Assembly (NCBI GenBank): GCA_030247885.1
Contig: JAPDRO010000025.1
Span: forward strand, 62,001 to 126,000
Direction: 5' to 3'
Source: Taxawa tesnikishii (nom. ined.)
Taxonomy: Eukaryota; Ascomycota; Dothideomycetes; Dothideales
DNA: 64,000 bases
The first letter of the stretch is position 1. Each line of letters opens with the position of its first letter. Positions 1-64,000 of this stretch are shown piece after piece. Under the pieces are notes generated by a model. That model worked only from the letters and a program-made list of their open reading frames with translations. It was not told the DNA's origin and did no database searches. The translations under genes and the position numbers were made by a program.

Positions 1-1398
1 CCCAAGCCCAGATACTGGCTCTTTTGAGTGGCGGCCACCAAGCTGCGGCCCTTCCTGTCGGTCACGTAGGCCATGTCGGCGTCGTCCTGGCTGACTTCGC
101 ATTGTAACGAAGGTGTGTACTTGGTGAGAGGCGTAGACAACGCGATCGAAGAAGTGTCGCTGAAGGTGCGGGGCGAGGACGAGACGCTCCCGGAGACGCG
201 GCGGAGCTTGCGGTGCTGGATGGTGGGAGACGGAGTAATTGAAATGCGTGGAGTCGGAATGTGCGTCTCTGAGCCCGTATCGGAGGAGGCGTGGTCGCCA
301 TCCTCCATGGCGGAGATATCAGAGTTTGCGGAACTGTCGCTGGCGCTTGAACAAGTGGATGGGGTGACGTGCTCAGCGGTGTCCATGGCTTTCTCGGGCG
401 TGCTAGGTGGAGCTTTTGGCACCTCAGTGGCGAGTGGTGTCTGAACGAGAGACTCCATGCTGTCGCTAAGAGGGAACCGCTTCGATGTCGGACGGACGAC
501 GTGGGTGTCTGGCAAGAGTTAGAACACTGATACAATCCATTACATGGCTCACGGATGGGGCATTCGCCAGTGTCCGATAGGCCGTCTGCTAGATTCATGA
601 CCCTCTGGTGGAGAACAATGGGGAGTGTCCGCCCGTCAGCAGTTGGCTTTGCCTCATGCCAACGAGGCTATGGTGAAGTGGCGTTGCGAGAAGCGATCAA
701 CTGTCGAATGAACGGCATCTCTGAAAACACTGACGTTTCCATTATCTCGCTGACCACGTACCTTTGAGGCCAATGCCCCTAGTGATGTCTGCTCTCATGG
801 TATGAAGTGAACGCATCTCAAATTCGTCGATTGATCTCTCTTCACCGTTGAGAACGGCCTCGATGGATGTGAAGAGGCGGTCCCGAAAGTATGGACGGCA
901 ACTGTGGCAGGTCTTGAATGTGCAGATGGGTGAGGTAGACAGCCTCGCCACAGATACAAGTCTTGTGATCTTGTCTACAGCATCGTCGTCTTCACTGACG
1001 GAGGGCTCTTCGACTTCCTCTTCGTCTTTTGCCTGCTCTTCTGCCTCAGCAGGGTTCGGGGACGCCATGTCGCTTACGTTGGAGCTTTCACCAGCGAGAA
1101 CCGTTTCTGCAAGAACCTTGTGAACGTGCACTTTTTGCGCCTTGATGATCTCGATCTGCTCCGGAGTGTAGCCGCCAGCTTGGATCTGGGTTGTTATGGA
1201 CTTGCTCATTTCCAAAGCACGAAGCTCGTCCATGTTTACGGCGGGGCTGCTGCTGTCCATGAAGCTGTCGACAGGCGAAGCGATGTCTGTGGTGGCTTCA
1301 GGACGGAAATCTTGGGTGCAGAGGTAAACCCAGCCGAGCGGGGAGGGCCGGTGGCAGGCGTCGCAAGAATACGGCCCGTGAAGACGTTCGACTTGCAT
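1..1398 (-). CDS. Uncharacterised protein with cysteine motifs (5' complete, runs off left edge)
   Basis: Two-exon gene read right to left and still open at base 1. Exon 1 is 1398-762, exon 2 is 508-1. The 253-nt intron has donor GTACGT and acceptor TTGCCAG, and the phase-1 splice keeps a single frame. I do not recognise the family. Near the N terminus is CDAC (residues 12-15) followed by a CTQD; near residue 159 comes CTFKTCHSC, so the cysteines may form a small metal-binding knob (inference). An acidic stretch lies between. Exon 2 is rich in Ser, Thr and Pro and looks disordered. The start at 1398 is uncertain: the same frame is open to 1908, but the upstream residues are low-complexity and look like leader. 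Nothing indicates its cellular role. Confidence 0.6.
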
Positions 1399-1631
1399 AT
1401 GGGTGCAACTGGGACGCGATCTGGAGCGAACGGTTCTGCTACGAGGAGCAGGTTCTCCGGCCTTGTGCGTGTCAGCGCCGCTCCGAACGAAAAGTAGGGA
1501 GCTTGTGCGTTCCGGCGTGTCGAACGGACAAGCGAGCGGGTATGAATACTTGGTGTTTTCGAGTAGTGAATGCGTGGGCCACATGATGTGATTTGACTGG
1601 GCGCGTGGTATTTCGCGTCGAATGTGGGCGG

Positions 1632-1674
1632 GGCAGAGCAGAGCAAAGCAGAGCAGAATGAAGCAGAACGAAGC
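1632..1674. repeat. Imperfect GCAGA/GCAAA pentamer repeat
   Basis: About eight imperfect copies of a purine-rich pentamer (GCAGA, GCAAA, GAAGC variants) in the leader or promoter of the left-edge gene, followed by a GGT-rich patch. Confidence 0.6.
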
Positions 1675-2502
1675 GGGTAGTGGTGATGGTGGTGGTGGTA
1701 GTGGTGGTCCAATCGGGAAGGCGCGATCAAGGAACACACTTACTTGGTGGATGACTGCCATGGCTGCAGTGCACGTGTTCCCTGGATGAATTGTTTCGGA
1801 CAAGGAAGTGTGATGAAAGGCGGGAGGAGCATGAAGAAGGAAGGCGAAGTTCACGCGTCCTTGAACCGAAAGGGCAGGCACGCAACGACGATGCTCTGCA
1901 ACCCTCAAGACTTGGCGCTCGCTCCGCAGTCAACCATCATCATTACCATATCGACACAACAAATTTTCTTCGCACGAACTCCTCACTTTGTGCCTTTGGT
2001 TGCCTCTCATATGCTTTGGATGAACAGATGCAAAGAGATCGTGTTGGACAGGGGTCTACCTACTGGTCATGTCTTCTCCGTACATGACGAACCAAGCGAT
2101 TTGCACTGCTATCACAATGCAGGGCGCTCTTCAGAACAGATATTGCAAGGCGCAATCACTGCAGTGTCAGGAAACTCACGCTGCCCTCTTGGTGCATTCG
2201 CCAGCAACCGTGTCGACCTTCGTTCGACTGTAGACACAAGTGCCGGTCTTTCGTCGACTATCCTGACTTGCACAGCGGCTTCAGTGACTTATCGACCACT
2301 GTGAGCCCTGCTCCGCGTAAAATCATCATTGTCCACGTCGTTTTTCATTCTGATACGAGCGAGCTTGGAATCACCGCTGGGCAGTGCAACCATGGTAGGC
2401 CACAAGCTCATACACCGAGCTGTCGGAAGCAATACAGAGGGGACTATGCTTCAGGACAGAGGTGAAAGCGTATTGCGTACGAGAGGAAGTGAAGTGAAGT
2501 GT

Positions 2503-2524
2503 TCCGTGTCCGTGTCCGTGTCCG
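2503..2524. repeat. TCCGTG hexamer tandem repeat
   Basis: Three perfect TCCGTG copies plus a partial fourth, in the intergenic region upstream of the Mpv17-family gene. Confidence 0.8.
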
Positions 2525-2630
2525 AGCGATCTGCCGCGGCTGATGAATGTTTGAGTGTTCCTCCTCACCCCGCATGGTGCTAGCTTCATACAGCCTAGGC
2601 CAGAGCAACCCTATCCCTGTGCGAACAAGC

Positions 2631-2652
2631 CATCGGCCATCGGCCATCGGCC
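2631..2652. repeat. CATCGGC heptamer tandem repeat
   Basis: Three perfect direct copies of a 7-bp unit, about 235 bp upstream of the Mpv17-family start codon. Confidence 0.8.
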
Positions 2653-2885
2653 TCTGCCGCCCATGTCCATCTCGTCGGCAGTCTGTTGCTCCCTCGCTCA
2701 CGTCTGTTCTGTTGATCACTACATGGGAACACACAGCAGCTCGCTCTGATACCCCTAACACATAACACATATACGCCCGCCATCTCGTAATCCCGTGTAA
2801 CCCGGCGCGACACTTTCCCTCCTGTCACCGAAGCCAATCTCAATCTCGGAGCGCGCGACTTCAACCGTCAAGCGTCGTCATCAAC

Positions 2886-3757
2886 ATGTCGGTCAAGTTC
2901 GAAAGCAAGCAAACCACCCTGCGCACTCAGATCCCTGAGGGCAAGCAAGACCTCGTCCATGAGGTCGGCAATGCCCTCACTCGTGGTGGTGGGCCGCAAG
3001 GCTACCTCGCGGTATGTTCATATGCACCCAACTCAATCGTCTCGTCACGCGCACGAGCAGTCGCTGAGTCGCGTCACAGGCCTACCTGAAGCAGCTGCAG
3101 TCCAACCCTCTGCGCACCAAGATGATCACCTCTGGCTCTCTTTCCGCCCTACAGGAGTTCCTCGCTTCGTGGATCGCCAAGGACAGGAACAAGAATGGCC
3201 ATTACTTCACTTCGCGCGTGCCTAAGATGGCCGCGTACGGCGCCTTCATTAGCGCCCCTCTTGGGCACATCCTGATTGGCATCCTGCAGAGAATGTTCGC
3301 CGGCAGGACAAGTCTGAAGGCCAAAATCCTTCAGATCCTCGTCAGCAACCTTCTGGTACGTCATACACCATACGCGCCTTCGATCGATGCGCTGTCCAAT
3401 CACTGACGATGACTCGTACAGATCTCGCCTATCCAAAACTCTGTCTACCTTACCACTATGGCTATCATCGCCGGCGCGCGCACCTTGCACCAGGTCCGCG
3501 CAACCGTTAAGGCCGGCTTCATGCCCGTGATGAAGGTCAGCTGGGTGACCTCCCCCATCTCCCTGGCTTTCGCGCAGAAGTTCCTTCCACAGGAGACATG
3601 GGTCCCATTCTTCAACATTGTGGCTTTCTGCATCGGCACATACATCAACGCACACACCAAGAAGAAGAGGCTAGCAGCCCTCAGGAGGAAGCACTACGGC
3701 GACGGAAGGAGCACCAGTGGTCGTCCCGAAGACTCCGACAGACGTCCTGGATACTAG
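2886..3757 (+). CDS. Mpv17/PMP22-family integral membrane protein
   Basis: Three exons, 2886-3011, 3080-3355 and 3422-3757, joined in phase 0 with donors GTATGT, GTACGT and a missing third; 245 residues. The family comprises small four-helix proteins of the peroxisomal or inner mitochondrial membrane, thought to form channels. Visible support: a 'YLKQLQSNPLRTKMITSG' opening after a short hydrophilic leader, a hydrophobic segment around 'AYGAFISAPLGHILIGIL', and the C-terminal family block with W..P near 'SWVTSPISLAFAQKFLPQ' and 'WVPFFNIVAFCIGTYIN'. A basic C-terminal tail of about 35 residues ends the protein. The start is the only ATG in frame with a plausible leader. Peroxisome versus mitochondrion cannot be decided here; the fungal PMP22-like branch is my preference. 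No frame break. Confidence 0.87.
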
Positions 3758-4851
3758 AAGGGCTGTCTCGGCGGATGCCTGTTGTACTGCGATGATAGCC
3801 GTTCCTCGAGATCGTTGGCCGCATCCAAAGATGGCTTGCCGGGTCATCAGTCACGTTGTCTATTACCGCCTACTTCCTTGGGCACCTAGGGAACGATGTA
3901 GGGGATCTCAATATTTGTACATGGATACAACGGTCACGCGGCTGAATCGACCGCGTTTTCCACGGCATGGAAGTTACATTCCCTGTTCCTCTCAATTGCA
4001 TTCGTTGGGCACGGCGCGGTACAGATATGAGCAGGAGCGAAGATCACCATTCAGTTATGTTGTAAGTCGAGTAAAGAAATCCAAGAACCAGAGTTTTTCC
4101 TTCCTTCGAGCAGCCCCATCATGGAGCCGCACTCGATGCGTTTTTCTTGTCACACGGCTTGAAGCATGTCCCCCTCCACCTGTCACCGGTACAAAAGCGT
4201 TAAATTGCAAGATCAATAGCGCATAGGTCGGAAGCCGTCTCGTGATCGGAGTGCCTCACCCAACCACTGTACGACGAGTAGGGACGGCCATTCACGAGTG
4301 AGAGTTCCATACCCCGGACAAGTCATGGTACCGGCGACAACCACCCGTAGCACTAAACCTGCATGGACCAGCAATTGGCTACGATCCAGGTAACACCAAA
4401 CCCCAGGGATTGGGCACCACCAGACATTTTATTGTCTGCACCGGATCTCGCTTGGCCGACCTCATATCGCGGCTACAAAGACATCCAATGGTCAGCGTTC
4501 ACGCCCTGTGTATTGCCCAAGTGCTTATCGGAACGACCTCAAAGAGTGCGCTGGGCGTTTAGCCACTCAAGAGTTAGGCGGCAATCACAGCGGAAGCATG
4601 CATTGGCTGGCTCCGCAACACGCCGTCATCGGCTATGGGCAAACAATAAAGTAAGAGTGCCATCCGCCTCGGCTCCATCGTTGCATCGATTCGCTTCGTC
4701 GCGTCGTTGTGTGTTGACAAACTGATGTGATCGTGATGGTGAGTCTATAAGGGCCGCTTACCCGTTTTACTGAAGTTGCGCTTCGATCTCTCCACTGCCA
4801 GTGAGCGCTCGTACAACAACATCGGAGTGACTCTACATTTGCACTTGCACA
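3758..4851. other. Intergenic
   Basis: About 1.1 kb between two plus-strand genes: the 3' end of the Mpv17-family gene and the promoter of the SprT-like gene. A TATA-like TATAAG occurs near 4746, about 105 bp before the ATG. No supported gene. Confidence 0.6.
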
Positions 4852-7197
4852 ATGATCACCGCAAAAGGAGTTACCATACCCCCAATAGCAATACCACCAC
4901 TACCACCACCACTTGCACCTTACGGTTATGGTGCTCGCTCCTTCAATCCATACCGCAATAGAGACGTATCTCACAGGAACCTACATCTTCGCGATCATCC
5001 TTACCGCAGTAATCGAGACTCTCGCAGCAACGCTTCCGTCCGGTGCCAGAACGTTTTGATTGACGAGGGCTTGGAACACAACGGCAACTTAGCATGGACA
5101 CTCGACTACGCCACCGCCTTCGCAGTTCAGTACGTGAGCGCAAACAAGCACGAAGTCGTCGACGCAATAGACGCGGCCTGGGACCGAGCCGTACTCTGCA
5201 ACAACCCCGAAGAACTCCCCTACGTCGTCTTCGACATCTTCGACAAATCCATGTTCGCCGGCAAGCTCAAGGACATGGTGTATCTGGAATGGATCGACTC
5301 GTCATCCCGAGCGTACGGCAAGACGAGTGCACCGGGCGTGGAGAAGAAAAGAATTGCTATCCAGTTGAACCACAGCGTCATCCGTCAGCATCCGGAACCA
5401 AACGCTTGCGCAGCGCACATCATGGCCGCGCTAATACACCAGATGGTTCACGCCTACTTCCTCGTATGCTGCGGTCCTCAACCCAACGACGCCAAGTCAG
5501 ACGGCCGGTTGCTCGATGGGAAACACTTTGGCATCGTCCTCCGACGCATAAAAGAACTAACTGACGAGTCTGCGAACGGTGTGCTACCGTTGCGCTTCTA
5601 CAGCGTGCCTAGCTTCGAGCGCGACCACCCCGGTCTAGCTGCAGAGACACTGTTCCCATTCGGCCCACGCCGCAGCCCGCGCAGAGACATCTTCGCCCCT
5701 AAAGGCAGTGACGCGATACCAAGTCGGAACGATGTCACACATTGCGCGCACGATAACAGCTACATCAGTCTCGTCTCCTGCCAATCCTTCCTGGAATCCA
5801 CTTACGCGTCCGCATTGGCACTCGACCTGGAATCCACGCTCGGTCTCACCGTACAAAAACTCGACGATAGCGGCCTCTCGCCCTTCAACCGTTTAACAGA
5901 AGCCCCGCCCTCGGCCGAATATATGGAGCTTGTCTGGGATGGGCAGCGCATCATGGTGAGCAAGGAAAAGGTCTCCAAACTCAGTAGTTTCAAAAAGCAG
6001 ATCGGAAAGGGTGAGCGCGACATCAAAGTCCCCAAATGCAGCCTCGACATACTCAAATGCCTGCACTCTTTCATTATAGACGGCAGATACGCACCTGACA
6101 TCGAATCCCTCCGCGACGCGTCCTCCTCCGCACCCAATCCCGCAGGCAGCGGTCCCGGCCCCATCCTCTCGGAAACCAAGCCCGAGTGGCCCGCCTACCT
6201 GCTCACAGACATCAGCGCTTACACCGTCGCCTCATCCATGGATTTCCCCGAACTCGCCACGTACGCCTTGAACCGTCTTCACGACCTGCCGTTCACGCAC
6301 AACGACCCCATCGCCGCCTTCAAAGAAATCTACAGCTCCTCGGGCGGCGCGCCCGAACCCCTCCGTCGCTGGACGCGCAAACTCCTCACCCGCGTTTCCG
6401 GTGACGGAAAGGAAGCCAAGCCCAACCTGTACAGACTCGCGGACGGGGAATGGAACGCCGCGTACACGGAATTCTACTACCGCAACGCCGCGTTCAAGGA
6501 GGACGTGGATCAGGCATGGGCGATCATAAACGCCCGGCCCGACTGCACAGTCATTGCGCCTGCCGCACCTAAGAAGAAAGAAAAGGCGAAAAAGAAGAAC
6601 GAAGGCGAGAAGGTGATTTACGAGTACTGTTCTCCGGACGGGTACCGGTACGCGACGCCAGTGGCGGTGGTCGAAAGGGGCAGGATCCGTTACGTAGCCC
6701 CGGGGCCCAAAGACCACTTGCTCGTCGCGGAGCATCGATCTTCCCCGCCCACGCCTCCCGTCGAGATGCTGAGGGTTCGACCCGCGTCTCCGACCAGCTC
6801 CTCGGCGAGCTCAAGGGCCTCGAAGGGGGAAAAGGACCCGACGCCCACGCCCTTCGAGAACGGCTGGGGCCCGTTCAGGCTGAATCCGAGGACGGGCAGG
6901 TTGGAGTGCTTCAATCACCGGACGGGGAAGACGGCCGTCGGGAGACCGACACCGTTGCCTGGAGAAGACTCTGACGTTTTCGATGAGGAGAAGGAAAAGG
7001 AGGATGAGGAGGAGGAGGAGGAGAGGAGGGTGTTCCTGATGGAAAGGCCGGCACCGAGGGATCAGAGGAGACTTCCACCGCCGGCGTACTACCATGATGA
7101 GAGCGATGGATGGTTCGCTCCGAGGGGAACGAGGGTTAGGGAACGCATGAGGGATGGGGATTTCGAGAGGGATCTTGACTATACGTGGTGGCCTTGA
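4852..7197 (+). CDS. SprT-like domain protein with HQMVH motif, BTB-like and WW-like segments
   Basis: Single exon, 781 residues. The SprT-like segment spans about residues 90-260: 'ALIHQMVHAYF' (about residue 200) followed by a Cys-rich turn and 'DGKHFGIVLRRI', which provides the third His of a zinc metalloprotease site. The canonical motif is HExxH; here the codon for the catalytic Glu is CAG (Gln), so the site may bind zinc but should be poorly active or inactive (inference from family chemistry). Residues about 355-490 resemble a BTB/POZ fold ('DGQRIMVSKEKVSKLSSFKKQI' region, then 'DISAYTVASSMDFPELATYA'). Residues about 655-690 resemble a WW domain ('GWGPFRL', 'GRLECFNHRTGKT') but the second Trp is missing. 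Acidic and basic tracts follow. No frame break. Possible roles: DNA-protein crosslink repair relative or adaptor; unproven. Confidence 0.78.
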   Translation: MITAKGVTIPPIAIPPLPPPLAPYGYGARSFNPYRNRDVSHRNLHLRDHPYRSNRDSRSNASVRCQNVLIDEGLEHNGNLAWTLDYATAFAVQYVSANKHEVVDAIDAAWDRAVLCNNPEELPYVVFDIFDKSMFAGKLKDMVYLEWIDSSSRAYGKTSAPGVEKKRIAIQLNHSVIRQHPEPNACAAHIMAALIHQMVHAYFLVCCGPQPNDAKSDGRLLDGKHFGIVLRRIKELTDESANGVLPLRFYSVPSFERDHPGLAAETLFPFGPRRSPRRDIFAPKGSDAIPSRNDVTHCAHDNSYISLVSCQSFLESTYASALALDLESTLGLTVQKLDDSGLSPFNRLTEAPPSAEYMELVWDGQRIMVSKEKVSKLSSFKKQIGKGERDIKVPKCSLDILKCLHSFIIDGRYAPDIESLRDASSSAPNPAGSGPGPILSETKPEWPAYLLTDISAYTVASSMDFPELATYALNRLHDLPFTHNDPIAAFKEIYSSSGGAPEPLRRWTRKLLTRVSGDGKEAKPNLYRLADGEWNAAYTEFYYRNAAFKEDVDQAWAIINARPDCTVIAPAAPKKKEKAKKKNEGEKVIYEYCSPDGYRYATPVAVVERGRIRYVAPGPKDHLLVAEHRSSPPTPPVEMLRVRPASPTSSSASSRASKGEKDPTPTPFENGWGPFRLNPRTGRLECFNHRTGKTAVGRPTPLPGEDSDVFDEEKEKEDEEEEEERRVFLMERPAPRDQRRLPPPAYYHDESDGWFAPRGTRVRERMRDGDFERDLDYTWWP

Positions 7198-8422
7198 GCA
7201 AGAGAACACGATACGATACGGAGGGTTTGGGCTGAGTGGTTGATGGGAGGACCGCATGTCAGGATATGGTCCACGGTATACGGAGTGCATGTGAAGAGGT
7301 TGATACCACGTGGTCATCACACACTGGGTTGCAAAGAGGGGGAAAGGGGTTTGTTGTTGATATTGGATTTCCTACGCGTCAGGCGTTTGAGCTTCAGGCA
7401 ATCAACGTTTGTGTTATACCATTCAATGGCCTTGGTGGCCATTACCTTGTCTTCACCTGACGACGTTTGACGGCCGAACAGCACTAGCGTCCACATCTTT
7501 AGCGTTCAGCCTGGTATATAGACATTGAAGTATCCGCTATTGTGCATCAAAGTTTGCCATCCTCGACCCTTCCCACGCGCTTAGTGCAATGCGCGCTCCG
7601 TTCGAGAATTGGATGCAAAGGCACTTAGCCGCTTTCTAGGCAATCAATGCAAGTGATACCACTAGCACTTGCTTGCTGTACATTGCGTGGAGTGACATGT
7701 ACGTTTTGGTAAGCCTTTGCTTCCGTTACCCTGTCGCGTTTCAGAGCGTTTCCTGTCTACTGTAGGTCGCGCTCACTGACGGGGAGAGAGGGAGGGTGTG
7801 TAGGACTGCGACCTGACCCCCCCCGAGAGTGACATCAGCTTAGCAGCAGACCGCCGTACCCGCTTAGCAGCAAACATTTCTGCCATCGTCCGTAGTGTTG
7901 AGACATGGCTGTGGGGATTGGGCAACAACAGCCGATTGTGTGTGACATGGAACCCGAATGGTGGGATTGTTGCAACTCTGACGTGGATAAGCTGTCACGA
8001 TAGGTGATATGTCGGTATCCGAAAACAAAAATCTCCATCCCGATCTCCGAGATTCGAGGCTTAGGCGCACATGCCGACCAGTGTCCATGACCCGGGCCAC
8101 AACTCCTACCCAACGTGGGTAGCAGAACCCGAAGGATCCAACGACCGGGTTCAGACAGACGTCGAGGGCGGGCATGTACAACGCAAACTATTCATATCCT
8201 GGCCGTGGCAGATCCCAGTTGCGGTAAGCAAATCAGCTGAGCAGTTCGCCAGCATCCTCAATCCGCTCTAGCTTCTTCAAGATGAGGAGTGAGACGTAGG
8301 TCAGCAAGGCTTGATCAGATGTACATTGGAATTCGTATATCAAAAAATCTTCGAATGAGCGTAAGAAATCCGCGGCCGACTACACCAAACACTCTCCTAC
8401 GCGTTGCTCTGGACACAGCAGT
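7198..8422. other. Intergenic, convergent 3' ends
   Basis: Lies between the 3' end of the SprT-like gene and the 3' end of the minus-strand siderophore transporter. Only short overlapping frames; nothing supported as a gene. Confidence 0.6.
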
Positions 8423-10375
8423 CTAAATGACGCGCCCTCTGACTTGCTTGACGTTCTTGACTTTCAGGTCTCTCCACAGCGCAACGGCTATCCACCCAGG
8501 GACCAGAACAGACGCGCCTCCAATCAACATGTATCTCTGAGTGTCGGCATATGCTCTGTTAATAGCATCTCTGGTCGGGGTCCCCATTGGGTAAGATGTC
8601 TGGACAGTGATGGAGCCATAGATGCTGGACAAGTTCTTCAATTCATCTGCGGGGAGATAACGGGCCAATCTCTCCGGGAAAATTCCAGTCCACATGGCAG
8701 CGGCGGTTGCAAGGCCGACGGAAGATCCGATGCTGATGAACATTGATTCCACGGCGAGGATGACGGCGACGTACTGCTGAGTAACCGCCGCCATGGCCGC
8801 GACTTGCTCGCAGATGACCATTGCGCCGCCGGCAAACGCGATGAAGATTTGACACATCACGATGTATTCGACGCCAGCACCAGGTTCGCGGAACTTGATC
8901 ATGAGAGCGATGCCCAGGATGGTGACTGGAATGCCGAAGTACAGAGAGATCCATTTGATGCGGCCGGTCCAACGGATTGCCACACCAGCTGCCAGAGCTG
9001 ACAGGCACGCACCGATGCCGTAGATACTGGTGATGTATGTAGCGTTCGTGACGGAAACGTTGGTGACGACGATGAGGAAGGAGTAAAAATCTGCAGATCA
9101 AGTTAGCAAGGGTAGCTGCGGACAAAGAACTCTCTAGATGGATGACTGACAGCTATCCCATATCCACCACTCAACGTATAGCGATGCGGCGAAGATGTAG
9201 ACACAGAGAACTGTCCGGTCCGTGAAAAGCTCCCAGGGCATAAATGTCTTCGGGGCGAACCACTTCTCGTACAAAGCAAATGCAATGATGAGAAGAAACC
9301 CGATGATCAGGAAGGACAATGTCAATGGTGCCTTCCAACCTTGCGCTTGATAGGAGTAGAGGCTGAAAGATAGGAGAAACAGAGCCAGTCCAGCAGCGAA
9401 CAACAGCATTCCGAGCAGATCAAACTCGATCGCATAGAACTTTAGGGATTGGAGGAGAGTCCGGCCGCTCTCTTGCTTGGGCAGCAACCCAGCTTTCTTT
9501 GCCTTTCTCTCGTTCCAGTAGAAGAGAGCCCACAAGGGAAAACACAGGACAGGCTGCACGATGCAGAAGACGCCAAATGCCCAGCGGTAGCCGAGATGTG
9601 CGAGGACGCTTTCAGCGGCGGGTCCGCCTATCCAGGGAGTGATGAGTCCGGAGCTACCAATGTACGCGAGCATGAAGCCTCTGTTCTTCAGGTGTGAGGT
9701 ATCTGCGATGAAGATTGAGATTGTGTAATGGACTCCATTGGATCCTACTGCGTAGAATACTTGAGCAGCAGCGTACGTCTCCACGTTGTTGCATCCAGCC
9801 ATCATTATGACTCCGAGAGTCATAATGAATACGCTCAGGGCGAATCCTTGCGGTCTTCCCCAGATATCCAGAATCTTGGCCATGGGGAGCTTGCTGAGGC
9901 CTCCGATGATGTTCGATAGGATTGAAGTGGTGGCTGTCAGGGAGTGCATTTGGAACGAACTCGTGACGTAGGGAGTCATGACACTCAGGATACTAGACTC
10001 AAACGAGAGGACGAAAGTAACGACCCACATGCTGGACATGGTCAGTGTCATCGAGTTTGATGAGATGGAAGTGAATAGCGCTCACATGACGTATGCAAGA
10101 ATCAAGTCCCGTTTAGACCATACCGATAGTGTAGCCTGTATCTTCTGAACGCCATGCTGAACGTCGTCGGCTACTGGTCTTTCGCTCTCGCTGTCGTTGT
10201 CTGCAGCATGTTCGACCACGTCAACATCCTTTGTAGCCAGGTCGGCGGGCACAGCACTGTGTCTGGACAGGTGTTTGTCCATTGCAACCTCGGTATCATC
10301 TTTGGCAGATTGCTTGTCGTCCGGAGCAGGTATTACGCCGAGGTCAGCTGCAGTGAACGGGTTTCGGGTCTTCAT
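8423..10375 (-). CDS. MFS siderophore-iron transporter (SIT/ARN family)
   Basis: Three exons on the minus strand: 10375-10086, 10031-9151 and 9090-8423; introns of 54 and 60 nt with phase 2 and phase 1 splices that keep the frame. 612 residues. A hydrophilic N-terminal tail of about 90 residues precedes 12-14 membrane helices. Family signs: 'FVLSFESSILSVMTPYVTSS' at the first helix, 'GGLSKLPMAKILDIWGRPQG' for the conserved loop 2-3, 'YAVGSNGVHYTISIFIADTS', 'GYRWAFGVFCIVQPVL', and the late loop 'SSIYGSITVQTSYPMGTPTRD' typical of SIT proteins. The family imports ferric siderophores across the plasma membrane or vesicle membranes by proton symport. GATA-rich sites upstream (10805-10842) fit iron repression by an SreA-type factor. 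Substrate not predictable. Confidence 0.88.
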
Positions 10376-11995
10376 GATGGATGATCTTGCGCAAGGAAGG
10401 ACAAAAGGAAAGTATTGATGAAAAGACCACGAGGGGTACGGACAAATGAGTGTGACAATGAAAGGATTTGAGTAGATCTCGAGAGTTTTTATAAAGACAC
10501 TTACATTGTTCAACAGCCAAGGATCTTTTGCTCGTCGCGTAGTCGCAACGCATGATAATAATGCTTGTCCAAGACTAGCGCAACACGAATAAGCAACACC
10601 AGAACTGGTGGTTCTACAATGAGCGGTGCAATTGGTGGCATTGTCGCGACTGGATAATGGGCTCTCCAATACGAGAATCTCGGTCCCATGAGGCCGTCTT
10701 GTCTTCCGATGGGGTCTTGGTAAATCAGTAAACACGACGTGAAGTGGAGAACACACAAGACTATTTTGACTGTATGCGGTTAGGAAGGGGAAAATTTTGA
10801 TCTAATCTGATCCCTACTTCAATATTCGATGATAAGATAATCTTGGCTCGAAGGATCAACTTACATCTAGCCCGCTCTACTGTGCAACATCCTGACTCGA
10901 TGTGTTCCTTGGAAGACCTCCGATGCCGCTCTTGGAAGCGAATGTTGCTTATGCCCGGTCAGAACGTCAAGTTCTAACCGGATCATGATGGCAGAAGTGC
11001 CCCTGTCGGCTTGTCTGTCAGAGATCCCGTGTTGACCGCAGGATTGCTTCGACATCATTTATTTTTCCATTGCTAGGCCGAAAGCCTTTCCGCAAGCCTG
11101 CTTCTCTTCTCACCTTCTTGGTGTCGTGCGAGTACGATTCCACTTCAGTCAGCTTCTTGCCAAGTGCGCCATGGACTACTGGGCGCATGTCCAGTTCCTT
11201 GGCGTGGTTCGGGTTCCGTCCATGTTCAGTCAGTCAGCTTAGGCGGTACGCCTTGAAGTTGGCGATGAACCCGTCCAGGGTATATCCGCTTCTGACGCAA
11301 CAGTCCTAATGCCGAGTTCTCACAATATCCTTGTGTCGGTGCCGGAGCACGCCAGTGCCAGGGAAACATGCCGTGGGTGACTTCGTCAGTTGGGCTCCTC
11401 CAGCGCGAAGCCGCCAAAAGTTCCGAAGAAATCCCACTCGTTTCGCAATCGAGGGGTTTCCATCGAATACTGCACTCCCACGGCTCAGTTCTGAGACAAT
11501 ATGAGATAGGAACTCTGGATTCTGAAGGAATTCATCTCGGAGGTGTCCCGACTTCTCGTGGTTTTTTGTCATGTATCGGACGGACATCACATCACGCTGG
11601 TGCTTACCGTCTCTGTGACTATGACAACCTAGCTGACGATATATACGACCTCAACTTCCCGGCCATTGAACGATCCACAGCATCATGAGAGTTCAGTCAG
11701 TGCATGTAAACACCCTGCACGCAAAAATGCGCCTATCGGTCGCATCTTCAAGGGAGATGTCACACAAGCCTGACCTCGCGCGGTGATTCATTCCATCTCA
11801 CTGTCAGTGTCATTCAGCTCAAAACTGTCTGGGATCTCAACACGGACTATCCGCTCAGCTGATCATCACGCAGCTCAGTGTTGCTCAACGCTCAACCCAG
11901 AACAGCGCTTAATCCGCAGCAGTACAGCAAGACAGCGGCACGAAGCATATGTTCATCTCTGCCGAGACTGCCATGGTTTCGAGACCAGAACAATC
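10376..11995. other. Intergenic, siderophore transporter promoter
   Basis: 1.6 kb between the start of the siderophore transporter and the 3' end of the next minus-strand gene. It contains a GATA cluster (listed separately). Short frames at 11306-11688 on both strands overlap each other and show no recognisable domain; I do not call them. Confidence 0.6.
10805..10842. promoter_or_regulatory. GATA-factor site cluster upstream of siderophore transporter
   Basis: ATCTGATCC at 10805-10813 and GATAAGATAATC at 10831-10842, about 430-465 bp before the transporter ATG. The first matches seven of nine positions of the ATCWGATAA element bound by SreA-type iron-responsive GATA repressors; the second contains two overlapping GATA cores. 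Function is inferred from the gene downstream. Confidence 0.5.
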
Positions 11996-13042
11996 TCAGT
12001 GCCACGTATTATCGCCACCCCACTTATTCGCCGGTTTTCTGCCCTTTCGCCCCGTCATAGCCATGTCAATCTGGTCCTCCATCGTAAGCCAGCCTTGCCG
12101 CTTTTCCACTATTGCCTCTGCAATGGCTTCCCGCCACTGCGACCACCAAACATCCAATGGATGACCCGAACCGGCGGCAGGTCCCTGTGAAGGAACGAAC
12201 GGCCATACCGACTTCAAAACCTCGTACCTGGTAGTCGGCCTGCCGACGGCCATGAGTTTGGACATGAACGACTCGCTCGAGCTCGCTTGCACTTCGACCT
12301 TGGAGTGCGTGACGGGGAAGTGGAGGGATACGCTGCCGGCGTAGTTGAGCGCTGCAGCGAGAGTGCGGAGGCGGCCTTCTATGTACTCTGCATCGAAGTT
12401 CCTGACTTGGCGCTCGAGCACGAAACTATCGGTCGTTGTCAGTAATCACAAATTCTCAGGTACTTCCGGGAATGGTGTCTTCTTTGCTTACCTCTTGCGC
12501 ACCGATTGATCCGACCAAAACCGCTCCGTCCATGATGAGATGCCACCTAGTACGTGTGGCTCTGCGCTCTCTACCGCCTTGCCTCGGAACGCCGTCTCTC
12601 CTTTCTCGACAAGTTTGATGTAATTCAAGCGCTCCTGAGCCGGCCTCAAGAGGTATGCAGACAGGTTTATGCGGATGTCGAAGTCAGTCCTGCAACTACC
12701 CTGGTAGTCATGAGTGCCGAATATGCGCACTTCTAGACGCGGTGGTAGCGCGGCCTGACGGATCAGAAAGTTCTCCAGAGTTCGCGGGCTGTTGGCGACG
12801 CGGTTCAGGGATACCGTCCGCGTGACTTGGTCGCGAGAGAGGGTGGAGTCCGGTATGCAGTACTGGGAGTAGTCGAAAGATCCGGGTAACCAGCTTCCAG
12901 ATGACAGAGGCGCGGAAGATGCGGAAGCTGGATTGCGTATGGGGATCGCAGATGACTCGGGTCCTGAGTATGCTGGAAGGGCATCGTTGTCGTTGGTTCC
13001 GTCTTGGAGACGTCCGGCAACGGAACTGGTCTTTTCGCTCAT
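11996..13042 (-). CDS. Conserved fungal protein of unknown function
   Basis: Two exons on the minus strand, 13042-12492 and 12425-11996; the 66-nt intron (donor GTAAGC, phase 2) gives a continuous frame across 'VRKSFVLERQVRNFDAEY'. 326 residues, no frame break. I do not recognise a named domain. The middle contains 'RLEVRIFGTHDYQGSCRTDFDIRINLSAYL'-type alternation of hydrophobic and charged residues suggesting a beta-rich folded core, with an N-terminal 70-residue Ser/Pro-rich tail and a C-terminal basic tail ending at GRKGRKPANK. A conserved-looking Trp-rich patch 'DVWWSQWREAI' lies near residue 285. No signal peptide or membrane helix. Soluble, probably intracellular (inference). Confidence 0.72.
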
Positions 13043-13872
13043 TTTCGACAGTCAATCACAGCTAGAGATCCGGATTGAATGTCAAATGTTACTTTAGGAC
13101 ACGAGAGGATATATATCTGCCTGCCTAAGGAGAGTTTTGATTTCCTGTGCTGGCCGGTGGTAGGGTAGTCCCACCAGCTGAGCCATGAGGCTGTGCAAAT
13201 CCTACAGCGCCTCCAGGCAGCAGAGTAGAGGAGCCATTCTGACCTCGAGAGCGCAGCGTGGAATTGATATGGTGCTAGCCTGAACGACCATATTTCTATG
13301 ACACAGAGTACTACATCAGCGATGGCAGTGAAGAGTTGTACTGTCAGCTGTTTAGTAGTGTGGGTCTTCGGTCGTGAATATTGGCTGTATCTGCCATTGC
13401 AGCACGAACTCCAAGTCACGCCAGCCCTCACCGCCCTATCACTGTAGTCGCATACTGCGAGGGATATAGTCCCCATCCCGAGTCGGTGGAACTAAGTCTC
13501 ATCCAGCAACGGAAGGGTGAATTCCTACCATCAGATACAGGCAAGCATCCCGTTCGGACCTGCAATGTTTCGACTCAGTCGGACCATTACATCTGGCCAC
13601 ATGACCAAGCGAGCAGCAGAATATTGGCTCCATACAGTGCGTCAGCTACTTTGGTCCTTGAAGGGGAAGACGCATACATTTCACAACGAGATTGCGTGTG
13701 AGGAGACATGGATGTAGTGAACTCCTTCCCCGCAAGGATGTAAGATAGGATGTATGGCTTGGCGTACGTGATAATCTAATCTAATCAACGACTGAACTCG
13801 AGAATCTCTATTTGCATGTGAACTTTCTGCCGTCAGTCACACACAACTCATACCCCGACTCAACTACTTGCA
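13043..13872. other. Intergenic, divergent promoter region
   Basis: 830 bp separating the unknown minus-strand gene from RPC53. A run of AATCTAATCTAATC (13772-13785 region) is the only visible pattern. No supported gene. Confidence 0.55.
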
Positions 13873-15785
13873 ATGCCTCCAAAAGTCACGGCTCCAAGAG
13901 GCGGCGTCCGCCGTAGAGGTGGTAGGGGAGGTGCACAAGGAACGTCAGCTGCAGCTGGACCATCCGCGGATGCACCACCACCACCAGAATCGCAGCCGTC
14001 GCCCATCACGATCGCGTCGGCCACAGCTTCACCAGCGCCAGTCGTTCCTTCCATGACCGCTTCTCCCGCGCCAGCCACGCCCGGACCTTCGCGACCCACG
14101 CCAGGACCTTCAACACGGGGAGCGAAGAAACCAGTAGTCGGACCGAAATTCAGTGTCAGAAGAAGCAAGGAAGAGCGCGACAAGATCCAAGCCGGGATTG
14201 ATGCGCGGAAGGCCGAGGAGAAGAAAGCTGCGGAGAAGGCCGCCAGGTTTGGTAGGGGAAGAGGTGGGTATGATCGTGGAAGAGGCAGGGCGAGAGGTGG
14301 TTTTATGGGTGACAGAGGGGAGCGGAAGCTAGGTGCGGTTGCCATGGGGCCTCTGGGTGCTGGAACTGTGAGCTTCGACCCGAGCGCAGCCAGAAGAAGC
14401 GTGTACAGTGGAGGAGGTGGTGGTTTCGGAAGTGGCTATGGAGGTGGCGGAGGCGGGGGAGGAGGCGGTGGTGGTGGAGGGGCTGTCAAGCGTGAGGGTG
14501 GGGGCATAATCAAGCAAGAGGGCGCTGGAGACGTCGTGTACATCTCGAGTGACGAGGAGGCGGACCAAGGAGTCAGGAAGAATGTCGATTTCATCGACAT
14601 GACTGAAGACAACGAAGAAGGGCAGGCATCGTCATCTCAGGGCCTCGTACCGATCCGAGTCACCCGATTCGAGCACAGGGAAAGAACTACCGCCGTCGTT
14701 CAGGACAAGATGGCGGGAGAGGGAGGATCCTCGGGCCTACCCGCTGAAGAAGGAGGCGTGCAAAAGAACGCTGCAGGCAAAACACGGACACCTTCGCCAA
14801 CGGCGACACGCAAAGGAAAACAAAGAGCAAACGACGTGGAGATCTTGCGCGAAGGAGCCGCATGGCAAGGCAACTGGCGCGAAGGCGACGAAGAGCCACA
14901 AGTTTCCATCAAGCAGGAACCCAACGATGATGCAACTACTGACATACCCGAGTCGGTGCAAGCCGCCCAAAACATGGAGATCGAGGGACAGGCGCGGGCA
15001 AGCGTGATCAAAGAGCCCACATCATCACCAGAGTCGAAGCGCAAGACACGCGAGCAAACGCGCGCACGCAACAGGAACGGAATCCCGGAGCACCAGACGC
15101 AAGAAGAGAAGCGCGAGTGGGAGATCCGTAACTACGACCTCCGCGTCCTGGCCGACGAACTTGGCGACATCCCCGTCTCGAACGCACAGGCACAGGCACA
15201 GGTCGACGGACAGGGCGATACAGAGATGCAGGAAGGGCAGCAAGGCGAATCTTCATCACAGCAACAGCAACAGTCCGAAAACTCCAAACGCGCCGACCGC
15301 GTCTACCTCTTCCAATTCCCACCCGTGCTTCCAGACCTATACGCCACGAACGCCGTGAAGCAGGAACCGCAGTCGCCTGAACTATCTCGGAGAGAAAAGG
15401 CAGGACCTGAAGCCATCAGTCTGGATTCCGTCCCCCCGCCTCCAGTTCGGAGGCGCGGACAGGCGGCACGACAACCGCACCCATCAAGATCGAAGCGGAT
15501 GGCGAACCGCGCGGTCCTCACCCGACCCTTGCGAGCGGCCGGGTGGGCAAGCTGCGCATCCACGCGAGCGGACGCGCGACGCTGGATTGGGGCGGCACGA
15601 GCTTGGAGATGACCATGGGCACGGATGTGCAGTTCCTGCAGGACGCGATCGTGGCGAGGATCAACGAAAGCATCAAGGAAGAGGACCAGGACGATGCCGA
15701 GGCTTTTGGTGGTGAGGTTATGGGATTGGGGCAGGTGAAAGGGAAGTTTGTTGTCACGCCGAATTGGGACGAGATTGTGGGTTAG
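13873..15785 (+). CDS. RPC53: RNA polymerase III subunit RPC4/C53 (one frame break)
   Basis: One exon of about 637 residues once a single frame break is allowed. The upstream frame runs from 13873; the conserved C terminus ('GKLRIHASGRATLDWGGTS', 'GKFVVTPNWDE') lies in the next frame to 15785. The switch fits loss of one C in the C6 run at 15432-15437; no GT-AG intron explains it. RPC4 pairs with RPC5/C37 in the TFIIF-like subcomplex of Pol III that acts in initiation and termination of tRNA and 5S genes. The N terminus has RGG-type repeats, a Lys/Glu helix and a 14-Gly run (coded at 14443-14484), then 'VYLFQFPPVLPDLY', a family signature. The long linker holds five psi-K-x-E sites and the SIM-like VVYISSDEE. 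Stop at 15783-15785. Convergent with the next gene, 205 bp away. Confidence 0.88.
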
Positions 15786-15990
15786 GGGAAAGACGTGGAT
15801 GAAGAGACGAAAAGCGGGAATGACGAAGAATTGTGGTGATATCTTAGCGGGGCATTTGCTGGCGTCTGGGATGACAGCTGTATCAAGAGCGCGGGCTATT
15901 CGGCTCCGGCTAGACGGGGTTTCTGTGATTAGAGGGATATCCTCACCGGCAAAGGGGCACCAGCGGAATAGAATACATTTGCATCCGCCT

Positions 15991-16723
15991 CTAGAGCGAC
16001 TCTCCACACTCCCTCCGAACGAAGTTCGCCGTCACCTCCGGCATCGACAAGAATGGACTATGCGCGGATTTGCACCTCGCCACCGCGAACCTGCCCCCAG
16101 GCTGGTTCACGAAACTCTCCTGCAGCCACACCGGGATCGCCTGGTCGGCCTCGCAGATCAGATAGCTCGAATCAATGTACTTCCACGCCGGGTACGTGAG
16201 CTTGGAGTGCATTGCTCCTTTGGAAATCGGCTTCAGCGTCTTCATTGCCTGCGCGGCGGCTTCGGGCGGACAGTCGGCGTAGAAGACCGTCTCCTCGTCC
16301 GAACACATGTATTCGGTGTCGCTGTGGTCGAGCATCATGGGCGCGGGTTTGCCGCCGATAACTGTGATGAGCGATTCCCCGCGTCGATGGCGAAGGCGCA
16401 CAGGTAGATTATGCGGATCACGCCCCGGTGCCGAGCTCGGCTTTGGAGACGCCGCGGCAGGCTTCGGTGCTGGGGATTCCGCCGTAGGAATGGGCGATTA
16501 CGACGACGTCTTGTCCTGAGTTGGCGGCGGAGAGGATGGAGGAGCGGATGGTCGAGACATCGGCGGAGAAGTCTGGGGGTGCGGGCTTGGTGTGCACGGA
16601 GGGGAGGGTGACGGCATTGACGGTGTAGCCGGCGGAGGTGAGCAGGTCGGTTAGAGGCGAGAAGTGTGTTGGGCTATGCCAGGCGCCGTGGACGAGGATG
16701 ATGGTTGGTTTGGTGAAGGCCAT
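15991..16723 (-). CDS. Alpha/beta hydrolase, AB_hydrolase_6 type (two frame breaks)
   Basis: Minus-strand single exon of about 244 residues after two corrections. Start at 16723: 'MAFTKPTIILVHGAWHSP' with the HGAW oxyanion turn. The nucleophile elbow is 'VVVIAHSYGG' near residue 85. The frame then breaks at the C4 runs 16423-16426 and 16377-16380 (plus-strand bases); adding one base to each joins the N-terminal frame to 'GESLITVIGGKPAPMM' and the C-terminal part, which carries the acid/His end of the triad around 'CKSAHSPFLSMPEVTANFV'. Small soluble esterase-like enzymes of this group are common in fungi and bacteria; substrate unknown. The two breaks have the same character as others in this window, so I read the gene as functional with base-calling errors, not a pseudogene. 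Confidence 0.8.
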
Positions 16724-17365
16724 GGTAGGAGCGCTGTAGAAAACTTGTTTGTTCCTGGCAACCGAAAGTGCGAAGGAGAGGATTGAGATTCGATTCAGGA
16801 CCTGCTCTGAGTTTCCCTAGAAATAGATTTCCAAACTCTCGTGAGGAAATATTGAGATTTGATTGATGGACTTGGCCCCATCTTTATAGGAAGATGGACA
16901 TGTCAGGGTAGGACAAGGCTCCCCATGTTCCCTCGGCTGCCCTAGATTGATTGGCCTTCAGGCCTCCCTTCCTTACTGAACCCTGGTTGGGGAAGCTGAG
17001 GCGTACACCCGAAGCGAGTCTGCACTCGGTAACGGCAAAGTGCAAGTTGAGCGTGCACAGCTCGGTACAGGTACGGGTACAGGTACGGGTACAGGTACGG
17101 GTACAGGTACAGGAACGGCTGGTCGTGGATCATGTTCGCTTTGCTCGCCGGTTCGCTCCCGACAACCCGGATTCGAAGCGCCAAGCTTTCCGATCTCACT
17201 CTCTCCAGCAATATGTAGACAATGACGTAGGGCTGAGTTCTGGACGCTCCGCTCCCCGTTTGGTTCTTTGTTGATATGCATGCCCCTCCCCTCTTGTGCT
17301 GGTGAACCGAACATTTTGATGTTGTGCTAGTCAACCCCCAGAGATTTATCCTTGCTTTCGCAATC
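16724..17365. other. Intergenic, divergent promoter region
   Basis: 642 bp between the hydrolase and the catalase-like gene, which diverge from it. It contains the 12-bp minisatellite at 17064-17113. No supported gene. Confidence 0.6.
17064..17113. repeat. Minisatellite, GGTACAGGTACG unit
   Basis: About four copies of a 12-bp unit built from alternating GGTACA and GGTACG hexamers, within the shared promoter of the hydrolase and the catalase-like gene. Confidence 0.85.
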
Positions 17366-18641
17366 ATGGCACAATCCGTTTCAGAGACTCTCAGCGAGGG
17401 ATGGAACTCGGTCAAGCGAGCCGTCTCCTCCGCACCACCAAACGATGCATACCTGGCTTGGGATGCAGAAGGCGTCGAGGTGGTGAAACCAGACGAGACG
17501 GAGAAAGCGAACCGCATAGCGGAAACCATGAACAAGATGCAGAAGCACAACTTCGATTAGGTACGCAGACCGTCCATCTCTCAACTGGACCTTACGGACT
17601 AATCGCCGTCAGCACCGCCATGCTTTCAGGGCCACTCACGTCAAGACCCAAGGCCTGGTCAAGGGAAGTTGACCGTGTCCCCGCATCTTCCATCCCATCT
17701 CCGCCAGGGCATGTTCGACACTCCGGGCAAGAGCTACCATGTTGCCGCTCGGTATGCAAACGAACCCATATGGCTTTCTGCAACCGGATCAAGCACCAGG
17801 TCCTCGTGGACTATCCATCAAAGTCTTCGGCGTACGAGGAGAGCGGCTTCAGGACTCGGACCCTTCCGTAACCACACAGGATTGGTTCTTCAACAACGCC
17901 CCGATGATCGAGCTCACAGACATCGACACTTGTCTCGACATCATGGCGCTGCGGGAGAAATACTTTGATAGCCCGACGAAGCTGCAGGCGGCCATCACGC
18001 TGAGGACCGATGCGCTCAAGCAAAACGCCCCTGGAATGCTGCCTAATACGGACATTATCTCGCATTCTTTCCTTACCCAGTCAGCCGTCCGCTTCGGCCA
18101 GTACTATGGACATGTCGCCTTGTTCCCAGCTCTGGACGAGATGAACAACAAGAGTAGCCGGAAGGTCAAGAGCGATCAGTCTCGTGAGGTTTTCTCGGAT
18201 TGGCTGATCGAGCACTTCAATGGCCAGGGTGCCAAGTACGATATCAAGGTAAAACACTCCAGTCGTGTCCCTTATCTCCCATCATTTACTCTGCCCTCTC
18301 TCCGTTTTTCCTGCTGACCACTCGCCCCGCAGATACAACTGGGTACTTCCCCAGAACATCACCCAACAGAGGATGCTAGCGTAGTCTGGGATGAAGCAAC
18401 AGCGCCTTACCAGAAGATCGGCACGCTTGAATTCCCACCGCAAGATGCTTTTACGCCTGAACGCAAGGCGTTCTGGGAAGATCGGATGTACCTCAGTCCT
18501 TGGAGGTGCCTCGCCGCTCACCAGCCTCTCGGGAGTATCAACCGCTTGCGAAAGATCGTTTACCAGCAGAGCAAGAAGCAGAGGGAGAAACTGAACGCCG
18601 TTCAAACGCATGATGTGGCCAGCGTTGACGAGATGCCCTAG
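17366..18641 (+). CDS. Catalase-superfamily heme protein (SrpA-like), with breaks
   Basis: Three exons: 17366-17560, 17613-18248 and 18333-18641; introns of 52 and 84 nt. The catalase fold is plain: 'HRHAFRATHVKTQGLVKG' (distal His region), 'AARYANEP', 'GPRGLSIKVFGV', 'TTQDWFFNNAPMIELTD', 'MLPNTDIISHSFLTQSA' and 'QPLGSINRLRKIVYQQS'. About 380 residues, shorter than true catalases, so more like the small catalase-related heme peroxidase branch than monofunctional catalase. The usual proximal RxxxY motif is not obvious. Oddities: exon 1 ends with an in-frame TAG (17558-17560) directly before donor GTACGC; one A appears missing at 17666-17667, and one T extra at 17775-17777. The two indels look like sequence errors; the TAG is a substitution and could be real. 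Confidence 0.75.
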
Positions 18642-18955
18642 TCACACATACGTCACTGTGCAGGGTGGCAGGGTGGGGAAGGGCTGTGGTCGGGTTTCGT
18701 ATGGTAAGTAATATCACAACAAGCACATCATGGCCCGCATTGTCGTCCGCCTCGTTCCGTTCCTCAATGACTTCCTTCCTGCATCCAGCTTTGCACTGCT
18801 ACCTCATCTCACCTCAATCAGGCTAGCTAGCCTTTCGAGGCATTTCAAAGGATCAAACTCTGTGATTGTCCGAACAGCTCAACCAGATCTTCCGCCCGGA
18901 CATTGTGGCAGAGCCACCGGTACACAAACTCGAGACTCTCACACATCCCTCACCA
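18642..18955. other. Intergenic
   Basis: Short spacer between two plus-strand genes. The HET frame is open upstream of 18956 to 18866 without an ATG; an additional upstream exon cannot be excluded. Confidence 0.5.
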
Positions 18956-20524
18956 ATGCATACGTTTCCAACCACCACTGCGGATGAGGCGGCCTGGACC
19001 GAATGGTGTGGCAGCCTTCGGCCAACGACCATCGTGCCGGCATCGGTGGAGACCAATAACCTACCGCTCCGGGTGGTATCCTGCGAAGCGCTAGCAGACA
19101 GATATGAGATCAGGTTTGAGCGACCGGAGGGTTGGGATTTTGCGATCATCTCTCATCGCTGGCTGTCGAACCCTGCATGGGAAGCAAGACACTCTCGACC
19201 TTATCCGGCATCAGGCAGGGTCATGGTCACTGCAGTCCGCAAAGAATCTCTCCTGGCACTTGCTCGACTGTGCTTGACCCTTGGTATCAAGAGCTTTTGG
19301 CTCGATTGCATATGTATTGACCAAAAGTCTCAGTTGGAAAAAACGCGAGAGATCCTCAACATGGGCAGTTACTATGCCAAGGCAGTGAGAACCTTGATCT
19401 TCCCATACGGCTTGGATGAGGTTGGACCGCCCCTCTTGCCCAACGGCGGAGCTCCTGTCTGGCACAGCCGGGCATGGACGTTACAAGAAGAAGTCATGGC
19501 AGGCGACAAGGCCATGTTTGTTTTGTACTTTTCGGAAGATCCGGGCGGTGAATGCAAGCACGAAGGCATTTTTCTTTCAACGTTAGGCAATGGAAACGCG
19601 GTCCAGAAATTCCAACACTTTGTCGACTCAGGCGCGCAGTCTCGCCAGCCGAAAAGTTGTTTACACCTGGTGCCTAGATCGAAGATGACGTCCTTCCGTA
19701 CCCTTTTTGCGTGCAACGTACTCACGGACCAGGATGCTCGTTCGGAAGCTTTGAGGACGTTACAATTCATGCAATCGCAGCACAATTGGACACTATGGTC
19801 GGCACTGAGAGAGATGTACCGACGTCAGGCCAGCCAGGAAGAAGACCTTGTATATGGGATACTGGGCCTCTTGGGAATCACACTTCCTCCATCGTCGGTC
19901 AGGTATGGTGTAGGTCTGCGTGGAGCGCTCGATCTGCTGGCAGAGGCCGTTCATGTTGACCAGAGACTGCTTCTCACTGTCGTCGAGTCCTACCATGGCA
20001 ACTTCATTGATGGGTACTGTTCTTTGCCGGCTTTCACCGACGAAAGTGCGGTCCCAGCTGCATTCATGATTCATTTGCGGACCTTAGGGACTGCTCAGTT
20101 CTCCGGTCACAGTGGAATGCACATCACCGCGCCTGCCATTACCGTGGACTGGATCCCGTCGATCGATGAGAGCAGTCACCTTAGCGAAGCAATGCAGGAG
20201 CCTGAGCAGGTATTGATAGATGTGCTGGAAGAGCGAGGAGCAATGGATCTCGGCTCCTTTTTCCAGCGCGGTCCGACTAGTTCGCGATCCGCCCAAGCAC
20301 TTGCCAAGATTGCTCCAGGCACTCCAGGCCTAGAACTTACACTCATCGCGGCTACCCAGGTTGACACACCACCTGCTGACATCTTCCGCAAGCGTGGGGT
20401 ACCAATAACGACGTTCTGCTGTCTCGTCTGCACCGATGGCGGCTCGGTCAAGCACAAGGTTGGGCTTGCCCTCGTAGCGGCCTCGCGGTACACATGGAAG
20501 ATGCAGAGGCACCTTGTAGCTTAG
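18956..20524 (+). CDS. HET-domain (heterokaryon incompatibility) protein
   Basis: Single exon, 522 residues from the ATG at 18956; no frame break. The HET domain covers about residues 65-215, with its three blocks visible: 'DFAIISHRWLS', 'FWLDCICIDQ' followed by 'MGSYYAKAVRTLIFPYG', and 'WHSRAWTLQEEV'. The family triggers cell death or growth arrest when genetically different hyphae fuse; filamentous fungi carry many copies, mostly without known partners. The C-terminal 300 residues have no recognised domain, so this is a HET-only architecture without ankyrin, NACHT or WD repeats. The frame extends 30 codons upstream without an ATG, so the start is the best available. It lies downstream of the catalase-like gene on the same strand; no functional link is evident. 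Confidence 0.87.
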   Translation: MHTFPTTTADEAAWTEWCGSLRPTTIVPASVETNNLPLRVVSCEALADRYEIRFERPEGWDFAIISHRWLSNPAWEARHSRPYPASGRVMVTAVRKESLLALARLCLTLGIKSFWLDCICIDQKSQLEKTREILNMGSYYAKAVRTLIFPYGLDEVGPPLLPNGGAPVWHSRAWTLQEEVMAGDKAMFVLYFSEDPGGECKHEGIFLSTLGNGNAVQKFQHFVDSGAQSRQPKSCLHLVPRSKMTSFRTLFACNVLTDQDARSEALRTLQFMQSQHNWTLWSALREMYRRQASQEEDLVYGILGLLGITLPPSSVRYGVGLRGALDLLAEAVHVDQRLLLTVVESYHGNFIDGYCSLPAFTDESAVPAAFMIHLRTLGTAQFSGHSGMHITAPAITVDWIPSIDESSHLSEAMQEPEQVLIDVLEERGAMDLGSFFQRGPTSSRSAQALAKIAPGTPGLELTLIAATQVDTPPADIFRKRGVPITTFCCLVCTDGGSVKHKVGLALVAASRYTWKMQRHLVA

Positions 20525-20878
20525 GATATTAACGCATCGCTTGCATGGACTTCGTTTCCGAAAAGATCATGCGCTGATGCCTTGAATTGTAATCTTACAT
20601 ACATAAGCCATTGCTTCCACGTTCAGCCATACCGCACAGCAGTCCTATTTGCTCACTCAGCTCGAAGCCGGTCCGCACAGGGGAACTCGGCGCGATCGAT
20701 GTTTCTGATATTCAAAGCCCAAACGAGTATACAATCATGGTGGCACGAAAAGCTAGGTAGATTTGGCGTTTTCTCGTGATATGGATATCTAGACGTACAT
20801 TCTACACAATTCCCTCGAGGGGGTCGCAATCTTTTAACCGCAGGGGTGGCACAGAGCCGTCAGATCCGCCCCATCCTC
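20525..20878. other. Intergenic, convergent 3' ends
   Basis: 354 bp between the 3' ends of the HET gene and the rhodopsin-domain gene. No gene or clear pattern. Confidence 0.6.
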
Positions 20879-22187
20879 TTACGGAAACGGACTCTTGGTT
20901 CGCTTCTTGTAGTCGACAGTGGTCGTCACGTCCTTGCGGATGATCCATTCCTGGCTCTTGCCGCTACTAATCGAGGAATTCTCCGCCGGCCTGTTGCTCT
21001 CATGCACGATATCAATGGAGTACTCGCCGACCCCCGGATTCAGTACGTCCATGCTTGCTGATGGTTTGTTCCCTTTGTGCGACAGTTGGCTCAGCTGGTA
21101 GCTTTGCTGACCGTAGGCGCGTGAGGCGGTGTGGTTGTCCAAGGTCGTGACGCCGATTTCGAACCCGAATCCCGTACTGAAGCTCTTCATGAATCCTCTC
21201 AGGTTCGGGATTGTTGATGATACCAGAGACCAGCACAGTTCCGCTTCCTGGAGTACGAGGGCCGGTACAATGGCTAAGCTGGGATGGACGGATTTGATAT
21301 ATCGACCAACGTAGACAGTATGCATGATCGCAAGGATGGCCACCCTGCATGGATCAACGTCAGCATACACAGCTCCCTAACACGCTTGGTCTTTGGCTTA
21401 CGGCAATCGGAAGACGAAAGCAGCCACTACCTGGAACTTCAACTTCACAGGCATCTGCAGTGGCCACACCAGGAACGCGGGCAGCGCGACCAGGATGAGC
21501 TCAGTAATGGCATCAAATACTGTGACCAGCTTCCAGCGGAGATCCTAGTGCAAAAATAAGCCTCCCATTGCCACCGCGGAGGAACTGCCATGGACTGACC
21601 TGTCCCGGACATGTATCCGCAGGATCACTCAAAAACGCTCGCGTTGAGCACCGTGCTGAAAGTGCGATGATCGAGGCTAGTCCCCATATCGCAACAGCAA
21701 CGATGAGCGCGGTGCACACACTCCAGAGTCTGCGTAGATCGTGGCTCAACAGGCGTTGCACGAAGAAGAGGACAGAGACCTTTGTAAAAGCGAGGGCTAT
21801 CACGAAGAGGATTTGCGCGGCGAAGGTTCCCTGATTGTTCAGTGACTAGTACCAGTCGCGGAGGAATTGTGCGATACCTCGACCGCGTCAGCATTGCCAT
21901 CTCCGGACGGCCAGCTACGCCCCAGCCCATCCTTTAGGGATACGAATATGGCGACAACATGACCTAGTTGTGCGATCTGCCCCGGATTAGCAGGCGTCTG
22001 TTGAGGCAAACAAACATAGAGTACTCACAAAGGCTATGCCAAACGTGAGATCATCAGCCCCAAGACTCTTCACCTTTATCCAAGTCCGAGTAATCGCGAC
22101 AAGACAAGATGCAGACAGACAGTACCACGCAGCGACGTACACGAAACCAGCGTGATCGTTCGGCGTGATGGTTGTGAATCTGGTCAT
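20879..22187 (-). CDS. Fungal rhodopsin-domain integral membrane protein
   Basis: Five exons on the minus strand: 22187-22029, 21976-21878, 21830-21600, 21544-21402 and 21344-20879. Introns are 47-57 nt with donors such as GTGAGT and GTAAGC; all splices keep the frame (365 residues). The seven hydrophobic segments and the pattern 'WYCLSASCLVAITRTWIKVK..GADDLTFGIAF', 'ILFVIALAFTKVSVLFFVQRL', 'FDAITELILVALPAFLVWPLQ' and 'ALVLQEAELCWSLVSSTIPNL' match the fungal rhodopsin/PTH11-related domain (the common, non-CFEM group). These are plasma-membrane or vacuolar proteins suspected to be receptors; ligands are mostly unknown. The C-terminal cytosolic tail of about 100 residues is Ser-rich with basic ends. 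No frame break. Confidence 0.82.
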
Positions 22188-23176
22188 AGCGAATGGTAGA
22201 CGTGAGCATGGTGAGCATGTGCTCGTTGCCGGAAGTAGGCACCAGATATTCTACATCTTAGCTCGCCCTCTGCTTGCAAGTTCGCACTAAGCTTCGAACA
22301 AATGTCTGGGGCGTTGGAGGGGTCTCTCTCCTGAGACACCAAGCAAGCTTATCAACGGATTTGTTCCCGGACGTGTGGTACCGAGACTGTGATACCAAAC
22401 GGTTTCTTCACTGTGCCCAGAATGGAGTGGCATCCCAGTCATAGAAGTCTGCGTCCAAGGTCGGGTAGTAACGAGTCCAATCACGGTCAGTGTCACAGGC
22501 ACGGCAGTTGCTCTGCCGTGCTAAGAGGCGCTGCACGAACGACTGGTGGCTGCTGATGGTGCATGCAAGAGTCGCCCAGCGGTCCAGAACAGAGCACGTG
22601 CAGGGCGGGGTGAATGATGGGGTCCAGGAGCGAATCACCTAAACGCGTTGGACAACGATACTGCTGCCGCGAGTCAGCGATGTGTAAATGATGTCGACGG
22701 GTCGATGCCTGATGCTTCGACTTAGCTTGGCCGTTGCTTATCTCGTTAATTTGAGTTCGGTTCGTGGTTTGAACAGCCAAGACCGGGGCTAGCTAGGGAC
22801 GCGCACGCCGAGCCTAGCGTATCCATGCCGCCGTTACTCCACCAATGTTAAAGCAGACCGCATCCCATCATAAGGGTCGCGTTTGCTGTGCCTCACTCTC
22901 GCATTATCAAGCTCACCTTAGCTTCCCCTAGGCAAACAATCCCATGCCCTGACATGATCGAGGGCTTCCAGAAACGACACCTGCAGGTATGCAACATGTG
23001 GCGTGATTGCCATGTGCCTCTCTTCCATCGCCGCATATACGCGATACGCGATTCGTTATGGATGAACTGCTTCTAAGTCCAATCTTCTCGACCATTCCGT
23101 CGGTCTTCTCCCAGCACTACGGCATCTTGCAAGCGAACTTCGGTTGTCTGTTCTTGATTGATATGGCGTGAGGAAA
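22188..23176. other. Intergenic
   Basis: Nearly 1 kb between the start of the rhodopsin-domain gene and the 3' end of the GNAT gene. Only short frames without domain resemblance; nothing supported. Confidence 0.6.
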
Positions 23177-23926
23177 CTACACCGCGTCGATGAACATAAT
23201 TCTTCCTCCTGGAATACCGGCCAGAGGATTGCCTTCGCCCTCGCTGGCCCAACCGACCGGCTCGAACCCGCAGGACCGGTAGATACTTTCACCCATCTGG
23301 GATGCCACAACACTGGCACTAACGTTCTCGTTACGTGCCTTTCCCACACCCCACTTCACGAGTAATCCCCCATACCCCTTGCGCCTGTGGTCTGGATGAA
23401 CTGCCAGGAGATCCAGATACCATGTCTCAGCACGGGCACCGCTCCAGTAATGCTGAGTGAAAAGAGCGCTTCGATCGAATATGTCTGTCTGTTTTGGATC
23501 TGCAGCACGATTTTGCGACACGTCTGGAACGTATGAGCTTTCATTGCTTCCTAAACAGGGCGGTTCTCCCGAAGCCTTACCCGGATCTTTTGCAGAATGG
23601 CATCCTGCGCCCTCTCTCTGTCTCACCCAATCTGCGAATCCTGTGATGGTCTCGCTCCCATCTGGATTAACCTTGAAGGAGACGATCGCATAGTGGGAGT
23701 TGTCCTTGCCGTTGCATTCACACTTTCTTCTGAAATAATTCGTGAAATCTTCCGGATATTGATCTCGGTGCGGATGCATTATGTCTCCTACGAGCTCATC
23801 ATCGTAAAATGCTGCCAACATCAGTTTTTGGCTTCCTGGATCGTTGCAGCAAACACGCAACATACCTTTGCTGCACAGCAGTGCTACAGCATCCAGATCG
23901 CTCGCTTTCGCCTCGCGCACACTCAT
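23177..23926 (-). CDS. GNAT-family N-acetyltransferase
   Basis: Single minus-strand exon, 249 residues, no frame break. The acetyl-CoA pyrophosphate loop is 'LDLLAVHPDHRRKGYGGLL' (about residues 170-190), the R/Q-x-x-G-x-G/A signature of motif A, followed by a helix and 'ESIYRSCGFEPVGW', the motif B end. The N terminus opens with 'VREAKASDLDAVALL', as in many fungal GNATs acting on small molecules. A central insert of about 60 residues (residues 100-160), rich in Ser and Gly, separates motif D from motif A. Typical for the fungal group 'GNAT, unknown substrate'; substrate cannot be inferred. Confidence 0.87.
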   Translation of the reverse strand: MSVREAKASDLDAVALLCSKGMLRVCCNDPGSQKLMLAAFYDDELVGDIMHPHRDQYPEDFTNYFRRKCECNGKDNSHYAIVSFKVNPDGSETITGFADWVRQREGAGCHSAKDPGKASGEPPCLGSNESSYVPDVSQNRAADPKQTDIFDRSALFTQHYWSGARAETWYLDLLAVHPDHRRKGYGGLLVKWGVGKARNENVSASVVASQMGESIYRSCGFEPVGWASEGEGNPLAGIPGGRIMFIDAV

Positions 23927-24649
23927 CTTCTGCCGCAGGAGAAGTCTGAAGATTCTAAGTCGGCTACTAGGCGAGGATCTGTTTAAGATGAGATGTCTGC
24001 GAAGCGATCCTATTGCTTAAAGAAATCCCAAGTCTCTGATTAGCGAAGTGTTGCAACGGTAAAGTCCTCGCTGTGTCAGACCATCCTGTCTGGTGTAAGT
24101 GTCTGAGCACCATGCTCTTTTGCCTAACACGATGGTTGCGAAGCCGTTCAAGCTTCACATATTGCGGATCCGTTCTGCCGGGATGTGGAGCCTCTTAGAG
24201 GAAGTTCAACAGGCGCCATGCCGCAGCCACAGCGCACAGACGTGAGCTGAATCTGCAGGTTTCCCAAGCGGATGTCCATGCTTGCGGGACCCGCATCCCT
24301 GCCCTGCCCCTTTGCCCCGGCCCAAGGCCCCCAAGGCCCCCAAGGCCCCCAAGGCCAAAACGAACTAACGCCTTAATACTACCCACAACTATATGCAAGC
24401 TTGCTAGAGAATGATAGCTCGACAGTAGTCCTCAACCAAGGTATCGTGCCATGATCCGTGTCGGTAGATGCGATCGAATCGCTTTGTTTCATTCAAGCGA
24501 GGCGCATGCGTCTGCAGATCAGCGTGAGGGTTCTTCTTATCGTCTCTTCCACATCGTTGCCCGCCATCACTCGACTCCAATCTACCACTCTTTAGAATCA
24601 CAAATCTGTTTCCATTGTCATTCCTTTGCGGACATACCACACATTTACC
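23927..24649. other. Intergenic, divergent promoter region
   Basis: 723 bp separating the divergent GNAT and permease genes. It holds the C-rich 9-bp minisatellite at 24324-24357. No supported gene. Confidence 0.6.
24324..24357. repeat. Minisatellite, AAGGCCCCC unit
   Basis: Nearly four copies of a 9-bp unit about 300 bp upstream of the permease start codon. Confidence 0.85.
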
Positions 24650-26540
24650 ATGGAGGATACCAAGGAGCCTGTCTCTGTCGAGGCCTTCCTGGCTTCGGAG
24701 CAAGCCAGCGAGGTCAGCGATGAGAAGAGGGGAACGGACATCGACCAACACGATATGCACCGTATGGGCAAGACACAGGAGACGCGGGTATGTCTTGTGA
24801 AAACGCGCCCATGGGCATTGGCTAACAGACGTGATAGCGGAACTTCCGCTTCCTTTCCATCTTTGGGTTTACCATGGTCTTGATGGCAACCTGGGAGGCG
24901 CAATTGAGGTAGCTTAACATGCCCGTGGACTGCCCTTCCCGCACTGACAGTGCGCAGTTCCAACACGTTCGGTCTCGTCAACGGAGGCACAGGCGGTCTG
25001 ATCTGGGTTTACATCGGCACATACTTCGGGTTCTTCTGCGCAATTCTTTCAATGGCGGAAATGGCAAGCATGGCTCCAACCACAGGGTATGTCCTTTCCA
25101 AGCGCTCTGCGCACATGTGTTAATCGGCATCGCAGCGGACAATACCACTGGGTGTCCGAGTTCGCCCCAAGAAGCGCGCAGAAGGTGCTGAGCTACCTTG
25201 TTGGTTGGCTTTGCGTGCTCGGATGGCAAGTCGGAAATAGCGCAATTGCTTACCTGGCTGGCACTATGATCCAAGGCCTTGCGGTCCTCAACAACCCCGA
25301 CTACGTCCCCCAAAAATGGCACGCAACACTCCTTATTTGGGCCGTCCTCACTTTCGGTATCTTGTTCAACACGTTCCTTGCCAAGAAGCTTCCCTGGTCG
25401 AGGGAATAGTGCTCGTGCTGCACATCTGCGGCTTCTTTGCCATTCTTATTCCCCTCTGGGTTCTCGGCGATCGGGGTAACGTTCACGAGGTAAGGAGGAA
25501 AAGCGATGAGGATAATGCTTGGTAGTCCAGTGATTCTGACGGCACCTCGCAGGTCTTCACGACGTTCACCGATGGCGCAGGATGGGGAAATATCGGTGTG
25601 GCCTGCCTTGTCGGTACACTGTCTCCAACATTCTCCTTCATCGGGCCAGATTCCGCGACCCACATGTCAGAGGAACTGAGGGATGCCTCCAGATCGCTGC
25701 CACAGGCCATGGTATGGACGGCCATTGTGAACGGAGCCCTCGGCTTCGTCATGATTGTCACCTTCTGCATGGTGGTTGGAGATGTCGAATCCATTCTCTC
25801 ATCTCCCACCGGATATCCTTTCATTCAGGTACGTGCAATCGACGGGGAGCTGGCCCAGAGGACCCCACACTAACGGTTCTAGGTCTTCTACAATGCGACC
25901 GGCTCGTATGCTGGAACCTCGGCCATGGTGTCCATCATGATCATCATGCTTCTGTTCGGTTGCGTGACCAACTTCGCTACTTCGTCTCGTCAAATGTGGG
26001 CCTTTGCCCGCGACCAGGGTCTGCCATTCTCCAGTTTCATCGCCCGCGTATGTACACGTTTTTCCTGATCTCAATGGGAGCGATCACTGACTGGCTGCGC
26101 AGGTCCGTCCCGGCTATGACATCCCCCTCAACGCAGTCATTGTGTCGTACGTCATGGCCATGCTGCTCTCTCTGATCACCCTTGGTTCCGCGGTCGCCTT
26201 CAACATCGTCACCTCCCTGGCCACCGGCGCCCTTATCGCTTCCTACATCGTCTCCATCAGCTGTCTTGTCATCAAGCGCGTCCGCGGCCAGCAAATGCTT
26301 CCCCGTCGCTGGGATCTCGGTGCTGCAGGCCTGCCTCTCAATATCTTCTCCGTCCTCTTCCTTACCCTGATTTGGATCATGACCTTCTTCCCTCAGTCGC
26401 CGGTCAACCTGAACGTTGTCTCTTTCAACTGGAACATCCTCATCTTCGGCGCTGTGGTCGTGCTTTCTGGTCTCTATTTCTTGATAAAGGGAAGGCACGT
26501 TTACGATGGTCCGGTGGCCTACGTACGGAAGGACTTGTAG
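24650..26540 (+). CDS. APC-family permease, GABA/choline transporter type (one frame break)
   Basis: Seven exons: 24650-24787, 24838-24908, 24958-25086, 25136-25489, 25553-25828, 25883-26047 and 26103-26540, 523 residues. Splices are in frame if one C is added to the CCC run at 25392-25394 inside exon 4; otherwise the frame stops at 25407-25409. Twelve helices with the family marks: 'SSNTFGLVNGGTGGLIWVYI', 'MAEMASMAPTTGGQYHWVSE' (helix 2 signature), 'GWQVGNSAIAYLAG', 'FSFIGPDSATHMSEELRDAS' (helix 6 and the following conserved loop), 'SRQMWAFARDQGLPFSSF' and 'VRPGYDIPLNAVIVS'. This is the fungal group of Uga4, Hnm1 and related amino-acid, GABA or choline carriers at the plasma membrane. The substrate cannot be fixed from sequence alone. 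Confidence 0.87.
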
Positions 26541-27710
26541 AGAAGTGAACTACAGATTTGGAGTTTGGGAACGTATGTGCTGTCTCGGTAGTCTGCTCGC
26601 AATCTTTCATGTATAGACGGAAACGGTTTTGGTCTTTTGTGGCATCGGCTGCTGTCATACATTATATAGAACTGCTAAATGTCATGTCACAAATAGTACC
26701 TCGGGCTATTCATGTTCTCAGGCCACGTAGCTGCAAACTATCAGGTGTGACTCAGATCCCAGACGGCATCTGTAAGCCAGCTCTCGGACAAGCGGCAATG
26801 TCTTGTTGAGAGGCATCCAAGCATCTGTCCTGTACGCTTCTTAGAGCCAACCACTCAAGCATTCGCAATTGCTAGGGGCTTGCAGCCATCACCAGGCGGA
26901 GCATCTGGCTGCTGGACTGCGCTCATCTCGATACATTCGATGCTCTACTTGAGTTACTCAGACTAAACGATTTCGAAACCCCATGCTTCGAATTAACTCC
27001 TGCTTCAACGTTTCCCCACAACTCGCTCTTGCGAGAGCAGACGACAGAACAGTGAAGCGTTAGGTCGATGAGACCAATTCAAAGAAGCAGTCCGTCGTGA
27101 GGAGGACTGAGTATGGTAGTCAGGCCTGTTTGCTTCGGGGGTCAAGAGCGTGCCTATTTCCATAACGTCCCATGGGTTTTCTCAGTCTTGTCTGGCCGAT
27201 CTGCTGTAAGCGGTGACAGGATAGAAGACATAAGAGGTTTTTAAGATAGGAGGACATACGTTCCTTTCGTGATGCCGTACGGCTTGGTATATTCACTCCA
27301 GATAATGTACTATTGAACCACCATCCCCTACTTGTTTAGACAATGACGAGGTTGGAGGTCGAAGAGGTTTCATTAAGGCATAGCTATGTAACGGACATAG
27401 AACTCAGCAGCAGAACAGGCATGAACGACGGGCCAGGACTCGCGAACGCGTCAGTGGCACGAAGACAAAGGATTGCAGAAACACGATAGGTTACGAGAGG
27501 AAACAGCACGACAGCGATTCTCCGCATGCCTGATTTAGCTTGTAGGGGTCACGCCGAACGAAGGATACTCGACAGGGCTCATTCAATGAGTTGCTACTGG
27601 CGTGAAACGACGAGGTGGTGGGTAGGTAGGTGACGCCTTCAGCATTAGTGGAAGCCAAGATATGATAATCCGACAGAACATGCATGCGCTAAGATTCCAA
27701 GGTCGAATCA
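26541..27710. other. Intergenic, convergent 3' ends
   Basis: 1.2 kb between the 3' ends of the permease and the first zinc-finger gene. No supported gene and no repeat seen. Confidence 0.6.
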
Positions 27711-29060
27711 TCAGCGCCTGCGGTGGATGATAGTCCAGCCTCCATACCATACGGGGCGTACGTCGTCGAAGACCGGGTGAGAGCCGAACTCGGGACAAAG
27801 CTTGAGGATGCGTTCTCGGAAGGGGAATAGTTCTTCAGAAGGTCGGAGCAGACGCTCGGTGTGTTCCATGGACTTCGTATAAGACAGGTGCCCATGGGTT
27901 TCCAGGTCTTCTCCACAGCCAAGGCATACTTTCTGCCTGGAAGAGTCCAGAAATCGTTCCCAGAGAGGTTTTGGGCCATTTGGCGTCTTCCTTCGTCTTG
28001 CATCCTTTGGAACGCACCGTTGGGCTTTTGTGTTGTCGGTAGCCACGTGGACCTCCTCCAGATGGGCCAAGAACTTCTTGTGGGTCTCGAAGCTTGTCGA
28101 CGAACTCGGGCACACAGGACAGACAACGAAGCAGGCGTTCCAGTCGTAGCCGGCGTCGGAAAGCTCGTATGCCATCCCCTCACGATCAAAGCAGCTGTGC
28201 TCTTCCAACAAGTGATTCTGCAGCTTTTCAATCGGTTTGTAGGCAGGACAGGCTGGGAATGGGCATCTTTGATGGGTGGTTGAGACTCCATTGCCGACAT
28301 CTTTGATCAGATTATTTTGTGCGTTCATCCGAAAGGAGCGGTGGCTACGGACATGAATGCCAAACAGCTCTCGCTGTCCTTGTGCGAATTTTTGAGCGCA
28401 GCCAGCTACCGGACACTGCCATTCAGTATTGGAGCCATGGATCTTTCGCATGTGATCGGTCAGTTTGTCGTGACGGTGTTTGACCACCTTGCACCCGACA
28501 GCAGGGCAAGGGTACCGAAGAGTCTTGTCATGCGAATTTTCGTGCCTCTTTAGGTCGGAAGGCCGAGAGTAAGTTTGCGGACACTGAGCGCATGCAAAAC
28601 GCGCTTCACCCGAAGGCGGAGTGCTTTTCCTTGAGTCGTCCTTTGAAAGATCCCTTCCCTGACTGCTACTGGGCGAGCTTCCGCCCGTCGTTGAGTCTTT
28701 GCGCTAGCGGAAGGATCGAGCGTATAGGGAAGGCCATACTTTGAGTCTTGATCACGAGAAGCTGGAGGCTCGCTCTTTCCACTCATGCAAGCGGACGGAA
28801 ACGCCTGCGGATCGCCAATCGCAAGACTACCAGGCGTGCAAGGATGAATTACGGCGAAAGGAAAGAGGAGTTGCCCCCTGCCCGCCCTTTATTAGCGCTG
28901 ACTCTTTTTTTACTCACCTGCCCTGGGCAGGCTCAGCTGGCCCATGCACGTAGGCGTCAAGCCTCGCGATGTGCTCATTGATCCAGGAGTCCGAGAAGGG
29001 CGGAACGTAGTCAACTCTGTTCCAGGCATCCTGGTCGTACAGGTGGACGTGGTCGGACAT
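27711..29060 (-). CDS. C2H2 zinc-finger protein A (tandem paralogue, one frame break)
   Basis: Two exons on the minus strand, 29060-28918 and 28826-27711; the 91-nt intron (donor GTGAGT, acceptor TGGTAG) is phase 2. About 419 residues after adding one base to the T3 run at 28698-28700 (plus strand). The N-terminal exon encodes a short acidic module, 'MSDHVHLYDQDAW...WINEHIARLDAYVHGPAEPAQG', shared with gene B next door. After a Ser-rich linker come five zinc-binding C2H2 units: 'FACAQCPQTYSRPSDLKRH', 'YPCPAVGCKVVKHRHDKLTDH', 'WQCPVAGCAQKF', 'QRCPFPACPAYKP' and 'FVVCPVCPSSSTSF'. A CLGCGED pair and the shared tail 'LCPEFGSHPVFDDVRPVW' end it. Likely a nuclear DNA-binding regulator; target unknown. 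Confidence 0.8.
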
Positions 29061-29613
29061 GATTGGCTGTAGGGTGAGGGGTATGCTGCAAGGCTGCGTT
29101 TTCAGGCAAACAAGGCGTCGAAAAGGGCGTTGGAGGGCTTGGCGGTGGATGCGGTGAAGGCTGTGCTTGCGTATGGAGGTGCGAGGAGCGTGGAAATTCG
29201 GGTGAGGGGCCTGGGTGTCTTTATGTTTGCGTGGAAGATTGAAGGGCGGCTGCATCAGGCTTGGGGTCACTGACGCCAAGAGATTACGTCCTACCATCGA
29301 GTGCACACCAAGCAGATGCAATGGAGCGACACACCCGGTACGAGGGGGATGCGAGTCAACAAGATAAATGAACTTTGTTAAGCGCATTACTTGTTCGGCA
29401 TAAAGGAAGCATGACACAATACATGCATCGAACGAGTATACCACATAAATTAGCCTAAGCAAGGAGAAATAAAAGGGAGTGACATCAGAGTTGAAACCCG
29501 TACAGGCCCACAGGAAAACAAATGAACATGAATCAGTGGTGGTTCTCATCCTCACAATGACCGTCGAGTGAGTCGGTTGATGTATTGCCGGGCATGACAC
29601 CGAGCCGTAGCCT
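29061..29613. other. Intergenic between tandem zinc-finger genes
   Basis: 553 bp: promoter of zinc-finger A and 3' end of zinc-finger B. A long open frame crosses it on the minus strand, but only its ends are coding (exon 1 of A and the tail of B); the middle is not. Confidence 0.6.
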
Positions 29614-30862
29614 TCAGATGACCTTGTGGTCGGACCACCTGCCGTGGTAGGTCTCGACACGTACATCGTCGAAAACCGGGTGGAAACAGAACTCGGGGCA
29701 CAGTCTGAGGATATGCTCGCGGACAGCACTGGCATGGTTCCTCTCCCAAGTGGTATGGACCCAGTCCAAATGTAGGAAAAAGCATGATGGTCGGAGTGCG
29801 TTTCAGATTCGGCAGGACAAAGTGGGCACATAACTTCGCCGTTGCAGTCGTAGCCAGTGTCGAAGGTGATCCATCTCCTTATGGCGCTGAGCTACAGGGT
29901 GCTGAGCCGTCAGATGATTATTCAGTTGCTCGATACGCATACGCTCATAGCAATCCGGCATTGGACATTTCCGCACAAAGGCTGAGGTTCCTTTCTCAAT
30001 AGGATCCATCTGTTCGTACCATAGCTCGTCAAACAGATCCTCATGCTTGTGACTGATAAGGTGTACATTGAAGAGTTCCGGGCTGGTGAAAAGATTGCCG
30101 CACCTCGGTCTGGGACACACAAAGGTTGGTGTGTCTCTGTAATGACCGCACCGGAGGTGATCTGTCAGCTTGTTGGACCGAGAAAACCCTTTGGAGCCTT
30201 TGCGAGAACAGTCCTGGACAGGACAATCATATCGGATACGCGGATCGTGCTTTCGCGCGTGTCTCTTAAGGTCACTGCTCCGGGTGAAAGCGATGTCCTT
30301 GTCTTTGCAGATAGGATGGGTGCACGGGAATAGCTTTGGGTGTTTCCTTCTGGCCACCGTGAAAGTAGTTGCGCCGTTGTCCGTCGTGCAGGAAGAAGGT
30401 GTCGAGGTGTTGATCGCTTCAGAACTCACGGACTGTGTTTGGGCCTCTGAGGGGCTAACCATACGGTCCATGCGGAGGTGCGGTATGCAGACAACAGATG
30501 TTGGTGGATAAAGCCCGAAGAGGTCCTGGCCGGGACCATAGGACCCGAAAGTACTGTCGAAGGGATCGTGGTGCTCACTTAACGCCCTCTTGTTAGCGTG
30601 TGGCTTTTTTTACTTACCTGCCATCGGCAGGCTCATCTGGCTCCTGCATCTCCTGCATTAAGGCATCCAGGCTAGCGATGTTACCGTCGATCCAGGGCTC
30701 GGGATAGTGTTGGACGTATTCCGGTGCAGCGATTGGTTGATGCGCAAAGGGCGTCGTCTCCGCCTGCAGAGTTGGTGCAGCCTGACTGAAATCCAGGAAG
30801 TCATCCCAGGTCAGACCTGCCAGCTGGTCCAGCTGGTTGTCAATGTGGACGTAGTCGCTCAT
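29614..30862 (-). CDS. C2H2 zinc-finger protein B (tandem paralogue, two frame breaks)
   Basis: Two exons on the minus strand, 30862-30618 and 30553-29614, 64-nt phase-2 intron with donor GTAAGT. About 394 residues. Exon 1 gives 'MSDYVHIDNQLDQ...EPWIDGNIASLDALMQEMQEP', parallel to gene A, and donor surroundings are near identical (GTRAGTAAAAAAAG). Five C2H2 units align with A: 'FPCTHPICKDKDIAFTRSSD', 'YDCPVQDCSRKG', 'FVCPRPRCGNLFTSPELF', 'RKCPMPDCYERMRIEQLN' and 'VMCPLCPAESETHSD'. Frame breaks: an extra base near 29872-29881 and a missing base in the A5 run 29777-29781; after both, the tail 'LCPEFCFHPVFDDVRVETYH' matches that of A and stops at 29614-29616. Same likely role as A; the two arose by tandem duplication. 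Confidence 0.78.
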
Positions 30863-31180
30863 GGTTGATTGGCTGCTAGCGAAAGGGCGTCTGCAAGGCA
30901 GATTTGCTCGGCGAAAAGGGCGCAGTGGTCGAGCGGGGTAAAGCAAGCGGATTGGAGTGAGCCGACAAAGATGTCGATTCGGCGAGGAGAAGTGCTGAAA
31001 CCTTTGAGAAATAAGGTCTGGGGTGGGCATCGCTCTTATGCTTTCACACAGCAAAAGACAAGATGCCTAACAGAAAACCACGACTCGATTTTTCCGATAC
31101 TCTACCTAACTTACAGCAAGCGGTGCTTACAGGGTATCATTCAGCTCAACAAGCTACAAGTCCAAAGCGCATTCCTAACC
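30863..31180. other. Intergenic
   Basis: 318 bp between zinc-finger B and the 3' end of CDT2, both on the minus strand. Nothing else visible. Confidence 0.55.
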
Positions 31181-33382
31181 CTACTCACCATCATCATATC
31201 CCTCCGTCACCTTTGCCCACCCACAACCCCACCGTCTCCCCTCAGCTTCACCGCCAAGCCGCAGATCACGTGCTTCCGAACCCTCCCTCCAACATCTCGC
31301 TGTGAAGTCATCTCCTACAGTAACCAACTCCCCATCCGCTGTCCATGTCAGGCTGGTGACCTCGCTCGAATGACCTCGCACAAGTGCTGTGCCTTGCTCG
31401 TAGATAGGAATAGTGTCCTGCCAACGCGAAGCAGCCGCACTGCTCGTTGTGCGCTGCGCAGTTGGAAGAACTGTTGGCTTGAAGGTAGGTAGTTCGTCCT
31501 CCTCTTCTTCGTCCTCCTCCGGTTGTGGCTTTGGCCGCTTGAGGTAATTCTCATCTGTAGGAAAGAGGACCGCACAGCCGTCTCTGCTGCCCACTGCAAG
31601 CATCTCACTTTTGTCACCCTTGGCAACACGCATGGAGGCCTTGACATAGAAAGAGGTCGCGTGGAAGTGCGAGTGACGAAACCCGTACAGCGGGCCAGTG
31701 CCCAGCTGGCCTTCCCGGTTCCCTCTCCGCGACTTGGGAGGTGGGTCAAGCATCTCAGGTGCATGGCCGAGGATGATATGGTTGGTGGAATAGGCATAGA
31801 CTGTGCTGTCTCTGCACAGAGTGTACATTCGAGCACCATCTCCGCTAAGTGCGAGAGAACTGACTCCGAAGTGGCGATGGCGGTTGTGGCTTTCTGGCTC
31901 GAGGGTTGCCGAAACTGGCAGCGATGAGCCGTGGCGAGAAGTGTACTTGCCACGGATGTCCCAGAGTTTGACGGACGCGTTGGCCTCGGAAGCGGTGAGA
32001 AGAAGATGCTCCCTGCCTGAAGGCAAGAACGACAGAGCAGTGATGGAGACGTCGGCGCGCCTGTTGGCGGACTCGTTTTTGGCGACGAGATTTCTATTTC
32101 ACGTTAGCTTGACAAGACTTGTCTGTGGAAGTATCGTCGCCCACCTCAAGCGTGTCTTGCTCACGGTAGCGTTAGCCGGAGCAGGAGTATCCCGAGCAGC
32201 GTGTGCGTCTTTGATCGAAATGCAAGTGTTGGCGTAGATGATTTGGCTATGTGGCGGTGCGGCCGGTTCGTCAAGGCCACCCTCGAGAGAGACACGTATG
32301 TCTCTGACAGGTACTTCCGAGCCACGGCAACGTAGATCCCATATCTGTACGCTTCCATCTCTGCTAGACGTTGCGACAACGCTGTCATTGCCCGGTTGGA
32401 AGCGCACCTGTTTAACGGATGATAGGTGACCGGTCATGATGAACCTCGTTTGCTGTGTGCGCATATCAATGACTTGTGCGGTCTGATCGCCTGACGCTGT
32501 GGCGAAGAGGTAATCATCCGAAGAGAAAGCAATATCCATGATCGCGTTTTGGTGCGGACGGAATGCGACATGCGTCTTGCCGAAGGAGATGCCGTCTGCA
32601 CTAGAAGAGTCGAGCAGCCTGACACCACCTTCCTCGTCGCCAATGGCAATAAGAGGATTGGTATTGCATGGTGCAGTACAGAATGGCAGCGCTGAACCTC
32701 GAAAGCTGTGGCAATCCTCTGGTTGACTGTAGAACGTTGCGGTCTGGTCCTGCCAATCCGTACAATGATCAAAAATCTTGCCACGGCCAATAGCCCTCAT
32801 ACCGCCAAAGCTTCGCTGGAGCAGGCGACGACTGGAGATCTCCTCCCGCAGCCGCCGTACTGGCGGTGGGAAAGGCTTGAGCTCCTCCAGAAGGCTGCAG
32901 AGGCTACCCTCGTCATCTGATGTTTCAACCTCCTCCTGGTAAATCCGGATGGGGTCCTGGTAGATATTCGCACGCTTGGAAGGCGATGATTGGGCAGGTG
33001 AGCTCTCAGGTGTAGGCAACAGCTTCCTCTTCTTGCCAGCTCTGGTCTCAGGTGTCTTCCTCTCGACATCTTCGAATCCATTCTCCAATTGGAGCTTGCT
33101 CGTTGGGTTCTGAGCCCTCCGGTTCAGGGCATTACGTGTAATATCCCTCAGCTGGCGGCCAGATCTCGACCGTCTGCCGGATTTGGAGACTCCATTGGCT
33201 GTCTGACGGGGCGTGAAAAACTTCGTGAATCGTCTTGGGGTGATTGTAGGCGGCTTGATAGTCTTCCTGTTCCCTCGACTCGAGGGAGGACCAAGAGGCG
33301 ATGACGCAATATCCTGCGGTAGAGTCTGTTCCTGATCGTAATGGCTATCCTGGGAGGAACAGAGGAGCTCGAAACCAGACAT
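31181..33382 (-). CDS. CDT2: CDT2-type WD40 protein, CRL4 substrate receptor
   Basis: Two exons on the minus strand, 33382-32145 and 32093-31181; the 51-nt intron has donor GTGGGC and phase 2. 716 residues, no frame break. An N-terminal 170-residue basic Ser/Pro-rich tail is followed by WD repeats: 'HQNAIMDIAFSSDDYLFATA', 'VKQVRFQPGNDSVVATSS', 'ALSFLPSGREHLLLTASE' and 'HSSEVTSLTWTADGELVTVG'. WDxR-type DDB1-contact boxes are visible as 'IWDLR' and 'LWDIR' (and the related VIDMR), as expected of a DCAF. In the family Cdt2 brings Cdt1, Set8 or Spd1-like targets to CRL4 on PCNA-loaded chromatin for S-phase degradation. An acidic insert (EEDEEEEDEL) sits in a late loop. Divergent from RRP5 with 327 bp between starts. 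The main alternative is another nuclear DCAF. Confidence 0.75.
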
Positions 33383-33709
33383 TGCGCGAAGGATTGGCCT
33401 CTGGAGGCACGAACAACGCGGATGTATGGTGGTGGTGGTGGTGGTGGTGGTAGGAGAGGACGAGAAGTACTGGGTACATGGAACCCCGGGCTTCGAGGTT
33501 TAGATCGCGTCGCGCCGCAGCCACGCCAACAAATTGAACCCATTCTCGCGTTTGGCGCGTCGTTGCCGCGATCCGATGAAGCTCTAGCCACTGATAAGAT
33601 CGAGCGTCAAAAGTTCTCGACGAACTCTTGGCGTTGCCGAAACGCCGCAGATTCTCGAAGTAGAGAATATCCCGCAGGAATTTGTTCTGCATAACGAGCC
33701 ATACTCGCC
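33383..33709. other. Divergent CDT2/RRP5 promoter
   Basis: 327 bp shared by the two divergent starts. It holds a (GGT)8 microsatellite at 33428-33451. Confidence 0.6.
33428..33451. repeat. (GGT)8 microsatellite
   Basis: Eight GGT trinucleotides in the CDT2/RRP5 divergent promoter, about 50 bp from the CDT2 start codon. Confidence 0.9.
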
Positions 33710-36700
33710 ATGGCGCCTGTTAAAAGAAAAGCCACTGCCACAGAGAGGCCTGCGAAGCGATCCAAGAGCGATGATCCTGCGGTCAAGCACGAGAACACCA
33801 AAAGCGCAAAACCAGCAAACGGGTCTAAGAAAGGACCAAAGCCGGATAAGGACGACAACCAGGATCGCAAGCCTGTGAAGGCATCTCTTCTTCAGAGTGA
33901 GGAGCGCGCTTTCCCCAGAGGTGGTGCCAGTGTTTTAACACCACTTGAACACAAGCAAATCAAGCTTGAGGCGGAAAGAGATGTCCTATTCGAGCGATCC
34001 GGTCAGAAAAAGCCAAAATCAGACTTGTACAGCGATGATGAGCAGACTGGTGTCAGCGCCGAGACTACGCGACCGTCTAAGAAGCGCAGGAAGTCAGGAA
34101 AGGGCAGGACGGACGCTGATGCCAACGGCACGCCACAGGTCAAGATTCAAGGATTAAGCTACAAGGTGGGCATACCCTCTTACTATGCATTAATCGAGAT
34201 GTTGACGGATTACAGAACCTGTTGGTGGGTTCTATTGTTCTCGGCCAAGTCACGGCAATCACCTCCAAAGACGTCGCACTTGCGCTACCTAACAACCTGA
34301 TTGGATTCGTCCCGCTCACTGCAATTTCAGAAAGAGTCAACCAGAAGATCGAGACTCTACTTGCCGAAGATGAGACCGAGAAGGAGGGCGAAGTGTCTGA
34401 TGACGACGATGACCTGGATCTCAAGTCTCTGTTCCACATCGGCCAGTATCTGCGAGCCTGCGTCATGTCGACAGCTGAGGATTCCACGGTCAATGGATTG
34501 AGGAAGAGCAAGAAGCGCATCGAACTGTCCGTAGACCCAAGACAAGCAAACTCTGGTCTGGCTGCATCCGATGTCGTGGTCAACAACACAGTGCAGGCGT
34601 CCGTCAGGAGTGTGGAAGACCATGGGTTGGTTATGGATCTGGGCCTTGAGGATCCTTCCGTGAAGGGTTTCATGTCGAAGAAAGATTTCGGAAAAGGCCA
34701 GGATATAACACGCGTGCAGGAAGGCTCAGTACTGCTCTGCACGGTCACTGGTCTGACTTCGAACAAGGTGGTCAAGCTCGCAGCAGACACCACCAAGCTT
34801 GTCGGCGCGGCACAATATCTGTCCGAGGCGCCTACTGTGGACGCATTTTTGCCAGGCACAGCAGTCGAGCTTCTGGTGACCGAGTCCGGCCGCGGTGGTC
34901 TTGCCGGAAAGGTCATGGGCATGCTGGATGCGACAGCCGACCTTGTTCACTCTGGCGCTGGTGGCCGTGGCGAAGATATCAGCAAGACCCACAAGATTGG
35001 TTCCAAAGTAAAAGCTAGGATCATCAACACCTTCCCTTCTGCGGAGAACAAGAAGGTCGGTGTTTCACTCCTGGATCACGTTGTTGGATTGCAATCCGGA
35101 CCATCACTGGGAAAAGGCAAGACCACGCCTAAAGAGCTGCACTCATCTGAAATTATTGAAGAGTCGAAGGTGTTGCAAGTTGAACCTGCGATTGGTCTGT
35201 TCCTGGACGTTGGCGTTCCTGGACGCCCTGGATTTGCGCACATCTCCAGAATCTCGGACAAGAAGATTGAAACTCTATCAGAAACTGTCGGAGCGTACAA
35301 AGTCGGTTCCACGCATCGTGCGCGTGTCCTGAGTTACAATCCGGTTGATGGCATGTACAACGTTTCATTGGAGCAAAGGTTCTCGACCAACCCTTCCTCC
35401 GGATGGAGGACGTTGCAGTTGGCTCTGTTGTCAAGGGCAAAGTCAACAAGATCATCTTGGGCGCTAAGGGAGTCACGGGCGTTCTCGTTGATCTTGCAGA
35501 GGGCATCGATGCACTGGTGCCGGAAATACACATGGCCGACGTACATCTCCAACACCCAGAAAAGAAGTTCCGTGAGGGCTTCCCAGTCACTGCTCGCGTG
35601 CTCAGTGTGGACCTAGACAGGAGGCAAATTCGCCTTACCATGAAGAAGACACTGATCAACTCTGAGGCCCCAATATGGAAGAGTTATTCAGACATCGCAG
35701 TGGGCGATGAGTCTCTTGGTACCATCATCAACATCCTTCCAAAGGGTGCCGTAGTCCAATTCTACGGCTCAATCAGAGCATGGCTTCCGGTTTCTGAGAT
35801 GAGCGAGGCTTACATCCAGGATCCGTCTCAGCACTTCAGGCTTGGTCAAACAGTCAACGTCCACGCCATATCGGTGGATGCGGAAGCCGACGAACTCAAG
35901 GTTTCGTGCAAAGACCCATCTGCGTTTGGTGAAAGCCAACAGCAGGCATGGGATGCGCTCAAGAACGGCCAGCTTATCAACGCCACAGTGACTGAGAAGT
36001 CCGGTGAGACGGTCATGCTCGACATTGAAGGTTCGGATTTGAAGGCTGTCCTTCGTGTCACGCACCTTGTCGACGGTTCGCAGCAAAAGGCGCTGTCGGC
36101 GTTGAAGCAGATCAGAGTTGGGCAAAAGTTGTCCGATCTTGTTGCTATTGAAAAGCTTGACAGGAGACACCTCGTTGTCCTCAGCAACAAGCCAAGTCTT
36201 GTCAAAGCAGCTAAGGCTGGAACACTGATCTCGAGCTTCTCGGATGTGGTAGTTAAGCGAGAGGTCCACGGCTTTGTGCGAAGGGTCACTCCTGACGGTG
36301 TCTTTGTGCAGTTCGCTGGAGGAGTTGTTGGATATCTCCCAAAGACCGGAATCACCCTGGAGAGGACCGCCTTACCAGCCTTTGGTTTGCGGGCAGATCA
36401 GTCTATCGCCGCCACTGTCTTCTCCGTGGATCCAGCGCAGCAGAGATTCCTGTTAACCTTGAGAGAGGTTAAGCAAGAAGAACCAAAGGTTACAGCAGAA
36501 AAGCCCTCTATTGCAGGTGAAGCTGTCATCAACCCCGTGGATGAGGTGTCTTCCTCGATTGCCGACTACGCCTTCGGCAAGGAGACACAAGCTCGCATCG
36601 TCTCCGTCAAGGACACACAGCTGAACGTCCAGCTCGCCGACAACATCCAGGGTCGGATTGATGTTTCCGAGGTGTTCGACAATTGGGAAGATATCAAGGA

Positions 36701-39128
36701 CCGCAAACGCCCACTTCAAAGGTTCAAGCCGAAGCAGGCCCTTCCGGTCAGAATCCTTGGTATACATGATGCTCGCAATCACCGTTTCTTGCCGATCACC
36801 CATCGTCAAGCGCGCATTCCAGTCTACGAACTTACGGCGAAGAGCAAGGCTCAGCTGTCATCGGAGACGGATCTCCTCACTATGGATAAGCTTGAGGTCG
36901 GATCGTCATGGATTGCCTACGTCAACAACATCGATGACAAGTGCCTATGGGTGAACCTGTCGCCCAACGTTCGCGGCAGACTGGACGTAATGGATCTCAG
37001 CGAAGACGTTTCGCTTCTTCAAGATCTGCCAAAGAATTTTCCTGTTGGCTCAGCGATTCGTGTGCGCGTCAAGAACGTCGATGCATCCACGAACCGTCTG
37101 GACCTTACTGTCAAGACCAGCTCTGCTGAAGCCATGACTCTTCAGACCCTTACTAAGGGCGCTATTGTTCCTGGCAAGATCACAAAGGTCACCGAACGCA
37201 ACGTCATTGTAAAACTTAGCGATTCAGTCTCTGGCGCTGTCACCCTTACCGAACTTGCCGACGATTACGAGGAAGCTAACCCTACTACGCACTCGAAGGA
37301 TGACATCGTCCGCGTGTCCGTCGTTGATATTGATATCCCCAACAAGCGCGTATTTCTATCTCTGCGACCATCAAAGGTCTTGAGCTCTGCACTGCCGGTC
37401 GAAGACCCCCAAATCATAAGCCTGACACAGCTCAAGGTCAACACCGTGCTCCGCGGCTTCGTCAAGACCGTCACGGACAAGGGTGTAGTCGTCAATCTCG
37501 GCCCTCGCGTCGACGCCTTCGTGCGCGTCTCCGATCTGAGCGATGCATACATCAAAGACTGGAAGTCCGCATACCAAGTTGACCAGCTCGTCAAAGGCCG
37601 CATCCTCGCCGTCGACCCCGCGCTTAACCACGTGCAGATGAGCCTGAAGCAGAGCCATGTCGACAAGAATTACGTTCCTCCCGCAACCTTTGCGGATCTC
37701 AAGCCTGGCCAGATCGTCACTGGCAAGGTAAGGAAGGTCGAGGACTTTGGCGTTTTCATTGATGTGGACAACACCATTCCAAGGGTCAGTGGTTTGTGCC
37801 ATAGAAGCCAGATCGCGGATACCAAGGTTGATAACATCAAGAGCTTGTACGACGAGGGTGACCAGGTCAAGGCGAAGGTGCTGAGTGTGGATACGGAGAA
37901 GAAGCGCATTAGTTTCGGCCTCAAGGCATCGTACTTCAAGGACGCAGACGATGACGAGGAAATGGACGATGATGAGGAAGAGATTGACGGTTCCACCAAC
38001 GACGAAGCCTCAGAGGACGAGGATATGGACGGTGGTATTGATCTCTCTCGTCCGTGATGCCGAAGAGGACGAAGCGGACGCCTCTTCCGCCGACGAAATG
38101 GACATCGACGCTAGACCGACCACCGGTCTTAGCACCAGCGGTTTCGACTGGAGCGGCGCGGGCGCTCTGGATCAGGACCTCAAAGGTGCAGCCTCCGAGT
38201 CAGAAGCAGAGGCTGTACCTAAAAGAAGAAGCGTAGGGCTCAGATCCAGGAAGATCTCACTGGCGAGCTCGACGCGCATGGCCCTCGCTCCGTAGCTGAC
38301 TTCGAGCGGCTCTTGCTTACAAGTCCCAACGACGCGGCGTTATGGATTCAGTACATGGCCTTCCAATTGGGGCTTAGTGAGGTGGAGGCAGCGCGCGAGA
38401 TTGGACAAAGGGCGCTGAGAACGATCAACATGCGCGAGCAGGACGAGAAAAGGGACGTCTGGATCGCGCTACTCAACCTCGAAGTCTCATTCGGCGACGA
38501 CGAGAGAGTCGAACAGGTTTTCAAGGAGGCATGTCAAGTCCAAGACCCCCTCATCATGCACGAGCGCATGGCGTCCATCTACATCGACGCAGGTAAATTC
38601 GACGCCGCCGAAAAGGTCTTTGACAAAATGGCCAGTACGAAAGCGTTCCGTGCCAGTGGTGACATGTGGCTCAACCACGCCACTTTCCTCATGGAGAAGA
38701 TGGACAAGGCGCCCGCCGCGCGCGCCCTGCTGCCCAGAGCCATGCAGTCAGTGCTGCCAAATGAACACCGCCTCCTCACTGCCAAATTCGCGGCCCTGGA
38801 GTTCCGCACCAAGCACGGGGATCCCGAGCGCGGACGCACCATCTTCGAGGGTCTGGTCGCGGAGTGGCCGAAGTGGACGCAGGGCTGGGATATGTGGGTT
38901 GATCTGGAGAAGGGTCAGGCAGGTGAGGAGGCCAAGGAGAAGGTTAGGGCGTTGTATGAGAGGATGGCGAAGCAGAAGATGAAGAAGAGGAGGGCAAGGT
39001 TCGTCTTCAAGAAATGGCTTGAGTACGAAGAGGCCAGTGGTGATGCGAAGAGTGTGGAGAGGGTCAAGGCGATCGCTAAGGCGTATGTGGAAGGCATGAA
39101 GGAGGAGGCTGGGGGTGACGAAGAGTAA
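33710..39128 (+). CDS. RRP5: rRNA biogenesis protein RRP5 (three frame breaks)
   Basis: Exon 1 33710-34165, a 50-nt intron, then one long exon to 39128; about 1,790 residues, close to other fungal Rrp5. The start is 'MAPVKRKATATERPAKRSKS', a Lys-rich nucleolar leader. About a dozen S1 RNA-binding repeats follow ('GSIVLGQVTAITSKDVALAL', 'GSVVKGKVNKIILGAKGVTG', 'GQIVTGKVRKVEDFGVFIDV' and others), then an acidic Asp/Glu linker and C-terminal HAT/TPR helices ('WIQYMAFQLGLSEVEAAR', 'AAEKVFDKMASTKAFRASGD'). Rrp5 acts in both 18S and 5.8S/25S pre-rRNA processing in the nucleolus. Frame breaks: a missing A at 35375-35377, a one- or two-base change in the CT repeat 38043-38049, and a missing A at 38221-38224. 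With these, one frame runs through. The second and third breaks bracket the linker between the S1 and HAT parts. Confidence 0.92.
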
Positions 39129-39539
39129 GGGGGTTGATAGGGGTGTAAGATGGGATGTGCAATGAGCGGACGGTGAAAATGGTGTGAAAATCTCTTTTGG
39201 TTCATTCTTAGACGGTGTTGTACAGTGACATCAAAAGTGATCTCAAGCAAGTGTTCATTTCCTCTTCAAACAAGTTTGCAGTTGTACTTCTTGCTTTTCG
39301 ATCAATGGGGAAGATGGAATAAAAACGGTTGTGTCACGTGCTGGGAAGATGGAATACGGACATCAGAATACGAGCACTTAGTACAGCAATGCTCTAGGGT
39401 ATCTACCCGCCACAATCCGCAACACCCAATTCCTTAACGCCTTCGCCTACTCGCCACGTATCTCCTCAGGCCGTGTATATCGTACATCTGAGCTCTTTAG
39501 TGCATTCAGCTCTCCCTCCCTTTCCTTCCCAATTCAACA
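39129..39539. other. Intergenic, convergent 3' ends
   Basis: 411 bp between the 3' ends of RRP5 and the EH-domain gene. No gene or pattern seen. Confidence 0.6.
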
Positions 39540-41448
39540 TCACCTCTCATCCCTCAACTCATGAACCCCCACCCACAGTCCCCTACCCCTGATCTTAATC
39601 CCCTGCAAAAACCTCACACTCCTCCAAACGCTTTCAGAGACCTTGGCGGGAAGCTTCCGTCCCTTGAGCCTCTGATCCACAAGCCAAAGCCCCACCACAA
39701 ACTCCTCTTTACTCAGTCTCCCACTTTCGCTTCCGTCAACCAAGCTCCAGACCTCCTCCAGCACGTGCGCGGGCAGCCGCGAGCGCGACCATATATCCCT
39801 CACCACGACATTGGACACCTCCTCTGGTAATCGTTGTTGCAGAACTTGGCTCTCCTTGCTCCGGGGATGATGCTCCAGCCACTGTGTCTCGGAGGGGCAG
39901 AAGGTGGTATGCAAGCCTTTGTTCGCGGCCCAGACGCCCTCGTAACGCTTCCGCTCGCGCTCGGTCACGGCGTCGCGCCAGCGTTTGCGCGAGCCTTCGT
40001 GGTGTTTGTTGGGATGCTTCCTTATCCTTTTCTTCTTCTTGTGTTTAGCGTAGGGGTCTTCGTCGCTTGACTCGCTGCTCGATTCGTCTTTGCGCATCGT
40101 GTGACGCATACCGCGTTTCGGTGGACTAGGCGAGGCGGTGTGGGAGTGCAACGAGCCGGAGAACAAGCCGTGGTGGTGGTGGTGCGTGGGTTTAGGTGGT
40201 GGAGCAGGCAGCTTAGTTGGTGAGGGGCGCGCGTTGATGCGAGACTCGACGCTACAATTGCGTTGGCGAGGGAGTCGACGGCGGTTTGGGAGTCGCCGGT
40301 CCTGAGGGGTGTTAGACGACGGGGGTGGAGTTGGTTGAAGGCGGCTGTGATGGAATGGGTTTGTTCGAGGGACGAGCCGGGAAATGCTGGTGTACGCGAT
40401 TGCTTAATGGGGATAGGTGCCGTTCTGCGCGCGTCGAGCGAAGAACGGCGTTGCTCTGTTAGGGCCACAGGCTCGGGAGATGGAAGAGGAGAAGGATCGA
40501 CGTTTTCTGCTTTGCCGCGACGACGTGCTGGCGGTGGTGTAGGCCTCGCTGACTGTCCTACCAGTGGAGGGTCGGTGGATCTGGCCTTTGGTACTTTGAG
40601 GGCTGGTGTGGCTCCAAGCTTTTCAGGAGGGCTCGCCGGCATTTTCTTCGCTCCGTCTTCGAACATTGGCATGGGTTGAGCGTCATCTTTGAGGATTAGT
40701 GATTTACGGACCGGCTTTGGACTCTGAATGGGCGCGGAATGGGCGATCGCGATAGTAGGAGGAGGCGCGCGATTCTGTTGAGATTCAAGATTTCTGACGC
40801 TCTTGTCCTTCTGCTCGAAAAGCTGCCTGAGCGAACTCGTAGGGGTATTGGTGATTCATCTGGTCTGTCAGAGCGGACCTGGGCGTCCAGAGAGATGCGA
40901 GGTTTTTGTGGCAGCTTCTGGCCAGCGGCGACGTTGAGCGAGATGGACCGCGTCCCTGCAGGCGACTTTGCGGCTGGAAGATGTTTGACACTGGCAGTCG
41001 GTGAAACACTCATTGTGGAAGGAGACGGTGGTACCCGTGACGCAGCCAGAGAAGCTGCTATGCTCGAAGGTGACCTGGACAAGCCGGCTCGGGGTGGCGT
41101 GTCCAGGCTTGCACCTAGAGTATTCGTCCGTGCTCTGCCAACTTCATCTCTCCGGCTTCCCGTGGGCTGTTGCCATGCAGAACTACTTGATTTAAGGAGG
41201 GTGTTGGTGTTGACAGAGCCCATGGCGTTCGTTTCAAGGCCCGCTCGGGCAGCGGCAGAGTGGGCGCCATTCGTGATGCTGTCGTTGCGATTCATCTGTG
41301 TCTGATGTGAGACAGCGTTGGGGGAGCTCGAGGCCGCGAATGCTTTGGTAGCTCCGTACAAGGCGGCATTGGCTGAGGGCGAGGCATTGTAGCTGCTATT
41401 GGTGCTGACAAGGGATGAGTTCCTGGAACGGTGGGCGGTGCCCGTCAT
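39540..41448 (-). CDS. IRS4: IRS4/TAX4-type EH-domain protein (two frame breaks)
   Basis: Minus-strand single exon of about 636 residues after adding one base to the G4 runs at 40842-40845 and 40224-40227 (plus strand). The long N-terminal half is Ser/Ala/Pro-rich and disordered. The C-terminal 120 residues form an EH domain: 'VVVRDIWSRSRLPAHVLEEV' and 'GRLSKEEFVVGLWLVDQRLK', which match the Irs4/Tax4 family closely. A basic stretch 'KHKKKKRIRKHPNKHH' precedes the domain. In yeast the pair regulates phosphoinositide levels (through Inp51), autophagy-related sites and cell-wall integrity. The breaks sit in low-complexity parts and match the pattern of the window. Divergent from LIG4, 346 bp between starts. 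Confidence 0.82.
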
Positions 41449-41794
41449 GGGAGCATATCATTACTGAGAATCAGATGTGTGCACATCAGCACGTAAAACA
41501 GAGAAAGGGAACGGTAGCGAGCGTAAGAAGGTGTTGTGTTGATGTTGACTGCAGCATGTTCCGAGTGAGCCGCTCAGATTACGATTTACGCATCCTTGTT
41601 TGGTCTGTTTGCGCTTGCTTGCGGTCGATTACGCGTTATCATGTGATGACGCGCGGCAGACAACGCGTCTTCCCTCCTCAAGATCCCTCAAGATCAATGC
41701 CGCAATCCACCATGGATTGATTGCTCGAGACAAAGGCGCCCGCCAAGTCCTGCAGCAACAGGCCCTTTTCTGGCCACAGCATCATCTGCTCAAT
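41449..41794. other. Divergent IRS4/LIG4 promoter
   Basis: 346 bp shared by the two divergent starts. No distinct element recognised. Confidence 0.6.
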
Positions 41795-44700
41795 ATGGCG
41801 AGCGACACTGATGTGGACGTGACCGAGGTGAACATGCGGGACGCGGATGCAGTTCAAGAAGAGGAGCGGCAATACAGCGGCCCTATAACAGAAGAAGACT
41901 TGGATGAAAAGTATCCCGACAGGCCGCACAACCACTCGCGAACTCTCCCGTTTCATGACCTCTTCCTTACTGTCTTCAACCCGCTCAATGACAACAAGAA
42001 GAAGCCTACGGGTCCCGTCACTGCACGTAAAAAGCAAGGCCCCCATGGACCAGCTAACCTCAGTCCTAACGAGATCCGGCGCTCCATTATTGAGCGATTC
42101 ATATCACGATGGCGCAAGGAAGTCGGCAACGACATATATCCTGCCTTCAGGCTCATTGTACCAGAAAAGATCGTGATCGAGCCATGTATGGTTTGAAGGA
42201 GAAGACCATCGGCAAATTGCTCGTCCGGGTGATGAAGATCGACAAGAACTCCGAAGACGGCTACAACCTCCTCAATTGGAAGCTGCCTGGAGTCCGGTCG
42301 GCGTCCGCCATGGCTGGTGACTTTGCCGGTCGCTGCTTCGAGGTCATCTCCAAACGACCCATGCGTACTACTGTTGGCAGGTTGACTATTGGTGAAGTGA
42401 ATGAAATGCTGGACAATCTGTCTGCTGCGCAAAAGAAGAGAACCAGCTTTTCGTCTTCGAGGAGTTCTACAAGAACATGAACGCGGAGGAGATGATGTGG
42501 TTGATCCGCATGATACTCCGTCAGATGAAGGTAGGGGCTACGGAAAAGACAATCTTCGACATCTGGCATCCGGATGCAGAAAACCTGTTCAATGTCTCAT
42601 CCAGTCTGCGCCGTGTTTGCTGGGAACTGCATGATCCGCAGGTCCGTCTCGAGGGAGATGATAGAGGCATAAACTTGATGCAGTGCTTTCAACCACAGTT
42701 GGCCGCTTTCCAGATGCACAATATGGAGAAAATGGTTGCTCGGATGAGTACTACTGAGGAAGATCCTGTCTTCTGGATAGAGGAGAAGCTGGATGGCGAG
42801 CGCATGCAGCTTCATATGGTCGAAGACAACAGCATTCCTGGAGGTAAACGCTTCGGTTTCTGGTCACGCAAGGCGAAAGATTACACCTTCCTCTACGGCA
42901 ATGGCTTCCAAGACGAGAACTCTGCACTGACAAGGCACGTCAAAGCTGCCTTTGATGAAGGCGTGCGCAACATCATCCTCGATGGCGAGATGATCACTTG
43001 GGATCCGGAGCAGGACGCAATGGTGCCTTTCGGTACGCTCAAGACTGCAGCTCTGGCAGAACAGCGGAATCCTTTCTCTACAGGAAACCGGCCACTTTAT
43101 CGCGTTTTCGATTGCCTTTATCTCAACGATGTCGACCTGACTAACTACACACTGCGCGACCGGTACAAGGCTCTCCAGCGTAGCATCAACTCCATCCATC
43201 GCCGCATCGAGGTCCACACTCACATCGAGGCAACGTCCGCCGCTGAGATCGAGCCGCTGCTGCGCCAAGTCGTTGCGGAAGCCTCAGAAGGCCTAGTCCT
43301 GAAGAACCCACGCTCAACCTACCGCCTCAACGAGCGCAAAGACGATTGGATGAAGGTGAAGCCCGAGTACATGACCGAATTCGGCGAAGCATTAGACTGC
43401 ATCGTGATCGGCGGGTATTACGGCCAGGGCAAGCGAGGCGGCAAACTGTCGAGCTTCATGTGCGGCCTACGGGTTGATCAGAACGCAGTCTCGCAGGGCG
43501 CCAATCCTCAGAAATGCTACTCATTCTTCAAAGTCGGCGGTGGCTTCAGCGCTGCCGATTACGCGGCGATCAGACATCACACCGACGGCAAGTGGCACGA
43601 TTGGAACGCAGACAAATCGCATACGGAGTACATGGAGCTCGGTGGCGGGGACCGACAGTTCGAGAAGCCGGATTGCTGGATCAAGCCCGAGGACTCTGTG
43701 GTCATAGAGGTGAAGGCTGCTGAGGTGCGGACGACGGAGGAGTTCAGGATGGGCTTCACGCTACGCTTCCCTAGATTCAAAAAGCTCCGCACTGATAAGG
43801 ACTGGAAGCAAGCGTTGTCTATCAATGAGTTCATCGAGCTGAAGCAGAAAGCGTACGCAGAAAAAGCAGAGAAGCAATTCAAGATTGACGATTCCAGACG
43901 TAAGAGACAACCTACGAAGCGGAGGAAAGAACTCGTGGTAGCAGGCACAGATGAAGTCGTCAAAACTCCGTACGCGGGACCACAAACAAAGGTTCTCGAG
44001 GGCTTGAATTTCTTTGTGATCACGGAAGGCCTCAAGCCGTGCAAGAAGAGCAAAGCTGAACTAGAACAGCTTATCAAGGCTAACGGCGGAGGGATTTTAC
44101 AAAGCGAGAAAGATCCAGATACGATTTGCATCGCGGAGAAGAAGTTGGTCAAAGTGGCGAGCCTCATCAAGCGTGGTGAACGCAACCTCATTAAGCCGAG
44201 TTGGCTTTTCGACTGTATCCAGCAAAACGAGCGCGATGCGGGAGGCCGAACTTCGTGCTGCCTTTTGAGCCGGAGCATATGTTTTTCGCCACGCAGAAGG
44301 ATGCTGACGAGTTCGCGCAGAATGTGGATGAGTATAATGATAGCTACGCAAGGGATGTCACGGCGGAGGAACTCGGACGCATTCTGGATTCCATGCCCAA
44401 AGTCGAGGAAGACGAAGATAACGAAATGGTTTGGAGCGAGCTGCGGGATAGGGGAGCGCTCGATGAGATGTTTGGGTGGATGTTCCGCGGCTTGAAAGTC
44501 CATATGATCGACGAGAATTCAGAAGACCTTGACATTGCCGCCGTGCGACGCATCCTTGTCTTTGCCGGAGCGGAAATCGCGACTTCGGAGCAGGAGAGTG
44601 GAGTTACACATATTGTGACGAAGGGTGACATCCGCAAGGCCGGAGAAGTGCGAAAAAGATGGCGAACAACTCCAGAGATGGAACACGATTTGCACGTGTG

Positions 44701-44855
44701 GTCACGATAGACTGGGTGAGGGATAGCTGGAAAGAGAGGACGAGATTGGATGAGGAAGGTGAGTGCATAGTGACGGCTGACGGGTCGCTGAGGGATGAAC
44801 ATCAAACGAGTAAGAAACGAGATGCTGACCTGAGGCAGGATACGCTCCAAAATGA
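41795..44855 (+). CDS. LIG4: DNA ligase IV (four frame breaks)
   Basis: Long exon 41795-44758, then an 80-nt intron (donor GTGAGT, acceptor GGCAG) and a short last exon 44839-44855 that ends the protein. Family marks: N-terminal 'FHDLFLTVFNPL', adenylation motif I 'EEKLDGERMQLH' with the catalytic Lys, 'ILDGEMITWDPEQD' (motif III area), 'EGLVLKNPRSTY', 'DDWMKVKPEY' (motif V), then two BRCT domains separated by the Xrcc4-binding linker. The enzyme seals double-strand breaks in non-homologous end joining with an XRCC4/Lif1 partner. Frame breaks, each consistent with one lost base: A4 at 42165-42168, A4 at 42431-42434 (or the AA just after), G3 at 44240-44242 and A5 at 44653-44657. Corrected length is about 990 residues, normal for the family. 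Confidence 0.93.
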
Positions 44856-45009
44856 TATTGTTGATGACCGGTACCCTACGTTGCTGGTGTCCTGCAGCGG
44901 ATCGGACCAGCTGCGCACTGATACTTGGGAAATCTCGCCCTTGAGCCGGCGTCAGTCGGTTAATTGACTGAACCGTTGAGAACCCCTCTGCTGACACTCT
45001 CAGGATCCA

Positions 45010-46139
45010 TCACTCAAGTCGCAAGATTCTTTTGGCGTTCCCACCCATTACCGCCTTCACGGTCTTCTCATCACCTCCTATTGCTCTCTTCACCGCTTCC
45101 GTATTCAGCTTCACGCTGAGCCACTCGCTTTCCCCTTCATCCAGCGGCGGGAAGAACGGATGGTCAGTACCTGTTCCAAAATCAGCGCAGGCACGACATT
45201 CGTAGATATGCAAGCGCAATGCGTACCAAACATCAACCTATCAGCGCCAGAAGCATCGATCGCAGCCTTCATACCCACATCGGCATAGATGACAGCGTCC
45301 AAATAGATGTTCTTCTTCAACACATCCCACACATTCCGTCTCCCCTCCAACTTCCCAAGCTCCTTCAAATGAGCATCATGCGCGATACAACTTTCAATCC
45401 GCCCTGCGAGAAACGGCAAAGTACCTCCACTATGCGCGATCAGCACATTCAGCTTATGAAACCGATCCCAGACCCCACTCAGTAGCATCCTCGTCACCGC
45501 AATCGTCGTCTCGAGCGGAAAGCCTAGAGCAAGCGGTAAGACGTGCCCGTAATCCGCAGCCAGAGGCCCATACAAGCTTGTCGGGAGTCCGTAATGCGGA
45601 TGCAAGAAGATCAACTGCCCGCACTCCTCCAACGCAGTGTATATCGGATCCAGCGCCGGATCGTCCAACCCGTTCCCCAGCCCCGACGTGCCCATGATGA
45701 CGCCGCGCATGTGCTTCAAAGTGCTCAATCGCCGGATCTCCGCCACCACTTCGTCACCGGAGGCGGACAACGGCAGCGTCCCGAACGCGTATAACCGCCC
45801 CTCATGCTCGCAGCACATTCTCTCCACATCGTCGTTCACTTTCCTCGCCGTGTCCGCCGCTTCGGAGGGCGGTAACCAGTCCAACCACGGGTTCGCGAGC
45901 GAGATTACGGAAATGTCGATGCCGTGGGCGTCCATGAAGGCGAGTTTCTCGCTAATTTCGCTGTATTCGGGGCCGATGGGCCGGCCACGAGAGGTCGAGG
46001 CTGTGTCTTCGGCGGGCAGGATCACGAGGCGGTCACCGGCCTGAGGATCAGTGAATATGTAGGGAACGGCGTTGCGGGAGCGGAGCAGGGATGTGAAGAC
46101 GGGCGGGTAGACGTGCGTGTGCACGTCGACGACAGGCAT
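45010..46139 (-). CDS. Isoorotate (5-carboxyuracil) decarboxylase, ACMSD-like amidohydrolase
   Basis: Two exons on the minus strand, 46139-45227 and 45170-45010; the 56-nt intron is phase 1 with donor GTACGC. 357 residues, no frame break. Amidohydrolase-2 metal ligands are visible: 'VDVHTHVYPP' (HxH), 'LIFLHPHYGLP' (His), 'VLIAHSGGTLPFLAGRIES' (His) and 'FGTDHPFFPP' (Asp). The blocks 'ISLANPWLDWL', 'GTSGLGNGLDDP', 'YGHVLPLALGFPLETTIAV' and 'YLDAVIY' closely resemble, from my knowledge of the family, fungal isoorotate decarboxylase, the last step of thymine salvage (5-carboxyuracil to uracil and CO2). The main alternative is another ACMSD-related decarboxylase. Its divergent neighbour looks like thymine dioxygenase, which supports the assignment. 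Confidence 0.8.
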
Positions 46140-46595
46140 TGTGACAATCGGTATGGAAATATGCTGCCGAGACCAAGCCCGGTGGTTGTTGTAATTTCAA
46201 ATGCACTTCCAGAAAATGGGCTTGGGGCTCAACCGTACAGCGGGCGCGATGGACGATTCTGTGGTCACTCTTTCTATTTCAGTCAGTCAGTGGAGCGCTC
46301 GGAGATAGATATCTAGGTCGCGGCCGTGGTACCTGGGAACGCCCCGCCATCAGGCGCCGTACAGATAAAGATAAGAAGATACCCCACCTATCAACAGTCT
46401 TCCCAATCCGGCAAGTCCTTCCAGCTGCCCATGAGGTGTCCTTCCGCTATTCGTGTAACGCATTGTCAACCACATGATCATGCAGCGGCATGCACGATAA
46501 AGACAACATATTTCTCGTATACCTTCCCTTCCAGAATTTCTCTTCCTTTTCTTCCACCAGTAAGCAGTCCTACCGCAGCACAACCTGCAACACGA
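46140..46595. other. Divergent promoter of the thymine-salvage pair
   Basis: 456 bp between the two divergent starts. It contains four HGATAR matches listed separately. Confidence 0.65.
46303..46393. promoter_or_regulatory. GATA-site cluster in the bidirectional promoter
   Basis: HGATAR matches at 46303-46308 (AGATAG), 46363-46368 (AGATAA), 46369-46374 (AGATAA) and 46388-46393 (TGATAG on the minus strand); a near match AGATAC lies at 46377-46382. AreA/NIT2-type nitrogen regulators bind such clusters. Placement between two genes that recover a pyrimidine base fits nitrogen-dependent control (inference). Confidence 0.5.
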
Positions 46596-47838
46596 ATGGC
46601 TTCAGAAACCGTCGCCGTATCATCCGACAACCTCAGTATTCCTGTAGTCTAGCCCAGACACCTATGACAAAGTACGGACGACTGATGATGCGTTCAGCTA
46701 ATCGACTTCTCCGCTTTCCATTCCAACGACACAGACCTGCGCCACCGCACTGCACAAGCCGTCCTCGACGGCTTTCAACGCGCGGGTTTCATCTACCTTC
46801 GTAACCACGGAATCTCCAAATCGGTCGTCGATACGGCGTTCCAGCACAGCGCGGCCTTCTTCAAGCGACCAAAGGAGCAAAAGATGCACTTGCCTGGACC
46901 ACACCGCGCGCGAACCGCGGCTACGTCTCTCAAGGCCGCGAGAAAACTACCGATGCCGTCGACGCCGATGAGATCGAAAAGCTGAGGTTAGAGCAGGGAC
47001 AGGATCTCAAGGAGAGTATGGAGATTGGGAGAGAGGGGAAGAGGGTTTGCCGAACCATTGGCCTGATAAGTTTGATGAGGAGGGAGAGAGTTCAAGAGAG
47101 TCATGTCGGATTTCTTTTCCAGGTGTAAGGAATTGCATATCGAAGTGATGCGCGCAATTGCGGTGGGATTGCGCATTGAGGAGAGCTGGTTCGATGGGTT
47201 TTGCGACAAGGGCGATAATACTCTGCGCTTGTTGCATTATCCGGCTGTGAGGAGAGAAGTTTGGGAGAGGAATCCGAACCAGGTTCGGGCGGGGGCGCAT
47301 TCGGACTACGGTATGCATCTTCATTCCCAGCTCGCCTGCTCTGGCTTTTGATCTATCGGAGCGGTGGCAGTTTTCCCGGTGGTCAGACTGTTGCAGCGGA
47401 CTGACGGATCTGCAGGTTCCATCACCCTCCTATTCCAGGACAACAGAGGCGGCCTGCAAGTCCTGAGCCCGAAGAATACATACGTGGATGCTACACCCAT
47501 TGAAGACACGATCGTGGTGAATGCGGGTGATTTGCTCGCAAGATGGAGCAACGATACCATCAAGAGCACCAAGCACCGCGTCGTCGAACCCCGGTGAAGC
47601 CGGAGCATGATGTGCATCCGGCTAGGTACAGCATTGCGTACTTTTGCAACCCAAACTTTGAGAGGTGCGTCCTTTTAGTCAGGAGTGTCCTGGGAGGAGG
47701 CTGTATGCTGACGGCCGATGCGATGGTGATAGATTCATTGATGCCATTCCTGGAACCTTTAATGAAGCAAGAGGGAAGAAATACCCCGGAATCAACAGTG
47801 GAGAGTATCTGGAGCAAAGACTGGCTGCCACTTACTGA
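46596..47838 (+). CDS. 2-oxoglutarate/Fe(II) dioxygenase, probable thymine dioxygenase (four frame breaks)
   Basis: Four exons: 46596-46646, 46698-47310, 47416-47664 and 47733-47838; about 340 residues. IPNS-type jelly roll: 'AGFIYLRNHGISKSVVDTAF', 'ELHIEVMRAIAVGL', 'AHSDYGSITLLFQDNRGGLQ' (HxD ligands), 'NAGDLLARWSNDTIKSTKH' (third His) and 'ARYSIAYFCNPN' (R..S for 2-oxoglutarate). The ending 'QRLAATY' and the 'RGYVSQGREK' block match, from family knowledge, fungal thymine 7-hydroxylase and its near relatives. That enzyme oxidises thymine three times to 5-carboxyuracil. Breaks, each one base short: 46893-46895, G4 at 47035-47038, TT at 47091-47092 and C4 at 47589-47592. The first intron's donor GTCTAG is weak. 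The divergent neighbour is the matching decarboxylase; a different 2-OG enzyme of the same group remains possible. Confidence 0.75.
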
Positions 47839-48613
47839 ATGTCTGACGGTCGTACGGTGGTTTCACGCGAAAACTACCCGTCCTTGCTACGGTGCTACAA
47901 GATCATTCTCGCGAACAAACGAAACCTATGTTGCTGTGTTATCAGTTGTCTGTCGCTCGTTTTCGTCTGGACTGGGCGTAACGCAGGAAGTAGGAACGAG
48001 CGGTGAGCGGCAGACGGCAGACTGCAGTCGGAATCATGACTCGAGATGCTCTGATAAGATTTCCCCCAAGACGCTAGCCAACCTCGTCATCCCAAGAATT
48101 GCCGAGTCTCTCAACCCTGAGCCCACATCAACACACTACTCACCGCACAGAGGACAGTTCGCCCAGTCAAATATATAGAATTGTTTGATTACTCGACGGT
48201 CTCTCGTACCTGGCAGGATTGGTAGCCTCGATTTGAGCAAAGAGTGTCTGCCATACAATTCGTTCCAATGGCAGGTTACAACGAATCTGTTGGCCCGTTT
48301 CCGTTCTTCCACTCTCATCCACAACCACTCATGCCCCTCTTGCACTAACACGTTCCAGCCGTTCCACCGTTACAGCACGGCTTTTTCATGATCTTGTATT
48401 CGTGACTCGCGGATTCGTGCTCCAAATTAAAATGGACCGCAGTAAGACCGTTTCAGTGGCTAACGATAAGCTTGAAGTTTACTTGGCTCGACTACCTACT
48501 CTACAAAAAGAATGTCCTGGACCACTTGCAGTGCTGTCCTGAGTTCTGCTTAATCTGACACTTCGAGGACACTCCCATACTGAACGCAACTTAACAATCT
48601 GAAACCCGCAAAG
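47839..48613. other. Intergenic
   Basis: 775 bp between two plus-strand genes. No supported gene; short frames only. Confidence 0.6.
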
Positions 48614-49269
48614 ATGAGATTCACCGCCCTTTTCTTTTCCGCTGCGGCTTATCTCGCCGTCAACGTAGCAGCACAATGTAACCAAACCGGAGCCGCACCA
48701 GGACAGAACTTTATCGGCAGCACACCATCTCAGCGCCATGTGATCGACTCACAACAAGCCAATGCTATCATCTCCGCTGCCGCTGCTGAAGCATCCTCGG
48801 CCAATCTTCCCTCCAACATTGCCGTCACAGATCCCTCGGGCAACCTGGTTGCTTTCCTCAAGACCGACAACGCCTTCCCAGGATCCACCGATATCAGCAT
48901 CAGGAAAGCCAAGACCGTCGGCCTGTTCAACGGCATCTACACGACCGGCGCGCTGTACAACATCACGCAACCGGGAACCGCGCTTTACAGTGCCCAATAC
49001 ACGAACGGCGGGCTCGTGGTTTTCGGCGGCGGCCTGCCGGTCTATGTGAACGGGTAAGCAGCATGTGGTGTTGGAAGTGTTTGTTCCAGCATTAACAGCG
49101 TAGCAGATACTTCATCGGCGCGGTCGGCGTCTCCGGCGGCACGGCAGAGCAGGATGTCCAGGTCGCTACAGCTGGTGTGAACGCGATCGGACCAGTGCCG
49201 GATTGGGTCGTTACTGAGAACCCCTTCAGTCTTGTTACTGGACAGGCTGCCTGTGGTTCTTCCGCTTGA
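48614..49269 (+). CDS. Secreted GlcG/HbpS-like (DUF336) protein
   Basis: Two exons, 48614-49053 and 49107-49269, with a 53-nt phase-2 intron (donor GTAAGC). 200 residues, no frame break. A clear signal peptide, 'MRFTALFFSAAAYLAVNVAA', should be cleaved near residue 21. The mature part is a GlcG/HbpS fold: 'NIAVTDPSGNLVAFLKTDNA', 'SIRKAKTVGLF', 'LVVFGGGLPVYV' and 'GAVGVSGGTAEQDVQVATAG'. Family members in bacteria bind heme or small ligands; fungal secreted forms are widespread and uncharacterised. One sequon (NITQ) suggests glycosylation and several Cys could form a disulfide. Role outside the cell unknown. Confidence 0.87.
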
Positions 49270-49959
49270 CGGGACGGCCCCTCGTTGGCTGACGGAGAGA
49301 AGGCGCAGGATCGGGTTCGGAATGAACTCTGACGTCTCGGCTGGGGCACTCCGGTTCTTGCCACTGGGTACGGGAAGCCAACGAAGGGATCCGGATCACA
49401 GGACGGTTTCGGAGTGGAGATGAGATGAGCTTTGCACAGTCCGAGCCATGTACTCGTAAGATGGGGGTTAGCGACAATCTTTCTCTGGACGAACGTGTCT
49501 GAATCTACTGCTTTGTTCTCCTCGTATGCTTTGCCCTTCGATAGCCAACTCAAAGGGCCGAACAGATGACAGACTGCTTGCACAGAACGTCCAGAAGCAT
49601 TCGCGTCGCCCTCGAGAGTGTCAGTGTCCCGCTGCTAGGAGTTTGCTTCTCCATTGGAGCTGGCAGGTCTGATATATTCCTCTGATCCAGGCTACTGGGG
49701 GCGGTGAGGGAGTGTGATGGAAAGCCTCTGCTATGACCTAACCCACGCAGGACACGCTTCTAGTGACGTATCCGGCATAATCGAACCATGCCTCATGAAT
49801 ACTTCATCCGTTTCTATGACCACGATTACCGAAAATGGCCATCCTGACCGCTGCTGTCATTTCGGGCACTTCCTCAACGGGAACACTTCCAAGTCGAGAA
49901 ATGATCAATCATTACCATCATCCTGCCCGCCCGCCGCAATGCCTCCCGCATCTATACAA
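49270..49959. other. Intergenic, convergent 3' ends
   Basis: 690 bp between the 3' ends of the secreted DUF336 gene and ATG16. Nothing supported. Confidence 0.6.
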
Positions 49960-50638
49960 TCAATGCCATCCACCCTCGACATTCATCCTCTCGGCCTCCT
50001 TGCCCTTACTCTCCATCCACCTCCTCACCAATTCCTCATTCTCCTTTTTCAACCTCTGCTCCCTTTCCTCGGCCATGTTAAGCTGCAAACTCAAGCCCAC
50101 CATCTCATCCTGCACGTTCTCCACCAGGCGCGACTTACCCTTGAGCTCCTCATCCCGATCCTTCAGCCGTCGCTCCAGATCGCGCTTCTCGCGCTGCAGG
50201 TCCGCGATCTGGCGCGCGGAGGACTTTGACGAGGTGGTGAGGGTGGCGAGTCGGGACTGCAGGTCGGTGAGTTGGGAGTGCAGCTCGGCGCGGGAGCGCT
50301 GCGTGGACGCTAGATCTGTGCGCAGACGGGACAGGAGCTCTGCTGATGCGGGCTCGGACGTGTCCTTTGAAACGGCGGGTTTGCCTTTCGTTGGTGTGGC
50401 GGCACGTGGGCTCGCCGTTGATGATGTGGTGGGTGCGGCTGCTGCGGGTGCGGCGGGCGCGGAAACCGGTTGGGCTGTCCGATCGGCCAGTTTGGTGTCT
50501 ACGTCAGGGTTATTGTGTGTTCTGGGGGCAAGTGGGGAGCAGCATGTGCGAACAGGCATCGATGTAGTGTTTGTGCGCCTTCTCGCGCCGGTCTCGCGAG
50601 TCGAGCGCGGAAGAGTATTGCTCTATCCAATCTGCCAT
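49960..50638 (-). CDS. ATG16: Autophagy protein Atg16
   Basis: Two exons on the minus strand, 50638-50554 and 50498-49960; the 55-nt intron is phase 1 with an unusual donor GTTCGC. 207 residues, the normal size in filamentous fungi. The N-terminal helix 'MADWIEQYSSALDSRDRREK' binds Atg5 in the family, and 'YTKLADRTA' follows directly at the splice. An Ala/Pro/Thr-rich linker leads to a long coiled coil (about residues 75-195, 'LQREKRDLERRLKDRDEEL', 'EEREQRLKKENEELVRRWM') that dimerises. The Atg12-Atg5-Atg16 complex lipidates Atg8 at the phagophore. As in other fungi there is no WD40 domain. No frame break. Confidence 0.9.
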
Positions 50639-51669
50639 GATCGGTGCTTTTTCCTGGAGTGTCTTGTACAAGACCCGGCTTCCCTGCTTCCCAACCGGGG
50701 ATGGGAGCGTTTCCAAGCCTGGTGCGCGTGTGCGCTGTTTCGGTACGGTTACTTCATAGGGAGAATGGGGTGAATCTCGCTGCCACGCGTGCCTTGACTA
50801 GCGGGCGAACCGTGACTCATTCGGCGGTTTCACATGCAAAGTTACCCTTTCTCTGGATCAGGGAGAAGCTCTGTACCACCGCATTGTTCTCCTGGATGAC
50901 CTGGATGAGGATGCAGATGATGAAGCTGATGTTCTTCGGCCTGCTTCCCGGGAAACATGCACGCCCCTTCCGCAGGCTTGCAAGCGTGGATGACACGAGC
51001 CGCACTCTGCATTTGAACACTGCCGCCTTGTTTCACGATTCGTGCACAAACACCCGCCCGGCACATGATCCTTCCCGCAGATACATCCATCTCGAACCGT
51101 CAGCCCTGCTCATCCCGCTACACCGTCATCTTCATCTACACCAGACTCGCCGAGCACAGAAGTGCTTACGCTAGACTCTTTGCTTCGGACTGACTTCTTC
51201 TCTACCGATGAGCAACCATGGCACTGCCCTTTTCACACAGGACGCCACCCGCACTCAGGGGTCTTGCAATTAGTGCACTGAACATATCACCCGCCGCTGT
51301 CGAGCAGGGAACATGGATTTTTCTCATTGGGCGGCATCCAGGTTCTAGCGGGTAAAGCGATCTGCGTGGACGCTACTTGGTAATCCATACGGCCATTGAA
51401 CCAATGCTATCCACGGTATCCGTGCTCAAGGGCGAACTCTTAAAACGATGCTATATGATCGCTCTCTCAGCATCTGCTAGATTGGACGCGACAACGCCGC
51501 CGCTGGTATGCAGTAGGCCTTACGACACTCTTATTTCATACAAACCTTTTTTTTTGCTATCCTCGCTGCTTTCGTTCCTTGCGCCGTCGAGCTGAACTTG
51601 TTGCCGTTTTTGCTTGCACCTTCCTGGTGCAGCTGCCACATTCGCTCCTCCACACATCTAACCACGACC
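50639..51669. other. Intergenic, divergent promoter region
   Basis: 1 kb between ATG16 and the second rhodopsin-domain gene, which diverge from it. Frames on both strands are short and overlapping; none called. Confidence 0.6.
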
Positions 51670-53019
51670 ATGGACGCGCGAGCAGTGATGGACCCAGCGG
51701 CGCTGGCCGCCGAGCTGGCCTCGCTTCCACCGGACACCAACCGCAAAAACATTATATTGAGAACGGTCTGGATATTACTGGCCTTTTCTACCATCATCAT
51801 GTTTGCGAGGATATACGTAAAATGCAAGACTGTACGTCGCATATACTACGACGATGCGCTTATGGTCGTGGCTATGGTATGTGTGTGTTCTGACAATTCG
51901 TTTCCCTGCTTGGTTTTACTGACACACATCAAGTTAATGGGGTATGCCCACGCAAGCAGCATTACCCGGGCGTGTGAGACTGGACTGGGACGTCATATAT
52001 TCTATCTCACCGATCATGAGCGCGCGACCACCCTCCGTGCTGGCTTCTTCTCTTTGGTCTGGGGGTTCCTGTCGCCGCTGGCCGGCCGCCTTGGATTCTG
52101 CACATTCTTGCTCTTCGTCGCCGGGATGGATCCCCTGATCAAGAAATGGCCGTTGTGGACGGTCATGATACTCCAGGTCTTGATCAACGTCACCTCCATC
52201 CTAGTCCTGTTCCTGCAATGCGGTAAGCAACTGGACATTATCTGGAACCCCGCCAAAGCAGCATTGCTCACCGAAGTGTGCTGGAATCCCGACATTCAGT
52301 CCGATTATAACTATTTTGCTGGCTCTTTCAACACCGTGACGGATCTTTTCCTGACGATTCTGCCTGCGGTTATCATTCACCATACCAAAATGTCCCTCAG
52401 AGCAAAGCTCGGGCTTGCCTTCTTGCTCTGTCTTAGCGTGCTGTATGCTTCCACTTTATCCGAACTAGCAAGATTTATCGCTTACGCTGCTTACAGGGCA
52501 ATGATTGCTTCCATAGTGAAGACATACGAAGCCAGAGTGCTGAGCGAGTATCTCGATTACACCTGTACGAGCCTCCCGTGTCTCAACCGTCCCACCTGCT
52601 GTTACTGACCACGCCCTCCAGATGACCTAGTCCCCTACATCATCTGGATCTCTATCGAGCTCAACGTCGTCATCACAGTCGCCTCCATCCCTCTCCTGCG
52701 ACCCCTCTTCAAGGGCCTTGGAACACGACTCCACACCCTCGTACCGCTCCGCAAGCCAATTCGGACCCATAGCAAACCTAAAGAGGGCGCACCGATAGAG
52801 TCACACCAGCTCAGCTCCGTTTTCACAAAGTCAAAGTCGCGCATCGGTACGCGCGCGTCGAGCATGTCGAGCGAGGAGCACATACTGGCGGTTGAGGAAC
52901 CTGGCGGCATTACGCGGACCGTAGAGGTCGAAATCAGTTATAGCCCGAATGATACGCCCTTCGTCCACGCGGCGCTGGTTGGGCTCATTCAGGGTGAGTT
53001 GATGGCTGGGAGGCGTTGA
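51670..53019 (+). CDS. Fungal rhodopsin-domain integral membrane protein
   Basis: Four exons: 51670-51876, 51934-52442, 52497-52564 and 52622-53019; introns of 54-57 nt, phases 0, 2 and 1. 393 residues. Reading through introns gives a shorter false protein that ends at 52608; splicing restores 'LCLSVLAMIASIVKTYEA' and 'YLDYTYDLVPYIIWISIEL', both typical of this family. Seven hydrophobic segments are visible ('IILRTVWILLAFSTIIMFAR', 'IYYDDALMVVAM', 'GFCTFLLFVAGM', 'VMILQVLINVTSILVLFLQ', 'FNTVTDLFLTILPAVIIHH' and others), then a 100-residue cytosolic tail rich in Ser and charged residues. Same fold as the gene at 20879-22187 but not a close copy. Function unknown, possibly receptor-like. Confidence 0.82.
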
Positions 53020-53913
53020 TTTCATCGTGTGTATCACGGAACACTCAAATCTAAATCTTCCGTGTTTCTTCTCTTGCAAACCATTTCCCCCAAAAATAGA
53101 GGGGTTGACCTGCGAGTTTGGGCATACATCGGTATGTGTATGTTCTACAGCTGCCGACACCTCTCGCAACAAACAATTTGTGTCGAGGTTGCTAAGCCTA
53201 CCCTGGGTCCACGAAGTCTATTTCAACATTAAAGCAGTCACTCTCGTCATCGCTAGCTCGGCGAGCAGTTCGACAAGTTTGCTTGGCGGAAATCGTTCCT
53301 GGGGTCCAGGAAGGCTTGCGGAACATGACATGCGACGACCTCTGAACGAGTCTGCCGACGGGGTGTGGTGGAGTATCTGGCACACGCAGACGACGGTAGC
53401 GAAAATGGTTGTAAAGGGTGTCGGAGCTGGTCGTACGGCTTCGATGCCGTCGGGCGATCTGCCTCAATCACATCGACTGCAAAGTCGGATGTTGTGAGCT
53501 GTTATGCACGATCGAGCCCGTCTGCTGTATGCGAAAACCGTGGCCGTGCGGATCCGCGTTTTTGCACGCGCGTTTCTCGGTCCGACAAGCCCCGTTCGGA
53601 GCCGATGTTTCCGTGGTATCCTTGGCGTTGCTCGACGGCACACGTCATTCCAGGGCTGTGCAAGGCATCCTTAAGGATGTATCACCGTCGGTTCCGGTGT
53701 GAGTAATGCGCGCGTGATGTTGTGGAAGGGGACGTATATTAGCATGTGGAGGTAGGGATATGGGAAGGGTTCGTCAGTTTTTACCAACACTGTTAAGCGG
53801 ACTACACATCGACATCGATCATCATTCATCATTCATTGATATTACTCTATTGCAGAAAGACAAGACAAACCCCCAGTAACACACAACAAACACCAACCCC
53901 TGTCGAAGTAATA
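53020..53913. other. Intergenic
   Basis: 894 bp between two plus-strand genes. The last 150 bp should hold the PMP3 promoter. Nothing else supported. Confidence 0.6.
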
Positions 53914-54330
53914 ATGGGTGTCATCGTAAGTCCTCCCGAGTTTTTCCCCATAAAAAGAATGTTTCCATACTCACCCAAAACCTTCCAGGGCGGCTTCATC
54001 CTCGGCCTCGTCGCGCTCTTCATCCCGCCCCTCCCCGTCCTCGTCCGGACGGGCTGCGGCCTCGACCTCGTCATCAACATCCTCCTCACCATCCTGGGTT
54101 GGTTTCCCGGCGTCCTGCACGCTTGGTACATAATCATACGCTTCCCTTCGAGCCGAGGAGCGCGCCGGCAGCGGGTCTACTCGACCGGCTCAGGTCATGC
54201 CGGTGACCACAGCCATTACGCCCACGGAGGGCATGCCGGCGTCGCTCACTACGGGGTTCCTTCGGTCAGGAAGGGAGGGTATTATACGCAACCGGCGCCG
54301 CCGAGGTCGGGGTATAGGGCGAGGTACTAG
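53914..54330 (+). CDS. PMP3: Plasma membrane proteolipid 3 (UPF0057/PMP3 family), long-tailed form
   Basis: Two exons, 53914-53925 and 53989-54330; the 12-nt first exon encodes only MGVI, and the 63-nt intron has donor GTAAGT. 117 residues. Two hydrophobic helices make the UPF0057 core: 'GFILGLVALFIPPLPVLVR' and 'DLVINILLTILGWFPGVLHA', followed by 'WYIIIRF'. The core is about 55 residues; here a tail of about 55 more, rich in Gly, His, Tyr and Arg, extends it. The family affects membrane potential and salt or cold tolerance. Reading through the intron from an upstream ATG would add 26 residues that do not fit the family. No frame break. Confidence 0.88.
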   Translation: MGVIVSPPEFFPIKRMFPYSPKTFQGGFILGLVALFIPPLPVLVRTGCGLDLVINILLTILGWFPGVLHAWYIIIRFPSSRGARRQRVYSTGSGHAGDHSHYAHGGHAGVAHYGVPSVRKGGYYTQPAPPRSGYRARY

Positions 54331-55821
54331 GTTCTGGCTTTGGAGGGGCGGTATGCGGACTGGGATGATGTTTTTTGGGGGATGGAGGTAGGAGTTTTCG
54401 TTGCGATGGAATGAGATACAGGGGACTCGGCCTCTTTACTGCCCATTGGTGCATCTTGGTGTTCCCCTTGAATCCTCTGCGAATGACCAACGGGAATGCT
54501 GATCGTTTTCAATGAACATCGAGAACGCAGCATATCCTATTCCTTTTCGTAACCCCATGACTGGCATGGTACAATGGTGTTGGCTCTGTGTCTGGCGTAA
54601 GCATAGTCGCAGCAGGAACCTCTCAGCACGCCTAATTCACCGCCTGGCTTAGGGTGGTAGAACGGGGTTTATGTTCGAGATTTTGTACTTCTCAACCTCA
54701 TGGAAAGCTGTAACAACGCAAGGGGCGGCCCGAAATCGCCTTTGGAATGGACATGATGGATGAGTACGACATCCCGTTGATTGACATAAGCTCCAAGCTG
54801 GTCTTCGAAGGGAGTTTAGGAACTTGTGTAGTAACGATGTCCCTTCGGCAACCAGGTTGTGCGTTCTAGGTGACCCTAGAACTTGAGGTCAATAGCCTGT
54901 GAAGTGGGGTTGAAGTAGTTCATGTGGGACTGGACCACAGGGAAGATGGATAGTTAGTGAAGTATTACAAAGCAATAAGAACGCGAGTCTGCCTAGATTT
55001 CAGTCACAGTCATGAAGCGGACACAAATCTTCGTCGCACTCTCTTTTGCCGCGGACGAGCTTGGGATAGGCAGTAACCTGACATAACAGAACATAACAGC
55101 ACCTAACAGCATCTTGTACTTCAGCTTCTATGCTTCAATATCTCGTTAGGTTGAACCCGCACACAAACATGGTAGTGGGAGGATCATGAACGCCTCCACC
55201 CAGCCGGTCTTGAGTCGGGCTTGGCCTTTCGCAGGAGCAATGTCAGAGATTGCATCCGTCCACACCATGGACACTTGGTTTGCTGTTGTTGGAAGAAAAG
55301 AAACCCACCGCGAAGAGGACACCAAGACCCGACACAGCAGATAGCTTCAAATCTCATCGTACTTTTCGGATTGCCAAGCGGGCGCGTCCACGGCTATGGT
55401 CCGTCCAACATGCCCAGCAACACCGTCTCTGCGTAGTCGCCGATGATCTGATTAGATTTTCACGTCTCTATACATCATCACGCATGTGATGGCTTGAAAT
55501 GGTGGCATTTGGTAGGTAGCCCGACTTCGCATCGCGCAGCACCGACTTCGCGACGTTGTTTAGCTCCGGCCAAGACGCTCGTTTATGCCTGTTACTGCCT
55601 CTTCGGGAGTTGGGCGGGCAGCAAAACTAACAGGAGGCGTTCCTTGGCGGCTTGGAGCGTGAAGAGAAATTGTATCACTGATGATCTGATAAGCATTTAT
55701 TCACCTCGTCCCCTACTCTGCCCTGCGCATATCTGATCTGTTGGACCTGCTTCTCCTGCAAAGAATTTTTGACTTCTGTTTGATTGCCGTTTGGCTCTGC
55801 TGTCCTACACGATCGGCCAGG
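54331..55821. other. Intergenic, siderophore transporter promoter
   Basis: 1.5 kb upstream of the second siderophore transporter. It contains SreA-type sites (separate entry) and an AACATAACAG repeat near 55083-55110. Short frames only; none called. Confidence 0.6.
55446..55739. promoter_or_regulatory. SreA-type GATA sites upstream of siderophore transporter
   Basis: ATCTGATAA at 55684-55692 is a perfect match to the ATCWGATAA element of SreA-type iron repressors, 130 bp before the ATG. Near matches ATCTGATTA (55446-55454) and ATCTGATCT (55731-55739) lie on either side. The gene downstream belongs to the classic regulon of this repressor, which supports function; binding is inferred. Confidence 0.6.
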
Positions 55822-57680
55822 ATGGAGGAGCGCAAGGACGTCGCAAGACCCTTTCCGCCTGTCGAGCATGACGACAACGGATCCCAGGTCTACTTGACGG
55901 GGAGAAGAGCCCCGGCGTTGCACGTATCGAAGCTCTTGCTGCTCACCTCACTACCTTTGATCGCGTCTTTCTCTACATCGGCGTCTTCATCATCGCTTAT
56001 TCCTATTCGCTGGATGGAACTATCCGCTACACCTACCAGGTGAGCATCTAGCTCTCACGCATCGGTTGTCGTTTTGCTAACACAGCCAAGGCTACTGCTC
56101 TGGCCAGCTACTCAACTCATTCCCTCATCGCCACTGTCAACACCGTCCGGACCGTTATCGCTGCAGCCGCTCAGCCAACTGCCGCCAAGATCGCAGATGT
56201 CTTTGGCCGTGTCGAGCTTGTCCTCGTCTCCATATTCTTCTACGTTCTAGGTACAATCGTCGAGGCCTCTGCTAGCGGAGTTGAAGGCTTCTGTGCTGGA
56301 GCCATTCTTTACCAGATTGGCTACACCGCCGTCATCCTGCTGGTCGAGGTAATCGTCGCCGATTGTTCCTCTCTTCGTTCGCGTCTCTTCTTCTCCTTCA
56401 TTCCCGCAACACCTTTCATCATCAACACATGGGTGAGTGGTGATGTGGCGGCGGCTGTGCTCGCAGCAACCACCTGGCGATGGGGTATTGGCATGTGGTG
56501 CATCATCTACCCCGTCAGTGCCATCCCGGTCCTCACGGCGCTCCTCATTGCCCACCGCCGAGCAAAGAAGGCCGGCGCTCTCATCAACTACAAAACTCCC
56601 TACCAAATGTACGGTGCCAAGCGCATGGCCGTCGCACTCTTCTGGCAACTCGACGTTATCGGAATCATCCTCATGATCGCCGTCTTCGCCCTCATCCTCA
56701 CGCCCCTCACGACCGCTGGAGGCTTTGCATACCAGTGGAGAAGTGCGCACATCATCGCCCCCATCGTGATCGGCATCTGCTGCATCCCCGCCTTCGTCAT
56801 CTGGGAGACGCGCTGCGAGCACCCACTCGTGCCCTTCCACCTCCTCAAGGACCGCGCCGTCTGGGGCGCTCTCGGCATCGCCTGGATGGTCAATTTCGCC
56901 TGGTACCTACAAGGCGACTACCTCTACACCGTCCTCTCGGTCGCCTTCGACGAATCCGTCAAATCTGCAACCCGCATCACATCGCTCTACAGCTTCGTCT
57001 CCGTCATCACCGGCACGCTTCTCGGCCTGCTCGTGCGCTTCAAAACGCCGTACCTCAAACCCTACATCATCTTCGGCGTGTGCATGTTCCTCGTCGCCTT
57101 CGGCCTGCTGATCGAATACCGCGGTGGGGCGGGCGGCCAGAGCCATGCTGGCGTCATCGGCGCGCAATGCCTCCTCGGTTTCGGCGGTGGGTTCTTCACC
57201 TACCCGGCACAGAACAGCATCCAGGCGGCCACGAAACACGAACACGTGGCCATTGTCACGGGCATCTACCTCGCCACCTACAACATCGGATCCGCGTTCG
57301 GCGGCACCGTTTCCGGCGCCATCTGGACGCAGGTCTTGCCTTCTCAGCTCGCCACCCGCCTCGGTCAGGTCAGCACCAATGCCACGCTGGCGACGACGGC
57401 GTACGGAGACCCCTTTGTGTTTATTGCCGAGTACCCGGTCGGAACGCCAGAGCGGACCGCGGTCGTAGACGCGTACCAGCACACGCAGAAGTTGCTGTGC
57501 ATCACGGGCATCTGTCTCTGTGTGCCGTTGTTGCTTTTCGCGCTCTGCTTGAGGAATCCGAGACTGGGCAAGGAGCAGAGTTTGCCAGATGCGGAGAAGA
57601 GCACGCATTCCATGGAGTCGGACGAGGTGGGCGTGCATGCAAAGGAGACCAAGAGCGGACTGTGGAGGAGACTGTTTTGA
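55822..57680 (+). CDS. MFS siderophore-iron transporter (SIT/ARN family, one frame break)
   Basis: Two exons, 55822-56039 and 56091-57680, with a 51-nt intron (donor GTGAGC). 602 residues if one G is added to the G4 run at 55899-55902; without it the N-terminal frame stops after about 73 codons. SIT marks: '[18 protein letters not shown]' at helix 1, '[20 protein letters not shown]' in loop 2-3, '[20 protein letters not shown]', '[20 protein letters not shown]', '[20 protein letters not shown]', '[20 protein letters not shown]' and the late loop '[20 protein letters not shown]'. Fourteen helices expected. Imports a ferric siderophore by proton symport; substrate not predictable. It is only distantly similar to the transporter at 8.4-10.4 kb, so not a recent duplicate. 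Confidence 0.87.
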
Positions 57681-58302
57681 GGAAGGGTCGGCGAGTGCCG
57701 GAAATGTGAGGGCAGTTGCTGCTTGTGTGATCTGTACAGTACAACCGCTGAACGAACCATAGCTAATACCGTGATATTTTTTTCCTTCTTTATCGTGTCG
57801 CGTATTATGTTTCTATCGCTTGCATTTCTGCATGCTCATACTCCCGCTGCGGTGTTCTCACTTTCTCCGTTCCTCAGTTCACGAGACGATGCTCATAGTC
57901 AATGTTGACGCTGTGAGACGATGCCACAGCCCCAGGCTTCGATCGAGGCTTGCGCGCTGCATGAGAGCCGGGAGCAGTGAGGCGGGAAGCGAGGAGAGGA
58001 GAATTGGCTAGATATGTCCCTCCCCCTCAACCACAATAACAGAGGCGAGTGAAACAAGCGCACTGGTAGATTCGCTTCTGTTGCATCTATATCCGTGTGA
58101 ACAGCAGTCTCCATCAATCCGTAAAAGTGGACAAATGACGGCGGCCCGGCTATACTCGTACAAACCAACCCATTCGTGATCATTCCTTGTCGGTTCCAAG
58201 AATGCTGTACACCGTACAAACCCAACCATGAACCCATGACTCGTATGCCCGCAACAGAAATTTTCTCCAAGGAAAGAGGGGGTATCAATCATCCAGCATC
58301 AC
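57681..58302. other. Intergenic, convergent 3' ends
   Basis: 622 bp between the 3' ends of the siderophore transporter and the DUF4112 gene. Nothing supported. Confidence 0.6.
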
Positions 58303-59277
58303 TCATCGTCGCCCGTTCACGATCGTGCCAGTCTCCTGGTCGTCGTAACCCCTGTCCGGTCGTGGAGGTTGTCTAGGCGCCGCCTCACCTCTCTCCACAT
58401 CCGTCCCCCTCTTTGCACTACCGCCTCTGATCCCGCTGAACCAACCACCACCACCCGCACGCCCCTCATCCCTAGTCCTCGCCGGTTCAGGTCTCCGAAC
58501 GCGATCGGCACGATCCTGCTCACGGATGAAAGCGCGCCTCTCGTCTTCCTCGTCGCTGTAGTCTTCATACGCAGTCGCGGGCGCAGGCTCCCAACCGTGG
58601 ATACCAGACGCCCTCTTCTGCTTCCTCGTGCTCTCCTCGGCCTCCACAACCGCCCTGGGCTTGTACGCGGCATCCAGCCTCTTCTCCAGCAGGCGCACGT
58701 TGCGCGTGTTGGCCTTGAACGCCGCATCGGCCAGGTCTCCAAGCAAGGGAACAAAGCCGACGAGCAAGTCGATGACGCAGTTCACGTACATGCGACTCTG
58801 GGTCGTCGCGTCCAGTCCGCAGGAGACGGTGGCGCAGTATCGGACCAACGCGACGGCGAGCAGGAAGTCGGCAAAGTCTCCGACTCCGGGGATGATGCCG
58901 AGCACGGAGGACCAGCCGAAGCGGATGCCGAACAGGTTGAAGAGACACATGTCCAGGCGGTAGCTGCGCTTGCGCATCTTGGCCAGGATCAGGGCGTCGT
59001 TTTCGGGGATGTAGGCGGGGATTTGCTTCTTGACCTTCTTGTGCTTGCCGGGGCGTTTGGGGTCGTCGATGTACATGAAGTAGGGGTCCTGTGGTGCTGG
59101 TTAGCAGACGGAGAGAAAGAGGACAGACGGGTGGGATGGGGGTTGGAGTGGAGTGGAGTGGAGTGGATGGGAATAGAAGAGACGTACGGTATCACCGGCG
59201 GGATCCTTGTGCTGGTATTGCTTCAGCTGCTTCTTGAGCAGGTGGTTTGCTGCGAACTTTCCGATTGCGGCGGCCAT
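58303..59277 (-). CDS. DUF4112-domain membrane protein
   Basis: Two exons on the minus strand, 59277-59188 and 59088-58303; the 99-nt intron (donor GTACGT) is phase 0 and carries a GGAGT repeat. 291 residues. The first exon encodes 'MAAAIGKFAANHLLKKQLKQ'. The DUF4112 core follows: 'FGIRFGWSSVLGIIPGVGDF', 'FLLAVALVRYCATVS', 'CVIDLLVGFVPLLGDLADAA' and 'ANTRNVRLLEKRL', with two hydrophobic stretches likely in a membrane. The last 120 residues are charged, rich in Arg, Glu, Gly and Pro, and probably disordered. The domain is found across fungi and bacteria with no settled function. No frame break. Confidence 0.88.
59145..59164. repeat. GGAGT pentamer repeat
   Basis: Four perfect GGAGT copies inside the intron of the DUF4112 gene. 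Confidence 0.85.
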
Positions 59278-59539
59278 GATGAAGGTAATTGGAGTTGTTG
59301 CGGGAGGAGTGAGATAGGATGGCTACACCAGAGTGTTGTGCAAAGGTGAGTTCTGAGAAACCGGTCTTCAGAATGCGGACCTCTTTTTAAGAAGGCTTTC
59401 GGGTTGTCTCTGGCAGAAAATAGTGAGGGTGCTGCTGCGTTGGGACAGGAATGCTCGATTGGCTTGCAGCGCTTGTCGCGAAGCCGCTACGAAACAGCGT
59501 CTCAGACAGGCGCGCTGGCTATGAATAGCAGGCGCCGGA

Positions 59540-59574
<35 letters not shown>

Positions 59575-60048
59575 AGAAGGGTGAACGAGGGATGACGGGT
59601 GCGGATGCAATAGACAGCAGGAGACGACGGGTGTGTTATATGAGTGTTTGAGGGCAGATGCATCGCGTCTAGATTTCTTGCTTTCCATATGACAGCACAG
59701 CACGTCGCGCGTCATAGCGAGAATCGTGGATGCACTGCCACATCGCCACACGTCAAACGCCGGATGCCACGCGCCAGACGCCACACTATGTGGCTCATCG
59801 GGACTAACCTAGTGGCATATGGTGCATACGGTGTATCTGGCAAGCACAGCCGGGCCGGTCGTAGCCAAGTGAAGCTCAGCTTGTCGCTGATCTGCGTCGT
59901 GGAGATACATACAACCAAGGCACGGGGAGAGAGCAGACCACGTATTATGACCCTGCTGTTCATTCGAGCACGACTCTTTACACGCCAATTCACCATATCC
60001 TCCTGCCGCCAGCGAGTGTTGATCCGGTCACTCTCCCTTCCGCGCAGC
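59278..60048. other. Intergenic, divergent promoter region
   Basis: 771 bp between the DUF4112 and PTM1 starts, which diverge. It holds a CTG microsatellite (separate entry). Nothing else supported. Confidence 0.6.
59542..59574. repeat. (CTG)11 microsatellite
   Basis: Eleven perfect CTG trinucleotides between two divergent genes, about 265 bp upstream of the DUF4112 start; not in a supported coding frame. Confidence 0.9.
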
Positions 60049-61863
60049 ATGCCGACATGGATGCAGCTATGCGCGCTGCTGCTGATGCAGCTCCTGGCCG
60101 TGAGCGCAGCTGAAGTTCAGATAGTACGTAAACCACGCATAAGACACTGCTGTAACGTGTTCTGACACTACCCCCTGCAGGACCAAAAAGAACAGAACCG
60201 GCAACAATGCTCGGGCATGTACAGTCGCAAGAGCTGGGGAGGCAGCGTCGACCCCTTCATCCTCACCAAGTTCGTCAAGCCGGACAACATCCCCGAAGAC
60301 CAAGATCCCGTCGTATCGTTAGTCCTGTTCGAATGGAGGGATAAGGACTTTGTGGGCAAGCCCGTCGCCCCGGACTCGCTGGACGTTAGTTACGTGAAAG
60401 ACGGAGGGAAGATACAAGGCTGATACCAGCACACAGCGAGCCTACATCTGTGACGCCGCCAACATCGAAGCGAAGCTCTGCAATGCCACCGAAGAGGGCA
60501 GTTTCATCCTCTCCGACAACTCCGACAGCTCGCGCCTCCACATCATCTCACAAGCCATCCATCTCAAGGACCCGCCCGCGATAAACTACCCCATCAGGTC
60601 GACGGGCTACTACTGCGTCGGCACCTACGGTTACAGCGCAGACGAGTACAAGGCCGTCGTCGAATTCCGCAATGCCTACGGCGAGCTGCCCGCCGCCCAG
60701 ATCGCCAAACTGCCCTTCTACGGCGCCCTGACCATCGTATACGCCCTCATGAGCGCCGGCTGGGGTTCCTATATTTCCAGAACCGGCGCGACATCCTGCC
60801 AGTGCAGAACTACATCACCGCCATCCTCGTCTTCCTCGTCGTCGAGATCTTCATGACCTGGCTCTTCTACGACTTCCAGAACCGCCACGGCCTGAACACG
60901 GGCGCCAAGGCACTGCTCATTGTCGTGAGCGTGCTGTCGGCGGGCAGGAATTCCTTCTCCTTCTTCTTGTTGTTGATCGTGTGCATGGGCTACGGCGTCG
61001 TGAAGCCGAGTCTGGGCAAGACCATGGTCGTGGTCCGATGGCTCGCTATCACGCACTTTGTCTTCGGCGTCATCTACGCCATCGCCTCGCTCTCGCTGAC
61101 TCCGGAATCCGCCGGCCCGCTCGTGCTGCTCGTCGTTCTCCCCCTCGCCGGCACGCTTACGGCTTTCTACGTCTGGACACTGAATAGCTTGAACGCGACA
61201 ATGAAGGATCTAGTCGAGCGCAAACAGACGGTGAAAGCTGGCATGTACCGCAAGCTCTGGTGGTGCATCCTGCTCTCCATCGTCGTCATCTTCGTCTTCT
61301 TCTTCGTGAATTCATGGACCTTTGCGGGCCAGAGCGATGAGGACTTCGTGCCCAACCACTGGTCCACTCGGTGGTTCATCCTGGATGGCTGGCTCAACCT
61401 GGTCTATCTGGCCGACGTGGCGTTCGTGGCTTGGCTCTGGAGGCCGACGGCCAACAACCGCCGCTTCGCCATGAGTGATGAGGTACGTTTTGCATTCCCT
61501 CCCTACCACCAGCCCCACCAAATGGAAGAGGCCAGGCGTGCTCACTGACGCAAACAGATCGCACAAGACGACGAGGGCTTCGAGATCGCCTCCGTACGCA
61601 ACAGCTTCGAGCTCGACGACGACGAACTCGGCACGCCCAAACCGCCTGCATACGATGCGCCCCGCGGCAGCAATCGCGACGCTTCGAGCAACAATCGTGA
61701 CGCGAGTCCCTTGCCCGCGCCTATACCGACCAAGCCGACGCCGCTGCCGAGGGAGAGTCTGGATGGGGAGACCATCTTTGCCGTGGGCGACGAGGGCGAC
61801 AGGTGGAGCGACAGCGAAGGGGATGACGAGGAACGGAAGGGGTTGACGGGGAAGAGGGATTGA
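60049..61863 (+). CDS. PTM1: PTM1/GPR107-type seven-transmembrane protein (one frame break)
   Basis: Four exons: 60049-60123, 60181-60384, 60437-61482 and 61558-61863. About 543 residues after adding one G to the G4 run at 60762-60765 in exon 3. Signal peptide 'MPTWMQLCALLLMQLLAVSA'; a lumenal domain with 'CSGMYSRKSWGGSVDPFI', 'YICDAANIEAKLC' and 'GYYCVGTYGY' (Cys pairs of the Ptm1 ectodomain); then seven helices ('FYGALTIVYALM', 'NYITAILVFLVVEIFMTWLF', 'FSFFLLLIVCMGYGVVKPSL' with the GYGVVKP signature, 'VVVRWLAITHFVFGVIY', 'WWCILLSIVVIFVFFFVNSW') and an acidic cytosolic tail. The family sits in Golgi and vesicle membranes. The 52-nt second intron has donor GTTAGT and branch CTGAT; it explains what might otherwise look like a frameshift. 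Stop 61861-61863. Confidence 0.87.
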
Positions 61864-62885
61864 TGATGGGGGTCGATGTCACCCTCGAGAGCAAAAAATG
61901 AAGGGGAGCCGGGCGAACCAGGGTTCATATGGGGATCTTTGCATTGGATGAGCGTTTTTGTATAGTACGTGACACCTTCTTTTTTCTTCGTCCTATCATG
62001 CTCTTCTCTGGCTTGGACTAAGCGTCCACTGGCCGTCGTCGGGACACAGCGTCAAAGATTTTGGTGGGGTTTGTTGCAGAGGGATATTGCCTGTTAGGTT
62101 ACACATGAGTTTCAAAACCGCGGGGATCTCGAAACAGCCCGGCGTTGATGCTATGCAATCCCCTTTTGACGGCCAGCAGGGCGCTGATGGACAGGCAACT
62201 GAACGGGGCGGCCATGCATTACGCCGCCGAATGCGCTGAGTATCGCGCATGGAACCAATGCAATATTGCTCGCGACTAGCTTCGTGTCAGGCCATGGGTA
62301 ACAATGCGTGACAGTAGCACACAAGATGGTCACGCTAGACGGGGATGCATCGTCTCTGTGCCAATGAGCGGTGCCTGCGAACCTTGGCTAGAGTATTGAC
62401 ATCTGAACGACCTTCCGTCGGTGATTTTCCATCTTGTCGGTCCTGCTGTAACCACGTTGCGGTAAGAATCTTGGGCGACTGCGACGACGTCAACCTGCTC
62501 AAGCGAGATAGGTTCAGACGAGAGGTTCGTGACCGAGGACGTGCAACCACTCTCGAACGCGTCCAATTCACGCGGAGGAATATTTTCGGTGCATTGGTCT
62601 TCCCGAACCCAGTAGTCTGGTGGACAAGCCATCAAAAATTTTTGTCACGTATCTGGAAAAGAAACTTGCGAGGCCCCACTACCTAGAAGGAGTTCGGAAA
62701 ACCAAGAGTGAATCACTCGAGTCATGCCGACAAGGGTGTGGATTGGTCAAGGATGTCACGCAGAGGAGGTATGATGAGCTCCTACATGAATGGTCTTCGT
62801 GACTAGCAACCACACGTCTACCCTAATCCGCCAGTGCTGGCAGCCCCAAACACTTTCTTACTCTCCTAATCAAAATCCCTATCTT
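61864..62885. other. Intergenic
   Basis: About 1 kb after PTM1. A minus-strand frame at 62330-62635 (101 codons) has protein-like composition but no recognisable domain, so I leave it uncalled. It may be further decayed sequence, like the remnant that follows. Confidence 0.5.
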
Positions 62886-63242
62886 TCATATTCTCAACCC
62901 CAGCCAGGCCTTGGCCACAGTCTCCAGCTCTGGGTTCAGCTACTCATCATCGACGCTAGCCGTGGCATCAAATCCATGTTCACCCGGCCTGATAACCAGA
63001 CGAATTCCATCTGGCCCTTGCTTCTCTCCAAGGATCTCCACAAACCGCTTTGAGTACTCGGTCGGCACGGCACTATCTTCGCTGCCGTGCTTCACGATGA
63101 CTGCTCGGTGCTCAAAGGCGTGCATGTCACCGAGAGGCAAGGATGGAAGTATAATGCATAACAGGCCATCCGGTCTGTCCTCGTTTGTTTCTTCTTCAGA
63201 CAACCAATCTCTCGCATATATCTTGGGGGCATGCTTGCCGGA
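62886..63242 (-). pseudogene. Alpha/beta hydrolase C-terminal remnant with in-frame stop
   Basis: Only the last third of an alpha/beta hydrolase (hormone-sensitive-lipase-like group) is visible on the minus strand. It reads 'HAPKIYARDWLSEEE', then 'AVIVKHGSEDSAVPTEYSKR' (the Asp region of the triad), 'IRLVIRPGEHGFD' (the catalytic His) and, after an in-frame TAG at 62940-62942, 'LNPELETVAKAWLGLRI' to a TGA at 62886-62888. The TAG sits where a Trp is expected in the phrase VDDE-W. The N terminus with the HGG and GDSAG motifs is not found in the 600 bp upstream. So this is a 5'-deleted relic with a nonsense change. The stop is a substitution, unlike the indels elsewhere in the window. Confidence 0.7.
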
Positions 63243-63854
63243 CTGAGCGTAGCAGCGTGATGCTAGTCAACATATCAAGAGTAGACTTGAATTATACAAA
63301 CATCTCGAGTGCTGTGTGTATACCACTGCTGATGCCCCTACAGACCTACGTCCAGAAGTGTTGGCGTGGGGATTGGGATCTGATCAAGCATCGTACAGGA
63401 ACTTAGACCGACCGAGGCCGCTGCTTACAAAAACAACGGAATCCTTGCGCGCATACGCCATCCGGCCTAAATCGCCGTATACAGGTCCCCTCAAGGTCCT
63501 TCAGACGTCTGATTGGTCGAGACGCTCGGGCGCCGCTTGGCGGATAAGGTACCATACATGACCGTCCGCTCTTCTCCATACTCCAACAACGTCTACCGCG
63601 AGGAACCCCGCTCTGTTTCTCCAACATTATTAAGCCTGGAAATGGCAATGTAAAACGCCATACTGTGGATGGTATTTAAAGGATAAGTATCCGGCTGGTA
63701 GGATTGTTAGTTTTCCTATCGTTCATTCAAACCCAGACTACCTTTTCTGCTAATCAACCACTCTCTATTAACCCGTCAGAGAACGTGTTCTCCATTTTTG
63801 TTCCCTTTGAACTGATCATCCTTGCCCAACACATCTCTCGTACCTCGTCCGAGG
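63243..63854. other. Intergenic, promoter of the right-edge gene
   Basis: 612 bp upstream of the NmrA-like gene. A TATA-like TATTTAAA lies at 63673-63680, about 180 bp before the ATG. No other gene supported; the missing front of the hydrolase relic is not here. Confidence 0.55.
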
Positions 63855-64000
63855 ATGTCAGAGATCAAGAACGTCGCAGTCGTCGGTGTAAGTCTTGCCG
63901 CACCATCACAACTGCATTGGCACCAGAGCGGGAGAAGAACCACGAACCACGGATACAAATACTAACCACAATCCCCTCAGGCCTCCGGCACACTCGGCCC
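63855..64000 (+). CDS. NmrA-like / NAD(P)-binding protein, 5' end only
   Basis: Exon 1 is 63855-63887 (ATG to GGT), donor GTAAGT; a 93-nt intron ends with CCCCTCAG at 63980; exon 2 starts at 63981 and runs off the window. The spliced start reads 'MSEIKNVAVVGASGTLGP', the beta-alpha-beta turn of a Rossmann fold with the G-x-x-G-x-x-G motif of atypical short-chain dehydrogenases (NmrA, isoflavone-reductase-like, PCBER). Only 18 residues are seen, so the exact group is open. The phase-0 splice inside the glycine loop is clean. A TATA-like box lies about 180 bp upstream. Confidence 0.75.

Follow-up and report, generated by a model that had tools for sequence, protein, structure and literature searches.

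Do two genes that lie side by side on a contig of the fungus Taxawa tesnikishii form a thymine-salvage pair, and would both of them still work? The first-pass annotation of this DNA had read them as a thymine dioxygenase and an isoorotate decarboxylase that together would turn thymine into uracil. The window, by which we mean the whole stretch of 64,000 nucleotides that was analyzed, corresponds to positions 62001-126000 of contig C18, and the genome searched comprises 34 contigs and 29.4 Mb. The chemistry of the route is established elsewhere, and PMC4787775 describes it as first found in Neurospora crassa; activity at the present locus is predicted. Thymine-7-hydroxylase (T7H), an Fe(II)/2-oxoglutarate (2-OG) dioxygenase, would carry out three successive oxidations of the thymine methyl group, through 5-hydroxymethyluracil and 5-formyluracil to 5-carboxyuracil. 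Isoorotate decarboxylase (IDCase), a divalent-metal enzyme of the amidohydrolase fold, would then strip the carboxyl group from 5-carboxyuracil to give uracil. That uracil could be converted to UMP by uracil phosphoribosyltransferase (UPRTase) or be degraded for nitrogen.

We are highly confident that the locus is a fungal thymine-salvage pair, made up of T7H and IDCase genes that are probably switched on together. The family membership of both genes, their layout and their active-site residues are established here. The features that bear on this reading are as follows.

42405..44967, plus strand: DNA ligase IV (LIG4) gene, a neighbor outside the pathway, with Pfam DNA_ligase_A_M and BRCT_2 in its first frame
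45010..46139, minus strand: isoorotate (uracil-5-carboxylate) decarboxylase gene, 357 amino acids, exons 46139..45227 and 45170..45010, Pfam Amidohydro_2 (6e-30)
45171..45226, minus strand: decarboxylase intron of 56 nt, GT...AG, whose removal joins ...RLMFG to TDHPFF in a conserved metal-ligand stretch
46140..46595, no strand: shared divergent intergenic stretch, 456 bp between both ATGs, a putative two-way promoter
46596..47838, plus strand: thymine-7-hydroxylase gene, exons about 46596-46643, 46698-47310, 47416-47664 and 47733-47838
46886..47597, plus strand: region in which the frame steps four times by one base (near 46892, 47038, 47085 and 47591), the successive pieces adjoining in different frames too closely for an intron to fit between them
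48584..49054, plus strand: exon of an HbpS-like protein, a neighbor, Pfam PF03928 (9.3e-22)

Identity of the two genes

The first-pass annotation placed and named both genes correctly. The minus-strand gene opens with an ATG at 46139, and its TGA stop codon ends at 45010; for the plus-strand gene, the ATG is at 46596 and the end of the TGA at 47838. A search of the minus-strand protein against solved structures returned 39 distinct sequences at E values of up to 0.001. The top five distinct PDB sequences were all uracil-5-carboxylate decarboxylases, with scores of 450 to 429 bits and a best E value of 5.8e-134, far beyond chance. The next family, ACMSD, reached 97 bits, which leaves the IDCases well ahead of other amidohydrolase-2 decarboxylases. 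Identity is 56% (199/354) to the Cordyceps militaris enzyme 4lak and 59% (209/354) to 4hjw, which we take to be the Metarhizium anisopliae enzyme. The protein is thus alike over its full length to the IDCases of these two fungi (PDB 4lak-4lao, 4hk5-7 and 4hjw); it differs from them in being nine residues shorter near position 45 and in single-residue gaps, none of which affects a listed active-site residue. The N. crassa counterpart is uc-7 (NCU06417).

All 11 of the active-site residues listed for IDCase in PMC6305744 are kept. In C. militaris numbering these are the metal ligands His12, His14, His195, and Asp323, the carboxylate-binding His251 and Arg262, and the substrate residues Arg68, Asn98, Phe222, Phe326, and Phe327. 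Position 323 is Asp in the window protein and Asn in the 4lak chain; 4lam, given in PMC6305744 as the Asp323Asn mutant, has the same chain sequence as 4lak. The fold and the metal ligands would be the same in an amidohydrolase-fold decarboxylase of another kind, whether of the ACMSD, gamma-resorcylate, 5-carboxyvanillate, or 2,3-dihydroxybenzoate type, and Pfam yields only Amidohydro_2 for the window protein. We nevertheless regard such an assignment as scarcely credible and reject it on the margin in bit score, with the other types at 97 bits or less, and on the retention of Arg68 and Asn98. These two residues are named in PMC6305744 as important for substrate specificity, and their positions are described there as empty or otherwise filled in gamma-resorcylate and 5-carboxyvanillate decarboxylases. 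No other decarboxylase relative in the genome exceeds 29% identity, and no second close copy was found; Amidohydro_2 has 14 matches there, the window's own included.

The plus-strand gene has introns at 46644-46697, about 47311-47415, and 47665-47732, with GT-AG borders on the first and third; the second was placed by eye on the sequence. The gene was searched as separate pieces, six of the eight being used in five queries, with the first exon and one piece of 16 amino acids left out. N. crassa T7H (PDB 5c3o-5c3s) was the best PDB match for every one of the five queries, at E values of 4.9e-13, 3e-11, 1.1e-28, 1.2e-26, and 1.4e-20, all far beyond chance. Pooled over the five, 196 of 297 aligned positions (66%) are identical. 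The HxD...H core and the RLAATY ending on which the first-pass annotation had relied are both present, the latter shared with the N. crassa enzyme. An unrelated 2-OG oxygenase was rejected on this identity and on the uniform best match. Neither such an enzyme nor an ACMSD-type decarboxylase, the outcomes that the annotation had named as fatal to its reading, came out ahead at this locus; thymine dioxygenase and uracil-5-carboxylate decarboxylase lead by wide margins.

The 15 active-site residues given for T7H in the active-site section of PMC4787775 are likewise all kept. They comprise the HxD...H iron triad, the 2-OG residues, and the thymine residues, including Asn87, Glu122, Tyr217, Phe292, and Asn294. 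An unchanging offset of two places all 15, and none of the eight other offsets that were tried recovers more than 3. Retention of these residues is not in itself proof of the substrate, because a paralogue on the same contig keeps all of those read by eye except Asn294; they would mark the class of oxygenase more than its substrate, and sequence identity is the stronger argument for T7H. This caution bears on a related 2-OG oxygenase with another substrate, such as HxnY of nicotinate catabolism, that stood beside the decarboxylase by chance. PMC9304392 describes T7H as the closest structural homologue of HxnY, with iron, 2-OG, and ring-stacking residues common to both, and most of the 15 residues are features of the class. 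Against this, the window protein is 66% identical to a biochemically proven T7H and keeps Asn294, the adjoining gene encodes the decarboxylase that uses the T7H product, and the lesser paralogue sits elsewhere on the contig. We therefore consider a different substrate very improbable and retain the assignment as T7H.

The paralogue (L033, G000:C18:357834-358046) is likewise a T7H-like 2-OG oxygenase. It has His in place of Asn294 and might be HxnY-like. It was the single other place in the genome, at C18:357834, that was found with one 76-amino-acid piece of the hydroxylase, at 42% identity over 68 amino acids, and that query returned no second close T7H. PF03171 has 11 matches in the genome, the window's own included.

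The interrupted hydroxylase frame

The gene for the decarboxylase needs just one ordinary intron, and it has no frame steps. The first-pass annotation spoke of corrected proteins for both genes, a word that for the hydroxylase masked four places at which the frame shifts. At each of these the sequence has one base fewer than expected, so that, unlike N. crassa T7H, the gene is interrupted four times and is not a single whole frame apart from its introns in this assembly. These steps leave the assignment to the T7H family intact, and they weaken the case for a working gene.

Similar steps are found in other genes. In the neighboring LIG4, the frame seems, when read by eye, to make two gapless one-base shifts, the first near 44240 and the second near 44680; the second frame gives a DNA_ligase_IV match below the cutoff (20.1 of 22.1 bits), and the third gives no family. 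LIG4 (42405-44967) and possibly an RRP5-like and a PTM1-like gene (33695-39125 and 60398-61545) lie in overlapping or abutting frames, and such frames in genes of the window suggest many one-base insertions or deletions in the assembly. As controls we examined 20 HSP70 rows and 24 chaperonin rows from the same genome. Two pairs of neighboring matches abut without a gap, with the profile continuing in another frame; the other gaps, of at least 28 bases, were taken for introns. One pair is in L047 (near 2590), presumably a CCT-type chaperonin, and the other is in L039 (reverse strand), which we take to be an SSZ1-like HSP70. A living fungus is expected to keep its chaperonin gene whole. Since genes that have to function also appear to carry one-base steps, we favor assembly error over decay, and the steps in the hydroxylase are probably a fault of the assembly.

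Decay would mean that the hydroxylase is a pseudogene, that the decarboxylase survives alone, and that the conversion of thymine to uracil by this route has been lost. Four steps in about 1 kb, a higher density than in the chaperone genes examined, next to a decarboxylase with none, would fit such a history, as would the lack of a second close T7H in the genome, as judged with the 76-amino-acid query. However, all four steps are of one kind; apart from them the pieces stay open, at 66% identity, and the gene retains GT-AG intron borders and 15 of 15 residues; gapless steps are also present in the two chaperone genes and, by eye, twice in LIG4. Loss of the gene is thus unlikely in our judgment, and on the preferred reading, that of an assembly fault, both proteins are presumably made and active in T. 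tesnikishii. Depletion of homopolymers was considered as a mark of assembly error. Runs of C or G of at least six bases are scarce, with 2 in the window versus about 39 in shuffled sequence and 13 versus about 71 in the other loci from this genome, but the bacterial loci described below show the same scarcity (46 versus about 419).

Linkage, putative shared promoter, and genome context

The physical linkage noted at the outset is real, the two genes standing head to head with 456 bp between their starts (46140-46595). T7H-IDCase linkage is not new: PMC6305744, citing Smiley et al. (2005), places the decarboxylase gene downstream of that for the hydroxylase in N. crassa and Aspergillus nidulans. 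The present locus is like theirs in that the two genes adjoin. Compared with that published description, the head-to-head layout may differ from both. The pair is thus already known as a kind, and it is ordinary apart from this layout and a hydroxylase frame that was probably damaged in sequencing. Its value is that of one more clean case of a known two-gene salvage route, with a head-to-head layout that would lend itself to testing a two-way promoter. The two enzymes also draw broader interest as models, of oxidation of the TET type and of a DNA decarboxylase that is itself hypothetical, and this is in print already (PMC4787775 and PMC6305744).

The 456-bp stretch contains five HGATAR sites, at 46303, 46363, 46369, 46388, and 46495, versus an expectation of 0.79 from the window-wide frequency and a mean of 1.17 in dinucleotide shuffles. 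Five or more sites were reached in 12 of 2,000 such shuffles and in 6 of 1,271 overlapping windows of the same size, those over this stretch included. The excess is a hint of nitrogen control, obtained with a motif that was picked after the sequence had been seen. Both genes would be transcribed away from the shared stretch and are probably coregulated, perhaps by a GATA factor under nitrogen limitation. Under sulfur starvation in N. crassa, uc-7 is reported among the induced genes together with the UPRTase gene uc-8 (PMC8550094).

The genes that would act on uracil are elsewhere in the genome. UPRTase-family matches are on contigs C4, C5, and C30, and a DUF1688 gene is on C23; none is beside the pair. 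DUF1688 is presumably the URC4 family of uracil breakdown. Pfam scans of a hand-picked 39 of the 92 window open reading frames of at least 150 amino acids, plus one shorter frame, gave no other pyrimidine gene near the pair. The HbpS-like neighbor has an apparent signal peptide by eye and no known pyrimidine link. In the same scans, the window also yielded ATG16, an RRP5-like protein, and HET and fungal rhodopsin domains; together with the introns and LIG4, we read these as the signature of a filamentous ascomycete.

Bacterial relatives of the decarboxylase

In the prokaryote genomes scanned, 29 relatives of the decarboxylase were found. Thirteen of these are alphaproteobacterial (L048-L060, from Reyranella, Acetobacteraceae, and others), are 42 to 48% identical to the window protein, and each keep 11 of the 11 IDCase residues listed in PMC6305744. 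Twelve others (L061-L068, L072-L074, and L076) keep Arg68 and Asn98, with the last Phe different or unaligned and, in L068, the first two His residues also unaligned. Both Arg68 and Asn98 are missing from L069-L071, and Asn98 is missing from L075.

One Acetobacteraceae metagenome-assembled genome has an apparent operon (L054:5989-9967) of a decarboxylase relative, an FAD oxidoreductase, a ureidoglycolate-lyase-family protein, and a 2-OG oxygenase. Two genes separate the oxygenase from the decarboxylase relative that it follows. When the 29 bacterial loci, several of which have short flanks, were searched by tblastn with the five T7H pieces (E values of up to 0.01), matches were obtained only in L054 and, weakly, at the end of L052 (E value of 0.002). 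The best solved relatives of the L054 oxygenase are of the ethylene/succinate-forming type (259 bits), followed by an iron/ascorbate oxidoreductase (220 bits) and T7H (162 bits), and by eye it has Asp at the Asn294 position. On these grounds L054 was rejected as a bacterial T7H-IDCase pair. No such pair is claimed, because the oxygenase is closer to other enzymes and because better relatives of it lie on other contigs of the eight genomes searched, with two to ten matches in each.

Near the 13 alphaproteobacterial decarboxylases, an ABC permease-type gene is found at 12 loci, an NMT1-type binding protein at 8, and an FAD oxidoreductase at 7; the contig of L050 stops at the decarboxylase. These counts are loose, because they come from a simple gene call and from single-linkage families, each named after one or two of its members, and no random loci served as a baseline. 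It is possible, and we put it forward tentatively, that the 13 proteins are bacterial IDCases encoded in a gene cluster for the uptake and breakdown of 5-substituted pyrimidines, and that the fungal enzyme shares their origin. By titles and abstract openings, a bacterial IDCase was not apparent in the papers searched. If these relatives do act on 5-carboxyuracil, the chemistry would have a wider range of use. In a tree of 38 rows, the three fungal decarboxylases stand together (100/99) and are grouped with the 13 alphaproteobacterial ones at support that is not strong (92/76), with a warning of long branches from the program.
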